Shown: positions 1-64,000 of the stretch, in pieces
How positions within the stretch are numbered: the first letter of the stretch is position 1
Layout: each line of letters begins with the position of its first letter
From: Calothrix sp. HK-06
GTDB lineage: Bacteria > Cyanobacteriota > Cyanobacteriia > Cyanobacteriales > Nostocaceae
Length of the DNA: 64,000 bases
Assembly (NCBI RefSeq): GCF_001904745.1
Contig: NZ_MRCD01000029.1
Location: forward strand, 1 to 64,000
Direction of reading: 5' to 3'
Notes under the pieces: generated by a model
Seen by the model: the letters and a program-made list of their open reading frames with translations, nothing else
The model's database searches: none
Told to the model about the DNA's origin: nothing
Translations under genes and position numbers: made by a program

Positions 1-334
1 ACGAAAAATCAACGTTTTATAGCAAAGTTTTTGTCAAGAAGCCCGGTTTCTAGGCCTGGTGCAAGATGTGAGTTACATCCGTTTTATCCGTTGCCAATTA
101 TGGTGTGTTACTCTAGAATGTCTCTCATCGTAACTTTTATCAAATTTATTTAAGATTTTATAACTTATGGCAATTATGTTTAATCACCTTCGATACAGGT
201 AGAATATAAAAATAAAGTTAAGAAATTGGTTTTATGCGGTACATTGATGGTAAAGGAATTTATCTGGAGCCAAACCGCTGAAGCCATTTGTACTAGATAA
301 GCGGAACGCAATTTAAGTAAGGTGAGGTTTCGCG
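1..334. other. Intergenic region upstream of hybrid kinase gene
   Basis: No gene is visible. Around 40-54 there is a degenerate copy of the GAAACCCGGTTTCT palindrome, and at about 77-105 a copy of the ACATCCGTT / ATCCGTTGCC repeat that recurs at 16.9, 22.4, 35.9 and 63.7 kb. The stretch 110-330 is AT-rich and should hold the promoter of the gene that starts at 335. The purine-rich AAGGTGAGG at 319-327 is the likely ribosome binding site. Confidence 0.6.
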
Positions 335-2050
335 ATGGACTCGAACAATAGCAATGTCAAGTCAAACAGTGCTGACACAATTTTGATTGTGGATGACAAT
401 CCTAGTAATTTGCAGGTTTTGTTCGCGTTGCTAGAAAGTTATGGATTTCGAGTTTTAGCGGTACAAAACGGCGAAAATGCTCTCAAAATAGCAAATTCGA
501 TTCTTCCTGATTTAATCTTGTTAGATATTTTAATGCCTGGTATCGATGGTTTTGAGGTTTGTCGTTTACTGAAAGCGAAATCTGAGACTCAACATATTCC
601 TGTAATCTTTTTGACGGCACTTTCTGAAACTGTCAACAAAGTTAAGGGTTTTGAGATGGGAGGTATTGATTATGTTACAAAACCAATTGAACACCAAGAA
701 CTTTTGGCACGTATTCAAACGCATTTGACACTTAAAAAAATGAGCTTCTCGTTAGCATGTCAAAATGAGAAGTTGCAGCAAGAAGTGTACGCGCGTGAAC
801 GAGTTGAGCGTCAACAAGCTTTAGTAGGGAAAATAACAGAGAAGATTCGCGATAGTTTGGATGAAACTCAGATATTGCAAACAGTTACAGAGGAGTTAGT
901 CAAAGTTTTAAATACAGATAGTTGTCAGATAGAACTTTATGATGAAAAACTGACGATGGCAACTGTTGTATATGAGTATATTACAGAAGATAGTAAAGAG
1001 GCGCCTTCAGAACACTTACGATATCATGGCAAAGTACAACAAGTTATAGAACCAATATATCAACAGCTATTAAAAAAAATTCCTTCACAATTTGTAAGTA
1101 CTAATCTAGATAGTAAGTATACTAAATTAGCTTGTCCAATTTTTGAAAATGGTGCTAGCAAAGGTATTCTTGGTAATCTTTGGTTATTAAAACCTAGTGA
1201 AGCTGTATTTGAAGAGTTAGAGGTGCAACTAGTACAGCAAGTCGCGAGTCAATGTGCTATTGCTATACGTCAAGCTCGACTTTACGAAGCATCGCAACAG
1301 CAAGTTCAAGAATTAGAAAAGCTTAACCGTCTTAAAGATGATTTTCTAAAAACTATTTCTCACGAGTTGCGGAGTCCAATGAGTAGTATGCAACTTGCGA
1401 TGCAAACTTTAGAAAAGTTACTTCAATCTGAGTATCCTCACTATAAATCTCCAAAATTTGCGCGCGTTTTAGAAATTTTTACTTCTTCTGCTCGGCGCCA
1501 TAATAGATTAATCGAAAATTTACTTATGCTATGCTATTTAGATGTTAAATCAGAAGTGTTTACATCAGAGTTAATAAATTTACAAATCTTTATTCCCGAA
1601 ATTATTCAATCATTTTCAGCGCGAATTCAACAACAGCAGCAACATTTAGTAATTGACTTACCAGAAAATTTACCGCTATTAAGTTCTCATGCTGCTTCTT
1701 TAGAACATATTGTAGTTGAACTGCTAACTAATGCGTGTAAATATACTCCCGCAGGAGAGACTATTACATTACAAGCTAGAGTTACCGACCAAGCTATAGA
1801 TTTAAGTGTGGCAAATTCAGGTGTCGTAATTCCTGAAAAAGAACAGCATCGTATTTTTGACCAGTTTTATCGCATTCCTAATAATGACCCTTGGCAACAT
1901 GGTGGTACTGGGTTGGGGTTAACGTTAGTCAAAAAAATGGTGGAAGTTATAGGTGCCTCTTTGGAGTTAGAAAGTAAAGCAGGACAAACAAAGTTTACAA
2001 TTAAATTACCTAACTATCATTGCTCTCAGACAGATTATAAAATATCATGA
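335..2050 (+). CDS. Response regulator/histidine kinase hybrid (REC-GAF-HisKA-HATPase)
   Basis: A 571-residue cytoplasmic signalling protein with no membrane segment. The N-terminal receiver domain (about 15-133) has the acidic pair D20/D21, phosphoacceptor D64 in ILLDILMPG and K116 in VTKP. A GAF-like region follows (about 160-317), then a HisKA dimerisation helix with H343 in the SHELRSP motif, an N-box around N467 (ELLTNACKYTP) and the G2 box GGTGLGL near 523-529. REC-first architecture fits a relay sensor receiving phosphate from another kinase. The usual DTGxGI G1 box is degraded to NSGVVI near 495-500, so ATP binding may be altered. The ATG start is supported by a purine-rich ribosome binding site 8 nt upstream. 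The partner is unknown, with no response regulator gene adjacent. Confidence 0.88.
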   Translation: MDSNNSNVKSNSADTILIVDDNPSNLQVLFALLESYGFRVLAVQNGENALKIANSILPDLILLDILMPGIDGFEVCRLLKAKSETQHIPVIFLTALSETVNKVKGFEMGGIDYVTKPIEHQELLARIQTHLTLKKMSFSLACQNEKLQQEVYARERVERQQALVGKITEKIRDSLDETQILQTVTEELVKVLNTDSCQIELYDEKLTMATVVYEYITEDSKEAPSEHLRYHGKVQQVIEPIYQQLLKKIPSQFVSTNLDSKYTKLACPIFENGASKGILGNLWLLKPSEAVFEELEVQLVQQVASQCAIAIRQARLYEASQQQVQELEKLNRLKDDFLKTISHELRSPMSSMQLAMQTLEKLLQSEYPHYKSPKFARVLEIFTSSARRHNRLIENLLMLCYLDVKSEVFTSELINLQIFIPEIIQSFSARIQQQQQHLVIDLPENLPLLSSHAASLEHIVVELLTNACKYTPAGETITLQARVTDQAIDLSVANSGVVIPEKEQHRIFDQFYRIPNNDPWQHGGTGLGLTLVKKMVEVIGASLELESKAGQTKFTIKLPNYHCSQTDYKIS

Positions 2051-2064
2051 AATGCCTCTCCAGC

Positions 2065-2571
2065 TTAATTTTTTTCGGGGGGGGGGGGTAGAGTATTTAA
2101 CTGCTCTTTTATTTCATTGAAAATAATTCTAAAAGCAAAAAACTGACAACCCAATTCTATATATTTATCATGCATTTTTTGAAAATTTTGTTTAACTTCT
2201 TTTAACTGAGCAATAACTTGATTACTTTCCAAACCCAACTCTAATGTCCCTTGAATTTTAATTGCTTCTAGTGGTACATTATAGATAATACTGAGCAACT
2301 TTGCTACTAATACGCTGCTATTTTTTTCATCTTTCAAAAGTTGTTTAGCTATTGCTTTCGCTTCGTCAAAACATACTCCTGATATTAAGAACCGATTCAA
2401 TTCTTCAATTTTTAGTTCTAACTTTTGGCTATCCTTCACCAATTCTTTTTCTAAATCATCAATAATGAATTTCTGACTTTTTATTAACTCGTGTAGGAAT
2501 TCTATTTCTTCTCTTGCAGCTTTTAATTCTGTTTCATTTAGTATTTGATGTTCTGGTTGATTATCAGACAT
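2065..2571 (-). CDS. Coiled-coil hypothetical protein, paralogue A
   Basis: A 168-residue hydrophilic protein, not recognised. Residues about 12-65 read as a long charged coiled coil (AAREEIEFL, DLEKELVK). A conserved core SGVxFDEAKAIAK near 65-80 and a second helical stretch follow. No signal peptide or membrane span. The gene immediately upstream on the same strand (2825-3361) is a clear paralogue sharing AAREEIEFL and FDEAKAIAK. The last codons encode four prolines read from a 12-base homopolymer, so strand slippage would alter only the final residues. It converges with the kinase gene, whose stop is 15 nt away. Function unknown. Confidence 0.6.
   Translation of the reverse strand: MSDNQPEHQILNETELKAAREEIEFLHELIKSQKFIIDDLEKELVKDSQKLELKIEELNRFLISGVCFDEAKAIAKQLLKDEKNSSVLVAKLLSIIYNVPLEAIKIQGTLELGLESNQVIAQLKEVKQNFQKMHDKYIELGCQFFAFRIIFNEIKEQLNTLPPPPEKN
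2077..2088. repeat. Homopolymer of 12 G (C on coding strand)
   Basis: Twelve consecutive G on the plus strand, inside the last codons of the coiled-coil gene on the minus strand, where it encodes the Pro run. It is an unusually long G tract for this AT-rich sequence. Confidence 0.9.
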
Positions 2572-2824
2572 AATTATAGTTGCCCTGTAAATTTACGATA
2601 AATATTATCAGGACGGGCGAGGACACACATCCCACCAGACCATCCCATATAACTATTCCACAAGACTATTTTAAAGGATTATAGAAGAGTGACCGAGAAA
2701 AAGATAAAAGTAAATTCAGAACCAAGTCCAACAAAAAATAAGACTTTTGTACGAAGCTTATTGATAATAGACTCAATAAAGTCTAAAAATGGTATTTATC
2801 TTTTTACGGCACGCCCGCTTAAAA

Positions 2825-3361
2825 CTATTGCTGTATCTTAGGTTCAGGGGTTTTCGTCACCCCCTCAGATTGATTAGAATTATTTAAGTTTTCTTGAATT
2901 TTATTGAAATGAGCTTTAAAAGTAATAAATTTATAACCCATCTCTTGATATCGACTCTGCATTTGTTCGCAATTCTTCCTAACCTCCCGTGATTGAGTAA
3001 TAATTTTATTAGCAAGCTGTTTATTAACTTGGCTCATTTCAAGATTAGACTTTACTTCCTCTTTCAATTCTTCGGGTTCCTTCGATAATCTATAGATAAT
3101 ATTGAGCAACTTTTCTACTAACTCACTACTATATTCAGAAGAATTCAATACTTTTTTAGCTATTGCTTTAGCCTCATCAAAACTCACCCCCGACATAAGT
3201 GTTTTTGCTAATTCATCATTTATAAGTTCTAACTCTTGCTTTACCTCAAGCAATTCGTTTTTAAGATTATATATATGTGAGTTTTGAGTTTCTACAAACT
3301 GGCGTAAAAATTCTATCTCCTCTCGTGCAGCTAATAATTATTCATTACTTTCTTCGTTCAT
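2825..3361 (-). pseudogene. Coiled-coil hypothetical protein, paralogue B, with early nonsense codon
   Basis: From an ATG at 3361 the frame reads MNEESNE, then TAA at 3338-3340, then stays open as LLAAREEIEFLRQF and on to the stop at 2825. The part after the stop aligns with paralogue A (NETELKAAREEIEFL against NE-stop-LLAAREEIEFL), so the TAA interrupts an ancestral gene at codon 8. The remaining 142 codons from a TTG at 3253 keep the FDEAKAIAK core and could still be translated from that internal start. Either a recently broken gene or a shortened one lacking the first coiled-coil segment. Function unknown. Confidence 0.7.
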
Positions 3362-3585
3362 GACTTCTTCATAATTAATTTTACATTGTTTTCGATTTTT
3401 ATACATAAATTATTTTTCCTCTAATCATGGTAACAAACTATCTTAATAATAAACCCTTCTTTTGGGTACTTGACTAATATAATTCGATATATATCTAATT
3501 TATTGTGTCTTGTAGCATAGGTATCTTGCCTGTGCAGGTTATCATCTGCTTGCACGTATTTAAAATACAACCACGGGAGAAAGCA

Positions 3586-4680
3586 ATGTCCACCTCGTCT
3601 CAACTAGAAAAATTCGGCAATCACCTGCTTATTGGTATTTCTGGAACTCACTTGAATGACGACGATAAAAAGTTACTCAGTACTGTAAAACCGATAGGAA
3701 TAGTATTTTACGGTAAAAACTTTGTGACTGGGCGCCCTTACGAAGTTTGGCTAGAAACATTTAAATCACTAAGCGCGCAAATTCGGGAATACGCAGAACG
3801 TGATGACATGTTTATGTCGCTTGACCATGAAGGTGGTCGTGTTCATCGTCCCCCAATGCCAATTACTCGTTTTCCCGAAGCGTATTTAGCTTCTGCTCAT
3901 GCACGAGAAATTGCTGCATATGCTGCTATCGAACTCAAATCGATGGGTATCAATGTTTCATGGGCGCCTGACGCTGATATTTATTCTAATCCCAATAATC
4001 CAATAATTGGCACGCGCGCTTTTGGAACTACCCCAGAATCTGCTGCTGAAGGGGCCATATCATATTTAGCTGGGCTTCGTGACGAAGGTATAATAGGTTG
4101 TGCTAAACATTTTCCTGGACATGGTGACACTAGCACTGATTCACATTTAGAGTTACCTGTACTGCATTTAACCAAAGAAGAACTACAAGCACGTGAACTT
4201 TTACCTTTTCAAGCATTAATTGGCGCCGAAGTTCCAATGGTAATGACGGCACATATTTTATTTCCAAAGATAGATGCGAATGTGCCAGCAACATTATCAA
4301 AAACAATATTAACAGGAATACTTCGCGAAGAATTGGGATTTAAAGGGGTAATAGTATCCGATGATTTAGATATGAAAGCCGTTGCGGATATGTACGCAAA
4401 ACCAGGAACGGTAACACAAACATTTAACGCAGGTTGCGATTTACTAATGGTATCGCGCAATTTACCTTCATCTTCAGTAGAAAGAACTATTGCTATAGCT
4501 CAAGATTTTGCTGACTCAATTAATAATGGTAGTCTTGATGAACAAATTGTCGAAAGTGCTAAAACACGAGTTGATAAACTTTTGGCTATGACTGGACAGT
4601 ATGAAGCGCATTTGCTAAGTAAAGATGTTTTAAGGCGCCATGCTTCTACCGTAATTGATTGTGTTTGTAGTGACTTGTAA
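3586..4680 (+). CDS. nagZ: Beta-N-acetylhexosaminidase, glycoside hydrolase family 3 (NagZ-like)
   Basis: A 364-residue enzyme expected to remove N-acetylglucosamine from muropeptides during cell-wall recycling. Visible family motifs are LDHEGGRVHR near 79-88, KHFPGHGDTSTDSH at 174-187 (catalytic His loop) and the nucleophile motif VSDDLDM near 257-263. It is the single-domain form of family GH3. The frame is open from further upstream, but the ATG at 3586 follows GGGAGA at a good distance and matches the usual N-terminus. There is no convincing signal peptide, consistent with a cytoplasmic NagZ. It lies alone, followed by an inverted-repeat element. Confidence 0.87.
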   Translation: MSTSSQLEKFGNHLLIGISGTHLNDDDKKLLSTVKPIGIVFYGKNFVTGRPYEVWLETFKSLSAQIREYAERDDMFMSLDHEGGRVHRPPMPITRFPEAYLASAHAREIAAYAAIELKSMGINVSWAPDADIYSNPNNPIIGTRAFGTTPESAAEGAISYLAGLRDEGIIGCAKHFPGHGDTSTDSHLELPVLHLTKEELQARELLPFQALIGAEVPMVMTAHILFPKIDANVPATLSKTILTGILREELGFKGVIVSDDLDMKAVADMYAKPGTVTQTFNAGCDLLMVSRNLPSSSVERTIAIAQDFADSINNGSLDEQIVESAKTRVDKLLAMTGQYEAHLLSKDVLRRHASTVIDCVCSDL

Positions 4681-4690
4681 CAATATCTAT

Positions 4691-4772
4691 CTTGTGGAGC
4701 GGGCATCCGTGCCCGCCTCTATAAATACAAATGATATAAGAGACGCTCCGGGATGCCCATCCCACAAGAAGT
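4691..4772. repeat. Imperfect inverted repeat, CTTGTGG-GGGCATCC family
   Basis: The left arm CTTGTGG...GGGCATCC and right arm GGATGCCC...CCCACAAG flank a short loop containing a second GGGCATCC/GCCCGC element. Related pieces with GGGATGGGCA or GATGCCCATCCCACAAG occur near 29640 and 52080, so this is a dispersed intergenic repeat. It lies directly after the nagZ stop and may act as a transcript end. Confidence 0.6.
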
Positions 4773-4814
4773 TTATCCAAATTAGGAAATTGCTCAAGTT
4801 ATGATAAATAATAT

Positions 4815-4846
4815 GTACTAGTGGTTTATTGTACTAGTGGTTTATA
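4815..4846 (+). repeat. Two 16-bp direct repeats
   Basis: GTACTAGTGGTTTATT is followed immediately by GTACTAGTGGTTTATA, 15 of 16 bases identical. It lies in the AT-rich spacer before the HNH operon, followed at about 4872 by a CACAGAGACACAGAG stretch. Possibly a small operator or slippage product. Confidence 0.6.
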
Positions 4847-4979
4847 TTATGAATTTTAATGGTATATATTTACCACAGAGACACAGAGGTAACAGAGATG
4901 AGAGTTGCGTGAATTTGGCGCCTCTCGATAGAAAGTAAAGTTGCTAAACTAGATTCAAATATCTTCTTTGAGAAATGGT

Positions 4980-5324
4980 ATGCCTGAGCCTGTACGCTAT
5001 ATCACTAATGAAAGTGGAGAGCGGGTTGGTGTTGTGTTGGACTTAGATGTCTACCAACGGTTAGCCAATCCTCTGGCACTAGATGCGGATTGTTTAGTTG
5101 GCTTAAGTGTTGATGAGTTGCGCGCGTTGGCAAATTCTAAATTGTCTACTGGAGAGCAAGCTCATTTGGATGATTTAATCGCTCGAAATACAGAGTCGCA
5201 ACTGTCTTCTGATCAGGTGGTTGAATTAGATCGCTTGCTAGCGGATGCTGATTACTTAATGGTGCTGAAAGCGCGCGCTCGATATACGCTTAAATGCCTG
5301 GATGCTTTGGGTCTTGTTGCATGA
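4980..5324 (+). CDS. Small acidic partner protein of HNH nuclease (antitoxin-like)
   Basis: A 114-residue soluble acidic protein. The N-terminus (PEPVRYITNESGERVGVVLDLDVYQRL) resembles the start of Phd/YefM-type or related antitoxins, where a short strand pair precedes a helix. The rest is helical and acidic (SVDELRALANSKLS, VVELDRLLADADYL). Its stop codon overlaps the start of the HNH nuclease gene in an ATGA arrangement, so the two are almost certainly translationally coupled. I infer either an antitoxin/immunity partner or an accessory subunit. The ATG at 4980 was chosen over an upstream TTG. Confidence 0.6.
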   Translation: MPEPVRYITNESGERVGVVLDLDVYQRLANPLALDADCLVGLSVDELRALANSKLSTGEQAHLDDLIARNTESQLSSDQVVELDRLLADADYLMVLKARARYTLKCLDALGLVA

Positions 5325-5749
5325 GCGCTTATATTTCTGTTGAGTTGCAGCGGCAAGTTCGCGCTCGCTTCTTTAATATGTGTGCTTATTGCCGAACGGC
5401 TGAAAGGCTTACTGGTATGACTTTTGAGTTTGAACATATTAAGCCCAGAGTGCTTGGTGGTGAAACGCGATTTGAGAATCTTTGTTTCGCCTGCCCAAAT
5501 TGCAATAGATATAAGGCAGACAGGCTTTCGGCAGTTGATCCCGTGACTGAACAAAGTGTGTCATTGTTTAACCCCCAATTGCAGGTTTGGAACGAGCATT
5601 TTGCTTGGAATGACGATGGGCAGCAGCTTGTGGGTTTATCTCCAATTGGACGAGCAACAATTGTGGCGTTGAAGATGAATCGTTCGCAGTTAGTATGGGC
5701 AAGGGGTTTGTGGGTCAAGTTAGGTGAGCATCCACCAAAGTGGGAGTAA
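5321..5749 (+). CDS. HNH endonuclease
   Basis: A 142-residue protein with a classical HNH nuclease core: C21xxC24 (CAYC), FEFEHIKPRVLGG with H39, FENLCFACPNCN with N53 and C58xxC61. The two CxxC pairs should hold structural zinc, while H39 and the Asn/His positions form the metal-dependent active site. Small single-domain HNH proteins of this kind are common in cyanobacteria and their targets are mostly unknown. The start overlaps the stop of the upstream partner gene (ATGA), suggesting a two-gene module of nuclease plus controlling protein. Confidence 0.8.
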   Translation: MSAYISVELQRQVRARFFNMCAYCRTAERLTGMTFEFEHIKPRVLGGETRFENLCFACPNCNRYKADRLSAVDPVTEQSVSLFNPQLQVWNEHFAWNDDGQQLVGLSPIGRATIVALKMNRSQLVWARGLWVKLGEHPPKWE

Positions 5750-5825
5750 GTTATCTGTTTAATGGACTTTGAGGGCGCCCATTCTCACAAGAAGATTAAA
5801 TTGCAAAATTATATTTGTTAATATC

Positions 5826-6035
5826 TTAAGTAAATAATGGTTCATCAAAATCATTTGACATTTCAATTAGACCCTTGGCACTTCCAAATTTCGGACGTGG
5901 TTCTTCTGGTGTAACAAGCACAATTTTAAAAGATGCTCCATCGCTTTGGGTGATGATAACTTCTTTGCCATTTGCTACTTCTTTTATAAGCTCGGCAAGG
6001 CAATTTTCTGCTTCTTTTAAATCTATTTTGCACAT
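5826..6035 (-). CDS. Orphan Phd/YefM-type antitoxin
   Basis: A 69-residue protein of the type II antitoxin type: DLKEAENCLAELIKEVANGK (DNA-binding N-terminal helix region), EVIITQSDGASFKIVLV strands, then the C-terminal toxin-neutralising tail PKFGSAKGLIEMSNDFDEPL. Such genes are normally followed at once by a VapC-type PIN toxin. Here the reading frame ends right after FDEPL and the 70 bases downstream hold no PIN gene, so the toxin is missing and the tail is probably clipped. It lies convergent with the HNH operon. Confidence 0.75.
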   Translation of the reverse strand: MCKIDLKEAENCLAELIKEVANGKEVIITQSDGASFKIVLVTPEEPRPKFGSAKGLIEMSNDFDEPLFT

Positions 6036-6161
6036 TATTTAGTCCTTCATGAACATTGTGTGTTTTTTAGATGTTTTACGTAGTGAGCGTATGAGATAGT
6101 TTGATATTTTGTTAAGGTTTTGAGGTTTTGAAGCACTTCAGTGCTTATTACGAGGTTTTTT

Positions 6162-7934
6162 TCAGATGCCGTGGCTTTTTCCTATTACCCAGTGCCTTTT
6201 GAAGTATTTGGATAGGGATGTTTCTAGTAGTGATAAGCTGATGGGGCGCCCGTGGGGACATGTGCGAGGGTTACGGGTACGTTGCCATTGTTCGATTAAG
6301 GTTTGCATTTCTTCTATGTTTAAATGTGTACCGTTACGAATGGCACTGCGACATGCTACGGCAACTTGTGCTGCTTTTAGGTCTCCTCCTTGGCTGAGTT
6401 CGAGGATAGCTTGATGACAGTCAGAGCGCGCTTTGAGCATTGCGGGTACTGTGCGTACTGCCTGCATGTTTTCTCCAAAGGGTTCTATTTCTAGTCCTAT
6501 GCGTTGTAGTTGTTCTACGTTTGCGGCTGATAGTTGATATAAGATTAATGGCGGTTCCATTGGAACTAGTTGCCAGTCATCACATATTTGTTCGTATAAT
6601 ACTCGTTCGTGGGCAATGTGTTGTTCTACTAGCCACACTCCACCAGGATGTTGAACAACTATATACATATTGTTGATTTGGGCAACGACTTTTAATGATT
6701 GTTGCGTAGAGATGTCATTAATTACGTCTCTACCAATCGCGTCTTTGGGGAGTGTTTCTGGTAATGAGTTTACTGTATCCGGCGCCTCTGTGTCTGTTTT
6801 TGGAGTGGGTTGAATTGAACGACGGGTACGATAGGTGTTTTGTTTTTCGGCTGTTGTGATAAGTTTACTAACTCGACTGGTTTGTACTGTTTCGTTTAAT
6901 GTGTCGGAGTTTATACGCAGTGCTTGTTCGATGGCTTGATTTATTTGTTCTTGCCAGTAATGAAGGTTATTTAAATAAATTTCGCTTTTGGTGGGGTTGC
7001 GGTTCCAGTTGATGTGTTCGGGAGATATTGATAAGTGTAGTAAACAAACTGGAAAGCGGTCACGTGGTAATGTTCGATGAAATGCTGAAAGTACTGTCTG
7101 TTCGAGTTCAGCTGCTTTAACCATGCGCTTATTAACTGCTAGTCTTACCCAGTCAGGACGATGACGGTGACATCTGTCGGGTAATCCAATCACTAAATAT
7201 ATGTTATCTCTACACGCATATGATGCTAACTCTAAAGTTAATTCGTGTAAGTCTCCTTGCCTAACTCGATTTAATATTTGTGGTAATAATTTACCCATTG
7301 TTGCTGCTGGACTCGTATTTATCCAGAGACGGTCATTATGCCACACTTGCCATGTTACTTGCGGATGACATAAGGCTATTTGGTGAATTGTTTCTTGTAC
7401 TGCTTTGAGTTGCTGTGATGTATTTGGTAATCCTTGTCTACGTGCTTTACAATAACCAAATAAATTTGATACTGTCACAACTGTACCCGGTGCCATTGCG
7501 GTTGCTGCTATTTCTTGCGTTTCTCCGCCGTTACTATATATAACTTTAAAACCACAGTTATTTATATCGGCGCCAATATAACAATTCGTTGGACGACTCA
7601 TAATTTCTAGGTCTGCCAACATTGTTAAACTGTGTAGCGCTTCTCCTCGAAACCCTAAACTGTGAATTTTCCACAAATCGGCGCCGCTATGTATTTTACT
7701 TGTACTGTGGGCGCTCGCTGCATACTGCAAATCTTCGTAGTTCATTCCGCAACCATTATCAGCTACGCGAATTCGCCACTGCTCAGGATATAAATACACT
7801 ACAATTCGCGTTGCACCTGCGTCGAGAGAATTTTCAACAAGCTCCCGAACTACAGCCGCAAACGAGTCAATTACTTCTCCTGCCGTAATCAGATGTACGA
7901 CTTCTAGGGGTAAAGTTTGAATCGTGTTAGCCAT
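6162..7934 (-). CDS. mutL: DNA mismatch repair protein MutL
   Basis: A 590-residue MutL. The N-terminal GHKL ATPase shows the ELVENSLDAGA box, DNGCGM and GFRGEALHSL lid motifs. A short variable linker runs about 340-410, and the C-terminal dimerisation domain starts near 420. The metal-binding endonuclease motif, DQHA(x)2E(x)4E in nicking MutLs, reads EQHIAHERVLYE near 437-448, keeping the acidic and His positions with D replaced by E. CPHGRP (559-564) is present, so this is probably the nicking type that works without MutH. ATG start at 7934. Its promoter would lie in the 200-bp spacer shared with the divergent rhodanese gene. Confidence 0.93.
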   Translation of the reverse strand: MANTIQTLPLEVVHLITAGEVIDSFAAVVRELVENSLDAGATRIVVYLYPEQWRIRVADNGCGMNYEDLQYAASAHSTSKIHSGADLWKIHSLGFRGEALHSLTMLADLEIMSRPTNCYIGADINNCGFKVIYSNGGETQEIAATAMAPGTVVTVSNLFGYCKARRQGLPNTSQQLKAVQETIHQIALCHPQVTWQVWHNDRLWINTSPAATMGKLLPQILNRVRQGDLHELTLELASYACRDNIYLVIGLPDRCHRHRPDWVRLAVNKRMVKAAELEQTVLSAFHRTLPRDRFPVCLLHLSISPEHINWNRNPTKSEIYLNNLHYWQEQINQAIEQALRINSDTLNETVQTSRVSKLITTAEKQNTYRTRRSIQPTPKTDTEAPDTVNSLPETLPKDAIGRDVINDISTQQSLKVVAQINNMYIVVQHPGGVWLVEQHIAHERVLYEQICDDWQLVPMEPPLILYQLSAANVEQLQRIGLEIEPFGENMQAVRTVPAMLKARSDCHQAILELSQGGDLKAAQVAVACRSAIRNGTHLNIEEMQTLIEQWQRTRNPRTCPHGRPISLSLLETSLSKYFKRHWVIGKSHGI

Positions 7935-8137
7935 AACCTACAGTGTACGGCAAAAGTAAGCCCCAATACAATTGTTTAATTTATTAAGTTTAGTTACAAA
8001 TATAAATTTGCATTTTGTTACTAAAAGCAATACCAAATTATTGAAATGAATAAAAATATTTATTAATTCTAAAAATCACTTATATGGCAGCAATTTCTTG
8101 ATAAATTGCTGTTGGTAGTACAAGGACAAATAAATAC

Positions 8138-8473
8138 ATGCTGAATCATCTCGTTGCTCACACTGATGCTCACGATTTAAGAGCGCGTCTAGAATGGGGA
8201 CAACCCGGTCTGACAATTGTGGATGTTCGCGACCGTTTTACCTACAACCACGGTCATATTACAGGCGCCATGCCAATGCCATTAGAGGACTTGCCGAAGC
8301 GCGCGAAAGCTAGTTTACACCAAAAACGTGATATTTATGTTTACGGTGAAAACGACGAGCAATCTGCTCATGCAGCACAACTACTCCGCGATGCTGGATT
8401 TATACACGTCTCTGAAATCATTGGTGGTTTGAGCGCTTGGCAAATTGCTGGTGGACCTGTAGAAGGCGTATAA
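8138..8473 (+). CDS. Rhodanese-like domain protein lacking the catalytic cysteine
   Basis: A 111-residue single rhodanese domain: IVDVRDRFTYNHGHITGAMPMPL is the CH2A region and IIGGLSAWQIAGGPVEG the conserved end. The active-site loop that should begin with Cys reads YVYGENDEQSAHAA, so no sulfur-accepting Cys is present. By family precedent such domains are sensors or regulators rather than sulfurtransferases. Divergent from mutL, and followed by a strong hairpin at 8509. Confidence 0.85.
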   Translation: MLNHLVAHTDAHDLRARLEWGQPGLTIVDVRDRFTYNHGHITGAMPMPLEDLPKRAKASLHQKRDIYVYGENDEQSAHAAQLLRDAGFIHVSEIIGGLSAWQIAGGPVEGV

Positions 8474-8508
8474 TTTTATTACATTTTCATTGGTAGTTGT
8501 TTTTCCAA

Positions 8509-8537
8509 TGTACTGCACACTGTGCAGTACAATTTTT
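8509..8537 (+). terminator. Intrinsic terminator after rhodanese gene
   Basis: TGTACTGCACA and TGTGCAGTACA form an 11-bp perfect stem with a one-base centre, followed by ATTTTT. A second, weaker stem CATTGG/CCAATG precedes it. Confidence 0.7.
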
Positions 8538-8656
8538 GCTGTATATACAGCAGATTTAAATTAAATGAAGTACAGAATAAACCTCTCCCCTACCCCTCCC
8601 TCACAAGGGTAGGTTTTTTCTGCCCCAAACCCCAGACACGGCAGACAGGAAGACAA

Positions 8657-8689
8657 GTAGACAAGGGGGGGTTTTTCTACCTTGTCTAC
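8657..8689. repeat. Hairpin repeat GTAGACAAGG/CCTTGTCTAC
   Basis: A perfect 10-bp stem with a 13-nt G/T-rich loop inside a stretch of AGACAAGTAGACAAGG-like short repeats between the rhodanese and adenosine-deaminase-like genes. No coding potential. Confidence 0.65.
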
Positions 8690-8740
8690 CTTCCACCCTT
8701 GTCCACCTTAGCTTTTCACGTATTTTAGAAAAAAAGCCTA

Positions 8741-8763
8741 CCCCTCCCCGCAACGGGGAGGGG
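8741..8763. repeat. Hairpin repeat CCCCTCCCCG/CGGGGAGGGG
   Basis: A perfect 10-bp GC stem with a CAA loop. A related CTCCCCTACCCCTCCC block lies at about 8583. Typical cyanobacterial intergenic palindrome; it may also stop transcripts from the minus-strand gene that ends at 8814. Confidence 0.7.
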
Positions 8764-8813
8764 TCGCGTAGCGGGGGAGGGGTGTATTCATATAAAGTTT
8801 TTTTACGTCTTTT

Positions 8814-9851
8814 TTAGGGTGTGGGTACCAATACTGGTTGAGTATTGAGTATTCCGTTTAATAGGGATGCGGGACGTTGACCGTGGGGCCAAGCGAAAGC
8901 GTGTTTAAACGCAGCATCTTGACAAGCTTGTAGTTGTTGGAAATTGATAATGTCGTAGGTCAACAAATTCTCATACTCAAACGGTAAGCGCACGTTATGT
9001 AGTCCCGCATTATCCGTACAAATTGCAATATCCACCCCAGCTTCAAAACAACGGTCAAACACTGTTTTTAATTGACGAATATCTTCCAACGTACCCGTTT
9101 TAATGTATGTAGTTGGACAAACTTCTAAACATTGTCCACGCTGTGCGAGTTCAGGTAACAACTCAGGATGTAATAAAGGAACTTGAATCCCGTGTCCGAT
9201 ACGCATTAAACAAGGTAATAGTTCTGGATAACAACCTGCTATTGTTTCATATAAGTGTCCGGTAGTTTTCACTCCTAATGACAGCGCATAATTATAAAGT
9301 TGTATCCACTCTTCTAACCTTTCTGCGTAGTAACTATCTCCTCCTGCTACATCTACCCCACATACGAAGTTTTTGTTTTCTGCTGCTAGGTCAACTATTG
9401 CTTTATTTACCTCATATGGTAAACGTGCGTGCATACACAATATTTGACTTGTGACAATGGGATACTCCGGTATTTGACTCGCTTTACCCACTACCTCAAC
9501 TATTTCTCTCATTTTGTCAATTCGTTCTGATTGACTCAGGTGTTCGGGTGTGCGTAGATATGGAGTATAACGTAATTCCAAGTACGCCAGATTTTCAAAT
9601 ATATAGGCGCCTCTCAATAAGCGATAAATAAAATAAGGGAGAGTTTCTACAGTTTGAACACTTTCAACTAATGTGTGTAATTCCAGATATTCATCCAGGG
9701 TATTACGAGGCTTTGTATAAAATTCTTCAAATGTTGAGTAATCATTAAAGCGGGATACCATATCCTCGGAATGACGCTGGAAATATCTCCATAGTACGCG
9801 AGGTACTACTGAACCTCCCAAATGCCGATGCAATTCCGCGTATAATGCCAT
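8814..9851 (-). CDS. Adenosine deaminase-like amidohydrolase
   Basis: A 345-residue TIM-barrel protein of the adenosine/adenine deaminase family. The zinc-binding start ELHRHLGGSV (H8xH10) and the RIGHG motif are intact. The catalytic motif normally HAGE reads GHLYE, and the C-terminal metal motif normally TDDP reads TDNAGLH, so substrate or activity may differ from true adenosine deaminase. Expected to be cytoplasmic and to act on a purine or related ring. ATG at 9851. It stands alone on the minus strand, with a palindromic repeat upstream. Confidence 0.8.
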   Translation of the reverse strand: MALYAELHRHLGGSVVPRVLWRYFQRHSEDMVSRFNDYSTFEEFYTKPRNTLDEYLELHTLVESVQTVETLPYFIYRLLRGAYIFENLAYLELRYTPYLRTPEHLSQSERIDKMREIVEVVGKASQIPEYPIVTSQILCMHARLPYEVNKAIVDLAAENKNFVCGVDVAGGDSYYAERLEEWIQLYNYALSLGVKTTGHLYETIAGCYPELLPCLMRIGHGIQVPLLHPELLPELAQRGQCLEVCPTTYIKTGTLEDIRQLKTVFDRCFEAGVDIAICTDNAGLHNVRLPFEYENLLTYDIINFQQLQACQDAAFKHAFAWPHGQRPASLLNGILNTQPVLVPTP

Positions 9852-9936
9852 AATGCCATTTTTTTATATATATTTTATTAATCTTAACAAGAACAATGTA
9901 AAAAGTAGTCTGTACGCAGAATAATTTTTCATGTAA

Positions 9937-9956
9937 AGACGTTACATGTAACGTCT
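9937..9956. repeat. Perfect 20-bp palindrome AGACGTTACA-TGTAACGTCT
   Basis: A perfect palindrome extended by GTA and TAC on either side with single mismatches, giving a 28-base hairpin between the histidine kinase and adenosine-deaminase-like genes. It looks like a member of the cyanobacterial AGACGTTGCATGCAACGTCT-like dispersed repeats. Confidence 0.75.
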
Positions 9957-10027
9957 CTACAGTGTTTATAGCGCACTGCGAATATCGACACCATCTATCG
10001 CAGGCGCCACTATATACATGTAAAAAC

Positions 10028-11767
10028 TTATCGCACACGCTTTCCGGTTGTGCTACATACACTTGTTAACTGTATTGGTAAAGTATCGGTAGGGTTGCTT
10101 TTAATTACAGGTAAATAGACTTTGAAACAAGTACCTTCACCGACTTTGCTATGAACGTCAATGAACCCACCATGATTGGTGATGATGCTTTTTGTCGTCG
10201 AAAGTCCTAAACCAGTTCCTTTGCCAACTTCTTTGGTAGTGAAAAATGGTTCAAAGATATGCTCTAAATTAGATGCTGGTATCCCGATTCCAGTATCTGT
10301 GACTGTGATGATGACGAAATTACTCTCGGTGTCGGCGCCGTTTAAATGTAAACTTAATTTACCACCCTGTGGCATTGCATCTCGTGCGTTGACAGCAAGG
10401 TTCATCAAGACTTGGTGTATTTGAGTGGTATTTCCGATTACAGAGCCTAAATATGGAGATACACTGATTTGACAGGCAATAGATTTAGGAAATGTTTGGG
10501 TGATGAAAAGCTCGACATCGCTAAATACTGCTTTCAAGTCGATAAGAGTTTGTTTATCAACACCACGAGCAAATAATAATATCTGTTTAATTAGGTTTGC
10601 TCCACGTTTGACATTGTTTTCTAGCGTCGTTAGCAAAGAGTTATATTCGTTGTTAGGCAATTTCATTCGTAATAACTGTGCTGACAAAAGAATTGGAGAA
10701 AGCACGTTATTCAAGTCATGAGCAATACCACCAGCTAAAGAACCAATAGTGTCGAGACGTTGGAAACGTAACAGTGTGGAAAATAGTTGCTTTTGTTCGG
10801 TAATGTCACGTGTCACCGATAAATTCAGAAAACTCCCATCTTCGCAACTCAACGGGACTGCTTGTGTTTTCACCCAACGACGTGTCCCTTGAACGTTAAC
10901 CTCAAATTCTAATGTTCCTGCGTTTCCTCTGCATACACTTTCATGCAATGCTGCAAATGCGCTTAGGTACTCACACTCTACTCTTGTATCAACTCGTTTG
11001 CCAAGTAGCTCGTTTGCACCGAAAGCTTTCATCATTTTGATTCCATTGGCATTTATCTCCAATAGCGTTGTGTCGGGAGCAATTAACTCCACACACTCAC
11101 TTGCATCCATTAACGCTTGTAAACGATTCTCACACGAAGCTAACTTTCGTTCTGTCACCTGTAAATGCATTAAGGTACTTCGCAGTAGCAAATAGAATAG
11201 TACTAATAACCCGACATTCCCAAATGTGGCAATCGAAAAAGTTGTTATTGTATGAACAAAGCTGATTTGCGAAGCTTTGATGACTGTTTTAAGCTGTTTA
11301 GACTCGTTTGCTTTCATTTTATTAAACAATTGCTGAATATCACGAGTCAAAACCTCTGTTGATAACAACTCTTGATTTTTATTACCATTTATTTGACTTT
11401 CAAACAGATTAAAACTATTAGTAATTTTGTCTTTAAGTAAATTTATATACTGATTATCATTTACGTAGCTAAAGATGGTAGTAAGCTGTTTAAGACTTGT
11501 ATTCGTTTGCTCAACTCCAACGGTATAATCTGATAGATAATTTTGATTATTTGTGACTAAGTAAGTTTGAAAAGATATTTGAGTATTATTAAACTCTAAA
11601 AGCGTTCGTTCAAGTTGACTAATAACCTGTAAAGCTTGGTTTACTGAATCTTGATGATAAATGAGTTTAAATGTATTACTATAAGAGATTACGGCATTTA
11701 TCACGACGACTGCTAATGCTACCCCAAAAACAGTCGTCAGTTTTTTCAGTCTAGACAACTTCTTCAT
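10028..11767 (-). CDS. Membrane sensor histidine kinase (CHASE3-type, PAS, HisKA, HATPase)
   Basis: A 579-residue sensor kinase from the ATG at 11767. A first membrane segment ([19 protein letters not shown]) and a second near residue 185 ([14 protein letters not shown]) enclose an extracytoplasmic helical domain like CHASE3. A PAS domain (about 215-325) ends in DITEQKQ. The phosphoacceptor is H350 in [11 protein letters not shown], a type common in NtrB-like and hybrid kinases, followed by an N-box ([14 protein letters not shown]), DTGIGI and GTGLGLS. The protein ends shortly after the ATPase with no receiver domain. Cognate regulator not in the window. Confidence 0.88.
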
Positions 11768-12034
11768 GCGTCCCTTGATATCCAACAAGTGATGACCTTG
11801 ACTGCTGATGTTCCCGGTTCGGGGAAAATAACAATAGCTACTTCTTTATGGCTTTTGCTGTATCAAGTTACTCAAAGTTTATAGAAACTGGGTTTGTTTT
11901 TGATATGTTGTAATAAAAAGAACAATTTTACATAGAAACCCGGTTTATTTAATTTTGTTGAAAGGTAATAACGAAGTCTTGACATAATTAAAATTGCCTG
12001 CTAATAATAGTTGTTTGTGGAAACTTTAGAATAA

Positions 12035-13393
<1,359 letters not shown>

Positions 13394-13426
13394 AGACCGA
13401 ATAAGTTCAGTCTGTATAGGAGTTAT

Positions 13427-13448
13427 GAGACCGAATTTATTCGGTCTC
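13427..13448. repeat. Palindrome GAGACCGAAT-ATTCGGTCTC
   Basis: A 10-bp inverted repeat with a two-base centre, preceded 30 nt upstream by a partial copy (GAGACCGAATAAGTTCAG). It lies between purA and rplY without a T tract, so repeat or weak terminator. Confidence 0.65.
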
Positions 13449-13509
13449 TACAAATATTCTCTGTTACACTAAGATTTGCTGCGAAAACGAAAAGAAGAAG
13501 TTTATTGAT

Positions 13510-13809
13510 ATGCCACTGACAATTGAATGTAAGAAGCGACCCGAAGGTAGTAAACCAAATGCCTTACGTCGTTCAGGATTATTACCTGCTAATTTGTATG
13601 GTCACAACGGTAATGAATCTATATCGCTTGTGATTGACAGAAAAACCGTTGAAACGCTGCTTAGAAAAGCGCGTGTAAATGATACACCAATTGAACTCAA
13701 GATAACTGACGGACAATGGGTTGGCAATACGGTGATTAAGGAAGTGCAAGCTCATCCTGCTAAAGGCACTTTGTATCATTTGAGCTTCTTTTCTCTTGGC
13801 AAAGGTTAA
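13510..13809 (+). CDS. rplY: 50S ribosomal protein L25
   Basis: A 99-residue short-form L25, which binds 5S rRNA in the large subunit. Typical sequence: [24 protein letters not shown] at the start, [14 protein letters not shown] in the middle, [16 protein letters not shown] at the end. It lacks the C-terminal CTC extension, as expected for the short form. Same strand as purA with 116 nt between them, and its own intrinsic terminator follows. Confidence 0.9.
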
Positions 13810-13869
13810 TAAAGATACTAAGTATCTGTATTTCCCGCTATTTGAAGTTTCTACGAAGCAATTAATTAG

Positions 13870-13895
13870 ACCAGGGTTAATGCCCTGGTTTTTTT
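13870..13895 (+). terminator. Intrinsic terminator after rplY
   Basis: ACCAGGG / CCCTGGT 7-bp stem with a 6-nt loop followed by seven T. A standard Rho-independent terminator 60 nt after the rplY stop. Confidence 0.9.
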
Positions 13896-13987
13896 GTTAA
13901 GCTGGGCAGGTTTAGGAGATTTTTAGCTCCGTTTTAAGATATCTTTTAACCTGCCACTACTTGTTTGTAAAAACCCATCAATACACT

Positions 13988-15532
13988 ATGTCTGATACTT
14001 CGCTTCCTGCTTTAATTCAGCAAATGCAACAACCTGGTTTCTATCCACATCCGTGTCAGGAACCTATACAACTAATTCAAACGCACTGTTCGTATGTTCT
14101 GTTAACTGGTGACTATGTATATAAGTTAAAAAAGCCTGTGGATTTTGGCTTTTTGAATTATTCTACTTTAGATTTACGGCGCCATTTTTGTCATGAGGAG
14201 TTGCGTCTTAACCAAAGAGGTGCTGCTGAATTGTATTTGGAAGTTTTGCCTATTTATCAAAGCAATGAGCAATATCAATTCGGCGCCACGGGTGATGCTG
14301 TAGAATATGCCCTGAAGATGCGACAGTTTCCTGATGATGGTTTATTTAGCACAATGTTCGAGTCAGGGAAGATAAACGAGTCGTATATTGAAGATTTGGG
14401 CAGGATTGTAGCTCGCTATCACAGTAAGACTGAGACGTCGGAATATATTAGTAGTTTCGGGACGATTGCAAAAGTTCGTGAAGCGTTCGACCAAAACTAC
14501 GAACAGACTGTTAATTATATAGGTGGTCCCCAAACACAACAACAGTTCGACGAAACCCAACAATATACCGATAAGTTTTTTGCAGAACGCAACGAACTAT
14601 TCCAAAGTCGCATTGCTAATAACTTTATCCGTGAATGTCATGGTGATTTGCACATGCGGAATATTTGTTTGTGGCATGAGCAAATTTTACTCTTTGATTG
14701 TATTGAGTTTAACGAACCGTTTCGTTTTGTTGATGTAATGTATGATGTCGCGTTTACTGTAATGGATTTGGAAGCGCGCAGACGTAAGGATTTAGCTAAT
14801 ATATTCTTAAATACTTATGTTGAACAAACGGGTGATTGGGAAGGTTTACAGGTGTTGCCTTTGTATTTGAGTCGGCAAGCGTATGTACGAGCGAAGGTGA
14901 TTTCATTTTTACTCGATGACCCAAATGTTCCTGCTTCTGTGAAAGAAGAATCCGCAAGAACCGCAGCACCATATTACACCCAGGCATGGGAATATACCCA
15001 TAAACAAACTGGAAGATTGATTTTGATGTCAGGGGTGTCGGGGTCTGGTAAAAGTACAACCGCTCGTTATTTAGCAAAACAAATTGGCGCCATTCATTTA
15101 CGTAGTGATGCAGTACGGAAGCATTTAGGGGGTGTAGAATTGTATGAACGTGGTAGCAGCCAATTATACACTCCAGAAATGACGGCGAAGACTTATGCTC
15201 GATTGGTACATTTGGGTGTAATGCTTGCAAACACTGGGTTTAACGTAATTTTAGATGCCAAGTTTGACAAAGTAAATTTACGTAGTGATGCGATAAATAA
15301 AGCAACTGAAAAAGGGATTCCAATACAGATAATACAGTGTACGGCGCCAGTAGAAGTGTTAAACGAGCGGTTGAGTAGTCGCAGTGGAGATATAGCGGAT
15401 GCAACAGTAGATTTACTGTCATCGCAGCTACAATCATCAGAAGCATTTACAGCAAGTGAAAAAAGTTATATAAAAATCTTGGACACAACTCAACCACTAG
15501 CGTCACAATTAGATGATGTAATTCGCCAATAG
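13988..15532 (+). CDS. Bifunctional APH-like kinase and P-loop kinase protein
   Basis: A 514-residue cytoplasmic protein from the ATG at 13988 (the frame is open from a TTG at 13961). The N-terminal half is an aminoglycoside-phosphotransferase-like fold: KLKKPVDFGFLNYSTLDLRR, then ECHGDLHMRNICL (catalytic HGDLHxxN) and LFDCIEFNEPFRFVD (metal-binding Asp). The C-terminal part is a P-loop kinase with GVSGSGKSTTARYLA and LRSDAVRKHL. This fused architecture is widespread in bacteria but its substrate is unknown. Probably co-transcribed with the next gene, 9 nt away. Confidence 0.82.
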   Translation: MSDTSLPALIQQMQQPGFYPHPCQEPIQLIQTHCSYVLLTGDYVYKLKKPVDFGFLNYSTLDLRRHFCHEELRLNQRGAAELYLEVLPIYQSNEQYQFGATGDAVEYALKMRQFPDDGLFSTMFESGKINESYIEDLGRIVARYHSKTETSEYISSFGTIAKVREAFDQNYEQTVNYIGGPQTQQQFDETQQYTDKFFAERNELFQSRIANNFIRECHGDLHMRNICLWHEQILLFDCIEFNEPFRFVDVMYDVAFTVMDLEARRRKDLANIFLNTYVEQTGDWEGLQVLPLYLSRQAYVRAKVISFLLDDPNVPASVKEESARTAAPYYTQAWEYTHKQTGRLILMSGVSGSGKSTTARYLAKQIGAIHLRSDAVRKHLGGVELYERGSSQLYTPEMTAKTYARLVHLGVMLANTGFNVILDAKFDKVNLRSDAINKATEKGIPIQIIQCTAPVEVLNERLSSRSGDIADATVDLLSSQLQSSEAFTASEKSYIKILDTTQPLASQLDDVIRQ

Positions 15533-15541
15533 TATTTTCTC

Positions 15542-16042
15542 ATGGCACCACAAAAAAATAATAATCCGTTACCTATTTCTCCCAACTTTTCTAACCAGCT
15601 TATATTTGGCTTGTTTTTGACGCTCGTGCTGTCAATGACAGGTTTGCCATATGCTTGGAGTATATTTCTAGGCATTTTGGGTGGTTTTACACTTGGTTGG
15701 ATTAGCGAAACGAACAAAAGTGGACCTCAACAGTCAAACGTTGCGACTTCGGAAGGTATCGACGCTGGGTTAAAATACTGGTTATTTTTCCTGGCTGGCT
15801 TTATGGTATTAAGAATCTTTCCAGCACCCTTAAATATTTTGTTAAGTGGACTGGCTGGTTTCGGTGGTGGAACAATTATTGCTTGGTGGGGAAGTCGAGA
15901 AGCAACGCAAACTGAATTACCACCTGAGTTGACCGAAGACGAAATTGCCGAACTACCTAAACAAACTTTTGGTCGTCATCGCAAAGAAACTCGTCGGTTC
16001 CGTCGTCCACGTGGCAGAATCAATTTTCGTTTTTGGGAATAA
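15542..16042 (+). CDS. Conserved membrane protein with basic C-terminal tail
   Basis: A 166-residue protein with about four hydrophobic segments (LIFGLFLTLVLSMTGLPYAWSIFLGILGGFTLGW and WLFFLAGFMVLRIFPAPLNILLSGLAGFGGG). It ends in an acidic stretch, ELPPELTEDEIAELP, and an Arg-rich cytoplasmic tail, RRFRRPRGRINFRF. Family not recognised. The gene starts 9 nt after the kinase fusion and is followed after 54 nt by a DUF218 gene, so the three may form one operon. Confidence 0.65.
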   Translation: MAPQKNNNPLPISPNFSNQLIFGLFLTLVLSMTGLPYAWSIFLGILGGFTLGWISETNKSGPQQSNVATSEGIDAGLKYWLFFLAGFMVLRIFPAPLNILLSGLAGFGGGTIIAWWGSREATQTELPPELTEDEIAELPKQTFGRHRKETRRFRRPRGRINFRFWE

Positions 16043-16096
16043 ATTTAAATCTGGGGAAATCTACCCAAAAACTTATTCCCGTTCTTTAATTTCTTT

Positions 16097-16885
16097 ATGT
16101 TTCTTTATCTTTCTAAATTGATACCACTATTTTTCTACCCGCTTGGACTCAGTTGCGTGGTGTTAATAGTGGCTTTTTTGACTGGTGGTAGGCGCCCACG
16201 TACTGCGGCGTTTTGTATCGCTTTTGCGCTAATACTACTATTGGGTACTAGTAATGGTTGGGTGTCGCGCTATTTAGTGCGTTCGCTCGAATGGCAAAAT
16301 ACTCCAAGTCAGTTACCAAATGCTGAAGCGATTGTAGTACTCGGTGGTGCTACTCGCTCGGCACTTTTACCGCGACCAACGGTAGATTTACAAGAGTCTG
16401 GAGATAGAGTTATTTATGCTGCACAACTTTATCGCCAAAAAAAGGCGCCTTTACTTATATTAAGCGGTGGTCGAATCGAGTGGTTCGGTAAAGGTACGCC
16501 CGAATCTCAAGATATGGCGACAATTTTAACTTCGATTGGTATACCAAAAGAAGCATTAATTCAAGAACCAGATTCGCTTAACACCTATCAAAACGCAGTT
16601 AATGTTAGAAAAATTTTAGAACAACGTAATATTAAGCGTGTATTGCTTGTTACATCCGCTATTCATATGCCGCGTTCGCTGTTAATCTTTCAAAAGCAAA
16701 ATATAGATGTAATTGCGGCGCCGACCGATTTTTTAGTTAGTACTGGTGAATTGCAAGAATTAACGAGTACACCAAAAGCTGCTATTTTAAATTTGCTACC
16801 TGACACTAGTAATATAGACCAGTTTACTAGCGCGCTTAAAGAATATATTGGTATTGTTATATATCGCTTACGAGGTTGGTTGTAG
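16097..16885 (+). CDS. YdcF/ElyC-family (DUF218) membrane protein
   Basis: A 262-residue protein with two N-terminal membrane spans (LIPLFFYPLGLSCVVLIVAFL and AAFCIAFALILLLGTSNGW) followed by the DUF218 fold: AEAIVVLGGATR, LILSGGRIEW, ESQDMATIL, NTYQNAVNVRKIL and RVLLVTSAIHMPRSLLIFQKQ. Members such as ElyC and SanA act in envelope or peptidoglycan-lipid metabolism. The exact reaction is unsettled. Last of three co-directional genes. Confidence 0.82.
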   Translation: MFLYLSKLIPLFFYPLGLSCVVLIVAFLTGGRRPRTAAFCIAFALILLLGTSNGWVSRYLVRSLEWQNTPSQLPNAEAIVVLGGATRSALLPRPTVDLQESGDRVIYAAQLYRQKKAPLLILSGGRIEWFGKGTPESQDMATILTSIGIPKEALIQEPDSLNTYQNAVNVRKILEQRNIKRVLLVTSAIHMPRSLLIFQKQNIDVIAAPTDFLVSTGELQELTSTPKAAILNLLPDTSNIDQFTSALKEYIGIVIYRLRGWL

Positions 16886-16887
16886 AT

Positions 16888-16985
16888 TGGCAACGGATGT
16901 AACGGATGAGTTATTATTATAAACAAAGATTTATGATTTCTTGTATAAAAGAAGCTATCTGTTACATCCGTTTATCATCCGTTGC
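16888..16985. repeat. Inverted-repeat element of the CAACGGATGTAACGGATG family
   Basis: The left end GGCAACGGATGTAACGGATG and right end ACATCCGTTTATCATCCG + TTGCC are inverted copies, about 97 bp end to end with an AT-rich centre. The same design occurs at 63638-63727 and in compact form at 35874-35936, with partial copies near 80 and 22386. Confidence 0.75.
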
Positions 16986-17172
16986 CTGCTTTGTTAATTC
17001 TGATATTCTGGTGTGTATCGATCCAGCTTCACTAGATTTTCCTTGAGATTTGTACAGTGAAGCTAGCTCTTTATATTATTAATGGCTTCGTCTAATATAT
17101 TATTATCAATTATAATGATTTTTCCTGGTTTTCTACGAACTAACCGTAAACATATACGACAACATTCATTGG

Positions 17173-17361
17173 CCCTCTATGTCCAGTAAAGATAATTTTA
17201 CTGTCATTATTTAGACTGTCCTCAACTAACTGCTCTAACTCATCAATTATGTCGTTACCATAGCCAACTCGAAACCTTTATAAATCTCTTTCTTCTAGCA
17301 GAGGCATAAGTTATAAATTTCGGTAAGCCTCTTGGAAATTTTTTAACAAATCGTTAGACAT
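17173..17361 (-). pseudogene. Dead P-loop NTPase gene fragment with two nonsense codons
   Basis: From the ATG at 17361 the frame reads SNDLLKNFQEAYRNL, stop, LMPLLEERDL, stop, RFRVGYGNDIIDELEQLVED, SKIIFTGHRG, then loses frame where the Walker A Lys/Ser should follow. I recognise the N-terminus of a cyanobacterial ATP-binding protein in which the two stops (both TAA) replace probable CAA codons. Coding-looking sequence in another frame continues to about 17090. Its rest is gone. Assignment is from memory of the family and should be checked. Confidence 0.6.
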
Positions 17362-17541
17362 TGAGTAGTACACCTTTAGGAACTATCTATAATATAATAT
17401 CATCGCTCTTTTTTCTTTTCTTGGATGGGAGATACGTTACATCCTACATACAGGCGCCAACATTTCTTAGCTTTTAAGTCCTAATCGCTACAATAAGAGG
17501 TAGGGCAAATTAACTCCTAACTCTAAGTAATAATTTTTTTT

Positions 17542-17763
17542 ATGTCAAAAGATTTTCCACATATTATACCTTCGCCGCCTGCGGAAGTTGAAGAGGTGTT
17601 TGGGGCAGCAGAGGTAACGAGGGAATATTATCATGAAGTTAAAATACGGGCTGAACACAAACAGCACTGTGAATGGTACCGCGCGACTGCCGCGCGTCAC
17701 CGTGATGAACTTGAAAAAATGCGCGGCGAATTGAATATTTTTGCATGGTTTCGCCGGCGGTGA
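17542..17763 (+). CDS. Small conserved hypothetical protein
   Basis: A 73-residue basic protein, not recognised: MSKDFPHIIPSPP, then a charged helix rich in Glu/His/Arg (EVTREYYHEVKIRAEHKQ), ending ELNIFAWFRRR. No signal peptide or membrane span. The ATG is preceded by a T-rich stretch without a strong ribosome binding site. It ends 10 nt from the convergent ftrV gene. Codon-like composition and a clean ORF argue that it is real; the role is unknown. Confidence 0.55.
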   Translation: MSKDFPHIIPSPPAEVEEVFGAAEVTREYYHEVKIRAEHKQHCEWYRATAARHRDELEKMRGELNIFAWFRRR

Positions 17764-17772
17764 TTGTTACAT

Positions 17773-18054
17773 TTATTGAATGACTTCTAGTTCGTTTTCA
17801 CGTAGATGTGCCTTGAATTTTTTAGTGAATTGAACCAATATCGGCAAGTTGGCACTAACAGGCCTACCATGCCACTCGGTTACAATACGTTCTACTTGTC
17901 CTTCTGTGCCTTTGAGGTCAAAGGCTTTACCGCGATGTTCAGGATGATGGTAAATTATAACCGACTCTTTAACACGAACGCGATCTCCTGTTTTCATATC
18001 AGCACTTACACCTAACTTTACTGTTTGCACTTCTACTAGTGTCTCCACACTCAT
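17773..18054 (-). CDS. ftrV: Ferredoxin:thioredoxin reductase, variable chain
   Basis: A 93-residue protein with the FtrV SH3-like fold: MKTGDRVRVKESVIIYHHPEHRGKAFDLKGTEGQVERIV, then GRPVSANLPILVQFTKKFKAHLRENELEVI. This subunit docks against the catalytic iron-sulfur chain (FtrC) that passes electrons from ferredoxin to thioredoxins in the light. About 19 residues precede the conserved MKTGDRV, so either the ORF start at 18054 gives a short N-terminal extension or the internal ATG is used. FtrC is not in the window. Confidence 0.9.
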   Translation of the reverse strand: MSVETLVEVQTVKLGVSADMKTGDRVRVKESVIIYHHPEHRGKAFDLKGTEGQVERIVTEWHGRPVSANLPILVQFTKKFKAHLRENELEVIQ

Positions 18055-18193
18055 CCCTCATTGAATATGACGCACGACAAAAAAGATCGCCCCTTGCTTA
18101 CTGTGATTTGAGTTAAAGTCCTTTTGTAATCCTTACTGGTCATAAATAATATTGGTAATTTATTCGGACTTTGAGATGTTTTTAGACGAACAA

Positions 18194-18213
18194 AAGCCTG
18201 CTCGTGCAGGCTT
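18194..18213 (-). terminator. Hairpin AAGCCTGC/GCAGGCTT, probable terminator
   Basis: A perfect 8-bp stem with a TCGT loop. Read on the minus strand it is followed by TTTGTTC, so it could end transcripts of the phosphatase gene that stops at 18345. Confidence 0.5.
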
Positions 18214-18344
18214 GAGTTATCCAAAATATAACTCTATGGAGATAAACGAGTTTAGACGATAAAACCATCTAAATATAGCAAGAGGTCTAATCATCTCCTA
18301 ATTCTCACACAATATTGTCGCACTTGATAGTGGGGAGCAAAGCC

Positions 18345-20309
18345 TTATTTCCGATTTGGGCATACACGTTGTACTGTTATTGGTAGCTGACGACACAATG
18401 AGTTAAATGTTTTTGGGCTGTAACGCCACCACACAAACAATCCGACTCCGCTACCCACTAACAATAGCAGTGTTAAACTTACTAACCACACTAACGGAAA
18501 ACGAAGTAGAACTAAACGTTTATTTTTCAGATGTGGTGTTTCAACTCCATTTACCACAGGCGCCTCGGATGGTAATTCTAAATCTAACGGTGGTTGTGAG
18601 TCGCTGTCTAACTCCTGAATATTATCTGACTCTGCTTGAATTGTAATAACATCAACTAATTCCTCAGTTTCTTTATCTGCTTCTTCGTGATTGTCAAATA
18701 TATGAAGTGGGGTCTGCGAAGTTGCCGATACATAATCTGGTGATACGTGACAGTAATTAAGTACTAACGAAATATTATCGTGACCATTAATTTGATTCGC
18801 TTTATTTATCCAAGCGTCAACTGCTTCAGATACCGTCATGTAACCATTTAATACCGCAGGTGCGAATGATTGCCACGTGCGTTCAACTAAATTATTATCG
18901 CTGAACCCATCCGAACACAGCACAAGTAAACCATCTTCTTCGATGATGAAGCGTTGAATCGAAAAGTGTAAGTTTTGAGCTTCTTTTGTTCCTAAAGCTT
19001 GTGTCAAGGCGCCTGCATCTGCACGACTCAAAGCTTTACGATATAAACTGCGACCATTACGTACTTCACGCGCGGCAATATCATCATCTAAAGTTAGTTG
19101 CTGATAACCATCGCGAGTTATCCAATACGCACGACTATCACCAATACTCGCTATATATAGTTCGTGGGAATTTTCTGCATCCCATCCCATTGGTGTTTGA
19201 ATAGTTTGTGCTACTTGTAATGCCATTACCAGCGTCGTCCCCATCCGCTGTTTACCTGAGCGATGTTGCTGGTCGTTTGCATTGCATATCAAGTTATTAA
19301 CAACACGTAAACTCGCTTCGAGTTGAGACATTAATAAGTCAGGAGGAACAGGTTCGTTGCTTAGTGCTACCTCAGCAAGTAAAGCGCGAACTTGTAATTT
19401 TACAGATTGCACTGCAAGTTGACTTGCTACTTCTCCTCCCTCGTGTCCACCAATACCATCACAAACTATTGATAGCCGTACTAACTGAGACTCTTCGGCA
19501 TCACCACTACTAGGAAAGCAAGCGTCTTCGTTTTGTTTTAATTGGGCACCGGGATGGGTGGCACCTGCTGTTTTTATACTAAGTGGTAGCTCTGAAGCGG
19601 CTGAAAGCAATAAATGATTGAGTTGAATTTGTATATTTTTTATGTCTACTGGTTCATATTGGGTAATTTGTTTAACTATTGATTCTAATTGGTCACGAAT
19701 AGATGGATGTGCTGTTAATACTAGATGTTGCCAGTGTTCACCTAGTTGTTGTATTGATGCGGGTGCTGTTATTAATTCTAGTAAACGCAGGCGCCAACCA
19801 GTTACTCGTAAATTATTTGATACTAATAAACTACCTTGTACACCTTCAGATGATAAAGGTTTCCACAGTTGTAGAATTTGCCATAGCCAATATACTTGAC
19901 GAACCGCAGTTGCTTGTTCCCATGCATCTAAGATAGGTGGGTAAAGTTTGCCGTTGTTATCTATTGGTACATTTTCTAGTAAGATAATTTTGCTTGCCCC
20001 TATCAAATCATACACTTGAGGTATGTGTAAATGCTGATGATAAAATTTATAATATACAGTACTTTCTACAGGTGTTTGTGTATCAAGCAAACTCGGTTTT
20101 GTATCAAGCCAAATCGAAGGCGCCACCACTTCGTATCTATCAGCGACTATCTCATCAACAGGGACTTTGCCCGCTTCTTCACCTGCTGCCCAAACATATT
20201 TATAAACTAATGGCGTGTGACAAGCTGCACACTCACGACTCCCTACTGGATTTCTGGGTGTTGTGCAAGTCGGATTTATGCAATTAATTATACTAGAAGT
20301 CGAAATCAT
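18345..20309 (-). CDS. Membrane-anchored PP2C protein phosphatase with N-terminal zinc ribbon
   Basis: A 654-residue protein. The N-terminus carries a zinc ribbon C10-x4-C15-x11-C27-x2-C30. A region of about 200 residues follows that looks like a degenerate kinase-like or scaffold domain (VPVDEIVADRYEVVAPSIWL). The PP2C catalytic domain occupies about 240-520 with GATHPGAQLKQNEDACF, VCDGIGGHEGGEVAS, GTTLVMAL, IGDSRAYW, LCSDGFSDN and GHDNISLV, which supply the metal-binding Asp residues. A single membrane span (PLVWLVSLTLLLLVGSGVGL) lies near the end. It should dephosphorylate Ser/Thr, perhaps the zinc-ribbon kinase at 53-55 kb, which has an identically spaced ribbon (inference). Confidence 0.87.
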   Translation of the reverse strand: MISTSSIINCINPTCTTPRNPVGSRECAACHTPLVYKYVWAAGEEAGKVPVDEIVADRYEVVAPSIWLDTKPSLLDTQTPVESTVYYKFYHQHLHIPQVYDLIGASKIILLENVPIDNNGKLYPPILDAWEQATAVRQVYWLWQILQLWKPLSSEGVQGSLLVSNNLRVTGWRLRLLELITAPASIQQLGEHWQHLVLTAHPSIRDQLESIVKQITQYEPVDIKNIQIQLNHLLLSAASELPLSIKTAGATHPGAQLKQNEDACFPSSGDAEESQLVRLSIVCDGIGGHEGGEVASQLAVQSVKLQVRALLAEVALSNEPVPPDLLMSQLEASLRVVNNLICNANDQQHRSGKQRMGTTLVMALQVAQTIQTPMGWDAENSHELYIASIGDSRAYWITRDGYQQLTLDDDIAAREVRNGRSLYRKALSRADAGALTQALGTKEAQNLHFSIQRFIIEEDGLLVLCSDGFSDNNLVERTWQSFAPAVLNGYMTVSEAVDAWINKANQINGHDNISLVLNYCHVSPDYVSATSQTPLHIFDNHEEADKETEELVDVITIQAESDNIQELDSDSQPPLDLELPSEAPVVNGVETPHLKNKRLVLLRFPLVWLVSLTLLLLVGSGVGLFVWWRYSPKTFNSLCRQLPITVQRVCPNRK

Positions 20310-20842
20310 AAGTATATTGTTTATTTGTAACTTTTTTGACTTATATATACTTAAAAGTCAAAGTAATTTTGTTTCTGTAAAAAATAACAGACAAATTCAT
20401 GAGTGTATATAAGCACAAAAAGGCAGTTTAGGGAATGGTGCCTCAAATCAAAATCCCGGTTTCTCTAAGAAAGCGGGATTTTAAGAATTGTTCGATTTCA
20501 ATTTTTCATTGTTTCCAAGGCAAAACACTGAAAGTCAGGGAAACGTTCAGCACGTATGAAGAGAAGGGTAAATGTAAAGGGTAGAAAATGAATTGCTGAC
20601 TCTAGACTTACATTTTACGCTTTTTACTACAGCTTCTGGTTCCCCACAAATACTAACTAGTGCAGCAGGGGGTTAATTATTGACTAGTAGATATTTGCTT
20701 AATAATACTGAGGTATTATTAAAAGCCTCACCAGAGTAATTAAAAAAAGCCACCATACATCTAGTACATTGTATTCTTCAAAGTCATTACGCTTAGGACA
20801 CTTTCAACTCAAGACTCAGCACTCAGCACGACTCACTCAGCA
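20310..20842. other. Intergenic region with hairpin and heptamer repeats
   Basis: No gene seen. At 20450-20482 AAAATCCCGGTTTCT and AGAAAGCGGGATTTT form a 13-bp stem with one mismatch, related to the GAAACCCGGTTTCT family. At about 20806-20842 the heptamer ACTCAGC/ACTCAGCACTC is repeated (STRR-type), next to the 3' end of the Fur-family gene. Confidence 0.7.
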
Positions 20843-21274
20843 CTATTGATTTAATTGTGCAGCTTGTGCTAACTGACACTGACTACACAAACCAAAAAAT
20901 TCCAGAGTATGATAAAAAATCTTAAATTTGTGGTCAGTTTGGAGTTCCACTTCAAGGTCGTGTGCAGGACATTGGTTAATGGGTATTGAAGTACCGCAAG
21001 CTAAACAAGTTAGGTGATGCTTGTCTTGTTGTGCCAAGCTATACAACGCTTCACCATTTGGGAGAGTTCGCATTTGCACCATTCCTTCGAGCTTCAACGC
21101 TTCGAGTGAACGATAAACAGTAGCTAAACCCATACTTTGGTTACGACTACGCAATTCTACGTACATATCCTGGGCAGAAATACCAAGCTTAATTGTTTTG
21201 AGCAGGTTTAAAATCCGCTCTTGACTACGGGTACGCGAAGCTTTCATGACAGTTTTCTGGTGTGCCGATATCAT
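20843..21274 (-). CDS. zur: Fur-family metalloregulator (Zur/FurB-like)
   Basis: A 143-residue repressor: winged helix (SQERILNLLKTIKLGISAQDMYVELRSRNQSMGLATVYRSLEAL) followed by the dimerisation domain with metal ligands HHLTCLACG and the second pair CSQC. TRSQERILNLLKTIK...MGLATVYRSL matches my memory of cyanobacterial FurB/Zur rather than FurA or PerR, so zinc uptake and zinc-independent paralogues are the likely regulon. Two possible ATG starts (21274 and 21247). Divergent from purS with a 120-bp shared promoter region. Subfamily call is moderately sure, family call very sure. Confidence 0.8.
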   Translation of the reverse strand: MISAHQKTVMKASRTRSQERILNLLKTIKLGISAQDMYVELRSRNQSMGLATVYRSLEALKLEGMVQMRTLPNGEALYSLAQQDKHHLTCLACGTSIPINQCPAHDLEVELQTDHKFKIFYHTLEFFGLCSQCQLAQAAQLNQ

Positions 21275-21394
21275 TTATACTTTAATAGTGACGCTAGATG
21301 TAGCTTAACTTATACTTATAGTCAACACAAACAATGAACCAAACCCTTAAAAGATGTAGTATAGGTTTCGTAACTTAAATTCAAGAAAAAGCAA

Positions 21395-21670
21395 GTGCTG
21401 AGAAAATACAAAGCCAAAATTTTTGTAACGCTGCGTCCGTCAGTTTTAGACCCAGCAGGAACAGCAGTAGTATCAGGACTTACGCAGCTAGGATACAATA
21501 ACGTTGAGTCCTGTCGAATTGGTAAATTCATTGAACTCACCCTTACTGCTCCCGATGATAATGCTGCACGTCAAGATTTAGACAAGATGTGTGATTCTAT
21601 GCTAGCAAATCCTGTAATTGAAAATTACCGCTTTGATTTAATCGAAGTTGAATCTCAAGTTGGAGTTTAA
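21395..21670 (+). CDS. purS: Phosphoribosylformylglycinamidine synthase, PurS subunit
   Basis: A 91-residue PurS, the small subunit that assembles with PurL and PurQ to make FGAM in purine synthesis. Motifs: YKAKIFVTLRPSVLDPAGTAV, LGYNNVESCRIGKFIEL and MCDSMLANPVIENYRFDL. Starts with GTG at 21395, there being no ATG at the conserved N-terminus. Followed by purQ after 42 nt filled with GGGTAAA heptamers. Confidence 0.93.
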   Translation: MLRKYKAKIFVTLRPSVLDPAGTAVVSGLTQLGYNNVESCRIGKFIELTLTAPDDNAARQDLDKMCDSMLANPVIENYRFDLIEVESQVGV

Positions 21671-21708
21671 CGGGGTAAAGGGGAAAGGGTAAAGGGTAAA
21701 GGAGATTA
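21668..21708 (+). repeat. Short tandem heptamer repeat GGGTAAA between purS and purQ
   Basis: Repeats of GGGTAAA and variants occupy nearly the whole purS-purQ spacer and end in AAAGGAGATTAAGGT, which also supplies the ribosome binding site of purQ. STRR-type repeats like this are characteristic of filamentous cyanobacteria. Confidence 0.7.
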
Positions 21709-21712
21709 AGGT

Positions 21713-22387
21713 ATGAAATTTGGGGTTATAGTTTTTCCTGGTTCTAACTGCGATAGAGATGTTGCTTATGTAACACGTGATATCCTTCAACAACCAACAC
21801 GAATGGTTTGGCACCAAGATACTGATATTTCTGACTTAGATGTAATAATAATTCCTGGTGGGTTTAGTTATGGTGATTATTTACGATGTGGCGCCATCGC
21901 GAAGTTCTCACCCGTAATGCAGCAGGTAATTGCACACGCACAATCTGGTAAACTAGTGCTTGGTATTTGTAATGGTTTTCAAGTATTAACCGAAGCCGGA
22001 CTTTTACCAGGAGCATTAACGCGGAATCGTGATTTACATTTCATTTGCGACAGAGTTCCGCTCAAAGTCGAAAAAAACAGTCTTGTTTGGACACAACAAT
22101 ATAGTAAAGGTGAAATCATCACTTTACCCATTGCCCACGGTGAAGGAAGATTTTATGCTTCAGAAGACACACTCAAAGCTATTGAAGACAACGACCAAGT
22201 AGTATTCCGCTACGAAAACGATAATCCTAACGGTTCATTAAATAATATTGCTGGTATTTGCAATTCTACTGGCAATGTTGTAGGCATGATGCCACACCCC
22301 GAACGCGCGTCTGATACAATGCTCGGTAACACCGACGGGTTAAAAATGTTCGCAGGATTACTTGAAAAAGTCGCAGCAATGGTCTAG
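21713..22387 (+). CDS. purQ: Phosphoribosylformylglycinamidine synthase, PurQ glutaminase subunit
   Basis: A 224-residue class I glutamine amidotransferase that feeds ammonia to PurL. Catalytic triad visible: C86 in LGICNGFQ, H195 and E197 in [23 protein letters not shown] is the oxyanion region. Strong AAGGAG-type ribosome binding site. Operon with purS; purL is not in the window, the usual split arrangement in cyanobacteria. Confidence 0.95.
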
Positions 22388-22846
22388 GCAACGGATTATT
22401 AACGGATGTAACGGATGGTTGATTTGTTGGCGCCGTTATATCTATGGTAGGTTGGGTGTAGCGCAGCGCAACCCAACTACAAACTACATCACTTTCGCTC
22501 TTCTCCAACATAAAACCCGGTAGTACATGCTCTCCTGATAAAGTTGCAGGATTTTGAAGAATCTCCTCTCATCAGTTAGCCATTTAAATATTATTACTTA
22601 AAAAGATTTTCTATAAGTAACAAAATACATAAGTAATAAAACGGTAGTCGTTTTGTATTGTACAAGATTATGACTGTATTGAATGCTTCATTGCATTGAT
22701 ATTCTTAGATTTGATATAAATGCAATGACCCATTCACCACAGTGTTTACTTTGTTTTGATGGGTTGTGTCATACTTCATCAATTCAAACTAGACCGAGTA
22801 GTAGCTTCAGTTATAACCTATTCGTGTCTACCTAGGAGTCAAGCCC
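22388..22846. other. Intergenic region with repeats before the large unknown gene
   Basis: It begins with an ACGGATTATTAACGGATGTAACGGATGG repeat block overlapping the purQ end (given in part: AACGGATGTAACGGATGG). At about 22451-22477 GTTGGGT/ACCCAAC forms a hairpin enclosing GCGCAGCGC. The rest to 22830 is AT-rich with the stem AAAACG-GTAGT-CGTTTT near 22640. The promoter of the following gene should be here; none stood out. Confidence 0.6.
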
Positions 22847-23131
22847 TTGAATCGTATCACATTTAAAAATGACTTAGTACATGCAGACTATAGTGATATA
22901 TTAGATAAGATTTTACAAGTTCTCAAAAGTCAGAATATATTTGAAGTATCATCATAAGGACAGGCGCCGCATTTAAAGGTTAATATTTATAAAGTTGCTA
23001 CAGCTATTACTAATTTACAGGTACAAAATCCTTTAGGTGCCGATGCGAGGAGCGCACGTTCTGTTACTGTTAATATAAGTTCAGGTTGTACCACTGGTTT
23101 CGAGCAGAAAATTCATCAAATTTCTGACTGT
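22847..23131 (+). other. In-frame upstream extension of the large unknown gene, broken by TAA
   Basis: A TTG at 22847 lies 8 nt after TAGGAG, a good ribosome binding site. From there the frame reads NRITFKNDLVHADYSDILDK and on, meets TAA at 22955-22957 (codon 37), and then is open without any start codon through VNIYKVATAITNLQVQN up to the GTG at 23132. Both segments look coding, so the original protein was about 999 residues and is now interrupted, or the stop is read through. Confidence 0.65.
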
Positions 23132-25846
23132 GTGAAACAGCAGGTATTAGCTGTATCGGGAAATTCGGTTGAGGAGTTTGTTACTAGTTTAGTAACTCCT
23201 TTGCGGGAACTAAAAGCAAGTAGACCTGGTTTAGATTTTTCTTATACTTTTTCCCCACATTCCGGTTTACACAAACAGCGTTTGACTTTGAATGGTAAAA
23301 ATTCTGATTCGCAAATACTCAAATTTCACAAGCTGACTATTTCGGTACAAAATACTCGCGACTTTAAACGACAGTTACAGCAAGGTATCGATAACTATAT
23401 TAACTCAGATTCTACACAATTCGCAGGCGCCACATCCGAACAACGAGAAGATTTGGGTTTTGTTGCACAAGATTCAATAGAAGATGCAAAATCCGATATA
23501 TATCGGTTATTGGATATAATTAACTTAGAAAGTTTAGGCAAACTCAGAAAAAAAGCACAAATTAAATATTTAGAGTTTCTGTTCGAGAATGTCAGTACCT
23601 CAAATAATCAAAGTCGCTCCAAAGGCAAAATCTATTTACAGGATTTTATTAGAAGACTCAAATTAGTTGATAAATATATTGATGATGATACAAAACCTTA
23701 TGGAGACTACTTGGTTAACTATGCAAATATCTCTATTAACTATCGGGATATGTTCTCACGCTCGGAAGCATTGGATATTTTACCCATCATCCCCATTATA
23801 GAAGGTTATTTGGGTGAAACCAAAGACGATAGTCGTGAAGAAATTCAATATATTTTTGGGATTAAGCTCAAGTTTGATGGTAGAGTACAAGCACTAGGTA
23901 GTAAAAATGTTTTTGAATATCATTTAAATTTACTCAACCCAGATAGTCCAGAACATCAAGCTGGGTTAGCTTCGGAATCTACACGTGAAAGCTTTGTTCG
24001 GAAAGTTTTAAAAATCGCGTTTTTATATTACTTTATTTTCGCTTCGCGTTGCAATCCCACCAAAGAAGATTATATTTTACACCAAGAACTTGAATACGAC
24101 CCTATCGCAGCATTCGACAAACTTGTTCTGGGTAAACTCAAAGGTAATGATGAAGCTGCCAAACAAAAGTTATTCCGCGATATTTATAAGTATTTACAAG
24201 AAATGCAGGTACAAGTCAAGATTAATCATATCAAAGACACACTGCGTCAGCTTCTCAAACAAAAAACTCAATTTATCACACGAGAGTATCCTCTACATAT
24301 ATCTGTCAAGGATGCAATTTTTGAAGGAAATATCGAAACGATTTTAAAAAGACATACGCTTTTCGTACCAACCTTGAGAGAAAATCCCAAAGATTGTCTC
24401 AAGTATATCTCAATCGGAGAAGCACAAGCCAATACAAACTCGTTATGTACCCTTAGAGCAAAAGTTACATTTAACGACATTCATTTTTTTGGTACCGACG
24501 ACAAGCAAAGTTTCGCGATGGAATATGACCTACGGGGTATTGATGCTTTACCCATACTGTTTGCACCTCTCGAAAATGCTGACTGTAAAAGACTTTATGA
24601 CCTAGAGTATGCAAAACGCAAGCTAATAGTGTTTCCCTACAGCGAAGACACAAACCAATACGACTCTAGAAAAAACTTTATTTATCAATTTACATACAGC
24701 TTGCTTGCGTACATTTGTTTGCATGTGTTATTACAGCATCCAAAAAAGCTATTCGTTCCAATTTTACGACTACACCTACATAATAAACAAGATAAGGCGC
24801 CTATTGAAGCATTTATTGTATCTCTATCAAATGTACTAGCGCATTTACTCAACGACAAGCATCGTTCTAACTCACAAGGTGTAGATATTCGTGACATACA
24901 GAGTAAGGGTTCATATAAAATCCCCAATGTAATGAGTTCGCTGTATTCAATACTCCCGAAAAAATTCTCATTCAGCAATACTAAAGATACACCAGAGCTA
25001 GATAAACTGGCAATTATTATAGTTTCGAGTCGTGAAAGCGATAGAAAATGGAGTGGTAAGGATAAAATATCCAACTTGATGGGAGAAATAATTGGTTTAA
25101 TCCAGCAAGATAAATCGATACGAGTTCAATTGTTGGCAACTTTCTCCGAGAATTACGATAACGAACAACTATTTACCAACCCAGATGTCATCGTCCAAAA
25201 CGTTGCCAAGCTATATAAAAAGGGTTTTCGACATTTTTTGTATATTGCGAAAGCACCTTACACAAGTACTCTTCACATGACACAAAACGAAGAAGACGGT
25301 TTGTTCTTCATGTCGAAAGATGTCATCAAAGCTTTGAACGGTCAATACGAGGATATCAATATATATCCAATGTTCTTTGATAAGTACTACGCGATTAAAT
25401 CACAAAACATACAAGCTAGTTCACTATATATACAAGATACCTTAGAACTAACCAACCTCGTCGAAGATGCAAGTAAACAATGCGTAGTCTTCTTTAACTT
25501 GTTCAATGGCAATAATGCACCAGGCGCCACGAACTATTACAATGGGGTAATCTCCTACGCAACGCTGTTAAATATCTACCGAGATGTACTCGACGATAAA
25601 AATGTTCGTAATGGTTTGATATACGAAGGGTCTTTGAAAAACGATATTTTACAATACTTGACTTTGTTCCACTTTTCCCGATACCAAAAGTCTACCAAAG
25701 ACATTCAACTCAAACTCGACCCATACGAAAATTTGATTGGTGATGACTCTGTTGGTAAGTTAGCAATGTCTGTCCACATGCAAGGTCGAACCGAGTTTAA
25801 CCATTTGGCATTTTTAACTCTGGTCAAAACTACTTTAGCTATATAA
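23132..25846 (+). CDS. Very large uncharacterised protein (904 residues from GTG)
   Basis: Not recognised. A soluble, lysine-rich, mixed alpha/beta protein with no signal peptide and no clear membrane span. Possible landmarks: a helical N-terminal part (LLDIINLESLGKLRKKAQIKYLEF), a central part (FIRRLKLVDKYIDDD, PIIPIIEGYLGE), and a C-terminal third with an alpha/beta look (KLAIIIVSSRESDRKW, KKGFRHFLYIAKAPY, QCVVFFNLFNGNN, HMQGRTEFNHLAFLTLVK). No Walker A, HNH or methylase motif was found. First start after an in-frame TAA is GTG 23132. A short gene follows 33 nt downstream. A two-gene accessory module is inferred; a conflict system is only one possibility. Confidence 0.6.
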   Translation: MKQQVLAVSGNSVEEFVTSLVTPLRELKASRPGLDFSYTFSPHSGLHKQRLTLNGKNSDSQILKFHKLTISVQNTRDFKRQLQQGIDNYINSDSTQFAGATSEQREDLGFVAQDSIEDAKSDIYRLLDIINLESLGKLRKKAQIKYLEFLFENVSTSNNQSRSKGKIYLQDFIRRLKLVDKYIDDDTKPYGDYLVNYANISINYRDMFSRSEALDILPIIPIIEGYLGETKDDSREEIQYIFGIKLKFDGRVQALGSKNVFEYHLNLLNPDSPEHQAGLASESTRESFVRKVLKIAFLYYFIFASRCNPTKEDYILHQELEYDPIAAFDKLVLGKLKGNDEAAKQKLFRDIYKYLQEMQVQVKINHIKDTLRQLLKQKTQFITREYPLHISVKDAIFEGNIETILKRHTLFVPTLRENPKDCLKYISIGEAQANTNSLCTLRAKVTFNDIHFFGTDDKQSFAMEYDLRGIDALPILFAPLENADCKRLYDLEYAKRKLIVFPYSEDTNQYDSRKNFIYQFTYSLLAYICLHVLLQHPKKLFVPILRLHLHNKQDKAPIEAFIVSLSNVLAHLLNDKHRSNSQGVDIRDIQSKGSYKIPNVMSSLYSILPKKFSFSNTKDTPELDKLAIIIVSSRESDRKWSGKDKISNLMGEIIGLIQQDKSIRVQLLATFSENYDNEQLFTNPDVIVQNVAKLYKKGFRHFLYIAKAPYTSTLHMTQNEEDGLFFMSKDVIKALNGQYEDINIYPMFFDKYYAIKSQNIQASSLYIQDTLELTNLVEDASKQCVVFFNLFNGNNAPGATNYYNGVISYATLLNIYRDVLDDKNVRNGLIYEGSLKNDILQYLTLFHFSRYQKSTKDIQLKLDPYENLIGDDSVGKLAMSVHMQGRTEFNHLAFLTLVKTTLAI

Positions 25847-25879
25847 CTCCTTTTTGTTTTCTCATTTTCAATACAACTC

Positions 25880-26152
25880 ATGACATCACAAATTTCTGAA
25901 GGATTCGGGCGCCTGTTCGAGGTAGGATTTAATATAGGTGCCTTAACTTGTATAGAACAGTATAAAATAAAGCAGAATTACGGAAGTTTATACCGAGAGG
26001 AACTGCAACAGCTAAATTACGGCAAGATTCGTCAAAGGATTACAGACAAGGTAATTAGTGCGTTAGATAGGGATATTGTCCAGACTTGGAGTACTTTTTT
26101 TTTGCAAACTGGTTTTTTAAACGGTTTAAATTTTTGGCTCTTGCGTACTTAG
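25880..26152 (+). CDS. Small partner protein, 3' end replaced by an inverted-repeat element
   Basis: A 90-residue ORF of unknown function: MTSQISEGFGRLFEVGFNIG, a Tyr/Gln-rich helix (EQYKIKQNYGSLYREELQQ), then FLQTGFLNGLNFW. The final residues and TAG stop are encoded by the left terminal repeat of the element at 26131-26334, so the native C-terminus is lost. It lies 33 nt after the 904-residue ORF on the same strand and is probably its operon partner. Confidence 0.6.
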   Translation: MTSQISEGFGRLFEVGFNIGALTCIEQYKIKQNYGSLYREELQQLNYGKIRQRITDKVISALDRDIVQTWSTFFLQTGFLNGLNFWLLRT

Positions 26153-26334
26153 CGTGCTAATTTAGTAAAAAAACAGCTTGAAACTCTTACTTAGTTTATA
26201 TTACAGCCATTATTATCTTCAAAACGTTGTTATTTTATAAAAGTGCAACCAGAAGTGTCTGTAAGCCTTGTAAATAAAGCATACTTCTAGATTTTAATTA
26301 AAATTTAGCACGCTATGTACGAAAGAACCAAAAA
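26131..26334. mobile_element. 204-bp MITE-like element with 30-bp terminal inverted repeats
   Basis: The left end (26131-26160) and the reverse complement of the right end (26305-26334) agree in 27 of 30 bases, centred on CGTAC and TAGCGTGCTAA. The 144-bp interior has no ORF. Each terminal repeat supplies a stop codon and the last residues (RT-stop) to a gene converging on it. No clear target duplication is visible, and the genes on both sides lack their 3' parts, suggesting an insertion followed by deletion. IS family not assigned. Confidence 0.7.
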
Positions 26335-26957
26335 GAATTAATAATCGTTGTTTTAGGCACCTGGTAGCCAATATCTTCTAAAAACTTGGGTAACTGCGAG
26401 TTACGTCCACTAGCGTCAACGACCAAATCGGCTGTTAGTTCTGTGTCGAGAGTGCTATTTTTACAATGTAATTTTACTCCAGATACTTGATTCTCAGTAT
26501 TTACGAGTAGTCCTTTGAATAAGGTAGATGTTACAAATTCTAAGTTTTGGTAATTACTTAATCTTTGCCGTATTAGCCACTCTAGAAAAACTCGGCTACA
26601 AGTATAAGTAACCAATTCTGAAGATGTACGTGATACCCATCCCCACATATTCAATGTTGTAAAATCACTAACCCAATCGATACTAGGGGCGCCTGCTTTC
26701 TCTAATTGGGCTTTTATTCCTGGAAACAGTTGCTCTAAAATTTGTTGCCCTTGTGTTAAGAGTATATGAACGTGATGTGTTTGGGGGACTCCTTGACGAT
26801 ATTCAGGCAATTCAGGAAGCTCGTCACGTTCTACAATAGTTACAAAATCAAAATGTTCTACCAATACTCGTGCAGTTAGCAAACCTGTTATACCGCTACC
26901 AATTACTACAGCATGACTACTTGCATTTTGTTTATGCTCGTTCTTTAGATAGGGCAT
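26313..26957 (-). pseudogene. Truncated FAD-dependent oxidoreductase (N-terminal half)
   Basis: A 214-residue ORF with a dinucleotide-binding start VVIGSGITGLLTARVL, the acidic end of the second strand (VTIVERDELPELPEYR), QTHHVHILLTQGQQ, and the second FAD motif DLVVDASGRNSQLPKFL near 188-205. Flavin monooxygenase-like relatives run to about 400-500 residues; this one ends after VPKTTIINSFW, inside the right terminal repeat of the inverted-repeat element. The substrate-binding and C-terminal parts are absent, so it is probably inactive. Confidence 0.75.
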
Positions 26958-27076
26958 TATGTATTTTTAACTCTATATATCGAATTACATACTTTTTTAT
27001 TTATTTTTTACATCTATCTAAAGAATGAATTTTATATATGAAAGTAAACAATGGCGCCTATCACGACAATATCTTA

Positions 27077-27466
27077 TTATTCAAAAATTTGATATATAGT
27101 TTTTAAGAAAAAAGGAATATGATATTTAGCATTATGGCTCTGCTCAGAATAAAATCTTCCTATCGCAAGTAGTAACTGTTCTCTATACACTTCAGCAGAA
27201 CGAGTCCATTGACTGGAAGGATGAATTGATTTCCAATAATCCTTCGCTTTCTTGATTGTTAGCAAAGCTAAAACTAAGCTATTTTTATGCTGGTCATCAA
27301 GACTCGAAGTAAATTCTTTTTTCCAAGAATCCTTTAGCTTTTCTATTTCGCCACAATCCAATCCAGAACAATGATTAATACGATTTGATGCTCTTTGAAA
27401 ATTACTGATTAAATCAAGGTCAGTACAAATTTTATTTGCCATATCTATATAAATATCTTCAAGCAC
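27077..27466 (-). CDS. Hypothetical protein
   Basis: 129 residues from a GTG at 27466; the frame is open to 27543 just after a TAA (reading EQITPDLHEVFNRFSDYPNY upstream) but without another good start. A helical protein with no recognised motif: LDLISNFQRASNRINHCSGLD, EIEKLKDSWKKEF, LVLALLTIKKAKDYW, EQLLLAIGRFYSEQS. Possibly truncated at its N-terminus. It sits between two broken genes in a decayed stretch, so it may itself be a remnant. Confidence 0.4.
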   Translation of the reverse strand: MLEDIYIDMANKICTDLDLISNFQRASNRINHCSGLDCGEIEKLKDSWKKEFTSSLDDQHKNSLVLALLTIKKAKDYWKSIHPSSQWTRSAEVYREQLLLAIGRFYSEQSHNAKYHIPFFLKTIYQIFE

Positions 27467-27566
27467 TAATGCCTTACCATTATAATTAGGATAGTCTGAG
27501 AACCTATTAAATACTTCATGAAGGTCAGGAGTTATTTGCTCTTACGTTTCATCTTTCTGAAAATAT

Positions 27567-27995
27567 TTATAGTATATAAGTAACGGGATAATTAGGGTTG
27601 TCTGGGTTGGGAATTAAACGTTGGTTTTTACAATCAACTAATAAATCTAATTTCTCTAAAACGACCTGATCTACTAAAACCATATCGCCTGTAACTAGTG
27701 CGTCTTCGGTTGTTCAGCGCCCTTCGCATTCTATGAACAAAGCTTCTGTTACTCCTACTGTATCTTCTCGACCATCAGCATACTTGGCTGCTTGCTGACC
27801 AATAATTCTTAAACCTAGTTTTTGTAATATTTCTGGTGATATCACTAAAAAATATGTTGAACCTGTATCAACTAATGCATCCACTTCACATGTACGCAGT
27901 AAGCTAGGCGCCAGTAAACCTCGACTTATTAATGCTTCGTCTATTGCATTGGTTAGTTTGATTTTGGTGTAAACTGCTCCCATTGTTTGAGTCAT
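27567..27995 (-). pseudogene. Clan AA (retropepsin-like) aspartic protease with in-frame TGA
   Basis: The frame from 27995 reads MGAVYTKIKLTNAIDEALISRGLLAP, DALVDTGSTYFLVISPEIL (active-site DTG), IGQQAAKYADGREDTVGVTEALFIECEGR, then TGA at 27714-27716, and continues in the same frame as TTEDALVTGDMVLVDQVVLEKLDLLVDC, LIPNPDNPNYPV to a TAA at 27567. The continuation fits the family, so one CGA-to-TGA change probably killed the gene. Such small proteases are common in cyanobacteria and often vary between strains. Confidence 0.75.
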
Positions 27996-28074
27996 TGATT
28001 TTAGGTTACTGGTTATATATTAATTATATATTATTGGTATTGTCAGTTTCTAGGAGGGCGCCTACTTGTTGAGC

Positions 28075-28160
28075 TTGTTGGTAAGCTCTAAGTCGCTCCA
28101 ACGCCACTCTCCTTAACGGGGAAAACCCCCGCACGGAGGTGGCTCCCCAACCTACGTATT
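28075..28160. repeat. GC-rich hairpin repeat upstream of aldehyde dehydrogenase
   Basis: GCCACTCTCC ... GGAGGTGGC arms enclose GGGGAAAACCCC, a compact stem-loop of the kind found scattered in cyanobacterial spacers. No coding sense on either strand. Confidence 0.5.
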
Positions 28161-28233
28161 TGCGATTGATGATAAATTATAGCTACTGTAGGATATAAGT
28201 AGAGGTTCATTTTGTAAAAGATAGTACGTAATT

Positions 28234-29616
28234 ATGATTACTCAATCGTTAATTAGTGAGATTGTCAGCAAGCAGCGTCAGTTTTTCTATACGGGTGCAA
28301 CTAGAGATATTAGTTTCCGTGTTGAACAACTAAGAAACTTAAAACAAGGAATAATGCAATATGAACATGAGATTACTCAAGCGTTAAAAGCTGACTTAAA
28401 TAAACCAGAGTTTGAAGTTTATGGTGCAGAGTTTTCGCTAATTTTTACTGAAATTGCTGATGCTATTAAACATCTAAACAATTGGGTAAAACCTCAAAGA
28501 AAAGGACTTGAATTGTCTTTTTTACCTGGGTCGGCTTATTTATATCCTGAACCATTGGGTGTTGCTTTAATTATAGGCCCCTGGAATTATCCTTTTCAAT
28601 TATGTTTACTGCCGTTAGTAGGCGCCATTGCAGCAGGTAATTGTGCAATTGTCAAGCCTTCTGAAATTGCTTCTCATACTTCCCATGTAATAAATGACGT
28701 AATATCAAAGGTTTTCCCGCGCGAATATATTGCTGTTGTTGAAGGTGGTGTAGAAACTACTCAAGAGCTTCTGCAAGAAAAGTTTGACCATATCTTTTTT
28801 ACAGGTGGTACAGCCGTCGGTAAAATTATTATGAAGGAAGCAGCAAAACATTTGACACCAGTTACTTTGGAATTAGGTGGTAAAAGCCCTTGTATAGTTG
28901 ATACAGATATCAATCTTGAAGTTAGCGCGCGACGAATTGCGTGGGGCAAGTTTTTGAATGCTGGCCAAACTTGTATTGCACCTGATTACCTATTAGTAAA
29001 TAAGTCTATTAAACAGGATTTATTAAAAGCAATAGCAGATAGTATCAAAGAATTTTATGGCGATAACCCAATAGACAGTCCTGATTACTGTAGAATTATT
29101 AGTGAAAAGCATTACACTAGATTGATAAATTACATTGAAGGAGATATTTACTTTGGCGGGGAATGTAATTCAGATAAATTATTCATTGCTCCAACTGTAA
29201 TCAATAATGTTTCGTGGCAAGATTCAATTATGGAGGAAGAAATTTTTGGTCCAATTCTTCCTGTCATTGAGTACGAAGATATTAATGAGGTTATAGCAGC
29301 AATAAATTCTCGTCCGAAACCTCTTGCTTTATACTTGTTTACAAATAATAAAGATTTACAAGGGCGAATATTACGTGAAACTTCATCTGGTGGTGTTTGT
29401 ATTAATGATACTATTAAGCACTGCGGAGTGGCTTCGTTACCTTTTGGTGGTGTAGGAGATAGTGGAATTGGTAAGTATCACGGCAAAGCTAGTTTTGATG
29501 TTTTCTCCCATTACAAGAGTGTTTTGAAACGGGGTTTTGGTTTTGACATGAAAGTTTTGTATCCTCCTTACGAGGGTAAATTAGCTTTGCTTAAGCGGAT
29601 TTTTGGTAAAAATTAA
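28234..29616 (+). CDS. Aldehyde dehydrogenase, class 3 type
   Basis: A 460-residue NAD(P)-dependent aldehyde dehydrogenase. Catalytic residues visible: N118 in GPWNYPF, E213 in TLELGGKSP, C247 in NAGQTCIAPDY, and the coenzyme loop FFTGGTAVGK near 188-197. The C-terminus is short and basic with some hydrophobic residues (FGFDMKVLYPPYEGKLALLKRIFG), resembling membrane-associated fatty-aldehyde dehydrogenases; cyanobacterial relatives oxidise fatty and other long-chain aldehydes. Stands alone with its own terminator. Confidence 0.9.
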   Translation: MITQSLISEIVSKQRQFFYTGATRDISFRVEQLRNLKQGIMQYEHEITQALKADLNKPEFEVYGAEFSLIFTEIADAIKHLNNWVKPQRKGLELSFLPGSAYLYPEPLGVALIIGPWNYPFQLCLLPLVGAIAAGNCAIVKPSEIASHTSHVINDVISKVFPREYIAVVEGGVETTQELLQEKFDHIFFTGGTAVGKIIMKEAAKHLTPVTLELGGKSPCIVDTDINLEVSARRIAWGKFLNAGQTCIAPDYLLVNKSIKQDLLKAIADSIKEFYGDNPIDSPDYCRIISEKHYTRLINYIEGDIYFGGECNSDKLFIAPTVINNVSWQDSIMEEEIFGPILPVIEYEDINEVIAAINSRPKPLALYLFTNNKDLQGRILRETSSGGVCINDTIKHCGVASLPFGGVGDSGIGKYHGKASFDVFSHYKSVLKRGFGFDMKVLYPPYEGKLALLKRIFGKN

Positions 29617-29649
29617 AATTGCAAAACAATAGGTGGGATGAACTTGTGG

Positions 29650-29674
29650 GATGGGCAGGAAAGCCCGTCTTTTT
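29650..29674 (+). terminator. Intrinsic terminator after aldehyde dehydrogenase
   Basis: GATGGGC / GCCCGTC stem (7 bp with one wobble), loop AGGAAA, then five T. It doubles as part of the GGGATGGGCA dispersed repeat family. Confidence 0.7.
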
Positions 29675-29711
29675 GTATTATTAGGAAAGCACTCTTCGTG
29701 CTTACAACGAG

Positions 29712-31226
29712 CTATTTTAAACATCTTATTGCTTCTAGTAGTCCGCGTGCTTTATTTAGGGTTTCTTCGTATTCTTTTTCGGGTTCCGAGTCTGCCACCA
29801 AACCGGCGCCTGCTTGTACACTAACTTTACCTGCGCGCGCTACCATTGTACGGATGGCTATGGCTGTATTTAATTGTCCTTCAAAGTCGTAGTATCCATA
29901 TACACCTGAGTATACTCCTCGGCGTGATGGTTCTAGTTCGTTGATTATTTCCATTGCTCGAATTTTTGGCGCCCCACTTACTGTTCCTGCGGGAAAGCAA
30001 GCTTTCATTAAGTCCCATGCTGTTTTTGATGGCGCCAGTTTACCTATTACGTTACTGACGATGTGCATTACATGAGAGTATCGCTCGATAACCATTAGTT
30101 CATCTACGCATACGCTGCCACTTTCACATGCTCGACCTAAGTCGTTTCTGCCTAGGTCTACTAACATGACGTGTTCGGCAATTTCTTTGGGGTCTTGTAA
30201 TAAGTCTTTTGCTAGTGCGTCGTCTTCTTTTGGAGTTTTACCGCGTTTTCTTGTGCCTGCTATTGGACGCAATGTTGCTATATTGTTACCGTCAGCGTCT
30301 TTTTCGGCTTTTACCATGACTTCTGGACTGGAGCCTATTATTTGCCAGTCTTGAAAGTTAAAGTACGCCATGTATGGTGATGGGTTAATTTGACGTAGTG
30401 AGCGGTAAAGTGAAAAGGGGTCTCCGCTATATTCGGTTGTTAGACGTTGGGAAATTACTACTTGAAATATATCGCCTGCTTTGATATATTCTTTGGCTTT
30501 TTCGACGCTGTGACAAAATTCTTCTTTACTAAAGTTACTTTGATATTCTTCGGTTTCGTTTGAACGAGGCGCAAGAGTTGCAGGTGGTGTCCATTCTAAA
30601 ATAGTTTTGGCTGGCTGAAGCGGTGATGATAATTTATTCACCATTTGCGTAACACATTCTACAGCTTTGTTGTACGCTTCCTTAACATCACTATTACGTA
30701 AATCTGCATATGCTATTACCCAAATTTTACGTTTAACTTGGTCAAATATGAGTAAATTGTCTACCTGCATCCACAATCCATCAGGTATATTACGCTCATC
30801 TTGAGTATGAACTGGCACTCGCGGTTCTATCCACTTGATTAATTCATAACCCCAAAATCCAAATAAACCACCTATTCCCGGTGGTAACTCTGGTAACTTA
30901 ACTGGATGATATGGCGCCAAACAGTTTGCTAATGCTTCAAATGGGTCGCCATCGAATACTACTTGTGAAGCGTCACGATGCGTTTGCGTTGTTTGTTCTC
31001 CACGCGCTTCTAATACCCATAAAGGATTACAACCAAGTAAACTATAACGTCCGACTTTCTCACCACCTTCGACTGATTCCAACAAAAAACTATAAGGTTG
31101 TCCAGCACATACCTTATACCAAGCTGAAACAGGCGTATCTAGGTCTGCAACCCACTCTTGATATACCGGAACAAAATTACCAAGATTAGCTAATTCAGTA
31201 AATTGCGAGAAGTCGGGAAAAATCAT
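29712..31226 (-). CDS. trpE: Anthranilate synthase component I
   Basis: A 504-residue chorismate-using enzyme making anthranilate, first step of tryptophan synthesis. Motifs: LLESVEGGEKVGRYSLLG in the N-terminal feedback region, FSKEEFCHSVEKAKEYIKAGDIFQVVISQR, SPEVMVK, PIAGTRKRGKT, HVMLVDLGRNDLGR, CFPAGTVSGAPKIRAMEII and the AGAGLVADSEPEKE end. The tryptophan-binding LLES-type element is present, so feedback inhibition is likely. It lies 96 nt downstream of psaD on the same strand, a linkage I recall from other cyanobacteria; co-transcription is possible. Confidence 0.93.
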   Translation of the reverse strand: MIFPDFSQFTELANLGNFVPVYQEWVADLDTPVSAWYKVCAGQPYSFLLESVEGGEKVGRYSLLGCNPLWVLEARGEQTTQTHRDASQVVFDGDPFEALANCLAPYHPVKLPELPPGIGGLFGFWGYELIKWIEPRVPVHTQDERNIPDGLWMQVDNLLIFDQVKRKIWVIAYADLRNSDVKEAYNKAVECVTQMVNKLSSPLQPAKTILEWTPPATLAPRSNETEEYQSNFSKEEFCHSVEKAKEYIKAGDIFQVVISQRLTTEYSGDPFSLYRSLRQINPSPYMAYFNFQDWQIIGSSPEVMVKAEKDADGNNIATLRPIAGTRKRGKTPKEDDALAKDLLQDPKEIAEHVMLVDLGRNDLGRACESGSVCVDELMVIERYSHVMHIVSNVIGKLAPSKTAWDLMKACFPAGTVSGAPKIRAMEIINELEPSRRGVYSGVYGYYDFEGQLNTAIAIRTMVARAGKVSVQAGAGLVADSEPEKEYEETLNKARGLLEAIRCLK

Positions 31227-31231
31227 AGAAA

Positions 31232-31318
31232 AGAGTTTGGTGTTAAGACTTATCAGTTAGGAGTTAAGAATTAAGACTTGTAACTCCTAACTCCTCACTC
31301 CTAACTCATAACTTTAAA
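31232..31318. repeat. STRR heptamers (TAACTCC) between psaD and trpE
   Basis: TAACTCC and variants repeat through the psaD-trpE spacer in both orientations (TTAGGAGTTAAG, CTAACTCCTAACTCC-like). They can fold back on themselves and could attenuate readthrough from psaD into trpE. Confidence 0.75.
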
Positions 31319-31322
31319 TTAG

Positions 31323-31742
31323 TTATGCGTCGTAAGTATGCTTACCGCTGAACTTGACTTGAGCTTGACTGCCGTTTTGACCAATTCTGCGGTCAACGTA
31401 ACGTACTTTCTCGCGTCCTTGGTTAACTTTTTCGGGGAATACACCATCTGCTGGGTGAATCTTTGTAGTTTCACCACCTGGTAGAATCCGGTAAATTTGG
31501 TAGTTTGTGATTTTGAATTTCCGGAGTTGACCACCGAGCGCGATACCGTATTCTTTACGAGCTAAATACAGCAGGTTATCACCTTGACGCATTTTAGCGG
31601 CGCCACCAGTGGGCATTTCAAAAACTTGCTCTTTGGGGCTAGTCCAGGTGATTGCGTACATTTCCTCCTCGGCTGCTTTTGTAAGCAAACCGCCAGTGGA
31701 GCCACCGAATAAAGGAGCTTGTCCAGAAAGTGTTGCTGCCAT
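31323..31742 (-). CDS. psaD: Photosystem I subunit II (PsaD)
   Basis: A 139-residue stromal-side subunit that docks ferredoxin on photosystem I. Sequence signature: [82 protein letters not shown] and RRIGQN, ending VKFSGKHTY. Full length and intact. It identifies the organism as an oxygenic phototroph. Followed on the same strand by trpE. Confidence 0.97.
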
Positions 31743-31834
31743 AAGGTTTTCACTTCATAGTTTTTACGGCATCCTAACATTGCCCGGTAGACATTATTGC
31801 GATTATTTCATAGTCTGTAACACTTTTTATTAAG

Positions 31835-31930
31835 TTATGAGTTGTGAGGCGCGGAGTTATGAGTTAATGATTCCTAACTCCTAACTCCTAACTTCTAACT
31901 TCTAACTTCTAACTTCTAACTCCTAACTCT
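31835..31930. repeat. STRR heptamers running into the end of the sensor kinase gene
   Basis: CTAACTC / CTAACTT heptamers repeat about ten times upstream of psaD and continue into the kinase ORF, whose last codons (ELRVRS and stop) are read from them. Confidence 0.75.
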
Positions 31931-33928
31931 TAATTCTTGACTTTTCGTAACGATGGGTACAGTAAAGTGGAATTCGCTTCCTTGGTTCTTTCCTGTTGAT
32001 TGTGCCCATATGTCTCCTCCCCAGCCGTTGACGATTTGACGACAAATTGCTAACCCTAGTCCTGTTCCTCCTGCTGTTCTTCTTAAGGCGCCTTCTTCTT
32101 GGTAGAAACGGTCGAATACGATTTCGAGACGATTCGGCTCGATTCCTCTACCTGTGTCGGCAATTGTGACTTCGACCATTTCCTCACTATTCAGGCGCCC
32201 AACAATTGTGATTTTTCCGTCGGGTGGAGTGAATTTACAAGCGTTGTCCATCAGCTTTGCAAAAACTTCTACTAGCCAATCTCCATCTGCCAATACTAAG
32301 GGCAAATTATCGGCGATGTCAGTAGTAATTTGTGGCAGATTTTCAATCGCTGTACGGGCACGTACTCGACTCAGGGCCAAATCGATACATTCCTGTAATG
32401 CTAATGATTCTGGATGCCATTCAACTCGACCGCTTTCAAGATTCGATAGTGTTAAGAAATCTTGCACTAACTTTCGCATTCGCTCGGAATCTGATAGGGC
32501 TGTGTTGAGCATTACTTGCTGCAATTCCAAGGGCATATCAGGTTCCGAAGCTAGGCTTTCTAAACAAACTTGAATTGTTGAAAGTGGTGTGCGTAGCTCG
32601 TGTCCAGTAATGGCGATTAAGTTACTACGGGTACGGTCAAGTGCTTCAAGTTGAGTGTTGAGGTCTTCGAGGTTGGCAAACGACTCGGCTTGAATTAATG
32701 CGGCGCCTATTTGAGTTGCTATTGATTTAACTAAATCTATTTCGCCTGTGTGCCAAATGTGTGGCGAATTTCCACAGTAGTGTAACTCAACAATTCCCAA
32801 CAATCGTCCTTGGTAAAAAACAGGTTCAAGTAACCAAGAACGAATTCCTAGTTTCTCTACGTGTTTCCATACTACGCTTGATGTTGATGTACGACTGTCA
32901 TTCATCGTATCGGCGACGCACACCCCTTCTGAATGCTTTACAACTTCCGCAAATAAGGGATTGTTGTCTAGCTGCCAAGTTTGCCCTTTTACCGATGTTA
33001 CCCCTGCACGAATAAACTCATGCTCGATTGTCGCCCCCAAGTCAGTCACCTGCGCGCGATAAATTAAACACCGACAGGCGCCTAATATTTGCCCCAGTTC
33101 TTGCGCTGCTGCATGAAGTACTTCTTGTGGGTTTAATGAACGTCTAATTGTTGTTGTAATTGAGTTGACTAAACGCTCTTTTCGTGCTTGGGCGGCAATT
33201 GAACGGTAAGCTTTATGCAATTTGTATTGACTCGCCTGCAAATAAGTTACTAAGCGCTGTACAAACGGGTCTGTGTCTATATCACAGGCATACTCGTTTG
33301 TTTTAACAGCCTCACTAACATCTTTGTACTTACCAATACCAAATCGGCGCCGAGCCGAGTTGATTTTTTTGGTTAGCTCCGGTCGGTAAGTTTGAATGCG
33401 CGTTAATAGCAAATCAGCAGCTTTCAGGCTAACACCTCGCTCCGACGTCCAGATTCCCTCAAACCTTCGCGCTGTGTCCATATCTAAGCTTGGACTTAAT
33501 TCGCGCAGGTCTTCCTCATCTTGACTATCCTGTCGGCTGGTTGAACGTGAAAACTCTCGACAAACCAAACAAGTGGCGTAGTTTTGAGCAATTACAATTA
33601 GATGCCATTCAAGACTGAGGGCATCTTCTGGTTCAAAAGCTACTTTTTCGTAATACTCGGAACTGCTAGTAAAATCAGTTTCCGGGGCAGCCAAAACATA
33701 TACTTGGTCACTTCGTTGTGCTAGTCGCTCATATCGATGTGCCTCTTGGCGATAAAAACGCTCGCGCTGAAAACTGGCTATCACCAGTGGGGCTTCGAGA
33801 GTTGCTGCCAAAACTTGGTCTTCCATCGCATGGGAGAGGGCTGTTAGCGAAGCCTTAAAATACAGTTGTGGTCGTAGGTAGGGTAAGGTCTGTAGCAAAT
33901 CGCTCAGTACCGAAGTCGAAATGCTCAT
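31916..33928 (-). CDS. DICT-GAF sensor histidine kinase
   Basis: 670 residues from the ATG at 33928; a further in-frame ATG at 33976 adds 16 residues, but MSISTSVLSDLL looks like the native start. Domain order: DICT sensory domain (about 1-225: FKASLTALSHAMEDQVLAA, VIASFQRERFYRQEAHRYERLAQRSDQVYVLAAPETDF), GAF domain (about 270-425), HisKA with GHELRTPLSTIQ, then HATPase with NACKFTPPDG, DTGRGI and GGTGLGLAICRQI. No membrane segment. DICT-GAF kinases are typical of cyanobacteria and associated with light or redox signalling by family knowledge. The C-terminal residues come from the STRR repeat. Confidence 0.88.
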   Translation of the reverse strand: MSISTSVLSDLLQTLPYLRPQLYFKASLTALSHAMEDQVLAATLEAPLVIASFQRERFYRQEAHRYERLAQRSDQVYVLAAPETDFTSSSEYYEKVAFEPEDALSLEWHLIVIAQNYATCLVCREFSRSTSRQDSQDEEDLRELSPSLDMDTARRFEGIWTSERGVSLKAADLLLTRIQTYRPELTKKINSARRRFGIGKYKDVSEAVKTNEYACDIDTDPFVQRLVTYLQASQYKLHKAYRSIAAQARKERLVNSITTTIRRSLNPQEVLHAAAQELGQILGACRCLIYRAQVTDLGATIEHEFIRAGVTSVKGQTWQLDNNPLFAEVVKHSEGVCVADTMNDSRTSTSSVVWKHVEKLGIRSWLLEPVFYQGRLLGIVELHYCGNSPHIWHTGEIDLVKSIATQIGAALIQAESFANLEDLNTQLEALDRTRSNLIAITGHELRTPLSTIQVCLESLASEPDMPLELQQVMLNTALSDSERMRKLVQDFLTLSNLESGRVEWHPESLALQECIDLALSRVRARTAIENLPQITTDIADNLPLVLADGDWLVEVFAKLMDNACKFTPPDGKITIVGRLNSEEMVEVTIADTGRGIEPNRLEIVFDRFYQEEGALRRTAGGTGLGLAICRQIVNGWGGDIWAQSTGKNQGSEFHFTVPIVTKSQELRVRS

Positions 33929-34848
33929 GCGTGTCTCGAGCAACAATCTGGACAAAAAACCATCTCTCAGCTGCATTGTACAAATTACAACGGTCTTTCA
34001 AACCAAACACATGGTTGCGATATGTAAAGATTATCAAAGCCGAAGCCGAAAGTTTTAGATTCCTCTCTATAGATATCTGTTTTTCTTATTATACATGGTT
34101 AGTTTCCTCTATATATTCGCACATCAGTTAAATTTTATCTACCCTAATAATGACAACTTGGCGCCATCACTCCAGTAGTATAATTAGCAATATTAAAAAA
34201 ATATTAATAATATTACATTTGTTTAAAATCATCTCAGTATTTCGATTCCCTATTTTTCCTGACACTCCCTTGTTTACAATATACCCAACACCACTCCAAA
34301 GGTATGACTATCCTTAAAACAAACTTTAACATAAGTTTAGATTCATAATCGATTCACACTTACCTGTCTTAACTCATATTCAACTTCTTAAGTCATAATC
34401 AGAATGCATCATATTTTCGGACAGTTAATTTTTTATTAAATATATTAGTATATAAAAACACAATTTGAAATAAATAATAATACGTAAAAAAACAATTAAT
34501 TTTCTATATTTACGATTCAATATACAGATATTGTGATATTTGACAAATTAATGTAATATAACTTTGTTGAAAAAATATAATTACAAAATCATGTAAGATA
34601 AACTCAATTATAAACTATTTATTTCAGATAGTTTTGCACGTGTAACTTTATCGTCATAAGTAGTTGAGTCCTTGTCAGCAAAGACTTTGATGGGGGAGAT
34701 GAGTTTGAAAATAAGTTTAAAAACAGCAGGTAAATCATTTCCCTATGCCTTGGAGAAAAGTGAGTATATAAATACTCACTTACTTCAACATCACGTCTTG
34801 CATATTCAACAGTAGTAGGCATTTTCCTTTACCTGCTTGCGGTGAAAC
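33929..34848. other. Long AT-rich intergenic region before glycosyltransferase
   Basis: About 900 bp with no convincing gene. A 67-residue minus-strand ORF (34619-34822) lacks family features and a ribosome binding site. One GGCGCC at about 34160 and a strong hairpin at 34758-34781 are the only structured elements. Probably a long promoter/leader region for the divergent kinase and glycosyltransferase. Confidence 0.55.
34758..34781 (+). promoter_or_regulatory. Perfect inverted repeat AAGTGAGTAT/ATACTCACTT upstream of glycosyltransferase
   Basis: A 10-bp perfect stem with a 4-nt loop (ATAA), 67 nt before the start codon at 34849. No T tract follows on either strand, so an operator or leader hairpin is more likely than a terminator. 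Confidence 0.5.
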
Positions 34849-35874
34849 ATGAAAATTGCAATTGTTGCTCCTTTATGGGAACGTGTACCTCCTAAAGGTT
34901 ATGGTGGTATTGAACTAATTGTTAAGTTATTAACCGACGAATTAGTTCGGCGTGGTCATGATGTCACATTATTTGCTTCAGGAGATTCAATAACAGCAGC
35001 AAAACTTAGAACAGTACACCCACAAGCGCTACGACTTGACCCGAATATCAAGGAACCGGGTATTTATGAGCATATGCTTCTCGCTGATGTTTTCCAACAC
35101 GCGCATCATTTTGATGTTATACACTCTCACTTTGGCTACCAAGCTCTTTCTTACAGCAGTTTCGTCAAAACTCCTACTGTTCACACACTCCACGGCGCCT
35201 TTTCTCCAGAAAATGAGAAAATATATAGTCGCTTTGCTTGGCAAAAGTTCATTAGTATTAGCTTTTCGCAGCGCGAACCACGTTTGGGCTTAAATTACAT
35301 TCACACCGTCTATAACGGTATCGATACAAGCGTCTACGCTTTTAACTCAGAACCTGTACAACCACCATTACTAGCTTTTGTTGGACGCATATCGCCAGAA
35401 AAAGGTCCCGTCGAAGCAATCAAAATTGCCCGTGCGACTGGCTTACCCTTAAAAATGGCGGGTAAAATTGACGTTGTAGACAAAGATTTCTACACCGAGC
35501 AAGTTGAACCACTCATCGATGGTGAGCAAATTCAGTTTTTGGGTGAAGTCTCTCACGAAGAAAAGGTGAAACTTCTATCGGAAGCATCTGTAACTTTATT
35601 CCCCATTAATTGGCGAGAACCATTTGGTTTAGTAATGATTGAGTCAATGGCAACTGGTACACCTGTTGTTGCTATGGGTCTGGGCTCTGTACCTGAAGTT
35701 ATTGCTCACGACAAAACTGGTTACGTGTGTCACTCTCTTGAAGCCATGATTGAAATGGTCTCTAATGCTATGAAGCTTGACCGTCATACTTGTCGCGAGT
35801 ATGTTGTTAACCGCTTTAGTGTTGAATCTATGGCATCGGAGTATGAACGCGCTTATTCGATGGTTTTGATTTAG
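34849..35874 (+). CDS. Glycosyltransferase family 4
   Basis: A 341-residue GT-B glycosyltransferase. Start MKIAIVAPLWERVPPKGYGGIE with the glycine loop, HSHFGYQA in the N-terminal domain, YNGIDTSVY at the domain boundary, FVGRISPEKG, then the donor-binding EX7E region EPFGLVMIESMATGTPVVA. It should transfer a sugar from a nucleotide donor to a saccharide or small acceptor in the cytoplasm; acceptor unknown. The next gene on the strand is a GH-type glucosidase, so both may serve polysaccharide or compatible-solute metabolism. Confidence 0.88.
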   Translation: MKIAIVAPLWERVPPKGYGGIELIVKLLTDELVRRGHDVTLFASGDSITAAKLRTVHPQALRLDPNIKEPGIYEHMLLADVFQHAHHFDVIHSHFGYQALSYSSFVKTPTVHTLHGAFSPENEKIYSRFAWQKFISISFSQREPRLGLNYIHTVYNGIDTSVYAFNSEPVQPPLLAFVGRISPEKGPVEAIKIARATGLPLKMAGKIDVVDKDFYTEQVEPLIDGEQIQFLGEVSHEEKVKLLSEASVTLFPINWREPFGLVMIESMATGTPVVAMGLGSVPEVIAHDKTGYVCHSLEAMIEMVSNAMKLDRHTCREYVVNRFSVESMASEYERAYSMVLI

Positions 35875-35936
35875 GCAACGGATACAACAGATGTAACGGA
35901 TGTAGCGGACAACCTATCCGTTACATCCGTTACCAT
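35874..35936. repeat. Compact copy of the ACGGATG inverted repeat
   Basis: GGCAACGGATACAACAGATG... and ...TCCGTTACATCCGTTACC face each other. The inner arms ACGGATGTAGCGGA and TCCGTTACATCCGT form a 14-bp stem with one mismatch, directly after the glycosyltransferase stop, so it may act as its transcript end. Confidence 0.75.
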
Positions 35937-36444
35937 ATGATTAGTAAAACTTATATATATAAAATTGTGTTTGCTTGATTTAACGAATGAATAATCGTCT
36001 TTTAAGCTCTTTTTTGCACTATTTTGTTCTTGTAGAACAATTACAGGCGTTTTTAAACATATATAATTTAATCAAATAGAAAAAATTTTGATATCAGGCG
36101 CCATTTATGCTTTAAAGCTGTAATAATGTTTTGGGTTGATTTGTGTCTTGAAATTTACATTTAATCATGCGGAAATCAACACATTTTTATCGTCTTTGAC
36201 ATACTATCTGACGTTATAATCTATAAAATTTCTAAAAGATTTACATAAGTTAACAAAGCGACTCGTTGCGTTTATTGTGTAAGTTTTATACCAAAATGCT
36301 TGGTATAGATATTTCTAACAGTGCTGTTTGCAATTCTACGGCAACACGGCAATAACGAATTGAATTAAAAAAAAAGGCGCCTTTTTTCCTGTTGACGCTT
36401 TTTTGACGAAGAAACTAGACCTGTTATCACCTGGAAATTGGAGC
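35937..36444. other. Intergenic region with A6-GGCGCC-T6 palindrome
   Basis: AT-rich with no gene. At 36370-36387 six A, GGCGCC and six T make an 18-bp perfect palindrome that could fold as a terminator-like hairpin, 57 nt before the start of the glucosidase gene. Another GGCGCC lies near 36098. Confidence 0.6.
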
Positions 36445-38730
36445 ATGACACCGGATACATTAATCGCACCGGAAAAAATTTTGCTGGACGGAAAAGCTTT
36501 TGTCCCTGCCGACCAAATCCCTATTTCTGAATGGCCCTGTGTGGCTAGCTCGCGTCCACAGCCTACATTAACTATTAAAGATGACGATTTATTTTTAGTT
36601 ACAGATACTTTAGGTAATATTTCTGGGTGCGGTCTTGGTGACAGTAACCCAAGTATGGGATTATTTTGTTCAGATACACGCTTTTTAAGTCGCTTAGAGT
36701 TACAAATTGACGGATACTCGCCTGTTTTATTAAGCAGCACTGCTGATAAAGGGTTTTCATTATCTGTTTTATGTACTAATCCGCGTATTGATGAGCGTTT
36801 ACGACCTGATACGATTGGTATTCGTCGTGAACTTGTTTTAAACGGTGCCTTATTTGAAGAAATAGAAGTATCCAATTACAGTACTACAACGATTAGTTTT
36901 GAGCTTAGTCTTAGTTTTGACGGTGATTTCGCCGATTTATTTGAAGTGCGTGGACATGGTAGAGAAAAACGCGGTCGCTTATTGCGTTTAGCTGAAGGGG
37001 TATCTCATCTTGAGGTGCCATCAGAACAAGAGCATGAACATCATCATAATTCAGACGAAGTAACCGAAAAGTCTTTATTCCTTGCTTATCAGGGTTTAGA
37101 TGGAATAATAATGGAGTCGCGGATTAGGTTCCAGCACCGTCAGCCAGATTATTTTAAAGGTTATACAGCACTTTGGCGCTTTGAGTTGGCGCCGCATGAA
37201 AAGCAAAAAATAGGCTATCGTGCTAGACCTGTTACAAATAATAAGTCGAGTTCAATTGTCAGTGCGCCTGTAACATTAGGTCAGGCGAAAGCTGCTGAAG
37301 TAATGGAAGAGCAAAACTGGGTACAGCAAATTACCCGCATTCGTGCTGATAAAGGTATATTCAACCGGGTTATCGAGCGTGCGGAACAGGATATGTATTT
37401 GCTACGACAGTCATTTGGTAAGCATAAAACCGTATCTGCTGGAGTACCTTGGTTTTCCACCCTGTTTGGACGTGACTCAATAATCACCGCTTCGCAAACC
37501 TTGATGTTAAATCCTGAAATTGCGAAGGAAACTCTTACTTTACTAGCTATATACCAAGGTAAGCTCGAAGATGAGTGGCGCGAAGAAGAACCAGGAAAAA
37601 TTCTACACGAATTACGATTTGGAGAATTAGCACGCTGTAAAGAAGTACCTCATACACCTTATTACGGTACAGTCGATGCGACTCCATTATGGTTAATGCT
37701 TTATGCTGAGTACTATGCTTGGACACATGACTCTGAAACCCTAGAAAATTTGTGGAATAATGCGCTTTCTGGGATGGAATGGATTGACCGCAATATGAAA
37801 CAAACAGGTTATTTAAGCTATCACCGTAGGTCAAGACTAGGTTTAGCAAACCAAGGTTGGAAAGATTCTGGTGATTGTATAGTTAACCGTAAGGGTGAAC
37901 TAGCATATGGTTCAATTGCGCTATGTGAAGTGCAAGCGTATGTTTATGCTGCTAAATTACGTCTGGCTGAAATTGCCCGAATGAAGAAGCGTTTAGATTT
38001 AGCAGACCGTTGGACTGATGAAGCGCGTAGTCTCAAAATGCGTTTTAACCGTGATTTTTGGATGGAAGACCAAGATTTCTGTGCGTTAGCTTTAGATGGT
38101 GATGGAAAACATGTAGATAGTATTACTTCTAACCCAGGTCACTGTTTGCAACTCGGTATATTTACTCCCGAAAAAGCTTACAGCGTTGCCGAAAGATTAC
38201 GGGCGCCGGACATGTATAACGGTTGGGGTATTCGTACTTTGAGTAGCTTATCACCTGCATATAACCCAATGGGATACCATATTGGTTCAGTATGGCCCCA
38301 TGACAACTCAATGATTGCTATGGGTTTACGTTCCCTCGGTTTAATAGACCAAGCACTCGAAGTTTTTCAGGGATTAGTTGACATGACCAGCGTTCAACCG
38401 TACCAACGTCCACCTGAACTACTTTGTGGATACGAACGTGACGGAGACAACGCTCCAGTGCTATATCCTGTAGCATGTTCACCACAAGCATGGGCAACTG
38501 GTAGCGTCTTCCAACTAATACAAATGATTGTCAATCTTGTTCCAGATGCACCAAATAACTGCCTCAGAGTTATTGACCCAGCTTTACCCGAATCAATTAG
38601 TCACCTTTCTATACACAACTTACGTGTCGGTCCAACTATTCTAGACCTAGAATTTGAGCGTTCAGGTAACACAACAGCTTGCCGTGTAGCTAAAAAACGC
38701 GGCAACCTACGTGTCGTTATTGAAGCCTAA
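36445..38730 (+). CDS. Amylo-alpha-1,6-glucosidase-like / glycogen debranching-type glycosidase
   Basis: 761 residues from the ATG at 36445 (frame open from TTG 36403). The N-terminal beta domain (about 40-290: DDLFLVTDTLGNI, LFCSDTRFLSRLEL) matches the GDE N-terminal bis domain, and the C-terminal alpha/alpha barrel resembles the MGH1-like fold (VPWFSTLFGRDSIITASQTL, YYGTVDATPLWLML, GNQGWKDSGDCI-like LANQGWKDSGDCI, HIGSVWPHDNSMIAMGL). The GRDS and WKDS acids are candidate catalytic residues. Substrate probably an alpha-glucan or glucosyl conjugate. It follows the GT4 gene on the same strand after 570 bp. Confidence 0.82.
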   Translation: MTPDTLIAPEKILLDGKAFVPADQIPISEWPCVASSRPQPTLTIKDDDLFLVTDTLGNISGCGLGDSNPSMGLFCSDTRFLSRLELQIDGYSPVLLSSTADKGFSLSVLCTNPRIDERLRPDTIGIRRELVLNGALFEEIEVSNYSTTTISFELSLSFDGDFADLFEVRGHGREKRGRLLRLAEGVSHLEVPSEQEHEHHHNSDEVTEKSLFLAYQGLDGIIMESRIRFQHRQPDYFKGYTALWRFELAPHEKQKIGYRARPVTNNKSSSIVSAPVTLGQAKAAEVMEEQNWVQQITRIRADKGIFNRVIERAEQDMYLLRQSFGKHKTVSAGVPWFSTLFGRDSIITASQTLMLNPEIAKETLTLLAIYQGKLEDEWREEEPGKILHELRFGELARCKEVPHTPYYGTVDATPLWLMLYAEYYAWTHDSETLENLWNNALSGMEWIDRNMKQTGYLSYHRRSRLGLANQGWKDSGDCIVNRKGELAYGSIALCEVQAYVYAAKLRLAEIARMKKRLDLADRWTDEARSLKMRFNRDFWMEDQDFCALALDGDGKHVDSITSNPGHCLQLGIFTPEKAYSVAERLRAPDMYNGWGIRTLSSLSPAYNPMGYHIGSVWPHDNSMIAMGLRSLGLIDQALEVFQGLVDMTSVQPYQRPPELLCGYERDGDNAPVLYPVACSPQAWATGSVFQLIQMIVNLVPDAPNNCLRVIDPALPESISHLSIHNLRVGPTILDLEFERSGNTTACRVAKKRGNLRVVIEA

Positions 38731-38804
38731 AGAGTGGTGAGTAAAAAGTCCTGAGTACTGAGTAAAATTGTTGTTACCACTCAGCACTCAGCACTCAGCA
38801 CTCG
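38731..38804. repeat. STRR heptamers (ACTCAGC) between convergent genes
   Basis: CACTCAGCACTCAGCACTC on one side and AGTACTGAGTAAA/GTGGTGAGTA on the other form tandem heptamers that also pair as an inverted repeat, a possible bidirectional terminator between the glucosidase and DUF2973 genes. Confidence 0.7.
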
Positions 38805-39119
38805 TTACTTTTCTTCTTGAACGTCGCTTTTGTGTCCAGGTGATGCTTCAAATATTGCATCAAGCTGCTGACGAGCATCTTCTACATTAATAGAACGCAT
38901 TACTAATAAAGGTTCTCTAATTAAATTGCCCGAACTATCCAACAATTCTGGATGAGGCACAAATTGCTTCCTTGCTGTGTAACCGTAGTTACCACCTTGT
39001 GGTCTTGTTGTGTATGTTCGCTCTCTATCAAAACTAAACATAATTAAGTTACGAATCAAATTCGCAACAGCAATAATCGCGAGAACTGTAAAAGCAAGAA
39101 TGTAAATAAGGTGTAACAT
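38805..39119 (-). CDS. DUF2973 family membrane protein
   Basis: 104 residues from the ATG at 39119. One N-terminal membrane helix (MLHLIYILAFTVLAIIAVANLIRNLI), then a soluble tail with HPELLDSSGNLIREPLLVMRSINVEDARQQLDAIFEASPG, the signature of a cyanobacteria-restricted family of unknown function. It is followed upstream on the same strand by a DUF2605 gene; the two families are habitually adjacent and probably work together. Confidence 0.82.
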   Translation of the reverse strand: MLHLIYILAFTVLAIIAVANLIRNLIMFSFDRERTYTTRPQGGNYGYTARKQFVPHPELLDSSGNLIREPLLVMRSINVEDARQQLDAIFEASPGHKSDVQEEK

Positions 39120-39377
39120 AGAGGTTTCCTCCAAGGCAGCGTGTTATTAAAGAGTTTATAAATCGATATAGAATTTGCAGTTTCTGGTTGATACTGAAAT
39201 CTAAATGCAATCAAATCAAAACAAGAACTACGAAAACTTACTTAACTAGCTAAATATTGGGCTACACTCTTATCTCTTATCGATACTAAGTAGCATAATA
39301 TACTTTAATCTGAAGATAAACTGGTTAAATCATTTCTTTGTAATTGTAAAGTGATACAAGTGATATAACTGTACTTC

Positions 39378-39695
39378 CTACACTTCGCGCTGAGCGCGAT
39401 GCTTCATAGCCACATTCCAGCATTCGGTAACAAGCTGATGCCAAGGCATTAAGGCTTCCATCTCGATTCCAACTTGTCCTTCAGTCGCGGTAAACATCAT
39501 CTTCGCGGTGTTTACCTGTTCTTGCGCGGTCTTTACTCGCAATAGCAAGTCTGACTGCTGCTGTGTACTCATAAAATCAATCCGCTCGGCTTCAAGCAAG
39601 TGCAAGGCACGAGCAAACCAATACTGGAAATCTTCCAATAAAGGCTGTAAAACTGACTTTAGTATTTCCGGTTCTGGTAGATTTGAGTCCCGCAT
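39378..39695 (-). CDS. DUF2605 family protein
   Basis: A 105-residue helical cytoplasmic protein: EPEILKSVLQPLLEDFQYWFARALHLLEAERIDFM, then QQQSDLLLRVKTAQEQVNTAKMMF and MEALMPWHQLVTECW. This cyanobacterial family has no known activity. Same strand as and upstream of the DUF2973 gene with about 260 nt between, probably one transcription unit. Confidence 0.8.
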   Translation of the reverse strand: MRDSNLPEPEILKSVLQPLLEDFQYWFARALHLLEAERIDFMSTQQQSDLLLRVKTAQEQVNTAKMMFTATEGQVGIEMEALMPWHQLVTECWNVAMKHRAQREV

Positions 39696-40405
39696 AAATG
39701 AGAAGCATACTTCTAACTTTCTTATTAATATTAACTTTTTTAACGATTCTTAACACTCTAGAATCATAAGATACTTCTCACACCTGGCATTCTGTAGCAA
39801 GGGCTACAATTTATATTATAGTCGATTTTATTAATTTCCTATAAAACTTTAACTAGATAGGAAAAGCAAACCGTTTACTTTCAATATGTACAGAAGTGAT
39901 ACAAAGATATGAGTTTTTGCCTTAGTCCAAATAAGAATCGCTAACATAGATGCAGACCTATGTTCTTCGGCGCCGTCTGGAGTGCAAAAATCATATTTGT
40001 AATAAGTCCAATACCAAAATTAATTTTGCGCTTGGAATATTAAAATTACCATTACAGGTAATAAAAAGCAAATTGATTTAGTCTTTTCATTTAAGTACTA
40101 ATAAAGTATTAAGTCAAGTGTCAGAGGAGGTATCTTTGTGTAAAGATGAACGTAATATAAATATTTTATTAAGAAAGCGTGAGAGAATATATCGCGCCGT
40201 AGCGGTATCTATAGGTTAGAGTTTGTTGACTTGATATTGTTGAAATCATCCTCCACATGGCTTAAGTTGTGAATGACGCGCGACCTCGTGGAAGGCGCCG
40301 CAAGAATCAAAAAAAAGCCATGCTAGTATAGGAACTATTTTTTACAATATAAGCGCAAGTTCAAATACAAGTAATTAAAGAATTAAGCCAAAGGTAAAAC
40401 AGCCG
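39696..40405. other. Intergenic region and probable thrS leader
   Basis: About 700 bp with no gene. CATGGCTT (40256-40263) and AAGCCATG (40315-40322) are exact inverted copies enclosing CCTCCAC-like and GTGGAAGG segments and a GGCGCC, about 80 nt before the thrS start. This could be a leader hairpin. No T-box consensus was seen. The remainder is AT-rich. Confidence 0.5.
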
Positions 40406-42259
40406 ATGTCGCCAAACGCAACACAACTAGATAATAATCAGCCAGAGCAATCAGAACACTCATTCGTCGAAAAAATTAGTTTACCCCGTACAAGCGAGTC
40501 GGAAAGCTTGAAGAAAATTCGCCACACGACTTCTCACGTCATGGCAATGGCAGTACAAAAGCTGTTTCCCAAGGCGCAAGTTACGATTGGTCCTTGGATT
40601 GAAAATGGTTTCTACTACGACTTTGATAGTCCAGAACCCTTTTCTGAGAAAGATTTAAAATCTATCTACAAGGAGATGATAAAAATTATCAACCGTAAAC
40701 TGCCAGTAACGCGCGAAGAAGTTAGTCGAGAAGAAGCAGAACGTCGAATCAAGGCAATTAACGAGCCTTACAAGCTAGAAATTCTAGAGGACATCAAGCA
40801 AGAACCCATAACAATTTACCATGTGGGTGATCAATGGTGGGATTTGTGTGCGGGACCTCATGTTGAGAATACAGCCGATTTAAACCCGAAAGCAATTGAA
40901 CTTGAAACGTTAGCAGGCGCCTATTGGCGTGGCGACGAAACCAAGGCACAATTACAGCGTATATATGGCACCGCATGGGAAACACCCGAACAGCTAGCAG
41001 AGTATAAGCGACGTAAAGAAGAAGCACTACGTCGTGACCACCGTAAATTAGGAAAAGAGTTAGGGTTATTTATATTCTCTGACTTAGTAGGACCTGGTTT
41101 ACCATTGTGGACACCCAAAGGTACTTTATTACGGAGTCTTTTAGAAAATTATCTCCAACAAGAACAAATTAAACGCGGTTATTTGCCTGTTGTTACTCCT
41201 CACATTGCCAAAGTAGATTTATTTAAAACTTCGGGACACTGGCAAAAGTACAAAGAAGACATGTTTCCTCTCATGGCAGAGGATGAAGAAGCGAAAGCAC
41301 ATGAAATGGGTTTTGTCATGAAACCAATGAACTGTCCCTTCCACATTCAGATATATAGCAGCGAACTACGTTCATACCGTGAGTTACCAATGCGTCTCGC
41401 CGAGTTTGGTACAGTATACCGCTATGAACAATCTGGAGAATTAGGTGGTTTAACACGTGTGCGCGGATTTACAGTTGATGACTCGCATTTATTTGTAACA
41501 CCCGAACAACTCGATTCTGAATTTCTCAACGTCGTTGATTTAATATTGTCAGTTTTCAAAAGTTTGCAATTAAAGAACTTTAAAGCACGCTTAAGTTTCC
41601 GTGACCCAGAAAGCGACAAATACATCGGTTCAGACGAAGCTTGGGAAAAAGCGGAAGGCGCCATTCGTCGTGCAGTTGAACATTTGGGGATGGATCACTT
41701 CCTAGGTATAGGAGAAGCTGCCTTCTACGGTCCCAAATTAGACTTTATCTTCCAAGACGCATTAGAAAGAGAATGGCAACTTGGAACAGTACAAGTAGAC
41801 TATAACTTACCCGAACGCTTCGACTTAGAATATGTCGCCGAAGACGGTTCGCGTAAACGTCCAATTATGATACATAGGGCGCCATTTGGTTCATTAGAAC
41901 GATTAATTGGTATTTTAATCGAAGAGTACGCAGGTGACTTCCCATTATGGTTGGCGCCAGAGCAAGCACGTTTATTACCAGTCAGCGAACAATTCTTAGA
42001 TTATGCCAAAGATACTGCCGCCAAAATGCGCGCTGTAGGTATCCGTGCAGAAGTAGATATCAGTGGAGACAGACTAGGTAAACTAATTCGCAACGCCGAA
42101 AAACAAAAAATACCAGTAATGGCAGTTGTAGGCGCCAAAGAAGTAGAAACAAACACCCTGAGCATCCGTACACGCGCATCAGGAGAACTAGGAAGCGTAG
42201 CAGTAACAGAAGTCATCGACAAAATGAAAAACGCAATCACCAACTTCGAGAACTTCTAA
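40406..42259 (+). CDS. thrS: Threonyl-tRNA synthetase with editing domain, lacking TGS
   Basis: A 617-residue class II synthetase. The N2 editing domain is intact with H40xxxH44 (RHTTSHVMAM) and C148xxxH152 (DLCAGPHV). Catalytic motif 2 (EFGTVYRYEQSGELGGLTRVRGFTVDD), the zinc ligands (MNCPFH, DDSHLF, MIHRAPFGS) and the anticodon-binding C-terminal domain are present. It begins directly before the editing domain and lacks the N-terminal TGS domain found in E. coli. Cyanobacteria may carry two ThrRS types; this editing-competent form is the housekeeping type by family knowledge. Confidence 0.94.
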   Translation: MSPNATQLDNNQPEQSEHSFVEKISLPRTSESESLKKIRHTTSHVMAMAVQKLFPKAQVTIGPWIENGFYYDFDSPEPFSEKDLKSIYKEMIKIINRKLPVTREEVSREEAERRIKAINEPYKLEILEDIKQEPITIYHVGDQWWDLCAGPHVENTADLNPKAIELETLAGAYWRGDETKAQLQRIYGTAWETPEQLAEYKRRKEEALRRDHRKLGKELGLFIFSDLVGPGLPLWTPKGTLLRSLLENYLQQEQIKRGYLPVVTPHIAKVDLFKTSGHWQKYKEDMFPLMAEDEEAKAHEMGFVMKPMNCPFHIQIYSSELRSYRELPMRLAEFGTVYRYEQSGELGGLTRVRGFTVDDSHLFVTPEQLDSEFLNVVDLILSVFKSLQLKNFKARLSFRDPESDKYIGSDEAWEKAEGAIRRAVEHLGMDHFLGIGEAAFYGPKLDFIFQDALEREWQLGTVQVDYNLPERFDLEYVAEDGSRKRPIMIHRAPFGSLERLIGILIEEYAGDFPLWLAPEQARLLPVSEQFLDYAKDTAAKMRAVGIRAEVDISGDRLGKLIRNAEKQKIPVMAVVGAKEVETNTLSIRTRASGELGSVAVTEVIDKMKNAITNFENF

Positions 42260-42269
42260 CACTCATGTA

Positions 42270-42290
42270 GCACAGGCATCCTGCCTGTGC
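42270..42290. repeat. Hairpin GCACAGGCA-TCC-TGCCTGTGC after thrS
   Basis: A perfect 9-bp stem with a 3-nt loop immediately after the thrS stop. A degenerate copy (TAGCATAGGTATCTTGCCTG, 3516-3535) precedes nagZ. Dispersed cyanobacterial palindrome that could stop thrS transcripts. Confidence 0.75.
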
Positions 42291-42323
42291 ATTGAATATA
42301 ACCACATAACGCATCAAAAATCT

Positions 42324-43712
42324 TCACAATTGCTTATTAATCTCATCAGTCGGTCTATCAGAGTATCGAAAATATTTACCATATTCCAAAGCTTGAAGAA
42401 AAGCTTCCTCATCAGAAATACAACCGACCTTCTCTAACCAATTCCTACAATTTGAAGAACCTGCTATTTGTTTTCCATTAGTATTGATATAGCCATATTT
42501 TTTAGAACCTTTTTGCACAGGTGCCAATCCTTCACAAAAACTTCCAGCGTTACTATACTGACAAGGAATAATTATTTCTCCATTGGTATTAATATAACCC
42601 CACTTTCCTTTTTGTTCAACCAGCGCTAATCCTTCAGTAAAATTTTTAGCAGTATCAAATTGAGGAGGAACAATTATTTCCCCATTAGTATTGATATAGC
42701 CGTACTTTCCTCTCTGCTTAATGACAGCTAGCCCTTCGGAGAAATTTTCAGCGTAGTAAAACTGAGGAAGAATAACTAGTTCTCCACTGTTATTAATGTA
42801 TTGAATATAACCATACTTATGACCTATTTTAATTTTCTTCAACACTAGTGCTGAGGGTATTGAAGGTAATGTTCGAGTGATTAAAGGTTGTGGTCTATAT
42901 AAAGCTGTATTTAAAGCTTGTAAAACATCACTTGCGTCTGCGTATCTTTGGCGCCAGTCATACCGCACCATTTTTGTGATAACGGATGCTAGCTCATTAC
43001 TAACTTTAACGTTATCTTGCCATAGCACTTCCCCATCGTTATCTTCTGAAAGTGAGTACGGTGGTATACCTGTCAACGCTTGAATAGCAGTCATTCCAAC
43101 AGCATAAATATCACTTTGGAGTTTAGGTTTACCTACTGCTTGTTCATTGGGCATGTAACCAGGTGTTCCAATGCTAACAGTCAAGCAAGTTCCCTGTGGT
43201 TTATTGAGTAATATAGTACCAACTTGTTTAACTGCCCCAAAGTCAATTAGTATTAATTGACCACCTGGTTTGCGTCGCATAATGTTTTGGGGTTTGATGT
43301 CACGGTGGATTACATTATTTTTATGAACAAATGCCAGTACTTCTAATACATCTCGCAGAAGCTTGATGGTGTAACCCTCGCTCAGTTGTTTTCCAGGAGT
43401 AAGTTCTTTGCCTAAGTCTTGTCCCTCGATAAACTCCTCAATTAAGAAAAATTCGCCATTTTCTTCAAAATAAGCGAAGAGCCTGGGAATTTGATTATGG
43501 CTTTGTCCCAGGTTGTACATTATTTTCGCTTCTGTCTCAAACAACCGTAAAACTTCTGGTTGTATAACTTGAGGATGTAAGCGCTTGACAACACATTTTG
43601 GCTTCGGTTCTGCGGGAATGTCTAAATCTTCTGCCAAGAACGTTTCGCAAAAGCCTCCTTGCCCCAATTGCTCGATAATCTTGTAATGCTGCCGTATGAC
43701 TTGTCCAATCAT
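42324..43712 (-). CDS. Serine/threonine protein kinase with C-terminal WG repeats
   Basis: A 462-residue protein. The Hanks-type kinase (about 10-275) has GQGGFCETFLA, K43 in VVKRL, catalytic D138 in HRDIKPQN, DFG at 157-159 and SIGTPGYMPNEQA in the activation segment. The C-terminal part is about four WG-type repeats (KYGYINTNGEIIVPPQF, KWGYINTNGEIIIPCQY, each with an F-x-EGLA element) in about 295-415, which probably bind a ligand or partner. No membrane span. Target unknown. Confidence 0.88.
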   Translation of the reverse strand: MIGQVIRQHYKIIEQLGQGGFCETFLAEDLDIPAEPKPKCVVKRLHPQVIQPEVLRLFETEAKIMYNLGQSHNQIPRLFAYFEENGEFFLIEEFIEGQDLGKELTPGKQLSEGYTIKLLRDVLEVLAFVHKNNVIHRDIKPQNIMRRKPGGQLILIDFGAVKQVGTILLNKPQGTCLTVSIGTPGYMPNEQAVGKPKLQSDIYAVGMTAIQALTGIPPYSLSEDNDGEVLWQDNVKVSNELASVITKMVRYDWRQRYADASDVLQALNTALYRPQPLITRTLPSIPSALVLKKIKIGHKYGYIQYINNSGELVILPQFYYAENFSEGLAVIKQRGKYGYINTNGEIIVPPQFDTAKNFTEGLALVEQKGKWGYINTNGEIIIPCQYSNAGSFCEGLAPVQKGSKKYGYINTNGKQIAGSSNCRNWLEKVGCISDEEAFLQALEYGKYFRYSDRPTDEINKQL

Positions 43713-43813
43713 TGCGTTGATGCCACTGAAGTTATTATTGTAAATTTTGGCACAACAACCCTTCCGCAGTCAGTACTTAATTCAAGTTTTCAGGTTTAAT
43801 ATTTTCTTAACAA

Positions 43814-44464
43814 TTATGGGATGGCGCCTTCGTCAGAATTTTTTTCCTCTTCCTCTGATTCAATTGTATCAAATTTTACTTTATTGTATAAATCTTGCAA
43901 CGTAATTTCAAACGGAACAGTCACTAAAGAAATTTTTTCATCCTCATGATCGTATTCTTGTATTGACCAATGCTTATCATCTATTTTTGAATAATGCAAT
44001 ACATTAATTTCATCCTGTTCAATCAATAAATACTCTTCAAAAGATGGTATTGTGCAATAAGCATTAAATTTAGTTTTTCTCTGATTCTTCTCAGTAAGTT
44101 TTGGCAAAACTTGAATGATTACTTTTGGATTGGTAATTGTATCTTTACGATTCTCCAAAAATTCTGGCTCGCCTGCTATAACCATTACATGAGGATATGT
44201 GTAAATACGCTCCTTTGGTATCCACAGACGCATATCACTGTGAAATACTTGATAATCTTCTTGCTTAAAGGCAAAATTCATCACAGCATAAAAATTACCA
44301 GCTATTTGATTATGGTTTGCACTTCCACCTGCCATCGGAATAATCTCTCCATCTACGTACTCGCTTTTAGAGTCGGCTTTTTCCTCCAAAGCTAAGTATT
44401 CCTCTATGGTATAGTGCCCTTTTTCTGTGACTTGCATTTGGGTAATAATATTATTGGAAGCCAT
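43814..44464 (-). CDS. Uma2-family protein, copy with degenerate active site
   Basis: A 216-residue member of the Uma2 (DUF820) family, a PD-(D/E)XK nuclease-like fold greatly expanded in cyanobacteria. Family landmarks are YTIEEYLALEEKADSKSEYVDGEIIPMAGGS and PSFEEYLLIEQD. At the acidic catalytic positions it has H92 (YPHVMV) and Q118 (VIIQVLPK) where its tandem neighbour has Asp and Glu, and the STxxYDxxDK element is lost. The C-terminus is extended by a Glu-rich tail. It is the downstream partner of a tandem duplication and probably catalytically dead. Confidence 0.82.
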   Translation of the reverse strand: MASNNIITQMQVTEKGHYTIEEYLALEEKADSKSEYVDGEIIPMAGGSANHNQIAGNFYAVMNFAFKQEDYQVFHSDMRLWIPKERIYTYPHVMVIAGEPEFLENRKDTITNPKVIIQVLPKLTEKNQRKTKFNAYCTIPSFEEYLLIEQDEINVLHYSKIDDKHWSIQEYDHEDEKISLVTVPFEITLQDLYNKVKFDTIESEEEEKNSDEGAIP

Positions 44465-44549
44465 AGGACAAATATTAATACTTTCTTATGATAGAATTAC
44501 TTTTGATTATAGCAAGCATATTAGCGTATAAACAAAAACATCAGTTCCT

Positions 44550-45131
44550 CTACTTAGCAGTATCAAACTTTACCTTATTGTATAAATCTTGCAACGTAAT
44601 TTCAAACGGAATAGTTTTGAGAGAAATTTTTTCATCTTTCTCATTATATTTTTGTAACGACCAACGCTTACCAGTTGTTTTTGAATAATGCTCTACACCA
44701 ATTCTATCTTGTTCAATAAGTAAGTATTCTTCAAACGAGGGTATTGTACGATACGCTTTAAATTTATCTTCTTTATCATAGCTTTTAGTTGATTTTGACA
44801 AAACCTCGATTATTACTTTTGGATTGGTAACTATATCTCTACGATTCTCCAAAAATTCTGGTTCACCTGCTATAACCATTACATCTGGATATGTATAAAT
44901 ACGTGGCTTTGGTAGCCAAAGACGCATATCGCTTATGTAAACTTTGTAATTTTGTCTTTTAAAGGCAAAATTTAATTCAGTGCTAAAGTTTAATGCTATT
45001 TGGTTGTGATTGTCACTTCCACCTGCCATCGGAATAATCTCTCCATCTATGTACTCGCTTCTGGAGTCGGCTTTTTCCTCCAAAGCTAAGTATTCCTTTA
45101 TGGTATAGTACCTTTTTTCTGTGACTTGCAT
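44550..45131 (-). CDS. Uma2-family putative endonuclease, copy with intact active site
   Basis: A 193-residue Uma2 (DUF820) protein very similar to its neighbour but keeping D83 (YPDVMV), E109 (VIIEVLSKST) and the following YDKEDKFKAY. The duplication includes about 80 bp upstream of each start (TTTGATTATAGCA and GCGTATAAA shared). Its start is the ATG at 45131; the upstream ATG used by the other copy has become ATC. Function of the family in vivo is unknown. Confidence 0.85.
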   Translation of the reverse strand: MQVTEKRYYTIKEYLALEEKADSRSEYIDGEIIPMAGGSDNHNQIALNFSTELNFAFKRQNYKVYISDMRLWLPKPRIYTYPDVMVIAGEPEFLENRRDIVTNPKVIIEVLSKSTKSYDKEDKFKAYRTIPSFEEYLLIEQDRIGVEHYSKTTGKRWSLQKYNEKDEKISLKTIPFEITLQDLYNKVKFDTAK

Positions 45132-45236
45132 TTGCGTAATAATAATATTGGAAGCGATAGGACAAATGTTACTACTTTCTTATCGTAGGATTAGCTTTGA
45201 TTATAGCAATAGTATCAGCGTATAAATCAAAACATA

Positions 45237-45872
45237 ATGTTAATACAGCAACCCCTTACAGAAGAAACGATTGCGCTAGGTATACAAGAACTGGTAAGTC
45301 GTGATAATGACTTAGCAGAAATTATTCAAACCTATGGGTATCCACCAAACTGGATACGGGAAAAGGGTTTTATTGGACTGATACGAATTATTTTAGGACA
45401 GCAAGTTTCGGTTGCTTCGGCTAATGCAATATTTAAGAAGTTAGAACTTTTGGTTAATCCTTTGACACCGGAGAATTTTGTTACGTTTGATGATTCGCAG
45501 TTACAGTCAGCAGGTTTAAGTCGTCAAAAGATTGTTTATACCCGCGCGTTAGCTGCTGCAATAACTAGTAAACAACTTGACTTAGATAAACTTGAATTGG
45601 GTGATGAGGCAATTTTACGTGCGGAACTTACAAAAATTAAAGGTATTGGTAATTGGACTGTTGATATATATTTAATGATGTCGTTACAGCGCCCTGATGC
45701 TTTTCCTGCATCTGACTTAGGAGTGATTCTTGCTTATCAGAAATTAAAAGATTTACCTACACGTCCAACACCACAACAATTAGAAGTTATTGCGGAGAAA
45801 TGGTGCCCGTGGCGTGCGATAGCTACAAGAATTCTGTGGCATTATTATTTAAATAAGCAAAAAGGTAAGTAA
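45237..45872 (+). CDS. DNA-3-methyladenine glycosylase II-like (AlkA type)
   Basis: A 211-residue HhH-GPD base-excision glycosylase. IRIILGQQVSVASANAIFKKL is the helical substrate-binding part, KIKGIGNWTVDIYLMMSLQRPDAFPASDLGV contains the helix-hairpin-helix and the catalytic Asp of FPASDLG. The N-terminal AlkA strand domain is missing, as in short bacterial forms. It removes alkylated bases. Divergent from the Uma2 pair, followed by a hairpin repeat. Confidence 0.87.
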   Translation: MLIQQPLTEETIALGIQELVSRDNDLAEIIQTYGYPPNWIREKGFIGLIRIILGQQVSVASANAIFKKLELLVNPLTPENFVTFDDSQLQSAGLSRQKIVYTRALAAAITSKQLDLDKLELGDEAILRAELTKIKGIGNWTVDIYLMMSLQRPDAFPASDLGVILAYQKLKDLPTRPTPQQLEVIAEKWCPWRAIATRILWHYYLNKQKGK

Positions 45873-45878
45873 CTGTAA

Positions 45879-45895
45879 GGTGGGCAGTGCCCACC
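45879..45895. repeat. Palindrome GGTGGGCA-G-TGCCCACC
   Basis: A 17-bp near-perfect palindrome after the AlkA-like gene. The identical 17 bases recur at 47651-47667 after the epimerase start, so it is a mobile or dispersed intergenic repeat; both could form transcript-ending hairpins. Confidence 0.8.
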
Positions 45896-45901
45896 ATACT
45901 C

Positions 45902-46801
45902 TTAAATAGATTTAACAAATGATGACATTGCTTTTACAAATTCTGCTGTTGACTCATATGGCAGAACATTGCGTCCAGGAATTTTAACACCTTGTGCTTG
46001 AGGTAAACATGCTAAGTACTCGGCTAAACGTTCGTTTGCTTTTTCTTGTTCTCCTTCTTTGGCTATGCTCGATGCGACTTCACCCATAACTACAAGTACG
46101 GGTTTTTGAATTGCTGCTACTCTACTACGGTAATCCTGGCGCCAAAATCCTGCTAAGAATGAGAATACAGCATAGCGAGAAGCCATATTAGAGGCGCCTT
46201 GACGTAAAGTATTCAGCCACTCGCTATCAACTTTATCTCTTGATGCAAATAATCTTTTAGTTGAGAAGTTGCGTAAAAACTTTTCGGTACGTGCGTAACG
46301 ATAAAATAAATTACCAAACGGTGAACTAAATATTGACCATGCTAAATTTTGGCGCCATTTGGGTCTGTCTTTACTAATTAGTGACCATGTGGGAGGCCCA
46401 GATAATACCATTCCCGCAATTAAATCGGGTACTTTGTGGTATAAGTCAACGGCTACAGGAAATAAGGCGCCTTGTACAACTAAAATTACAGGTTTCTGGA
46501 TGACATTTTGAATGAAGAATTGTAACTGTTGTGCTTCAAAGTCAGGTGTAGATGGTAATGCGGGCATGTCACTATCACCACACCCAATTAAATCAGGATT
46601 ATAAATCTGATTTTGATGACCTTGATTGTAAAACTCTTGGCAAAAACGCTGCCAAAATTGGCGTGATAAACCTACCCCAATGGGATGAATCAATAATAAA
46701 GGGGCACCATTTGGTATATTACTAGGATTGTACACCTCGTAAGCACAACGGTAGTTTTGCCAGGTGTAATATTGTGTCTGTGTAGTATCTTGAGTTAGCA
46801 T
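45902..46801 (-). CDS. Alpha/beta-hydrolase fold protein without a visible nucleophile
   Basis: A 299-residue protein with the alpha/beta-hydrolase layout: PLLLIHPIGVGLSRQFWQRF (oxyanion region), IYNPDLIGCGDSDMP, and KPVLVVMGE near the third catalytic residue. The nucleophile elbow, normally GxSxG, reads VVQGALFP with no Ser, and the C-terminal His region reads PGRNVLPYES. So either a non-catalytic member or one with unusual chemistry. Its start codon lies one base from the stop of the epimerase gene upstream, so they are one operon. Confidence 0.75.
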   Translation of the reverse strand: MLTQDTTQTQYYTWQNYRCAYEVYNPSNIPNGAPLLLIHPIGVGLSRQFWQRFCQEFYNQGHQNQIYNPDLIGCGDSDMPALPSTPDFEAQQLQFFIQNVIQKPVILVVQGALFPVAVDLYHKVPDLIAGMVLSGPPTWSLISKDRPKWRQNLAWSIFSSPFGNLFYRYARTEKFLRNFSTKRLFASRDKVDSEWLNTLRQGASNMASRYAVFSFLAGFWRQDYRSRVAAIQKPVLVVMGEVASSIAKEGEQEKANERLAEYLACLPQAQGVKIPGRNVLPYESTAEFVKAMSSFVKSI

Positions 46802-46802
46802 G

Positions 46803-47624
46803 TTAAAAAATCATCTCCGGATGAATTAACTTGTAACCAGCAGCTTTAATTTTTTGATTTGAGATTTTAGCGTTGTAGTTTTTGTTGGATGGTTGTGAGG
46901 TATCCCATGTGACTTTGGGTAAATTATAAGTCTCACACACACGCTCAATTACTTCGCGATTCAATAAATAAGCATCGTCAACTAAATTATAAATTCCCTG
47001 AAGGTGATAGTGACGCGCAAACTCGATGGCGCCGACAATATCATCCAAATGTATCCAGTTAGATGGTTCGCTTCCATCTCCAGGACGAGTTTGTCCTGCG
47101 ACTCGACCGTAAATTTTTACTAGTTCGCGTCCTGGCCCATAAATTCCACCCAAGCGTAATATACAAACATGTAATTTATCTTTTAATTCAGTAAGTAATA
47201 CTTGTTCGGTGTCACAGAGAACTTGCTGACTTTCACTAGTTGGCGCCAGAGGTGTTGTTTCATCGACTAAATTACCGTTTTGATTACCGTATACTGAACA
47301 ACTACTCGTATATATTAATTGTTTGACTGGAGCTTTTTTTAAGACTTGTGCGAGTGTTTCGGCAGTTTGTAAATAAGTATCTTGATAAGAATTACCGCGT
47401 CTAGGTGCAACACTCAACAATATACAATCTTGACCATGTACGACTTTTTCTAATTCTGCGCGGTCACTTGCTTCTAAAACAAATACTTTTTGAGCAAAAG
47501 TTTGTAGTTCTGAAACTCTTGGGAGTGTAGTAGTGGTCGCTGTTACAACCAGCGTCATTTTCTGCTGCCAACATTTAGCAACTGCCGTACCGACATAACC
47601 GCATCCAATAATTGCAACATTCAT
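46803..47624 (-). CDS. NAD(P)-binding sugar epimerase-like protein (SDR)
   Basis: A 273-residue extended short-chain dehydrogenase relative. MNVAIIGCGYVGTAVAKCW is the dinucleotide-binding glycine motif, IYTSSCSVYGN gives the Ser and YxxxN-type active region, and RLGGIYGPGRELV and NWIHLDDIVGAIEFA follow. Close to the NAD-dependent epimerase/dehydratase group; substrate unknown. Directly followed by the alpha/beta-hydrolase gene on the same strand with effectively no spacer. Confidence 0.82.
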   Translation of the reverse strand: MNVAIIGCGYVGTAVAKCWQQKMTLVVTATTTTLPRVSELQTFAQKVFVLEASDRAELEKVVHGQDCILLSVAPRRGNSYQDTYLQTAETLAQVLKKAPVKQLIYTSSCSVYGNQNGNLVDETTPLAPTSESQQVLCDTEQVLLTELKDKLHVCILRLGGIYGPGRELVKIYGRVAGQTRPGDGSEPSNWIHLDDIVGAIEFARHYHLQGIYNLVDDAYLLNREVIERVCETYNLPKVTWDTSQPSNKNYNAKISNQKIKAAGYKLIHPEMIF

Positions 47625-47650
47625 AGTTTAAAGTTAAAAGTTAGGCGTAT

Positions 47651-47667
47651 GGTGGGCAGTGCCCACC
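47651..47667. repeat. Palindrome GGTGGGCA-G-TGCCCACC, second copy
   Basis: Identical to 45879-45895. It lies between the glutathione peroxidase gene and the epimerase gene. Confidence 0.8.
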
Positions 47668-47679
47668 CTACTAAATCTA

Positions 47680-48165
47680 CTATTTTGCGAGTTCGCGCTC
47701 AATTGTTTCGATTAGTTCTGGTGCTTCGGGTGTGGTTCCACTTTTGAAGCGTGCGACTACTTCACCATTTTTGCCGACTACAAATTTCTCAAAGTTCCAA
47801 GATACGTCACCTCTTGGTTCAATTGCGCTTGTTAGTCGCTCGTAAAGTGGGTGTTTATCAGACCCTTTTGCGTGAACTTTATCGAACAAGTCAAAAGTTA
47901 CACCATAGTTTCTGTCGCAAAATGTTGCAATTTCTTGGTTTGTGCCTGGTTCTTGGGCGCCGAAATCGTTACTAGGAAATCCAAGTATACGTAATCCGCC
48001 ATCGCGGTACTTTTTGTTTAATTTCTCTAGTCCGCTATATTGCCCTGTATAACCGCAGTAAGATGCGACGTTTACTATTAGTAGTACTTTTCCTGTATAT
48101 TCACTGAGGTTTTTTTCTTGCCCGTCGATTGTTTTGACTGCTATGTCTGTGATTGTGGTACTCAT
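47680..48165 (-). CDS. gpx: Glutathione peroxidase-like thiol peroxidase
   Basis: A 161-residue peroxidase. C37 in NVASYCGYTGQY, Q71 in FGAQEPG and W123/N124 in SWNFEKF form the catalytic tetrad; it is a Cys rather than selenocysteine enzyme. Cyanobacterial Gpx proteins reduce lipid and organic hydroperoxides using NADPH or thioredoxin by family knowledge. No signal peptide. Single gene on the minus strand. Confidence 0.93.
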   Translation of the reverse strand: MSTTITDIAVKTIDGQEKNLSEYTGKVLLIVNVASYCGYTGQYSGLEKLNKKYRDGGLRILGFPSNDFGAQEPGTNQEIATFCDRNYGVTFDLFDKVHAKGSDKHPLYERLTSAIEPRGDVSWNFEKFVVGKNGEVVARFKSGTTPEAPELIETIERELAK

Positions 48166-48278
48166 TTAACTAATGGTGTAATTGTAAACCATTGTTAAGT
48201 TTCTCACATTATTGGTACGGGGCGGGTTTAGTTATATGTTTGGTGAACAAGAAAGATTTGAGTTAACCCGCCCTTACG

Positions 48279-49202
48279 TTAATCGTGTACGGAACCGTCG
48301 GGCATAATGGCGCCGCTTAACATGGCGCCGATGAGTTTGACTTGAACTCTATCGCCTATCATGACTCTGGCATTACGGAAGTCGGCGCCACGTAAATCAG
48401 CACCGCTTAAGTCGGCGCCTATTAAGTTGGCTGACTGTAAATTGGCTTCTCGTAAATCGGCTAGCAGTAAATTTGCCCGAAATAAATTAGCTTCAGATAG
48501 ATTTGCACCACGTAAATTTACTTTGTGCATAAATGTGTCGCTAAGATTGGCGCCGCTAAGATTTGCGTAACTCAAGTTTCGACCGGAGAAATCACGGTTG
48601 CTTAAGTTGGCGTTACTGTAGTCTTTGCCGCTTAGGTCTGGATGCTGCTTAGGCGGTTGATAATTAGATTGATATGTTTGTTCTTGGTAACTTGGCTGGG
48701 GTGTGGGTTTTGGTGTGGTTGAAGATGCAGGTCTGTAAGTTGTTTGGCTTGACGATGAAGATTTTGGCGCCGCTTCTGATTTGGGTTCTTTTGCCGCTTC
48801 TGCTTCATGTTCCGGTGCAGGCTCGTGTGGTTTCGGTTCGGGTGCTGGCTGCGGTTTAGGCTGTGGTGCTGGCTCGTATGTTCTTGATTGTGAGGTTGAT
48901 TGTGAGGTATATCTAGTTGACTTTGGTGGCGGTTGTGATACAGGTCTAGATGATTGCCTGTACGTTGTTTGCGAGGATGTGCGATTAACGTTAAAGCGCG
49001 ATTTGTACGAGCGTAACTTCTCGCGCGCTTCGTTAATGTCTTGAAGCTTTCTCTCAGCTTTTTCTCTTAAACGTTGATTATCCAACGGGATGCGGTCTGG
49101 ATGCCATACAAAAGCCAAATCCTTGTAAGCCTGGTTAACTTCATCAAGAGTAGCTCCTGGCTCCAATTCTAAAATTCGGTAGTATCGCTCCAGCTCTCTC
49201 AT
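48279..49202 (-). CDS. J-domain protein fused to pentapeptide repeats
   Basis: A 307-residue protein. Residues 1-70 are a J domain (YYRILELEPGATLDEVNQAYKDL, HPD at 34-36) that would stimulate a DnaK ATPase. A low-complexity Pro/Ser/Glu linker follows (about 75-190, QPKPQPAPEPKPHEPAPE). The C-terminal part is a right-handed beta-helix of pentapeptide repeats (ANLSGANLS, ANLSEANLFRANLLLADLREANL, ADLSGADLRGADF). No cysteine motif. Six GGCGCC sites fall within about 480 bp here, several at the Gly-Ala codons of the repeats. Such fusions are known in cyanobacteria; role unknown. Confidence 0.88.
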   Translation of the reverse strand: MRELERYYRILELEPGATLDEVNQAYKDLAFVWHPDRIPLDNQRLREKAERKLQDINEAREKLRSYKSRFNVNRTSSQTTYRQSSRPVSQPPPKSTRYTSQSTSQSRTYEPAPQPKPQPAPEPKPHEPAPEHEAEAAKEPKSEAAPKSSSSSQTTYRPASSTTPKPTPQPSYQEQTYQSNYQPPKQHPDLSGKDYSNANLSNRDFSGRNLSYANLSGANLSDTFMHKVNLRGANLSEANLFRANLLLADLREANLQSANLIGADLSGADLRGADFRNARVMIGDRVQVKLIGAMLSGAIMPDGSVHD

Positions 49203-49410
49203 AAGGCACTTTTATTTTTACCAATTTAATTATGAGTGATTTAGCCCCTTATCTGCTGAAATCAGGAGTAAATCTTTTGACCAATTCGTTCAGGGCATCA
49301 CAAATACAGTATTTTTTAATTTTTGCTTTGCACCTAGAATTATGAATCGGGACTAGAGAATATACATTTTATAATCCCCTATTCCCGGACTCAGAATCCT
49401 CAATTTTTAT

Positions 49411-49899
49411 CTACCGAATCAGCAAACGCTCGCGTATCGCTCGCAAATAAGCTCGAATCGGTACTTGATATATCTCAATGAACAACCATAAAATGATTGT
49501 AAAGTGTGATATAAAAGTCAACGCAGTCCAAATATAAGGTACCCAGCTTAACGGAGCCTCTGGCGATGGGGGGAAATTGTAAGCAACGATACCTATTAGT
49601 CCTGTTGGTAAAAATATAAAGGCAAGTGCTGCAAAAACATAACCCCAGCCAAATTCAACTCCTTCTAGTTGAGCTTCTGTCCAATTGAAACCATTCCAAC
49701 GCCAAACTAAAGGAGGTTGTCGCGAAGGCATTTTTAGTTGCTGTTGTTCTATATTAACAGTGAAGATTTGCTGACAAAAATCACAAGACATTGCCTCCAT
49801 CATGGGCATATGAGTAATTTTACCCACACGACAAACCGGACAGGGATAAGCACCGTGATAGTTAAATGATGTTGATAAAAGTTTGGAACTGGGCTTCAT
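49411..49899 (-). CDS. Zinc-ribbon membrane protein, function unknown
   Basis: A 162-residue protein with an N-terminal zinc ribbon (PCPVCRVGK ... MSCDFCQQIF, two CxxC pairs), a Trp-rich linker (PPLVWRWNGFNWTE) and two membrane spans (WGYVFAALAFIFLPTGLIGIVAY and PYIWTALTFISHFTIILWLFIEIY), ending in a basic cytoplasmic tail. Conserved-looking but not recognised as a named family. Divergent from the attenuator-controlled DAHP synthase region. Confidence 0.7.
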   Translation of the reverse strand: MKPSSKLLSTSFNYHGAYPCPVCRVGKITHMPMMEAMSCDFCQQIFTVNIEQQQLKMPSRQPPLVWRWNGFNWTEAQLEGVEFGWGYVFAALAFIFLPTGLIGIVAYNFPPSPEAPLSWVPYIWTALTFISHFTIILWLFIEIYQVPIRAYLRAIRERLLIR

Positions 49900-50095
49900 A
49901 TATAAGTCGATGCGTCGATAACGTTGTGCAATGGATGGTTAATAGGTGCCGCGCTTTCCACTCAATCGATGCTATGAACATATCTTGCTTACCCTGGTGG
50001 TTGCCGATTGACTACTACCTATTATCTATAAAGCTTTACTTCAGTAAGCCGTACTTTACAGAATAAACACTATTTTTTTTAATGATGCTCACATA

Positions 50096-50124
50096 TTGAC
50101 TTTGCTGTGATACCCTGTTAAACT
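50096..50124 (+). promoter_or_regulatory. Putative sigma-70-type promoter of the DAHP synthase leader
   Basis: TTGACT, 17-bp spacer, TAAACT (5/6 and 4/6 matches to the consensus). A start near 50131 would give a leader of about 330 nt that contains both terminator-like structures and the leader ORF. Position is inference from consensus only. Confidence 0.4.
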
Positions 50125-50208
50125 GTAAAGGATAGGATTATTATAAGTTTTTCCAGCAATCTAATCAATGATACATACAACTAGCTATTTTTATTTTTGG
50201 CGTCGGGT

Positions 50209-50290
50209 GGTTCACTGGGAGTGAATTATGTTTCCACATGGAAATCACCCAGTGAACCGCAGACTACATGTTCTGCGGTTTTTGTTTTTT
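50209..50290 (+). promoter_or_regulatory. First structured element in the leader: long hairpin overlapping an intrinsic terminator
   Basis: GGTTCACTGGG (50209-50219) pairs with CCCAGTGAACC (50248-50258), with TTTCCA/TGGAAA inside. The 3' arm overlaps ACCGCAGA (50256-50263), which pairs with TCTGCGGT (50272-50279) followed by a T-rich run (TTTTTGTTTTTT). The two stems share three bases, so they could compete or stack. It may be a small RNA ending in its own terminator, or a first attenuator upstream of the leader-peptide attenuator. Confidence 0.55.
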
Positions 50291-50313
50291 GTACTTCTAT
50301 TAATTTATTCGTC

Positions 50314-50379
50314 ATGGCATACCTTACAAGCTGGTTTTACGGATTTTATTTTTGGTTCGGATATCCTCCGGAGCAATAG
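50314..50379 (+). CDS. Aromatic-rich leader peptide of a transcription attenuator
   Basis: A 21-codon ORF (ATG 50314, TAG 50377) with ten aromatic residues: Y3, W7, F8, Y9, F11, Y12, F13, W14, F15, Y17, i.e. four Phe, four Tyr and two Trp. It ends PPEQ. No clear ribosome binding site, as in many cyanobacterial genes. Codons 15-17 (TTC GGA TAT) can pair with TCCG in the Pro codons, and the Pro/Glu codons CTCCGG can instead pair with CCGGAG of the downstream terminator. Followed 25 nt later by that terminator and 85 nt later by DAHP synthase, the first enzyme of aromatic synthesis. Chance occurrence of such composition exactly here is very unlikely. Confidence 0.82.
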   Translation: MAYLTSWFYGFYFWFGYPPEQ

Positions 50380-50434
50380 GCGCGTCATGACGACAAACTT
50401 TTGCCCGGAGTATTAACACTCCGGGTTTTTTTTT
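50366..50434 (+). terminator. Attenuator: antiterminator segment and intrinsic terminator before DAHP synthase
   Basis: CCCGGAGT (50404-50411) and ACTCCGGG (50418-50425) form an 8-bp GC-rich stem with a 6-nt loop, then nine T (50426-50434), 30 nt before the DAHP synthase ATG. CTCCGG (50366-50371), inside the last codons of the leader peptide, is complementary to CCGGAG in the left arm, giving a mutually exclusive antiterminator. Ribosome stalling at the aromatic codons would leave CTCCGG free and prevent termination; a ribosome at the stop codon would cover it and allow termination. Confidence 0.82.
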
Positions 50435-50463
50435 ACTTTCACACATATAAACAACATCTAGCA

Positions 50464-51339
50464 ATGAATAACGCTAAACTCGCAGCTAAATCAAACCAAG
50501 AACAATCTTTAGTCCAAATCTCTGATAATGTTACCTTCGGCGCCGAAGAAATAATTATTATTGGTGGCCCCTGTGCGGTAGAAAGTTACGAACAAATGGA
50601 AACCGTAGCAGAAAAACTCCATAATTCCCCTGTAAAAGCATTACGTGGTGGAGTTTTCAAACCCCGCACATCTCCTTACGCATTCCAAGGTATGGGTGAA
50701 ACTGGGTTGAAAGTATTAGCAGAAGTAAGAGACAAATATAATCTACCTGTAGTTACAGAAGTAATGGCGATTTCACAAATCGAAGTCATAGCTGCTCATG
50801 CTGATATGCTGCAAGTAGGCAGTCGCAACATGCAAAACTTCGATTTACTCAAAGAACTTGGACGTGCAGGTAAACCAATTCTACTTAAACGCGGTTTAGC
50901 TGCCACAATTGAAGAGTTTGTAATGGCAGCAGAATATATTTTAAGTCACGGCAATTCTGATGTAGTATTGTGCGAACGTGGTATTCGCAGTTTCGATAAC
51001 TATACTCGTAACGTATTAGACTTAGGCGCCGTAGCAGCACTCAAACAAATAACACATCTACCAGTTATCGTAGACCCATCACATGCTGCTGGCAGACGCG
51101 AACTAATAACACCATTATCGCGTGCCGCAATTGCATGTGGCGCCGATGGATTAATAATAGAGTGTCATCCAGTTCCAGAAAAATCTGTTTCCGATGCACA
51201 ACAAGCACTGTCTTTAGAAGAAATGATTGATTTAGTTCACACATTAGTACCAGTTGCCTTCTCTGTCGGACGCAATATATCAACAAACAACGTAGGGGTG
51301 GGTTATAAAAAATCCACCCCTTTTCAATTAGTAGCTTAA
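50464..51339 (+). CDS. aroF: DAHP synthase, single-domain type I-beta
   Basis: 291 residues from the ATG at 50464. Condenses phosphoenolpyruvate and erythrose 4-phosphate to DAHP, opening the shikimate pathway. Family signatures: IIIGGPCAVESYEQM (metal-binding Cys), LRGGVFKPRTSPYAFQGMG, VTEVM, LQVGSRNMQNF, ILLKRGLAATIEEF, LCERGIRSF, VIVDPSHAAG and IIECHPVPEKSVSDAQQAL. Unlike the second DAHP synthase in this window it has no N-terminal ACT-like regulatory domain, so allosteric feedback is not expected; control appears to lie in the upstream attenuator. Its stop overlaps that of the convergent gene. Confidence 0.93.
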   Translation: MNNAKLAAKSNQEQSLVQISDNVTFGAEEIIIIGGPCAVESYEQMETVAEKLHNSPVKALRGGVFKPRTSPYAFQGMGETGLKVLAEVRDKYNLPVVTEVMAISQIEVIAAHADMLQVGSRNMQNFDLLKELGRAGKPILLKRGLAATIEEFVMAAEYILSHGNSDVVLCERGIRSFDNYTRNVLDLGAVAALKQITHLPVIVDPSHAAGRRELITPLSRAAIACGADGLIIECHPVPEKSVSDAQQALSLEEMIDLVHTLVPVAFSVGRNISTNNVGVGYKKSTPFQLVA

Positions 51340-51779
51340 CTAGCTGCTTTTTCTACTGCTGCAATTACATCATCTAAAGCTCTACCTGCTTCTTTGATTA
51401 ATTCGTCTGCTTCTGCATCAGACTCAGCATTGACCGCAGCTTGTACTGATGCAAGCGCGCGGTTCATTGCTTTGGCGCCTTCAGGAACACCAGCTTTTTC
51501 TAATAAACTTGCTGATTCTTCCATTGCTGCTAATGCTGTGTCAAAATGCAGTTGCACTTGTTGTGTACTTTTGGCAGATTGGGCTGCGAGCATTGCGTTT
51601 GCTGCTCTTTCTAATGCATTGCCTGCTTTGTAAAGTGCTTCTTGGTCGATAGCTTGCGCTAGTAGTGTTGAGGTTGGTGAAGATGGTGTTTTATTAACGT
51701 TAGTGCTAGCTGTTGCTGGAAATATGGTAAGCATTAAACCTGCGACTACAATGTTTGATAAAATAATTTTACGTAGCAT
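51336..51779 (-). CDS. Exported helical protein of unknown function
   Basis: A 147-residue protein with a signal peptide (MLRKIILSNIVVAGLMLTIFPATAS) and a mature part of Ala-rich helices (YKAGNALERAANAMLAAQSA, HFDTALAAMEESASLLEKAG, EADELIKEAGRALDDVIAAVEKA). No cysteines or known motif. Periplasmic or secreted location is expected. The stop codon overlaps the DAHP synthase stop from the opposite strand within TTAA. Confidence 0.7.
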   Translation of the reverse strand: MLRKIILSNIVVAGLMLTIFPATASTNVNKTPSSPTSTLLAQAIDQEALYKAGNALERAANAMLAAQSAKSTQQVQLHFDTALAAMEESASLLEKAGVPEGAKAMNRALASVQAAVNAESDAEADELIKEAGRALDDVIAAVEKAAS

Positions 51780-52135
51780 TTTATGATTTCTTCCTATTTT
51801 AAAGATTGGAAATCCCCCCTAGCCCCCGCGCGGAAGGGGGGGAATAAGAGTGGTGTTTGAAGCTTTTTTATGAATGAAGAGGGAACAATATTATGATTTA
51901 AAGCCCCGCGCACTGAAGGGGGGTTAAGGGGGTTAAATTCCAGTTGTATTACTTCTACAAACTGGCATAACATTTGTGTTCTCGTCAATCCAAAATATAA
52001 CTAAAATCAAAAATTTCAAGTTTTTATCTATTAAGTCGGTAAATATACTTTGTTTGTAAAAAAATATAGATAAGGGACGGGCAAGGATGCCCATCCCACA
52101 AGATGCTCTATAATATCTATTACAGAAATTTGGTT
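51780..52135. other. Intergenic region with C/G-run hairpins
   Basis: No gene. Around 51812-51842 CCCCCC-TAGCCCCC and GGGGGGG form a hairpin; a second G-run block (GGGGGGTTAAGGGGGTT) lies near 51921. At 52074-52102 a GGGACGGGCAAGGATGCCC-type copy of the CCCACAAG repeat appears just after the 3' end of the CpcT/CpeT-like gene. Confidence 0.65.
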
Positions 52136-52828
52136 TTATTGGGTAATTTTACGGTATTCGTATGATTCAGCTTTGGCACCCCAAACTTGTTTACCGTTAG
52201 CATCAAAGCCTCTATCCCAGGTATTCATTCCGGTTTTACTTAATACAACTGTGTTCGTGATTTTCACGGCGCCTCGAACGTTAGCGGGGCAACCTTGATT
52301 TGGTGTTACGCCAATATAGTTTTCTCCTGAACGTGTAAGATAAACGCTACAAACTGGTTTACCAAGGTCAGTTGATGTAACTATTCGTTCAGAAACTGGT
52401 TTGTTGCAGAGGTTAATTACAGATTGTACATTAGCTGGCTTGTAAGATAATGACCGCACGGTTCGACCGTTATTTACCGAAGATATTTCTAGAAAGCGTT
52501 GCCGATAAGGTTTGTTCAGTTCGCTTGATAACGCTTGCTCTTGATATAAAAATATAGGGTTGTTAGATTTGTTTGTTGCTTGAGCATTATCATTTAAACT
52601 AATACGGCAAGCAGTCATCCTCACATTTGCAGCTTTGGGATTTACGCGCGCTCGTGCCGAAGTATCCATCATACCTTCCAAGCGCTGTGCAACTTCTTCT
52701 ACCTGCTGCTGACTTGACACAGCTTTATCCTGGGCTACAGCAACCAAAGTATAATTGCTTAGTAGAGAGGCGCCGAGTAACACAATACCCAAACCACAAT
52801 TCTGGAAAATTTTTGTAACAGCCTTCAT
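52136..52828 (-). CDS. CpcT/CpeT-family protein with N-terminal signal peptide
   Basis: A 230-residue protein. Residues 1-33 form a signal peptide or membrane anchor (GLGIVLLGASLLSNYTLVAVAQ). The rest resembles the CpcT/CpeT phycobilin lyase/chaperone family: VRMTACRISL, FLYQEQALSSELNKPYRQRFLEI, VINLCNKPVSER, GCPANVRGAVKITN and TGMNTWDRGFDANGKQVWGAKAESYEYR. Cytoplasmic CpcT/CpeT attach bilins to phycobiliprotein beta subunits; an exported version cannot meet phycobilisomes and must do something else, possibly binding a tetrapyrrole outside the cytoplasm. Confidence 0.8.
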   Translation of the reverse strand: MKAVTKIFQNCGLGIVLLGASLLSNYTLVAVAQDKAVSSQQQVEEVAQRLEGMMDTSARARVNPKAANVRMTACRISLNDNAQATNKSNNPIFLYQEQALSSELNKPYRQRFLEISSVNNGRTVRSLSYKPANVQSVINLCNKPVSERIVTSTDLGKPVCSVYLTRSGENYIGVTPNQGCPANVRGAVKITNTVVLSKTGMNTWDRGFDANGKQVWGAKAESYEYRKITQ

Positions 52829-53054
52829 CGGTAATACTTATGTAAAAATATGGAATTAATACAACTATTCTAAATCAAGATTACGGAAGCATCTCAAACG
52901 TCTAAAAATATGTCATCTGATGTGGCAATAAAAACATATGATGCATAACGCAATGGAAAAATTTAACGTAGGGTGCGATCAGGCCATGAAAGAATTTAAA
53001 CGTAATTATAAGATTCTAGAGGAATGAGCGCTATTAGCATGGGGACTGAAAGGG

Positions 53055-53211
53055 ACATGCAGGTCAATACTGCAAGGGATAGCATGAAAATCCCCCCAAC
53101 CCCCCTTATTAAGGGGGGCTAAAAACCGCTCTTTTCCCCCCTTATCAAGGGGGGTCAGGGGGGATCGATTTCGAGAAAACCTCAAAACCTACGCAGTATT
53201 GCCATGCAGGT
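53055..53211. repeat. 157-bp inverted-repeat element with two C/G hairpins
   Basis: ATGCAGGTCAATACTGC at the left and GCAGTATTGCCATGCAGGT at the right are near-inverted copies (14 of 16 central bases). Between them lie CCCCCCTTATTAAGGGGGG-like and CCCCCCTTATCAAGGGGGG hairpins. It sits at the 3' end of the WD40 kinase gene. MITE-like or compound repeat, with no ORF. The flanking 52829-53054 holds nothing recognisable. Confidence 0.6.
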
Positions 53212-53214
53212 AGA

Positions 53215-55218
53215 TTAAAAAGGAATATGCCATATTTTTAGATTATTTCCTGCGCTACCACCGCTAGCAACACTTTGCCCATCTGGACTAACGGCGATAG
53301 AATAAATAAAGCCAGAGTCTTTTTTTAAAGTACGAAGTTTTTTTCCAGTAACTGGATTCCATAGTTTAATAGTGTTGTCGTTACTACCACTGATTAAAAT
53401 TTCATAGATGTTTAAAGCTTGATTATATTTAGCACCAGATGCGAAGGCAACAGAATTAACTTTTTCGGTATGTCCTTCTATGGTACGAATTACTTCTCCT
53501 GTTACCAAGTTCCATAGTTTAATAGTTTTATCTTTACTACCGCTTGCTAACATAACACCTCTTGCATCAAACGCAATGGAGAGGACAATATCTGAATGTC
53601 CTTTTAGTGTGCGGATTTCTTGACCGTTTACTAAATTCCATAATTTAATAGTTTTGTCCCAACTGGCACTAGCTAGTGTTGCGCCATCGGGACTAAAAAT
53701 AATGTTATCGACTGCTTGAGAATGTCCAATTAGAGTACGAATTTCTTTTGCGTTCGCAACATCCCATATTTTGATAGTTTTGTCTAAGCTGCTACTAGCT
53801 AGTTGTTTGCCATTTGGACTGAAAGCTAGAGAGCTAACACCTTGTGTATGTCCTTTGAGTGTGTTGATTAAATTTCCTGTTGCCACATCCCACAGTTTTA
53901 TAGTTTTATCGGCGCCGGAACTTGCTAGTATTTTAGAGTTAGGACTAAAAGCTATAGACCAAATCCAATTGGTATGTCCTGTAAGGGTGCGAATTTCTTG
54001 TCCAGTGGCTGAATTCCATAATTTAATCGTTTTATCATCACTCGCACTCGCTAGTATTTTACCATTAGGAGCAAACACTACAGAATTTACATCGCTTGAA
54101 TGTCCACTTAAAATTTTAGGCACCAATTTGAATCTGTTTGTTTGTTCATCTTGATTCGGTTGAATATTTTGAGATTGCTTAGAATACCAACCAATACCTA
54201 AAGTCAATAAAATTATTATACTAAACAACAGTAGTTGATTCTTAAGTAGGTTATCTACTTGAGTTCGCTGTGTTAACTTGGTTTGAAGAGGTTCATCAAT
54301 AGAGGTGTGATTGGAAGTGTTGTGTGTTAAGTGCGCGTAAGCTTCGTTAGCAGATTGGTAGCGTTTTTGAATATCAGCTATTAACAGCTTGTCTAAAAAG
54401 TTGCCTAATTCCTGACTTGGTAATACGCTCTTTACTGTAATATGGCGCCGCCAGTCGTTAGTCCAGCTAAAACCTTGTTCCATCCATAGTTTAGATGGAG
54501 AAATCCCTGTTAGCAGGTGAAAGCAAGTTGCACCTAAACTATATAAATCACTTGCTGGGTAAGTTTGCCCATGTTGTAATTGTTCAGGTGCGCTATAACC
54601 ATGTGACCCAATGGCTGTACCAACTTTAGTTTGTACTGTTTCACTCAGTTGCTTCGAGGCGCCAAAATCGATAAGTACAAATTTTCCATCACTCGAACGG
54701 CGAATAATATTTTGTAATTTAATATCTCGGTGAATTACCCCACGCTCATGAATATAGCTTAATACAGGTAATAAATCTAACAAAAGTTCTTGAACTTTAC
54801 TTTCTCTATAAATTCCTTGTATCTGTAGTTCTTTAAGCAAATTCATGCCATCAATATATTGTTGCACCAAGTATAAATAATTGTCTTGCTCAAAGTAAGC
54901 GTATAGCGAAGGTATTTGCGGATGTTCCCCTAACTGCTGTAGTTGGTTCGCTTCTTGTTTAAATAGCTCGATTGCTTTTTTGATAACCATTGGCTCTTGA
55001 GTTTTTGGTGCCAACTGCTTAACAACACACTTCTCATCTAACTTATCTACGTCGGAAGCTAGATAAGTTTTGCCAAAACCTCCCTCGTTAGATAGAACTT
55101 TTATAATACGATAATGGCCCCGAAGTAGAGCTATCAAAGGTGTACCGCATTCCTGACAATGACTGGCGCCATCAGGGTTCAAAGGATTTGAGCAATCGGG
55201 ATTTAGGCAACAGAGCAT
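53215..55218 (-). CDS. Serine/threonine kinase with zinc ribbon, membrane span and WD40 propeller
   Basis: A 667-residue protein. N-terminal zinc ribbon C4-x4-C9-x11-C21-x2-C24, then a Hanks-type kinase (about 34-310) with K67 in VVKQL, D165 in HRDIKLQN, DFG at 184-186 and AIGSHGYSAPEQ. A membrane helix (LLLFSIIILLTLGIGWY, near 330-346) leads to seven WD40 repeats (GHSSDVNSVVFAPNGKILAS, DKTIKLWN and similar) that would form an extracytoplasmic propeller. A common cyanobacterial architecture. The ribbon spacing is identical to that of the PP2C phosphatase at 18-20 kb. Confidence 0.92.
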   Translation of the reverse strand: MLCCLNPDCSNPLNPDGASHCQECGTPLIALLRGHYRIIKVLSNEGGFGKTYLASDVDKLDEKCVVKQLAPKTQEPMVIKKAIELFKQEANQLQQLGEHPQIPSLYAYFEQDNYLYLVQQYIDGMNLLKELQIQGIYRESKVQELLLDLLPVLSYIHERGVIHRDIKLQNIIRRSSDGKFVLIDFGASKQLSETVQTKVGTAIGSHGYSAPEQLQHGQTYPASDLYSLGATCFHLLTGISPSKLWMEQGFSWTNDWRRHITVKSVLPSQELGNFLDKLLIADIQKRYQSANEAYAHLTHNTSNHTSIDEPLQTKLTQRTQVDNLLKNQLLLFSIIILLTLGIGWYSKQSQNIQPNQDEQTNRFKLVPKILSGHSSDVNSVVFAPNGKILASASDDKTIKLWNSATGQEIRTLTGHTNWIWSIAFSPNSKILASSGADKTIKLWDVATGNLINTLKGHTQGVSSLAFSPNGKQLASSSLDKTIKIWDVANAKEIRTLIGHSQAVDNIIFSPDGATLASASWDKTIKLWNLVNGQEIRTLKGHSDIVLSIAFDARGVMLASGSKDKTIKLWNLVTGEVIRTIEGHTEKVNSVAFASGAKYNQALNIYEILISGSNDNTIKLWNPVTGKKLRTLKKDSGFIYSIAVSPDGQSVASGGSAGNNLKIWHIPF

Positions 55219-55462
55219 ACTGGTATTCGTGTCCAGCTTAAGTGATTATTGAGCCATACCTTACTAATTTAACAACCGGATTTTACTTAAACAATATTTA
55301 CTAAATTCTTGTAAATTATATAGCTATAATCGCTATATAATACCTATACTTAAGTAATTGATTTCAAAATAATTATGATTATGTTGTAATTATTATCACA
55401 GCTAATTTAATAAATGTAATTTTACCATCAAAATTTTAAAATAAACCGTGAGGAGTAGAGTG

Positions 55463-56863
55463 ATGGCAAACAGTAAGAATAAATATTATCCAAAAAATAA
55501 TCAAGAAAAAATAAAGCTAATTTTAGCCAGTTGCATAAGCAGCAGTGTATTAGTATTAAGTAATGGCTTGTCTCTCGCAGCATCAGCAAAGTTTTTGACC
55601 GTAAATTCAGTAAGCCCAAATTCCCGAAGTATAAATTCTCTGGACACAAACTCTCCAAATCAAACAAATTCTAATTCAAAACAATTTTTACTCGCTAAAC
55701 CACCAGATGAGAGGCAACCAGAAGCAGTAGAACAAGGTATTGAAAAAATTCCGACATCTGAAATACCGCAACAACGAGAACCCAAACAGCCAATAAAATC
55801 TCCTTTACCTCCTACACCATCACCCGTAACTCCAACACCCGAACCAACTCCAACACAACCAAACGTAACTCCTACAACAACTCCAACACCCGAACCATCT
55901 CCAACTCCAACACAAACGGCGCCATCTCCTCAACCAAATGTAACTCCTACGACACCCTTACAAACGACGCCACAACCTCAACCAGATGTAACCCCTACGA
56001 CACCCTTACAAACGGCGCCACAACCACAGCGTCAATCAACACCTGTACCTCAACGAATACAATCAACACCCTCAGAAAATATTGAATCTAATAAAATACC
56101 TCAAAGACAGAGAAATCAGCAGCAAAGAACAAAATCACCTGTTTCTTCATCTGGTAATTATAGAAATATTAACTTTGTAGATGTAGAAATTGGAGTTTTA
56201 AAAAGAGGTGATTTTCAGTCACAAGGCAGATATTTTCATTTCTACCAATTCGAGGGTACAGAAAATCAACTTATTGAAGTTAGGTTGACTGGAAGTGTAG
56301 ATAAGCGTCGTTCTAATAATTTGAGTCTAGACCCTTTTATGTTTTTACTAGACTCAAATAATCAAGTTATTTTAACTAGAGGTAGCAACGAATTAAGTAA
56401 TGGACAAGCTAGTGGAAGGGTTAAGAGTGCATTTGCATTCGTTCGACTTCCTGCTACAGGTAAATATACAATTGCGGTAACTAGTCGTAACCCACGAGAT
56501 AGTGGTCGCTATAGTTTGGCTTTACGGAACGATAGAGCTAGTTATGCTTTAGATAAATCTGGTGTGCTGACTACGCGAAGTTCTACTATTAGAAGAAATG
56601 GTAGTCCTTATAGTGTTTCTAAGTTTCAAGGTAGAAGAGACCAGCTTGTAAGCATACGTGCTGATAGTGTTTTTGAAGATTTTTCTCCTTATGTTGTGCT
56701 TTTAAATTCTAGAGGAGAGGTTGTTGCTAGGGATAATGATAAGGATGGTAGATACAGTGCTTTAATTGACAGGGTTAGGTTGCCTCAAGATGATACTTAT
56801 TATGTGGTAGTTATTTCTGCTATTGCACGCGAGAGGGGAACGTATAGACTAACTGTTTTTTAA
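55463..56863 (+). CDS. Exported protein with Pro/Thr-rich linker and PPC-type domains
   Basis: 466 residues from the ATG at 55463, which has AGGAG at ideal spacing (an in-frame GTG lies 15 nt upstream). Signal peptide (IKLILASCISSSVLVLSNGLSLAASA), then a long Pro/Thr/Gln-rich linker with internal tandem repeats (QPNVTPTTPLQTTPQP, QPDVTPTTPLQTAPQP). The C-terminal half has two beta-sandwich units of pre-peptidase type (YFHFYQFEGTENQLIEVRLTGS, FVRLPATGKYTIAVTSR; then VSKFQGRRDQLVSIRADSVF, VRLPQDDTYYVVVIS). Likely envelope or extracellular carbohydrate/protein-binding; no catalytic domain seen. Confidence 0.78.
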   Translation: MANSKNKYYPKNNQEKIKLILASCISSSVLVLSNGLSLAASAKFLTVNSVSPNSRSINSLDTNSPNQTNSNSKQFLLAKPPDERQPEAVEQGIEKIPTSEIPQQREPKQPIKSPLPPTPSPVTPTPEPTPTQPNVTPTTTPTPEPSPTPTQTAPSPQPNVTPTTPLQTTPQPQPDVTPTTPLQTAPQPQRQSTPVPQRIQSTPSENIESNKIPQRQRNQQQRTKSPVSSSGNYRNINFVDVEIGVLKRGDFQSQGRYFHFYQFEGTENQLIEVRLTGSVDKRRSNNLSLDPFMFLLDSNNQVILTRGSNELSNGQASGRVKSAFAFVRLPATGKYTIAVTSRNPRDSGRYSLALRNDRASYALDKSGVLTTRSSTIRRNGSPYSVSKFQGRRDQLVSIRADSVFEDFSPYVVLLNSRGEVVARDNDKDGRYSALIDRVRLPQDDTYYVVVISAIARERGTYRLTVF

Positions 56864-56929
56864 TTATGGTGTTGGTGTTGGTGTTGGTGTTGGGCTCCGT
56901 TCCTCCACCTAACCTACATATTAGAATAC

Positions 56930-56957
56930 AGCCTGGTTTTCGGGGTAAAACCAGGCT
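56930..56957. terminator. Bidirectional hairpin AGCCTGGTTTT/AAAACCAGGCT
   Basis: A perfect 11-bp stem with a CGGGGT loop between two convergent genes. The stem itself carries T or A runs so it can work in both directions. A GGTGTT hexamer repeat (about five units, 56868-56894) lies just upstream. Confidence 0.7.
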
Positions 56958-57009
56958 TACTGAAATATTAGACGAAAGCATCCTCCGTGACCTACAAGCG
57001 TTGGCAATT

Positions 57010-57240
57010 TTAAACTTTCGATACTTTTTTAGTAGGTGGCTTTAAAAATATCCACGCAACAAAGAAAGTTGCTGCTGTGAACAACTGCGTTAAGTCTAAT
57101 GCAGATAAATACCCATCGGAAAATGAAGCAATGCTTCTATCGGTTATGCCGAATACCCAAGACGATACACCAAAAAGCCATATCCCATTCTTAAGGTTTC
57201 CTACAAATTCATTCGAGTCGCTCGATTGCTGATTATTCAT
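57010..57240 (-). CDS. Small two-helix membrane protein
   Basis: A 76-residue ORF: a polar start (MNNQQSSDSNEFVGNLKN), first hydrophobic stretch GIWLFGVSSWVFGI, second LTQLFTAATFFVAWIFL, basic end KPPTKKVSKV. ATG at 57240 with AGGAAATT in front. Not recognised. Two-helix membrane proteins of this size are common in cyanobacterial thylakoid or plasma membranes, but nothing here points to a specific role. Confidence 0.55.
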   Translation of the reverse strand: MNNQQSSDSNEFVGNLKNGIWLFGVSSWVFGITDRSIASFSDGYLSALDLTQLFTAATFFVAWIFLKPPTKKVSKV

Positions 57241-57623
57241 AATTTCCTATTTTTTCGTATAAGTTGGCAAAATCGCACTATTTAGACTCAATTGACAAAA
57301 TTAATCTCCTTAACATAAATCAATACCTTTGTTGCCAAGTATATATATATATTAATAAATATTTTACTTACTTGACATAACTACCCCTAGGTACATGTGC
57401 TTTTTCCCCTGGCTATGCCTTTGGGATAGTTTATTGTTAGCTTGAATAAACGCCAATACGATTTATCTAGGCTACATAAGGCTTTTCACCTTTATAATCA
57501 AGCTGAAACCCAGAGTCGGAGTAATTTGTATACTGCACCCAGGTAGTACTTTTTTGATGCCATTGTAATCACTGGTATTCTGAATTGGTGTTACCAATGT
57601 AACAATTTACGTAACAAATCTTA
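57241..57623. other. Intergenic AT-rich region upstream of tandem repeats
   Basis: No gene. It holds a TATATATATATA run near 57342, a TTGACA at about 57374 and a TATAAT-like box near 57493, which could serve as promoter elements for uvsE or the divergent membrane-protein gene. Nothing else is recognised. Confidence 0.45.
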
Positions 57624-57895
57624 AGAAACCCGGTTTCTATAGGAAATTGTTGTTTTGATTACAAGTCGTCAAAAAGAAACCCGGTTTCTATGTAAAATTG
57701 TTGTTTTGATTACAAGTCGTCAAAAAGAAACCCGGTTTCTATGCAAAATTGTTGTTTTGATTACAAGTCGTTAAAAAGAAACCCGGTTTCTATAGGAAAT
57801 TGTTGTTTTGATTACAAGTCGTTAAAAAGAAACCCGGTTTCTATGTAAAATTGTTGTTTTGATTACAAGTCGTCAAAAAGAAACCGGGTTTCTAT
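57624..57895 (+). repeat. Five tandem 51-bp repeats with embedded AGAAACCCGGTTTCT palindrome
   Basis: Units start at 57624, 57675, 57726, 57777 and 57828, exactly 51 bp apart, plus a partial sixth at 57879. Each begins with the 15-bp palindrome AGAAACCCGGTTTCT followed by a GTTGTTTTGATTACAAGTCG spacer. Units differ mainly at TATGTAAAA/TATAGGAAA/TATGCAAAA and GTCGTCAAAA/GTCGTTAAAA. The array ends 11 bp before the uvsE start codon. Confidence 0.93.
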
Positions 57896-57906
57896 AACTT
57901 GAGGTT

Positions 57907-58929
57907 ATGTCTTTAGATACTGATTCTGCGGCGCCTGAGTTTGTAAAAGTAGAATTGAACGGCGCCACTCAATCACAGAACCTGATTATGACTACAACTC
58001 AAATCAAAATACCGAGACAGGAGGCGAGACGTAAGGATATTACGCCACAATTAGGATTGGTTTGTATTACGTTCTCAAAAGATGTACGTTTTAAGACAAT
58101 TACGCGCACACGTTATTTACAGCTAACTGAGAATTTAAAAGTACGTACTTTAGAAGAGCTTTATCGTGAGAACTTACGGCGCCTGCATATTGCATTAGAG
58201 TATTGTCATAAGCGTGGGATAAAACTTTATCGTATGTCTTCAGGGTTATTCCCACTTAGTGACTGGGAAGATAATATTGGTGCCACTATATTAGATAATA
58301 TGGGCGCCGAGTTAGCGCGGGTTGGACAAAAAGCTACAAAATTAGGTGTAAGAGTCGTATTGCATCCCGACCAATTTGTTGTGTTAAGTTCAGATTCACC
58401 GTTAATTGTTGAATCAAGCATCAAAATCTTAACAGGACACGCGCATACTTTCGATTTAATGGGTTTACCGCAGTCACCTTGGGCATTAATGAATATTCAC
58501 GGTGGGAAATCGCAGCGTACAGATAATTTAGTTAATGTAATTTCCCAGTTACCTGACAATATAAAAAACAGATTGACGTTTGAAAACGACGAACATGCTT
58601 ATAGCAGCAGCGAAATATTAGAAGTGTGTCAACGTACTGGAGTACCAATGGTGTTTGACGCGCACCACCATATATGTCACGAAAATTTAGAGTCTTATGA
58701 TGACCCTAGCGTTACAGAAATGTTTTATGCTGCACGTGAAACTTGGGAAAATCCAGATTGGCAATTAGTCCATATTTCTAATGGAGAAGAAGCATTCAAA
58801 GATAGAAAGCATAGTGATTTAATTAATTCTATGCCCGAAGTGTACCGAGAGGCGCCTTGGATTGAAGTTGAAGCTAAACATAAAGAAGACGCTATCGCTA
58901 ATTTACGTGATTGGTGGATTGATGAGTAA
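57907..58929 (+). CDS. uvsE: UV damage endonuclease UvsE/UVDE
   Basis: A 340-residue TIM-barrel metal-dependent nuclease that nicks DNA 5' of UV photoproducts. Motifs: PQLGLVCITFSKDVRFKTITRTRYL, RENLRRLHIALEYC, YRMSSGLFPLSDWED, RVVLHPDQFVVLSSD, NIHGGKSQRTDNL, RLTFENDEHAYSSSE, MVFDAHHH, ISNGEEAFKDRKHSD and IEVEAKHKEDAI, supplying the His/Glu/Asp metal ligands. The N-terminal 35 residues are a non-conserved extension. The start codon follows the 51-bp repeat array by 11 bp, so the array occupies the promoter or leader position. Confidence 0.92.
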   Translation: MSLDTDSAAPEFVKVELNGATQSQNLIMTTTQIKIPRQEARRKDITPQLGLVCITFSKDVRFKTITRTRYLQLTENLKVRTLEELYRENLRRLHIALEYCHKRGIKLYRMSSGLFPLSDWEDNIGATILDNMGAELARVGQKATKLGVRVVLHPDQFVVLSSDSPLIVESSIKILTGHAHTFDLMGLPQSPWALMNIHGGKSQRTDNLVNVISQLPDNIKNRLTFENDEHAYSSSEILEVCQRTGVPMVFDAHHHICHENLESYDDPSVTEMFYAARETWENPDWQLVHISNGEEAFKDRKHSDLINSMPEVYREAPWIEVEAKHKEDAIANLRDWWIDE

Positions 58930-58975
58930 AAACACTTGCACAAGTAGCAGTTGTAAACAATACGCTAATTAAAAA

Positions 58976-59456
58976 CTAAAAATGGCACTGGGATGATATA
59001 TGATTTTGAGATGGACTAGCAGGCGCCGCAGCAGTCAATATAAAAGTACCATCAGAATCAATCACCCATCCCTCTGCTTCAATCATTTGATTAGAAGCAA
59101 CTGAGGCAGTAGAAGATATAGGAGTATTCTGGGTTGTTACACTGATGGGCTTTTGTTGTGATACTTGCGACAGGCGCCATTTTGTAGTGATAGTGTTGCA
59201 GCATTGATATCGATATTGCCACCTTTTCCTACACCTCCTGCTTCGACTGTGCTGAAGATATTCCCATCTAAAAGGGAAACAGCATCAATAGTATTTATCC
59301 TTACATCTCCTGCATTCCCAATACCAAAAGTTGAGGCACTAAGTTCGGCGCCATCTTCTAACTTGAAAGAACCTGTATCAATGGTAATATTACCTCCATT
59401 ACCTTTAGAATTAAAGCGCACATCATTAATAATTCCGCTACCAGAACCTGCAACTT
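58976..59456 (-). pseudogene. Fragment of a secreted hemagglutinin-type (two-partner secretion) protein
   Basis: From 59456 to about 59172 the frame reads a beta-helix passenger segment (NSKGNGGNITIDTGSFKLEDGAELSASTFG, GNAGDVRINT, GKGGNIDINAATLSLQNGA), then a different frame reads a typical C-terminal end (QVSQQKPISVTTQNTPISS, QMIEAEGWVIDSDGTFILTA) to a TAG at 58976. The switch happens at a GGCGCC at about 59173. The large N-terminal part is absent. A deletion and frameshift remnant fused against the 3' end of the DAHP synthase gene. Confidence 0.7.
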
Positions 59457-60548
59457 TTATGCGAAAACCCGATTTTTTAGGGTTGTAACACGGGGTATAT
59501 AATTTGTAAAAGATTGACCACGACCAAAAAATTGAGCAACCGATTTGATCTCGTGCATTAATTCAATATAATCATTTGGTGTCAAAGACTGAGGACCATC
59601 GCACAAAGCAACTGAAGGATTTGGATGAACTTCTATCATTAAAGAATCTGTTCCAACAGCCACCGAAGCTTTAGCCATTGTTGCTACATACTGTGAGTAA
59701 CCAGTAGCATGACTTGGGTCAATCATAATTGGCAAATGTGTCAGTGTACGCAATACAGGTACAACAGATAAATCAAGCGTATTTCTGGTATATTGACGGT
59801 CAAAGCTACGAATACCGCGTTCACACAAAATTACATTTGGATTATCAGCAGCCATTATATATTCAGCTGCCATCAACCATTCTTCTATAGTCGCAGATAG
59901 ACCTCGCTTCAGTAAAATTGGTTTACCAGTGGCGCCAGCTTTCTTAAGTAAAGAGAAATTTTGCATATTGCGGGCGCCGATTTGAATAATATCAGCAACA
60001 GCAGCCACTGCATCAATATCGCTAGTATCCATTAATTCTGTAATAATCCCTAAACCTGTAACTTCCTTTGCTTTAGCCAACAATCCGAGAGCGCTTTCTC
60101 CATGCCCTTGAAAAGCATAAGGAGAGGTGCGAGGTTTAAAAGCTCCTCCTCGAAGAAATTGGGCGCCAGATGCTTTAACTACCTGCGCTGTTTCAATAAT
60201 CATTTCTTCATTTTCAACCGAACAAGGCCCAGCCACAACAACAAGCGGATGATTTTGCCCGAAACTGACGACTCCTAATGGTGTTGATACATCTACACTA
60301 GATGGCTCACCGTGACGGAAATCAATCGACGCGCGCTTAAAAGGATGCTTAACTCGAATCACCTGTTCAATACTTGGACTAATTTGTTGGATATTATCGG
60401 GATTAATTGAACTTGTCCCACCAACCAAACCAATTACAGTTTTGTATTTACCTACAGATTTCTCAATCGTTACAGAATACTGACTAAGTTCTCCTATAAT
60501 TCGTTCAACTTCAGATGCAGGCGTTGCACTTCCAATTACAATAATCAT
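59457..60548 (-). CDS. aroF: DAHP synthase with N-terminal regulatory domain
   Basis: A 363-residue type I-beta enzyme. Residues 1-70 form a ferredoxin-like/ACT-type domain (MIIVIGSATPASEVERIIGEL, YKTVIGLVGGTS) used for feedback by aromatic amino acids in related enzymes, then a linker with FKRASIDFRHGEPSSV. The barrel shows VVVAGPCSVENEEM, LRGGAFKPRTSPYAFQGHG, IQIGARNMQNF, ILLKRGLSATIEEW, LCERGIRSF, IMIDPSHATG and MIEVHPNPSVALCDG. It is a paralogue of the enzyme at 50.5 kb. AGAGG precedes the ATG. No terminator-like leader is evident upstream. Confidence 0.93.
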   Translation of the reverse strand: MIIVIGSATPASEVERIIGELSQYSVTIEKSVGKYKTVIGLVGGTSSINPDNIQQISPSIEQVIRVKHPFKRASIDFRHGEPSSVDVSTPLGVVSFGQNHPLVVVAGPCSVENEEMIIETAQVVKASGAQFLRGGAFKPRTSPYAFQGHGESALGLLAKAKEVTGLGIITELMDTSDIDAVAAVADIIQIGARNMQNFSLLKKAGATGKPILLKRGLSATIEEWLMAAEYIMAADNPNVILCERGIRSFDRQYTRNTLDLSVVPVLRTLTHLPIMIDPSHATGYSQYVATMAKASVAVGTDSLMIEVHPNPSVALCDGPQSLTPNDYIELMHEIKSVAQFFGRGQSFTNYIPRVTTLKNRVFA

Positions 60549-60742
60549 ATATACCTCTGTACTATTATCTCTAGGGTTATTTGTCTCTAAAAATTAATAG
60601 GGATGAGATTTTTCGATTATGCTTCTTTGAAATTGAACTTAAACATCAAATTCTTAAAACCTTCAAGTTTCCTGCCTTAATCCCCGCGCTTCCACTATTT
60701 CACGCCTAGCAGCACCCACAATGTAATGTTAGGAAAATATTA

Positions 60743-60997
60743 TTAAATTTTCAAAATTAAAAAAATATCTAAACTTTTACTATTAATAAATAAATTAAAT
60801 GTATTCAAAAAATAAAATAATAACAATGCTTCTCCCAACCCTTGACAGTCTAAAGTTGGATAACGCAAATAACGAAAAGCATCATCTTGGTAGCTATTAA
60901 CACCTACCAGTAAAATCCAGAGTTTAGCTTCTCCCGTTTTATCACTACATATAAAACGTAAAGAAACCTGGTTTCTAGTGGTAAATAAAATTACCAA
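60743..60997 (-). pseudogene. Fragment of a caspase-like (peptidase C14) gene
   Basis: Only about 37 codons are conserved: AKLWILLVGVNSYQDDAFRYLRYPTLDCQGLGEAL (given in parts: AKLWILLVGVNSYQDD, LRYPTLDCQGLGEAL). This is the start of the caspase-like fold found in cyanobacterial caspase-family proteins. Upstream lies a copy of the AAACCTGGTTTC repeat, and after GEAL the frame runs into AT-rich nonsense. The catalytic His/Cys regions are missing. A decayed remnant. Confidence 0.6.
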
Positions 60998-61123
60998 TGT
61001 AACACAAAGTACGTAGACAAGCGGAAGTAAAAGTAATGAGCATGTGCATTAATCACATGAAACCACCACATATATTATATAGGTTCTTTTTTCAGTGTTT
61101 ATGTAGGAATAAGTTATACAGTT

Positions 61124-62320
61124 ATGCGAGTACGTCAAAATATCATTGAATTATTTTCAACTTTTTTAGAGTTAGATGCTTCTGGTGTAATTGGTTGGGC
61201 TACCGATGCGAAATTGCGGCGCCGTATGATAAACGCGGTTTCTGAGTTATCGCAACCAGAACAATCAGAGGATTTTTGGGTGCATTATTGGTACAAACTT
61301 TGGGAAAAAGCTCCTGAAGGTTTAGTTCGAGGGCATTTATCAGCTTATCTACAGGAAGTATGTTACTGGGCTGCACGTAAAACTATTACAAGTCTGTTCT
61401 CATCTCAATATACCTTATCTGACTGTTTTCAGATGGTAATTGTACGTGTCGATAAGATTTTGAAAGGGTATAAACCGGGTATAGGGTTTAGCCTTAAGAA
61501 TTATAGTAGTGTTATATTTAGCAGTGAACTTAAAGAAATATTACGGCAGCAGAACGAGATTGACATCTGTACTAACTGGCGCCTATTGAAGAAACTAACT
61601 CAAAAACGGTTGGTAGAGTCTTTGCAAAATGCAGGTCAAAATCCTGATACAATTGAGCGCTACGTGCTAGCGTGGAAATGCTACCAAGAATTGTATGCTC
61701 CCCAACAAGCTAGTGGTACTCGTAGATTACAAAAGCCTTCAGAGGCGACGTGGCAAAGCATTGCTCAACTATATAATCAGCTTAGAATGACACAGCTGAC
61801 TACTCCGGGCGCTGAATCCAACCCAGAAATGATAGAAAAATGGTTAAATAATTGTGCTTCTTCAGTGCGGACATACTTGTATCCAGATATGACCTCGCTC
61901 AATGCTCCTAAAGGCGAAGATGAGGGTGGAGAACTGCAAGACATTCTGCCACAACTCACACAAGAGTCTTACATCTCAGAAATTATAGCGAACGAAGAAC
62001 AACGCGATAGACAATCACAACAAGCGCAAATAGGTGATGTACTAGTAAAAGCTATCACAGAGCTTGATTCCGAGGCACAAAAACTTCTTCAATATTACTA
62101 TGCTCAACAATTAAAGCAACAGCAAATAGCTTCATTGCTAGGAGTTAAACAATACACAGTTTCTCGACGACTGGCTAAAGTTCAAGACACATTACTCTTT
62201 AAAGTAGCAACATGGAGCCAAGAAGCGATGCATATTTCTCTAAATTCCTCGGTACTTAATTATATAAGCACGGTATTGGAGGAATGGTTGCAAGCTTACT
62301 ACAGCCCTAACTCCCCTTAA
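61124..62320 (+). CDS. Sigma-70-family sigma factor, cyanobacterial group
   Basis: A 398-residue protein of a cyanobacteria-specific sigma-like family. FWVHYWYKLWEKAPEGLVRGHLSAYLQEVCYWAARKTI and SLKNYSSVIFSSELKEILRQ lie in the region-2-like half; KLTQKRLVESLQNAG and a long middle follow. A C-terminal helix-turn-helix, QQQIASLLGVKQYTVSRRLAKVQ near 335-360, is the region-4 type, ending STVLEEWLQAYYSP. Related genes are often followed by DUF1822 and clustered with CHAT, caspase-like and secreted hemagglutinin genes, whose wreckage surrounds this one here. Its targets are unknown. Confidence 0.78.
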   Translation: MRVRQNIIELFSTFLELDASGVIGWATDAKLRRRMINAVSELSQPEQSEDFWVHYWYKLWEKAPEGLVRGHLSAYLQEVCYWAARKTITSLFSSQYTLSDCFQMVIVRVDKILKGYKPGIGFSLKNYSSVIFSSELKEILRQQNEIDICTNWRLLKKLTQKRLVESLQNAGQNPDTIERYVLAWKCYQELYAPQQASGTRRLQKPSEATWQSIAQLYNQLRMTQLTTPGAESNPEMIEKWLNNCASSVRTYLYPDMTSLNAPKGEDEGGELQDILPQLTQESYISEIIANEEQRDRQSQQAQIGDVLVKAITELDSEAQKLLQYYYAQQLKQQQIASLLGVKQYTVSRRLAKVQDTLLFKVATWSQEAMHISLNSSVLNYISTVLEEWLQAYYSPNSP

Positions 62321-62334
62321 TAGGAGCAGTTGAT

Positions 62335-62424
62335 ATGACGTTTAATCAAGAGGCGCCCGAAGGAATAGTTTGGCAAATTGAACCAACTCAAGATAACTTT
62401 GAACTAGAAATTTTATATCTTTGA
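62335..62424 (+). CDS. Short ORF downstream of sigma factor, probable remnant
   Basis: A 29-codon ORF with a good AGGAG ribosome binding site 15 nt after the sigma factor stop: MTFNQEAPEGIVWQIEPTQD, ending FELEILYL. Position matches where a DUF1822 or similar gene would follow this sigma factor; the ORF is too short to be a full protein, so a truncated remnant is likely. Family not established. Confidence 0.4.
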   Translation: MTFNQEAPEGIVWQIEPTQDNFELEILYL

Positions 62425-62468
62425 TTAATAAAAATTAAAATGCATAAACTCTGAAAGCGTTATCTTGG

Positions 62469-62695
62469 CTAACATCCAAACAATGAACTCCCAACTTCGC
62501 GTGGCGCCACTATGGGAGCGTTAGCTGTAAGTGTGACTTCACCATTTTCAATTATCCAACTTTGCGCTTCCACAATTTGAGTAGGGTTTGAAGAATTATT
62601 CTCTCGTTTTTGCTGCCTTATTTCTTGCGTTCCTCTTTGTACACCAGTAAGGCGCCAATCTTCCCACACAGCATTATTATAAAGTGCGTTGTCGG
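62469..62695 (-). pseudogene. C-terminal fragment of a secreted hemagglutinin-type protein
   Basis: The frame reads SPDNALYNNAVWEDWRLTGV, GTQEIRQQKRENNSSNPTQI, VEAQSWIIENGEVTLTANAP and a terminal Cys (FGC). The IVEAQ-W-I-xxNGxVTLTA pattern is the conserved tail of cyanobacterial two-partner-secretion exoproteins. Only the last 70 or so codons remain, with a TAG upstream. It is distinct from the remnant at 59 kb. Confidence 0.65.
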
Positions 62696-62864
62696 GAGAC
62701 TCCTAACTTGCACATTTCAAAATCCCATATATACCAATGGTTTCAGAAAATGTGCTAGTTTCATATTTTACTGGTGCGTTTACGGCGCCAGTCATATCAT
62801 GTCCGGTAGCATACCCATAGTATAGTTATGAATATGCCTTCTATTACAAGCATCTACTACAGCT

Positions 62865-63562
62865 ATGCCAAAACGTATTAGTATAGAGCCTCATCTATCG
62901 TTATCCGAGTTAGAACAGCGTTACCGTCAAGCCAAGGATGGTGTGAAAAGAAGCCACTACCAAATCCATGAGGCTACTAGCGTCCGGAAGGAGCAGTAGC
63001 GAGGTCTCTGAAATAACTGGCTACAGCCGCGCGTTGGATTTATGAACTTGTGTGGGGATATAACCATATTGGTCCAGAATCATTAGGAGACAAAAGACAT
63101 AATCATCCCGGCGCCAAAACAATGAGTGGATGATGTACAACAAGCACAATTATGGCAGGCGCTGCAATCGCCTCCAGAAGATGGAGGGTTATGGAACGGA
63201 CGCTCATGTTGCAGATTGGATAAGCGGATTAGTCGGGTATTCAGTAAGTAGACAACGTGGATGGGAGTATCTTAAAGAAATGAAGCTGCGCTTGAGAGTA
63301 CCTCGACCCTCACATCAGGAAACAGATTATTTTGAGCAGGAGGAATGGAAAAAAAAGTTGACATCCGAGGTGGCTCAAGTTCAAAAGAACCACCCCGGCA
63401 CCCACTTCCGAAGTATGGACAATCGATGAACACAGAGTTGGGCTTAAACCTGTTATTAGAAAGATATGGGTGGATGAATGGACAGTACCAGTAGCAAATG
63501 TTTATTGGCGGTTTAAATGGTTGTGGTTATCTCATATCTTGCAACTACATTTTTGCATGTAA
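62865..63562 (+). pseudogene. IS630-family transposase remnant with several frameshifts
   Basis: Pieces in successive frames spell an IS630-type transposase: MPKRISIEPHLSLSELEQRY, RQAKDGVKRSHYQI, then SEVSEITGYSRA, WIYELVWGYNHIGPESLGDK, RHNHPGAK, QALQSPPEDGGLWNG, VADWISGLVGYSVSRQRG, WEYLKEMKLRLRVPRPSHQE, EVWTIDEHRVGLKPVIRKIW and VANVYWRFKWLWL. At least four frameshifts are needed. The 3' end with the last catalytic Glu is missing after about 63530. Inactive and truncated; no terminal repeats could be placed. Confidence 0.8.
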
Positions 63563-63637
63563 TATTAATTGCCGAATCTGTAACTACGCTCATACCCACC
63601 TAGTATTCCATGTCATTAGTTTTGGTGGGTTGGTTTG

Positions 63638-63727
63638 CAACGGATACAACGGATGATTTTTTTGTTACAAACAAGTTTTGGCTATTTAAAATTACCTATC
63701 CGCTACATCCGTTAATCATCCGTTGCT
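63638..63727. repeat. Inverted-repeat element of the CAACGGAT family, last copy
   Basis: The left end GCAACGGATACAACGGATG and right end ACATCCGTTAATCATCCG + TTGC face each other over about 90 bp, the same design as the 16888-16985 element. It lies between the IS630 remnant and the precursor-peptide gene. Confidence 0.75.
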
Positions 63728-63876
63728 AATATTTCTACCTCTCAAAACTTTTGACATAAACCACTAGGTATTTTTAAATAAATGCATAATTCAGACTTGC
63801 ACTTGCCAAGAGTATATATAAAAGGCAATCAAACAATTGTTTTTTTCCATTAAACACAAACAACGGAGAAACAAAA

Positions 63877-64000
63877 ATGTCTATTAACAGCCGAACACAA
63901 GCTCATCAAGAAGCATTTCAAGAATTAGTCGAGTTAAACGATGATGATTTGAATGTTATAGTTGGTGGACAAGGAAGTCAATACTTACATGGACAAATAG
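63877..64000 (+). CDS. Double-glycine leader precursor peptide (RiPP/bacteriocin type), cut by window end
   Basis: The ORF starts at ATG 63877 with a good ACGGAG ribosome binding site and is still open after 41 codons at the window edge. The leader-like part is acidic and helical (HQEAFQELVELNDDDLNVIV) and ends in GG, the classical cleavage site of peptidase-containing ABC exporters; the core would begin QGSQYLHGQI. This pattern (ELxxxxLNxVxGG) fits cyanobacterial bacteriocin or RiPP precursors. Modification and export genes would be expected beyond the window. Product class cannot be told from the visible core. Confidence 0.7.
   Translation, partial: MSINSRTQAHQEAFQELVELNDDDLNVIVGGQGSQYLHGQI

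Follow-up and report, generated by a model that had tools for sequence, protein, structure and literature searches.

The window analysed here, a 64,000-nucleotide stretch of Calothrix sp. HK-06 DNA, carries on its plus strand a gene for a type I DAHP synthase (291 aa, 50464-51339) that matches both PF00793 and TIGR01361, the latter at 365.8 bits against a cut-off of 267.75, in agreement with the identification made in an earlier sequence-only reading of this DNA. As the enzyme catalyses the first step of the shikimate pathway, the gene is of the kind that an aromatic attenuator would regulate. The flanking open reading frames (ORFs; 49411-49899 and 51336-51779) both lie on the minus strand, so that the DAHP synthase gene is probably transcribed alone. 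Upstream of it, direct reading identifies a short plus-strand ORF (leader 2, MAYLTSWFYGFYFWFGYPPEQ, 21 aa, 50314-50379) containing 4 Phe, 4 Tyr and 2 Trp within its 21 codons, nine of these aromatics falling at codons 7-17 and the run Phe-Tyr-Phe-Trp-Phe occupying codons 11-15; the codon counts and positions previously given are exact, as are those for the terminator that follows and for its distance from the gene. This terminator (terminator 2, GCCCGGAGT-ATTAAC-ACTCCGGGT plus a U-run, 50403-50434, plus strand), found by a terminator scan and with a folding z of -5.5, has a stem of 9 pairs, one of them G-U, at 50403-50426 and a U-run reaching 50434, 30 nt before the DAHP synthase ATG (50464). 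Two further pairings are available on the same strand: CTCCGG near the leader end (50366-50371) is complementary, as had been pointed out, to CCGGAG of the terminator (50405-50410), giving antiterminator 2 (50366-50410), which is identified by covariation in relatives and has six contiguous pairs in the window versus a 12-pair consensus helix in the relatives; and CGTCATG over the start codon (50310-50316) can pair with CATGACG past the stop codon (50386-50392) in a leader-closing helix (50310-50392), recognised by comparing pairing within and between species.

Whilst this arrangement, hereafter module 2, is real, the single attenuator originally described proves to be only half of the system, since a second attenuator lies upstream at 50168-50290. 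This module 1 (50168 to about 50290) is a unit of the same design on the plus strand, comprising leader 1 (MIHTTSYFYFWRRVVHWE, 18 aa, stop UGA, 50168-50224), read directly and present in relatives; antiterminator 1 (50209-50258), a covarying 11-pair helix between GGTTCACTGGG within the leader (50209-50219) and CCCAGTGAACC (50248-50258), the latter overlapping the terminator 5' arm; and terminator 1 (GAACCGCAG...CTGCGGTTT with a T-rich tail, 50254-50290), found by the terminator scan and kept in relatives. As the upstream neighbour (49411-49899) is on the minus strand, terminator 1 probably does not close off an earlier gene on the plus strand. A consensus scan, together with the relatives, identifies a promoter-like site on the plus strand at 50096-50124 (TTGACT, 17 nt, TGT-TAAACT, i.e. 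an extended -10), whose -10 end lies 43 nt from the leader 1 start codon. In a 6-kb scan this site scores 9/12, with TG preceding the -10, and sites of this kind are not above chance there (16 versus 14.6). A promoter-like sequence upstream of leader 1 is nevertheless conserved in the relatives: the best upstream site contains TTGAC in 52 of 58 loci, its mean score is 10.2 versus 7.9 in resampled sequence, and scores of at least 9 occur in 52 of 58 loci versus 20% of resampled sequences, with a score that favours TTGAC in both.

Conservation of an aromatic ORF in relatives, the lack of which the sequence-only reading had named as refuting it, was assessed in 195 genomes of the order, 63 of which (the window's own included) have an ortholog at E <= 1e-110; the upstream DNA of all 63 was read for leaders, and the own-genome paralogs (L002-L005) were excluded from all counts. 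Leader 2 is present at 62 of the 63 loci (e.g. MTTSLFSWFYGFYFWPRNSSG, L023), leader 1 at 58 (e.g. MFSSSYYFYFWFKAVHRR, L006) and at least one at all 63; 57 have both, and thus two complete ORF-plus-terminator switches in one leader. The motif finder missed leader 2 in L038 and L049 and leader 1 in L047 and L061, and chose another start in L030; these were set by hand. Five loci (L024, L029, L056, L059, L066) have leader 2 without leader 1, and the module 1 covariance model finds no match in any of the five; one (L058) has leader 1 without leader 2, the module 2 model giving there a weak cross-match on module 1 (17.5 bits). A terminator follows leader 1 at 58/58 loci and leader 2 at 60/62 by script, the other two being recognised by eye. 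A script that searched 450 nt for short ORFs dense in aromatic codons with a terminator behind them found the pair upstream of 62/63 orthologs versus 0/630 Markov-resampled sequences, 0/63 reverse strands and 0/280 window tiles; the aromatic ORF alone was found at 63/63 orthologs versus 26/630, 2/63 and 5/280, respectively. Some loci depart from the general pattern: in L047 and L061 (leader 1) and L055 (leader 2) the ORF stops soon past the aromatic run, before the antiterminator part, with the RNA elements kept; L066, with module 2 only, has a 259-nt spacer before the gene that contains a repeated unit holding GCGATCGC-type palindromes; and the search tool counts a single in-frame TGA in the DAHP synthase of L012 (genome G111).

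The leader peptides vary in length (13-21 aa for leader 1, 17-23 aa for leader 2), and all three aromatic amino acids occur in 57/58 leader 1 and 62/62 leader 2 peptides. Among pairs that match in length and diverge by no more than 45%, single-difference codons of leader 2 are synonymous at a rate of 0.47 in frame versus 0.14 and 0.26 in the other frames; the same test was negative for leader 1 (0.23 in frame versus 0.33 and 0.43). In 58/58 loci the leader 1 ATG and a V-H element are separated by a multiple of three nucleotides, in four different lengths, a constancy of frame that is partly built in, the finder having required the motif in frame so that only L047 and L061 are independent. In pairwise comparison of the aromatic cores (59 of the 62 leader 2 loci, three being off pattern, and identical cores counted once), 873/1247 codon changes in leader 1 and 1360/2004 in leader 2 are synonymous or aromatic-to-aromatic, 645/1247 and 741/2004 being aromatic-to-aromatic, shares that are partly built in because cores were picked by their aromatic pattern; in the leader 1 core the second codon positions vary most. 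At the level of sequence, then, both leaders read as short ORFs rich in codons of the amino acids to be regulated, the coding pattern being clear for leader 2.

These substitutions bear on the possibility that the leaders encode arrest peptides, whose nascent aromatic chain, perhaps together with a free aromatic amino acid, would stall the ribosome from within the exit tunnel in the manner of TnaC. The YFYFW and WFYGFYFW cores are indeed well conserved, but F, Y and W interchange at many core positions (a pattern partly built in by the selection of cores), extra W codons appear, F codons go missing and peptide length varies. Given the aromatic swaps, the varying W and F codons and the variable length, codon counting fits better than a fixed arrest motif, and we consider arrest peptides improbable.

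Pairing between leader end and terminator was examined in alignments of 58 module 1 sequences (A1) and 62 module 2 sequences (A2). For antiterminator 1, 91.8% of cells are paired, falling to 23-51% when the partner is slid by 1-3 columns, and 45 cells carry two-sided changes versus 12.7 in shuffles that ignore kinship (reached in 0/500); the number of pairs with two-sided changes is not above shuffles (6 versus 4.8, 87/500). For antiterminator 2, 88.6% of cells are paired (17-55% with the partner slid by 1-3 columns), with 41 two-sided-change cells versus 19.1 and 8/12 pairs with two-sided changes versus a mean of 4.3 (0/500), again in shuffles that ignore kinship. Each leader end also pairs more stably with its own terminator arm than with that of another locus (-22.1 versus -19.0 kcal/mol for antiterminator 1, -17.1 versus -15.9 kcal/mol for antiterminator 2, each with 0/2000 permutations), in a test that excluded loci whose start region contains GATCG and so kept 57 of 58 for module 1 and 52 of 62 for module 2. 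The terminators themselves are paired in 99.6% (terminator 1) and 90.9% (terminator 2) of cells. An RNAalifold consensus returns the terminators and small local helices and lacks the antiterminators, because these exclude the terminators. Conserved leaders together with covarying leader-end:terminator pairing uphold the attenuator interpretation first made from the window.

The remaining helices differ in their support. The sequence-only reading had placed a 1:2-type hairpin inside leader 2. The window sequence makes this plausible, but the corresponding helix of the relatives has only 3 consensus pairs and almost no covariation; a local TTCAC/GTGAA hairpin considered as a protector in module 1 was rejected, covariation for it being absent in relatives. 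The leader-closing helix of module 2, by contrast with both other-species and shuffled partners, is favoured in its own sequence (means of -14.5 versus -10.4 and -7.7 kcal/mol, respectively); own beats other species in 50/62 loci, and 0/2000 permutations reach the own value in the 52 loci retained. Because this helix encloses the leader end and antiterminator 2 extends beyond it, the two would cross and should compete. Its module 1 counterpart is at most weak, own beating other species in 31/58 loci, with means of -9.84 versus -8.53 that beat every permutation. That the module 2 helix covers its own start codon would also suit control at translation or by Rho, in which the hairpins and the leader-closing helix act on ribosome access. 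Such control appears scarcely credible, however, as the hairpins are followed by U-runs and the second hairpin sometimes lies far from the ribosome site of the gene: the distance from its end to the protein match is 34-65 nt in most loci, but 73-87 nt in L010, L012, L041 and L064, 113-114 nt in L024 and L029, 149 nt in L006 and 259 nt in L066.

Covariance models of module 2 (R1) and module 1 (R2) were run on 388 genomes of the class, with the stricter filters of a large search, under which weak matches are lost. At E <= 0.001 they match 132 (module 2) and 144 (module 1) genomes, at one place in each, representing 72 and 74, respectively, of the 160 genera in the class sample; comparative evidence with covariation for attenuation in cyanobacteria therefore extends over these genera. 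Where both models match (127 genomes), their hits share a strand and are separated by 130-306 nt, with a median of 157. A protein search of the same 388 genomes gave 148 matches at E <= 1e-90, of which five at 55-57% identity were set apart, leaving 143 orthologs at 63% or more; at least one module precedes all 143, with module 1 at 139, module 2 at 128 and both, hence two complete switches, at 124, versus 0/5 of the distant paralogs. Modules are also matched in 6 of the 245 genomes lacking an ortholog at E <= 1e-90. In two of these (G296, G429) the first part of the gene is present and cut by the contig end, and in a third (G313) the contig ends about 20 nt past the terminator. G094 (L156) retains module 1 through its terminator, followed by a broken DAHP synthase fragment, and G463 (L159), read by eye, retains interrupted remains of both leaders and the gene's first codons, then another gene, its sole remaining DAHP synthase match being at 48%; in both, leader and DAHP synthase gene seem to have been lost together. 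The sixth (G502) is a weak match (E 5e-4) within coding sequence. Run on the genome of the window itself, the module 2 model finds a single strong hit, followed by seven more at E 0.1-0.9. A named set of the best 80 relatives, mostly Nostocales and overlapping the class sample, has both modules in 77, the contigs of the other three beginning 47-102 nt upstream of the gene; in this set the window's DAHP synthase is 96% identical over the best segment to those of Calothrix sp. FI2-JRJ7, PCC 7103 and PCC 7716 and of Dulcicalothrix desertica PCC 7102. Plasmid sequences yielded nothing beyond distant matches, in five records. In the class sample the modules are linked to this DAHP synthase gene only.

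This linkage also weighs on the proposal that the leaders are functional small proteins or small RNAs, merely ended by the terminators, with the gene expressed through unregulated readthrough. Two conserved terminators would indeed release two short RNAs with defined ends, and the peptides are conserved; yet both leader ends covary with terminator arms, which a plain terminator would not need, strong matches in the class sample occur only at this gene or its remnants, and the two genomes that lost the gene also have, by eye, a broken-up leader. We therefore think it improbable that the leaders serve a small product.

The attenuated enzyme matches only PF00793 among DAHP synthase domains, and a domain scan found in it no N-terminal ferredoxin-like domain, the domain that carries feedback inhibition in other type I DAHP synthases. 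A second DAHP synthase gene in the window (59457-60548, minus strand, 363 aa), about 8 kb away, has both PF00793 and the ferredoxin-like PF18152. As this domain was not found in the attenuated enzyme, regulation in RNA may stand in for the missing allostery. The window's genome has five DAHP synthase matches, and 16 chosen ortholog-bearing genomes have one to four PF00793 genes each (E <= 1e-20), with class II DAHP synthase in 0/17 when the window's genome is added to these; in G401, which is 95% complete, the attenuated gene is the sole DAHP synthase found. An ORF search upstream of the four other DAHP synthases of the window's genome found only weaker aromatic ORFs, at three of the four, the best ORFs at the four genes having 4/11, 7/28, 6/27 and 5/28 aromatic residues, and upstream of five chorismate-binding and two prephenate dehydratase genes of the same genome it found at most 4 aromatics per nine residues. 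The window itself holds a chorismate-binding (TrpE/PabB-like) gene near 29751-30527 (minus strand, 504 aa from the first possible start), with no aromatic leader found upstream.

Folding calculations were used to ask how ribosome position could select between the alternative structures. At equilibrium, terminator 1 has a mean value of 0.38 in free RNA, 0.58 with a stalled ribosome and 0.82 with the ribosome at the stop codon, the stop value exceeding the stalled one in 51/58 loci and by more than 0.3 in 28; for terminator 2 the corresponding means are 0.95, 0.89 and 0.97, the terminator prevailing in every ribosome state and the difference exceeding 0.3 in only 6/62. Equilibrium folding, separating the states partly for module 1 and failing to do so for module 2, was dropped as a test of the switch; since terminator 2 wins at equilibrium in every state, antiterminator 2 would have to form first, during transcription. 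Having seen this result we adopted nascent folding, in which the RNA made before the terminator 3' arm is folded with the stretch beneath a ribosome masked, the ribosome being placed on each aromatic codon in turn or on the stop codon. In this model the antiterminator is allowed with a stalled ribosome and blocked with a ribosome at the stop codon in 58/58 (module 1) and 62/62 (module 2) loci. With a 10-nt downstream mask, stalled ribosomes leave on average 0.59 of the terminator 5' arm in module 1, and 0.65 in module 2, paired to the leader end, against shares of 0.04 and 0.01 for ribosomes at the stop codon and of 0.64 and 0.40 in ribosome-free RNA; a 13-nt mask gives stalled/stop values of 0.51/0.05 and 0.67/0.01. 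The low pairing at the stop codon is largely geometry, as the mask covers the leader end, and the informative part of the model is that stalls leave the leader end free, which is then predicted to pair. For the window, predicted shares depend on the codon of stalling: in leader 1 they are 0.91 at Tyr7-Tyr9, 0.64 at Phe10, 0.49 at Trp11 and 0.02 at Trp17, and in leader 2 0.90 at Tyr3, 0.88 at Trp7, 0.18-0.51 at Phe8-Phe15 and 0.0 at Tyr17, with 0.01 in the free RNA. Taken with the covariation, the modelling indicates antiterminators that depend on ribosome position and that are mutually exclusive with the terminators.

We consider it very likely, from these sequence comparisons, that two ribosome-mediated transcription attenuators in series control the single DAHP synthase gene. 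In the mechanism we envisage, one promoter upstream of leader 1 would give a leader RNA of roughly 330 nt, in each module of which a ribosome would translate a short peptide dense in Phe, Tyr and Trp. With charged aromatic tRNA plentiful, the ribosome would reach the stop codon and cover the ORF end, so that the terminator forms and transcription stops; were any aromatic tRNA short, it would stall earlier and the free ORF end would pair with the terminator 5' arm, allowing readthrough. Judged by their codon content, both leaders may sense the charging of all three aromatic tRNAs. With two gates to get through, the polymerase should read into the gene with a probability close to the product of those of the single gates, which would be expected to keep basal expression low and to make the response to a shortage of aromatics steep. 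The leader-closing helix, which crosses the antiterminator, would shut module 2 when no ribosome is on the leader, so that this gate would be closed by default. A more elaborate version is possible, although we hold it with rather less than even confidence: gate 1 would be open by default when untranslated and gate 2 shut by its helix, so that expression would need both translation and uncharged aromatic tRNAs, with the RNA perhaps replacing feedback inhibition. If this version is true, cyanobacteria would have in this switch with two default states their first described case of ribosome-mediated amino-acid attenuation, and two RNA families would be new. The proposals could be tested directly in Chlorogloeopsis fritschii PCC 6912, Fischerella thermalis PCC 7521 and Calothrix sp. 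PCC 7103; they touch on the control of carbon flow into aromatic amino acids in photosynthetic cells, and may offer a natural two-stage sensor for engineering aromatic production.

In a scan with Rfam 15, T-box included, neither the window nor eight relatives gave a match at the gathering score, the best sub-threshold match reaching 21.5 of 49.5 bits. T-box leaders sense the charging of their cognate tRNA and switch a terminator, as proposed here, but they bind the tRNA directly, without a leader ORF. As for attenuation in cyanobacteria, the relevant passage of a 2016 comparative paper reports no reliable data (PMC4833913), cyanobacteria are absent from the term-searched text of PMC2965389 and PMC10219788, and there was no example of such an attenuator among the matches listed in open-licence PMC full texts. 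The mechanism is thus a known one, found undocumented in cyanobacteria, and occurring here as a tandem of two different RNAs that carry the same amino acids. Attenuators are described at trpL, pheL and pheST of Escherichia coli (PMC11802643). In attenuators of that kind, too, ribosome position on a leader peptide picks terminator or antiterminator; those systems, however, are single attenuators for one amino acid each, whereas in the tandem it is the end of the leader that pairs directly with the terminator arm, and a helix from the start codon to beyond the stop codon is added in module 2. In the passages that describe it (PMC3641672), the mgtCBR leader of Salmonella likewise combines two short ORFs, mgtM and mgtP, with two attenuator-like switches in tandem, but these respond to separate signals, ATP and proline, whereas both leaders here carry the same three aromatics. 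The closest single-attenuator analogue appears to be the aroR leader upstream of aroF in Corynebacterium glutamicum, compared by its published description, which places an aromatic leader peptide with the run Phe-Tyr-Phe before a DAHP synthase gene under ribosome-mediated attenuation and, in the passages concerned, reports a response to Phe and not to Tyr, with no mention of Trp (PMC11802643, PMC4046766). As there described, aroR is one leader in an actinobacterium; the cyanobacterial gene has two different leaders in series, most of them containing all three aromatic amino acids.
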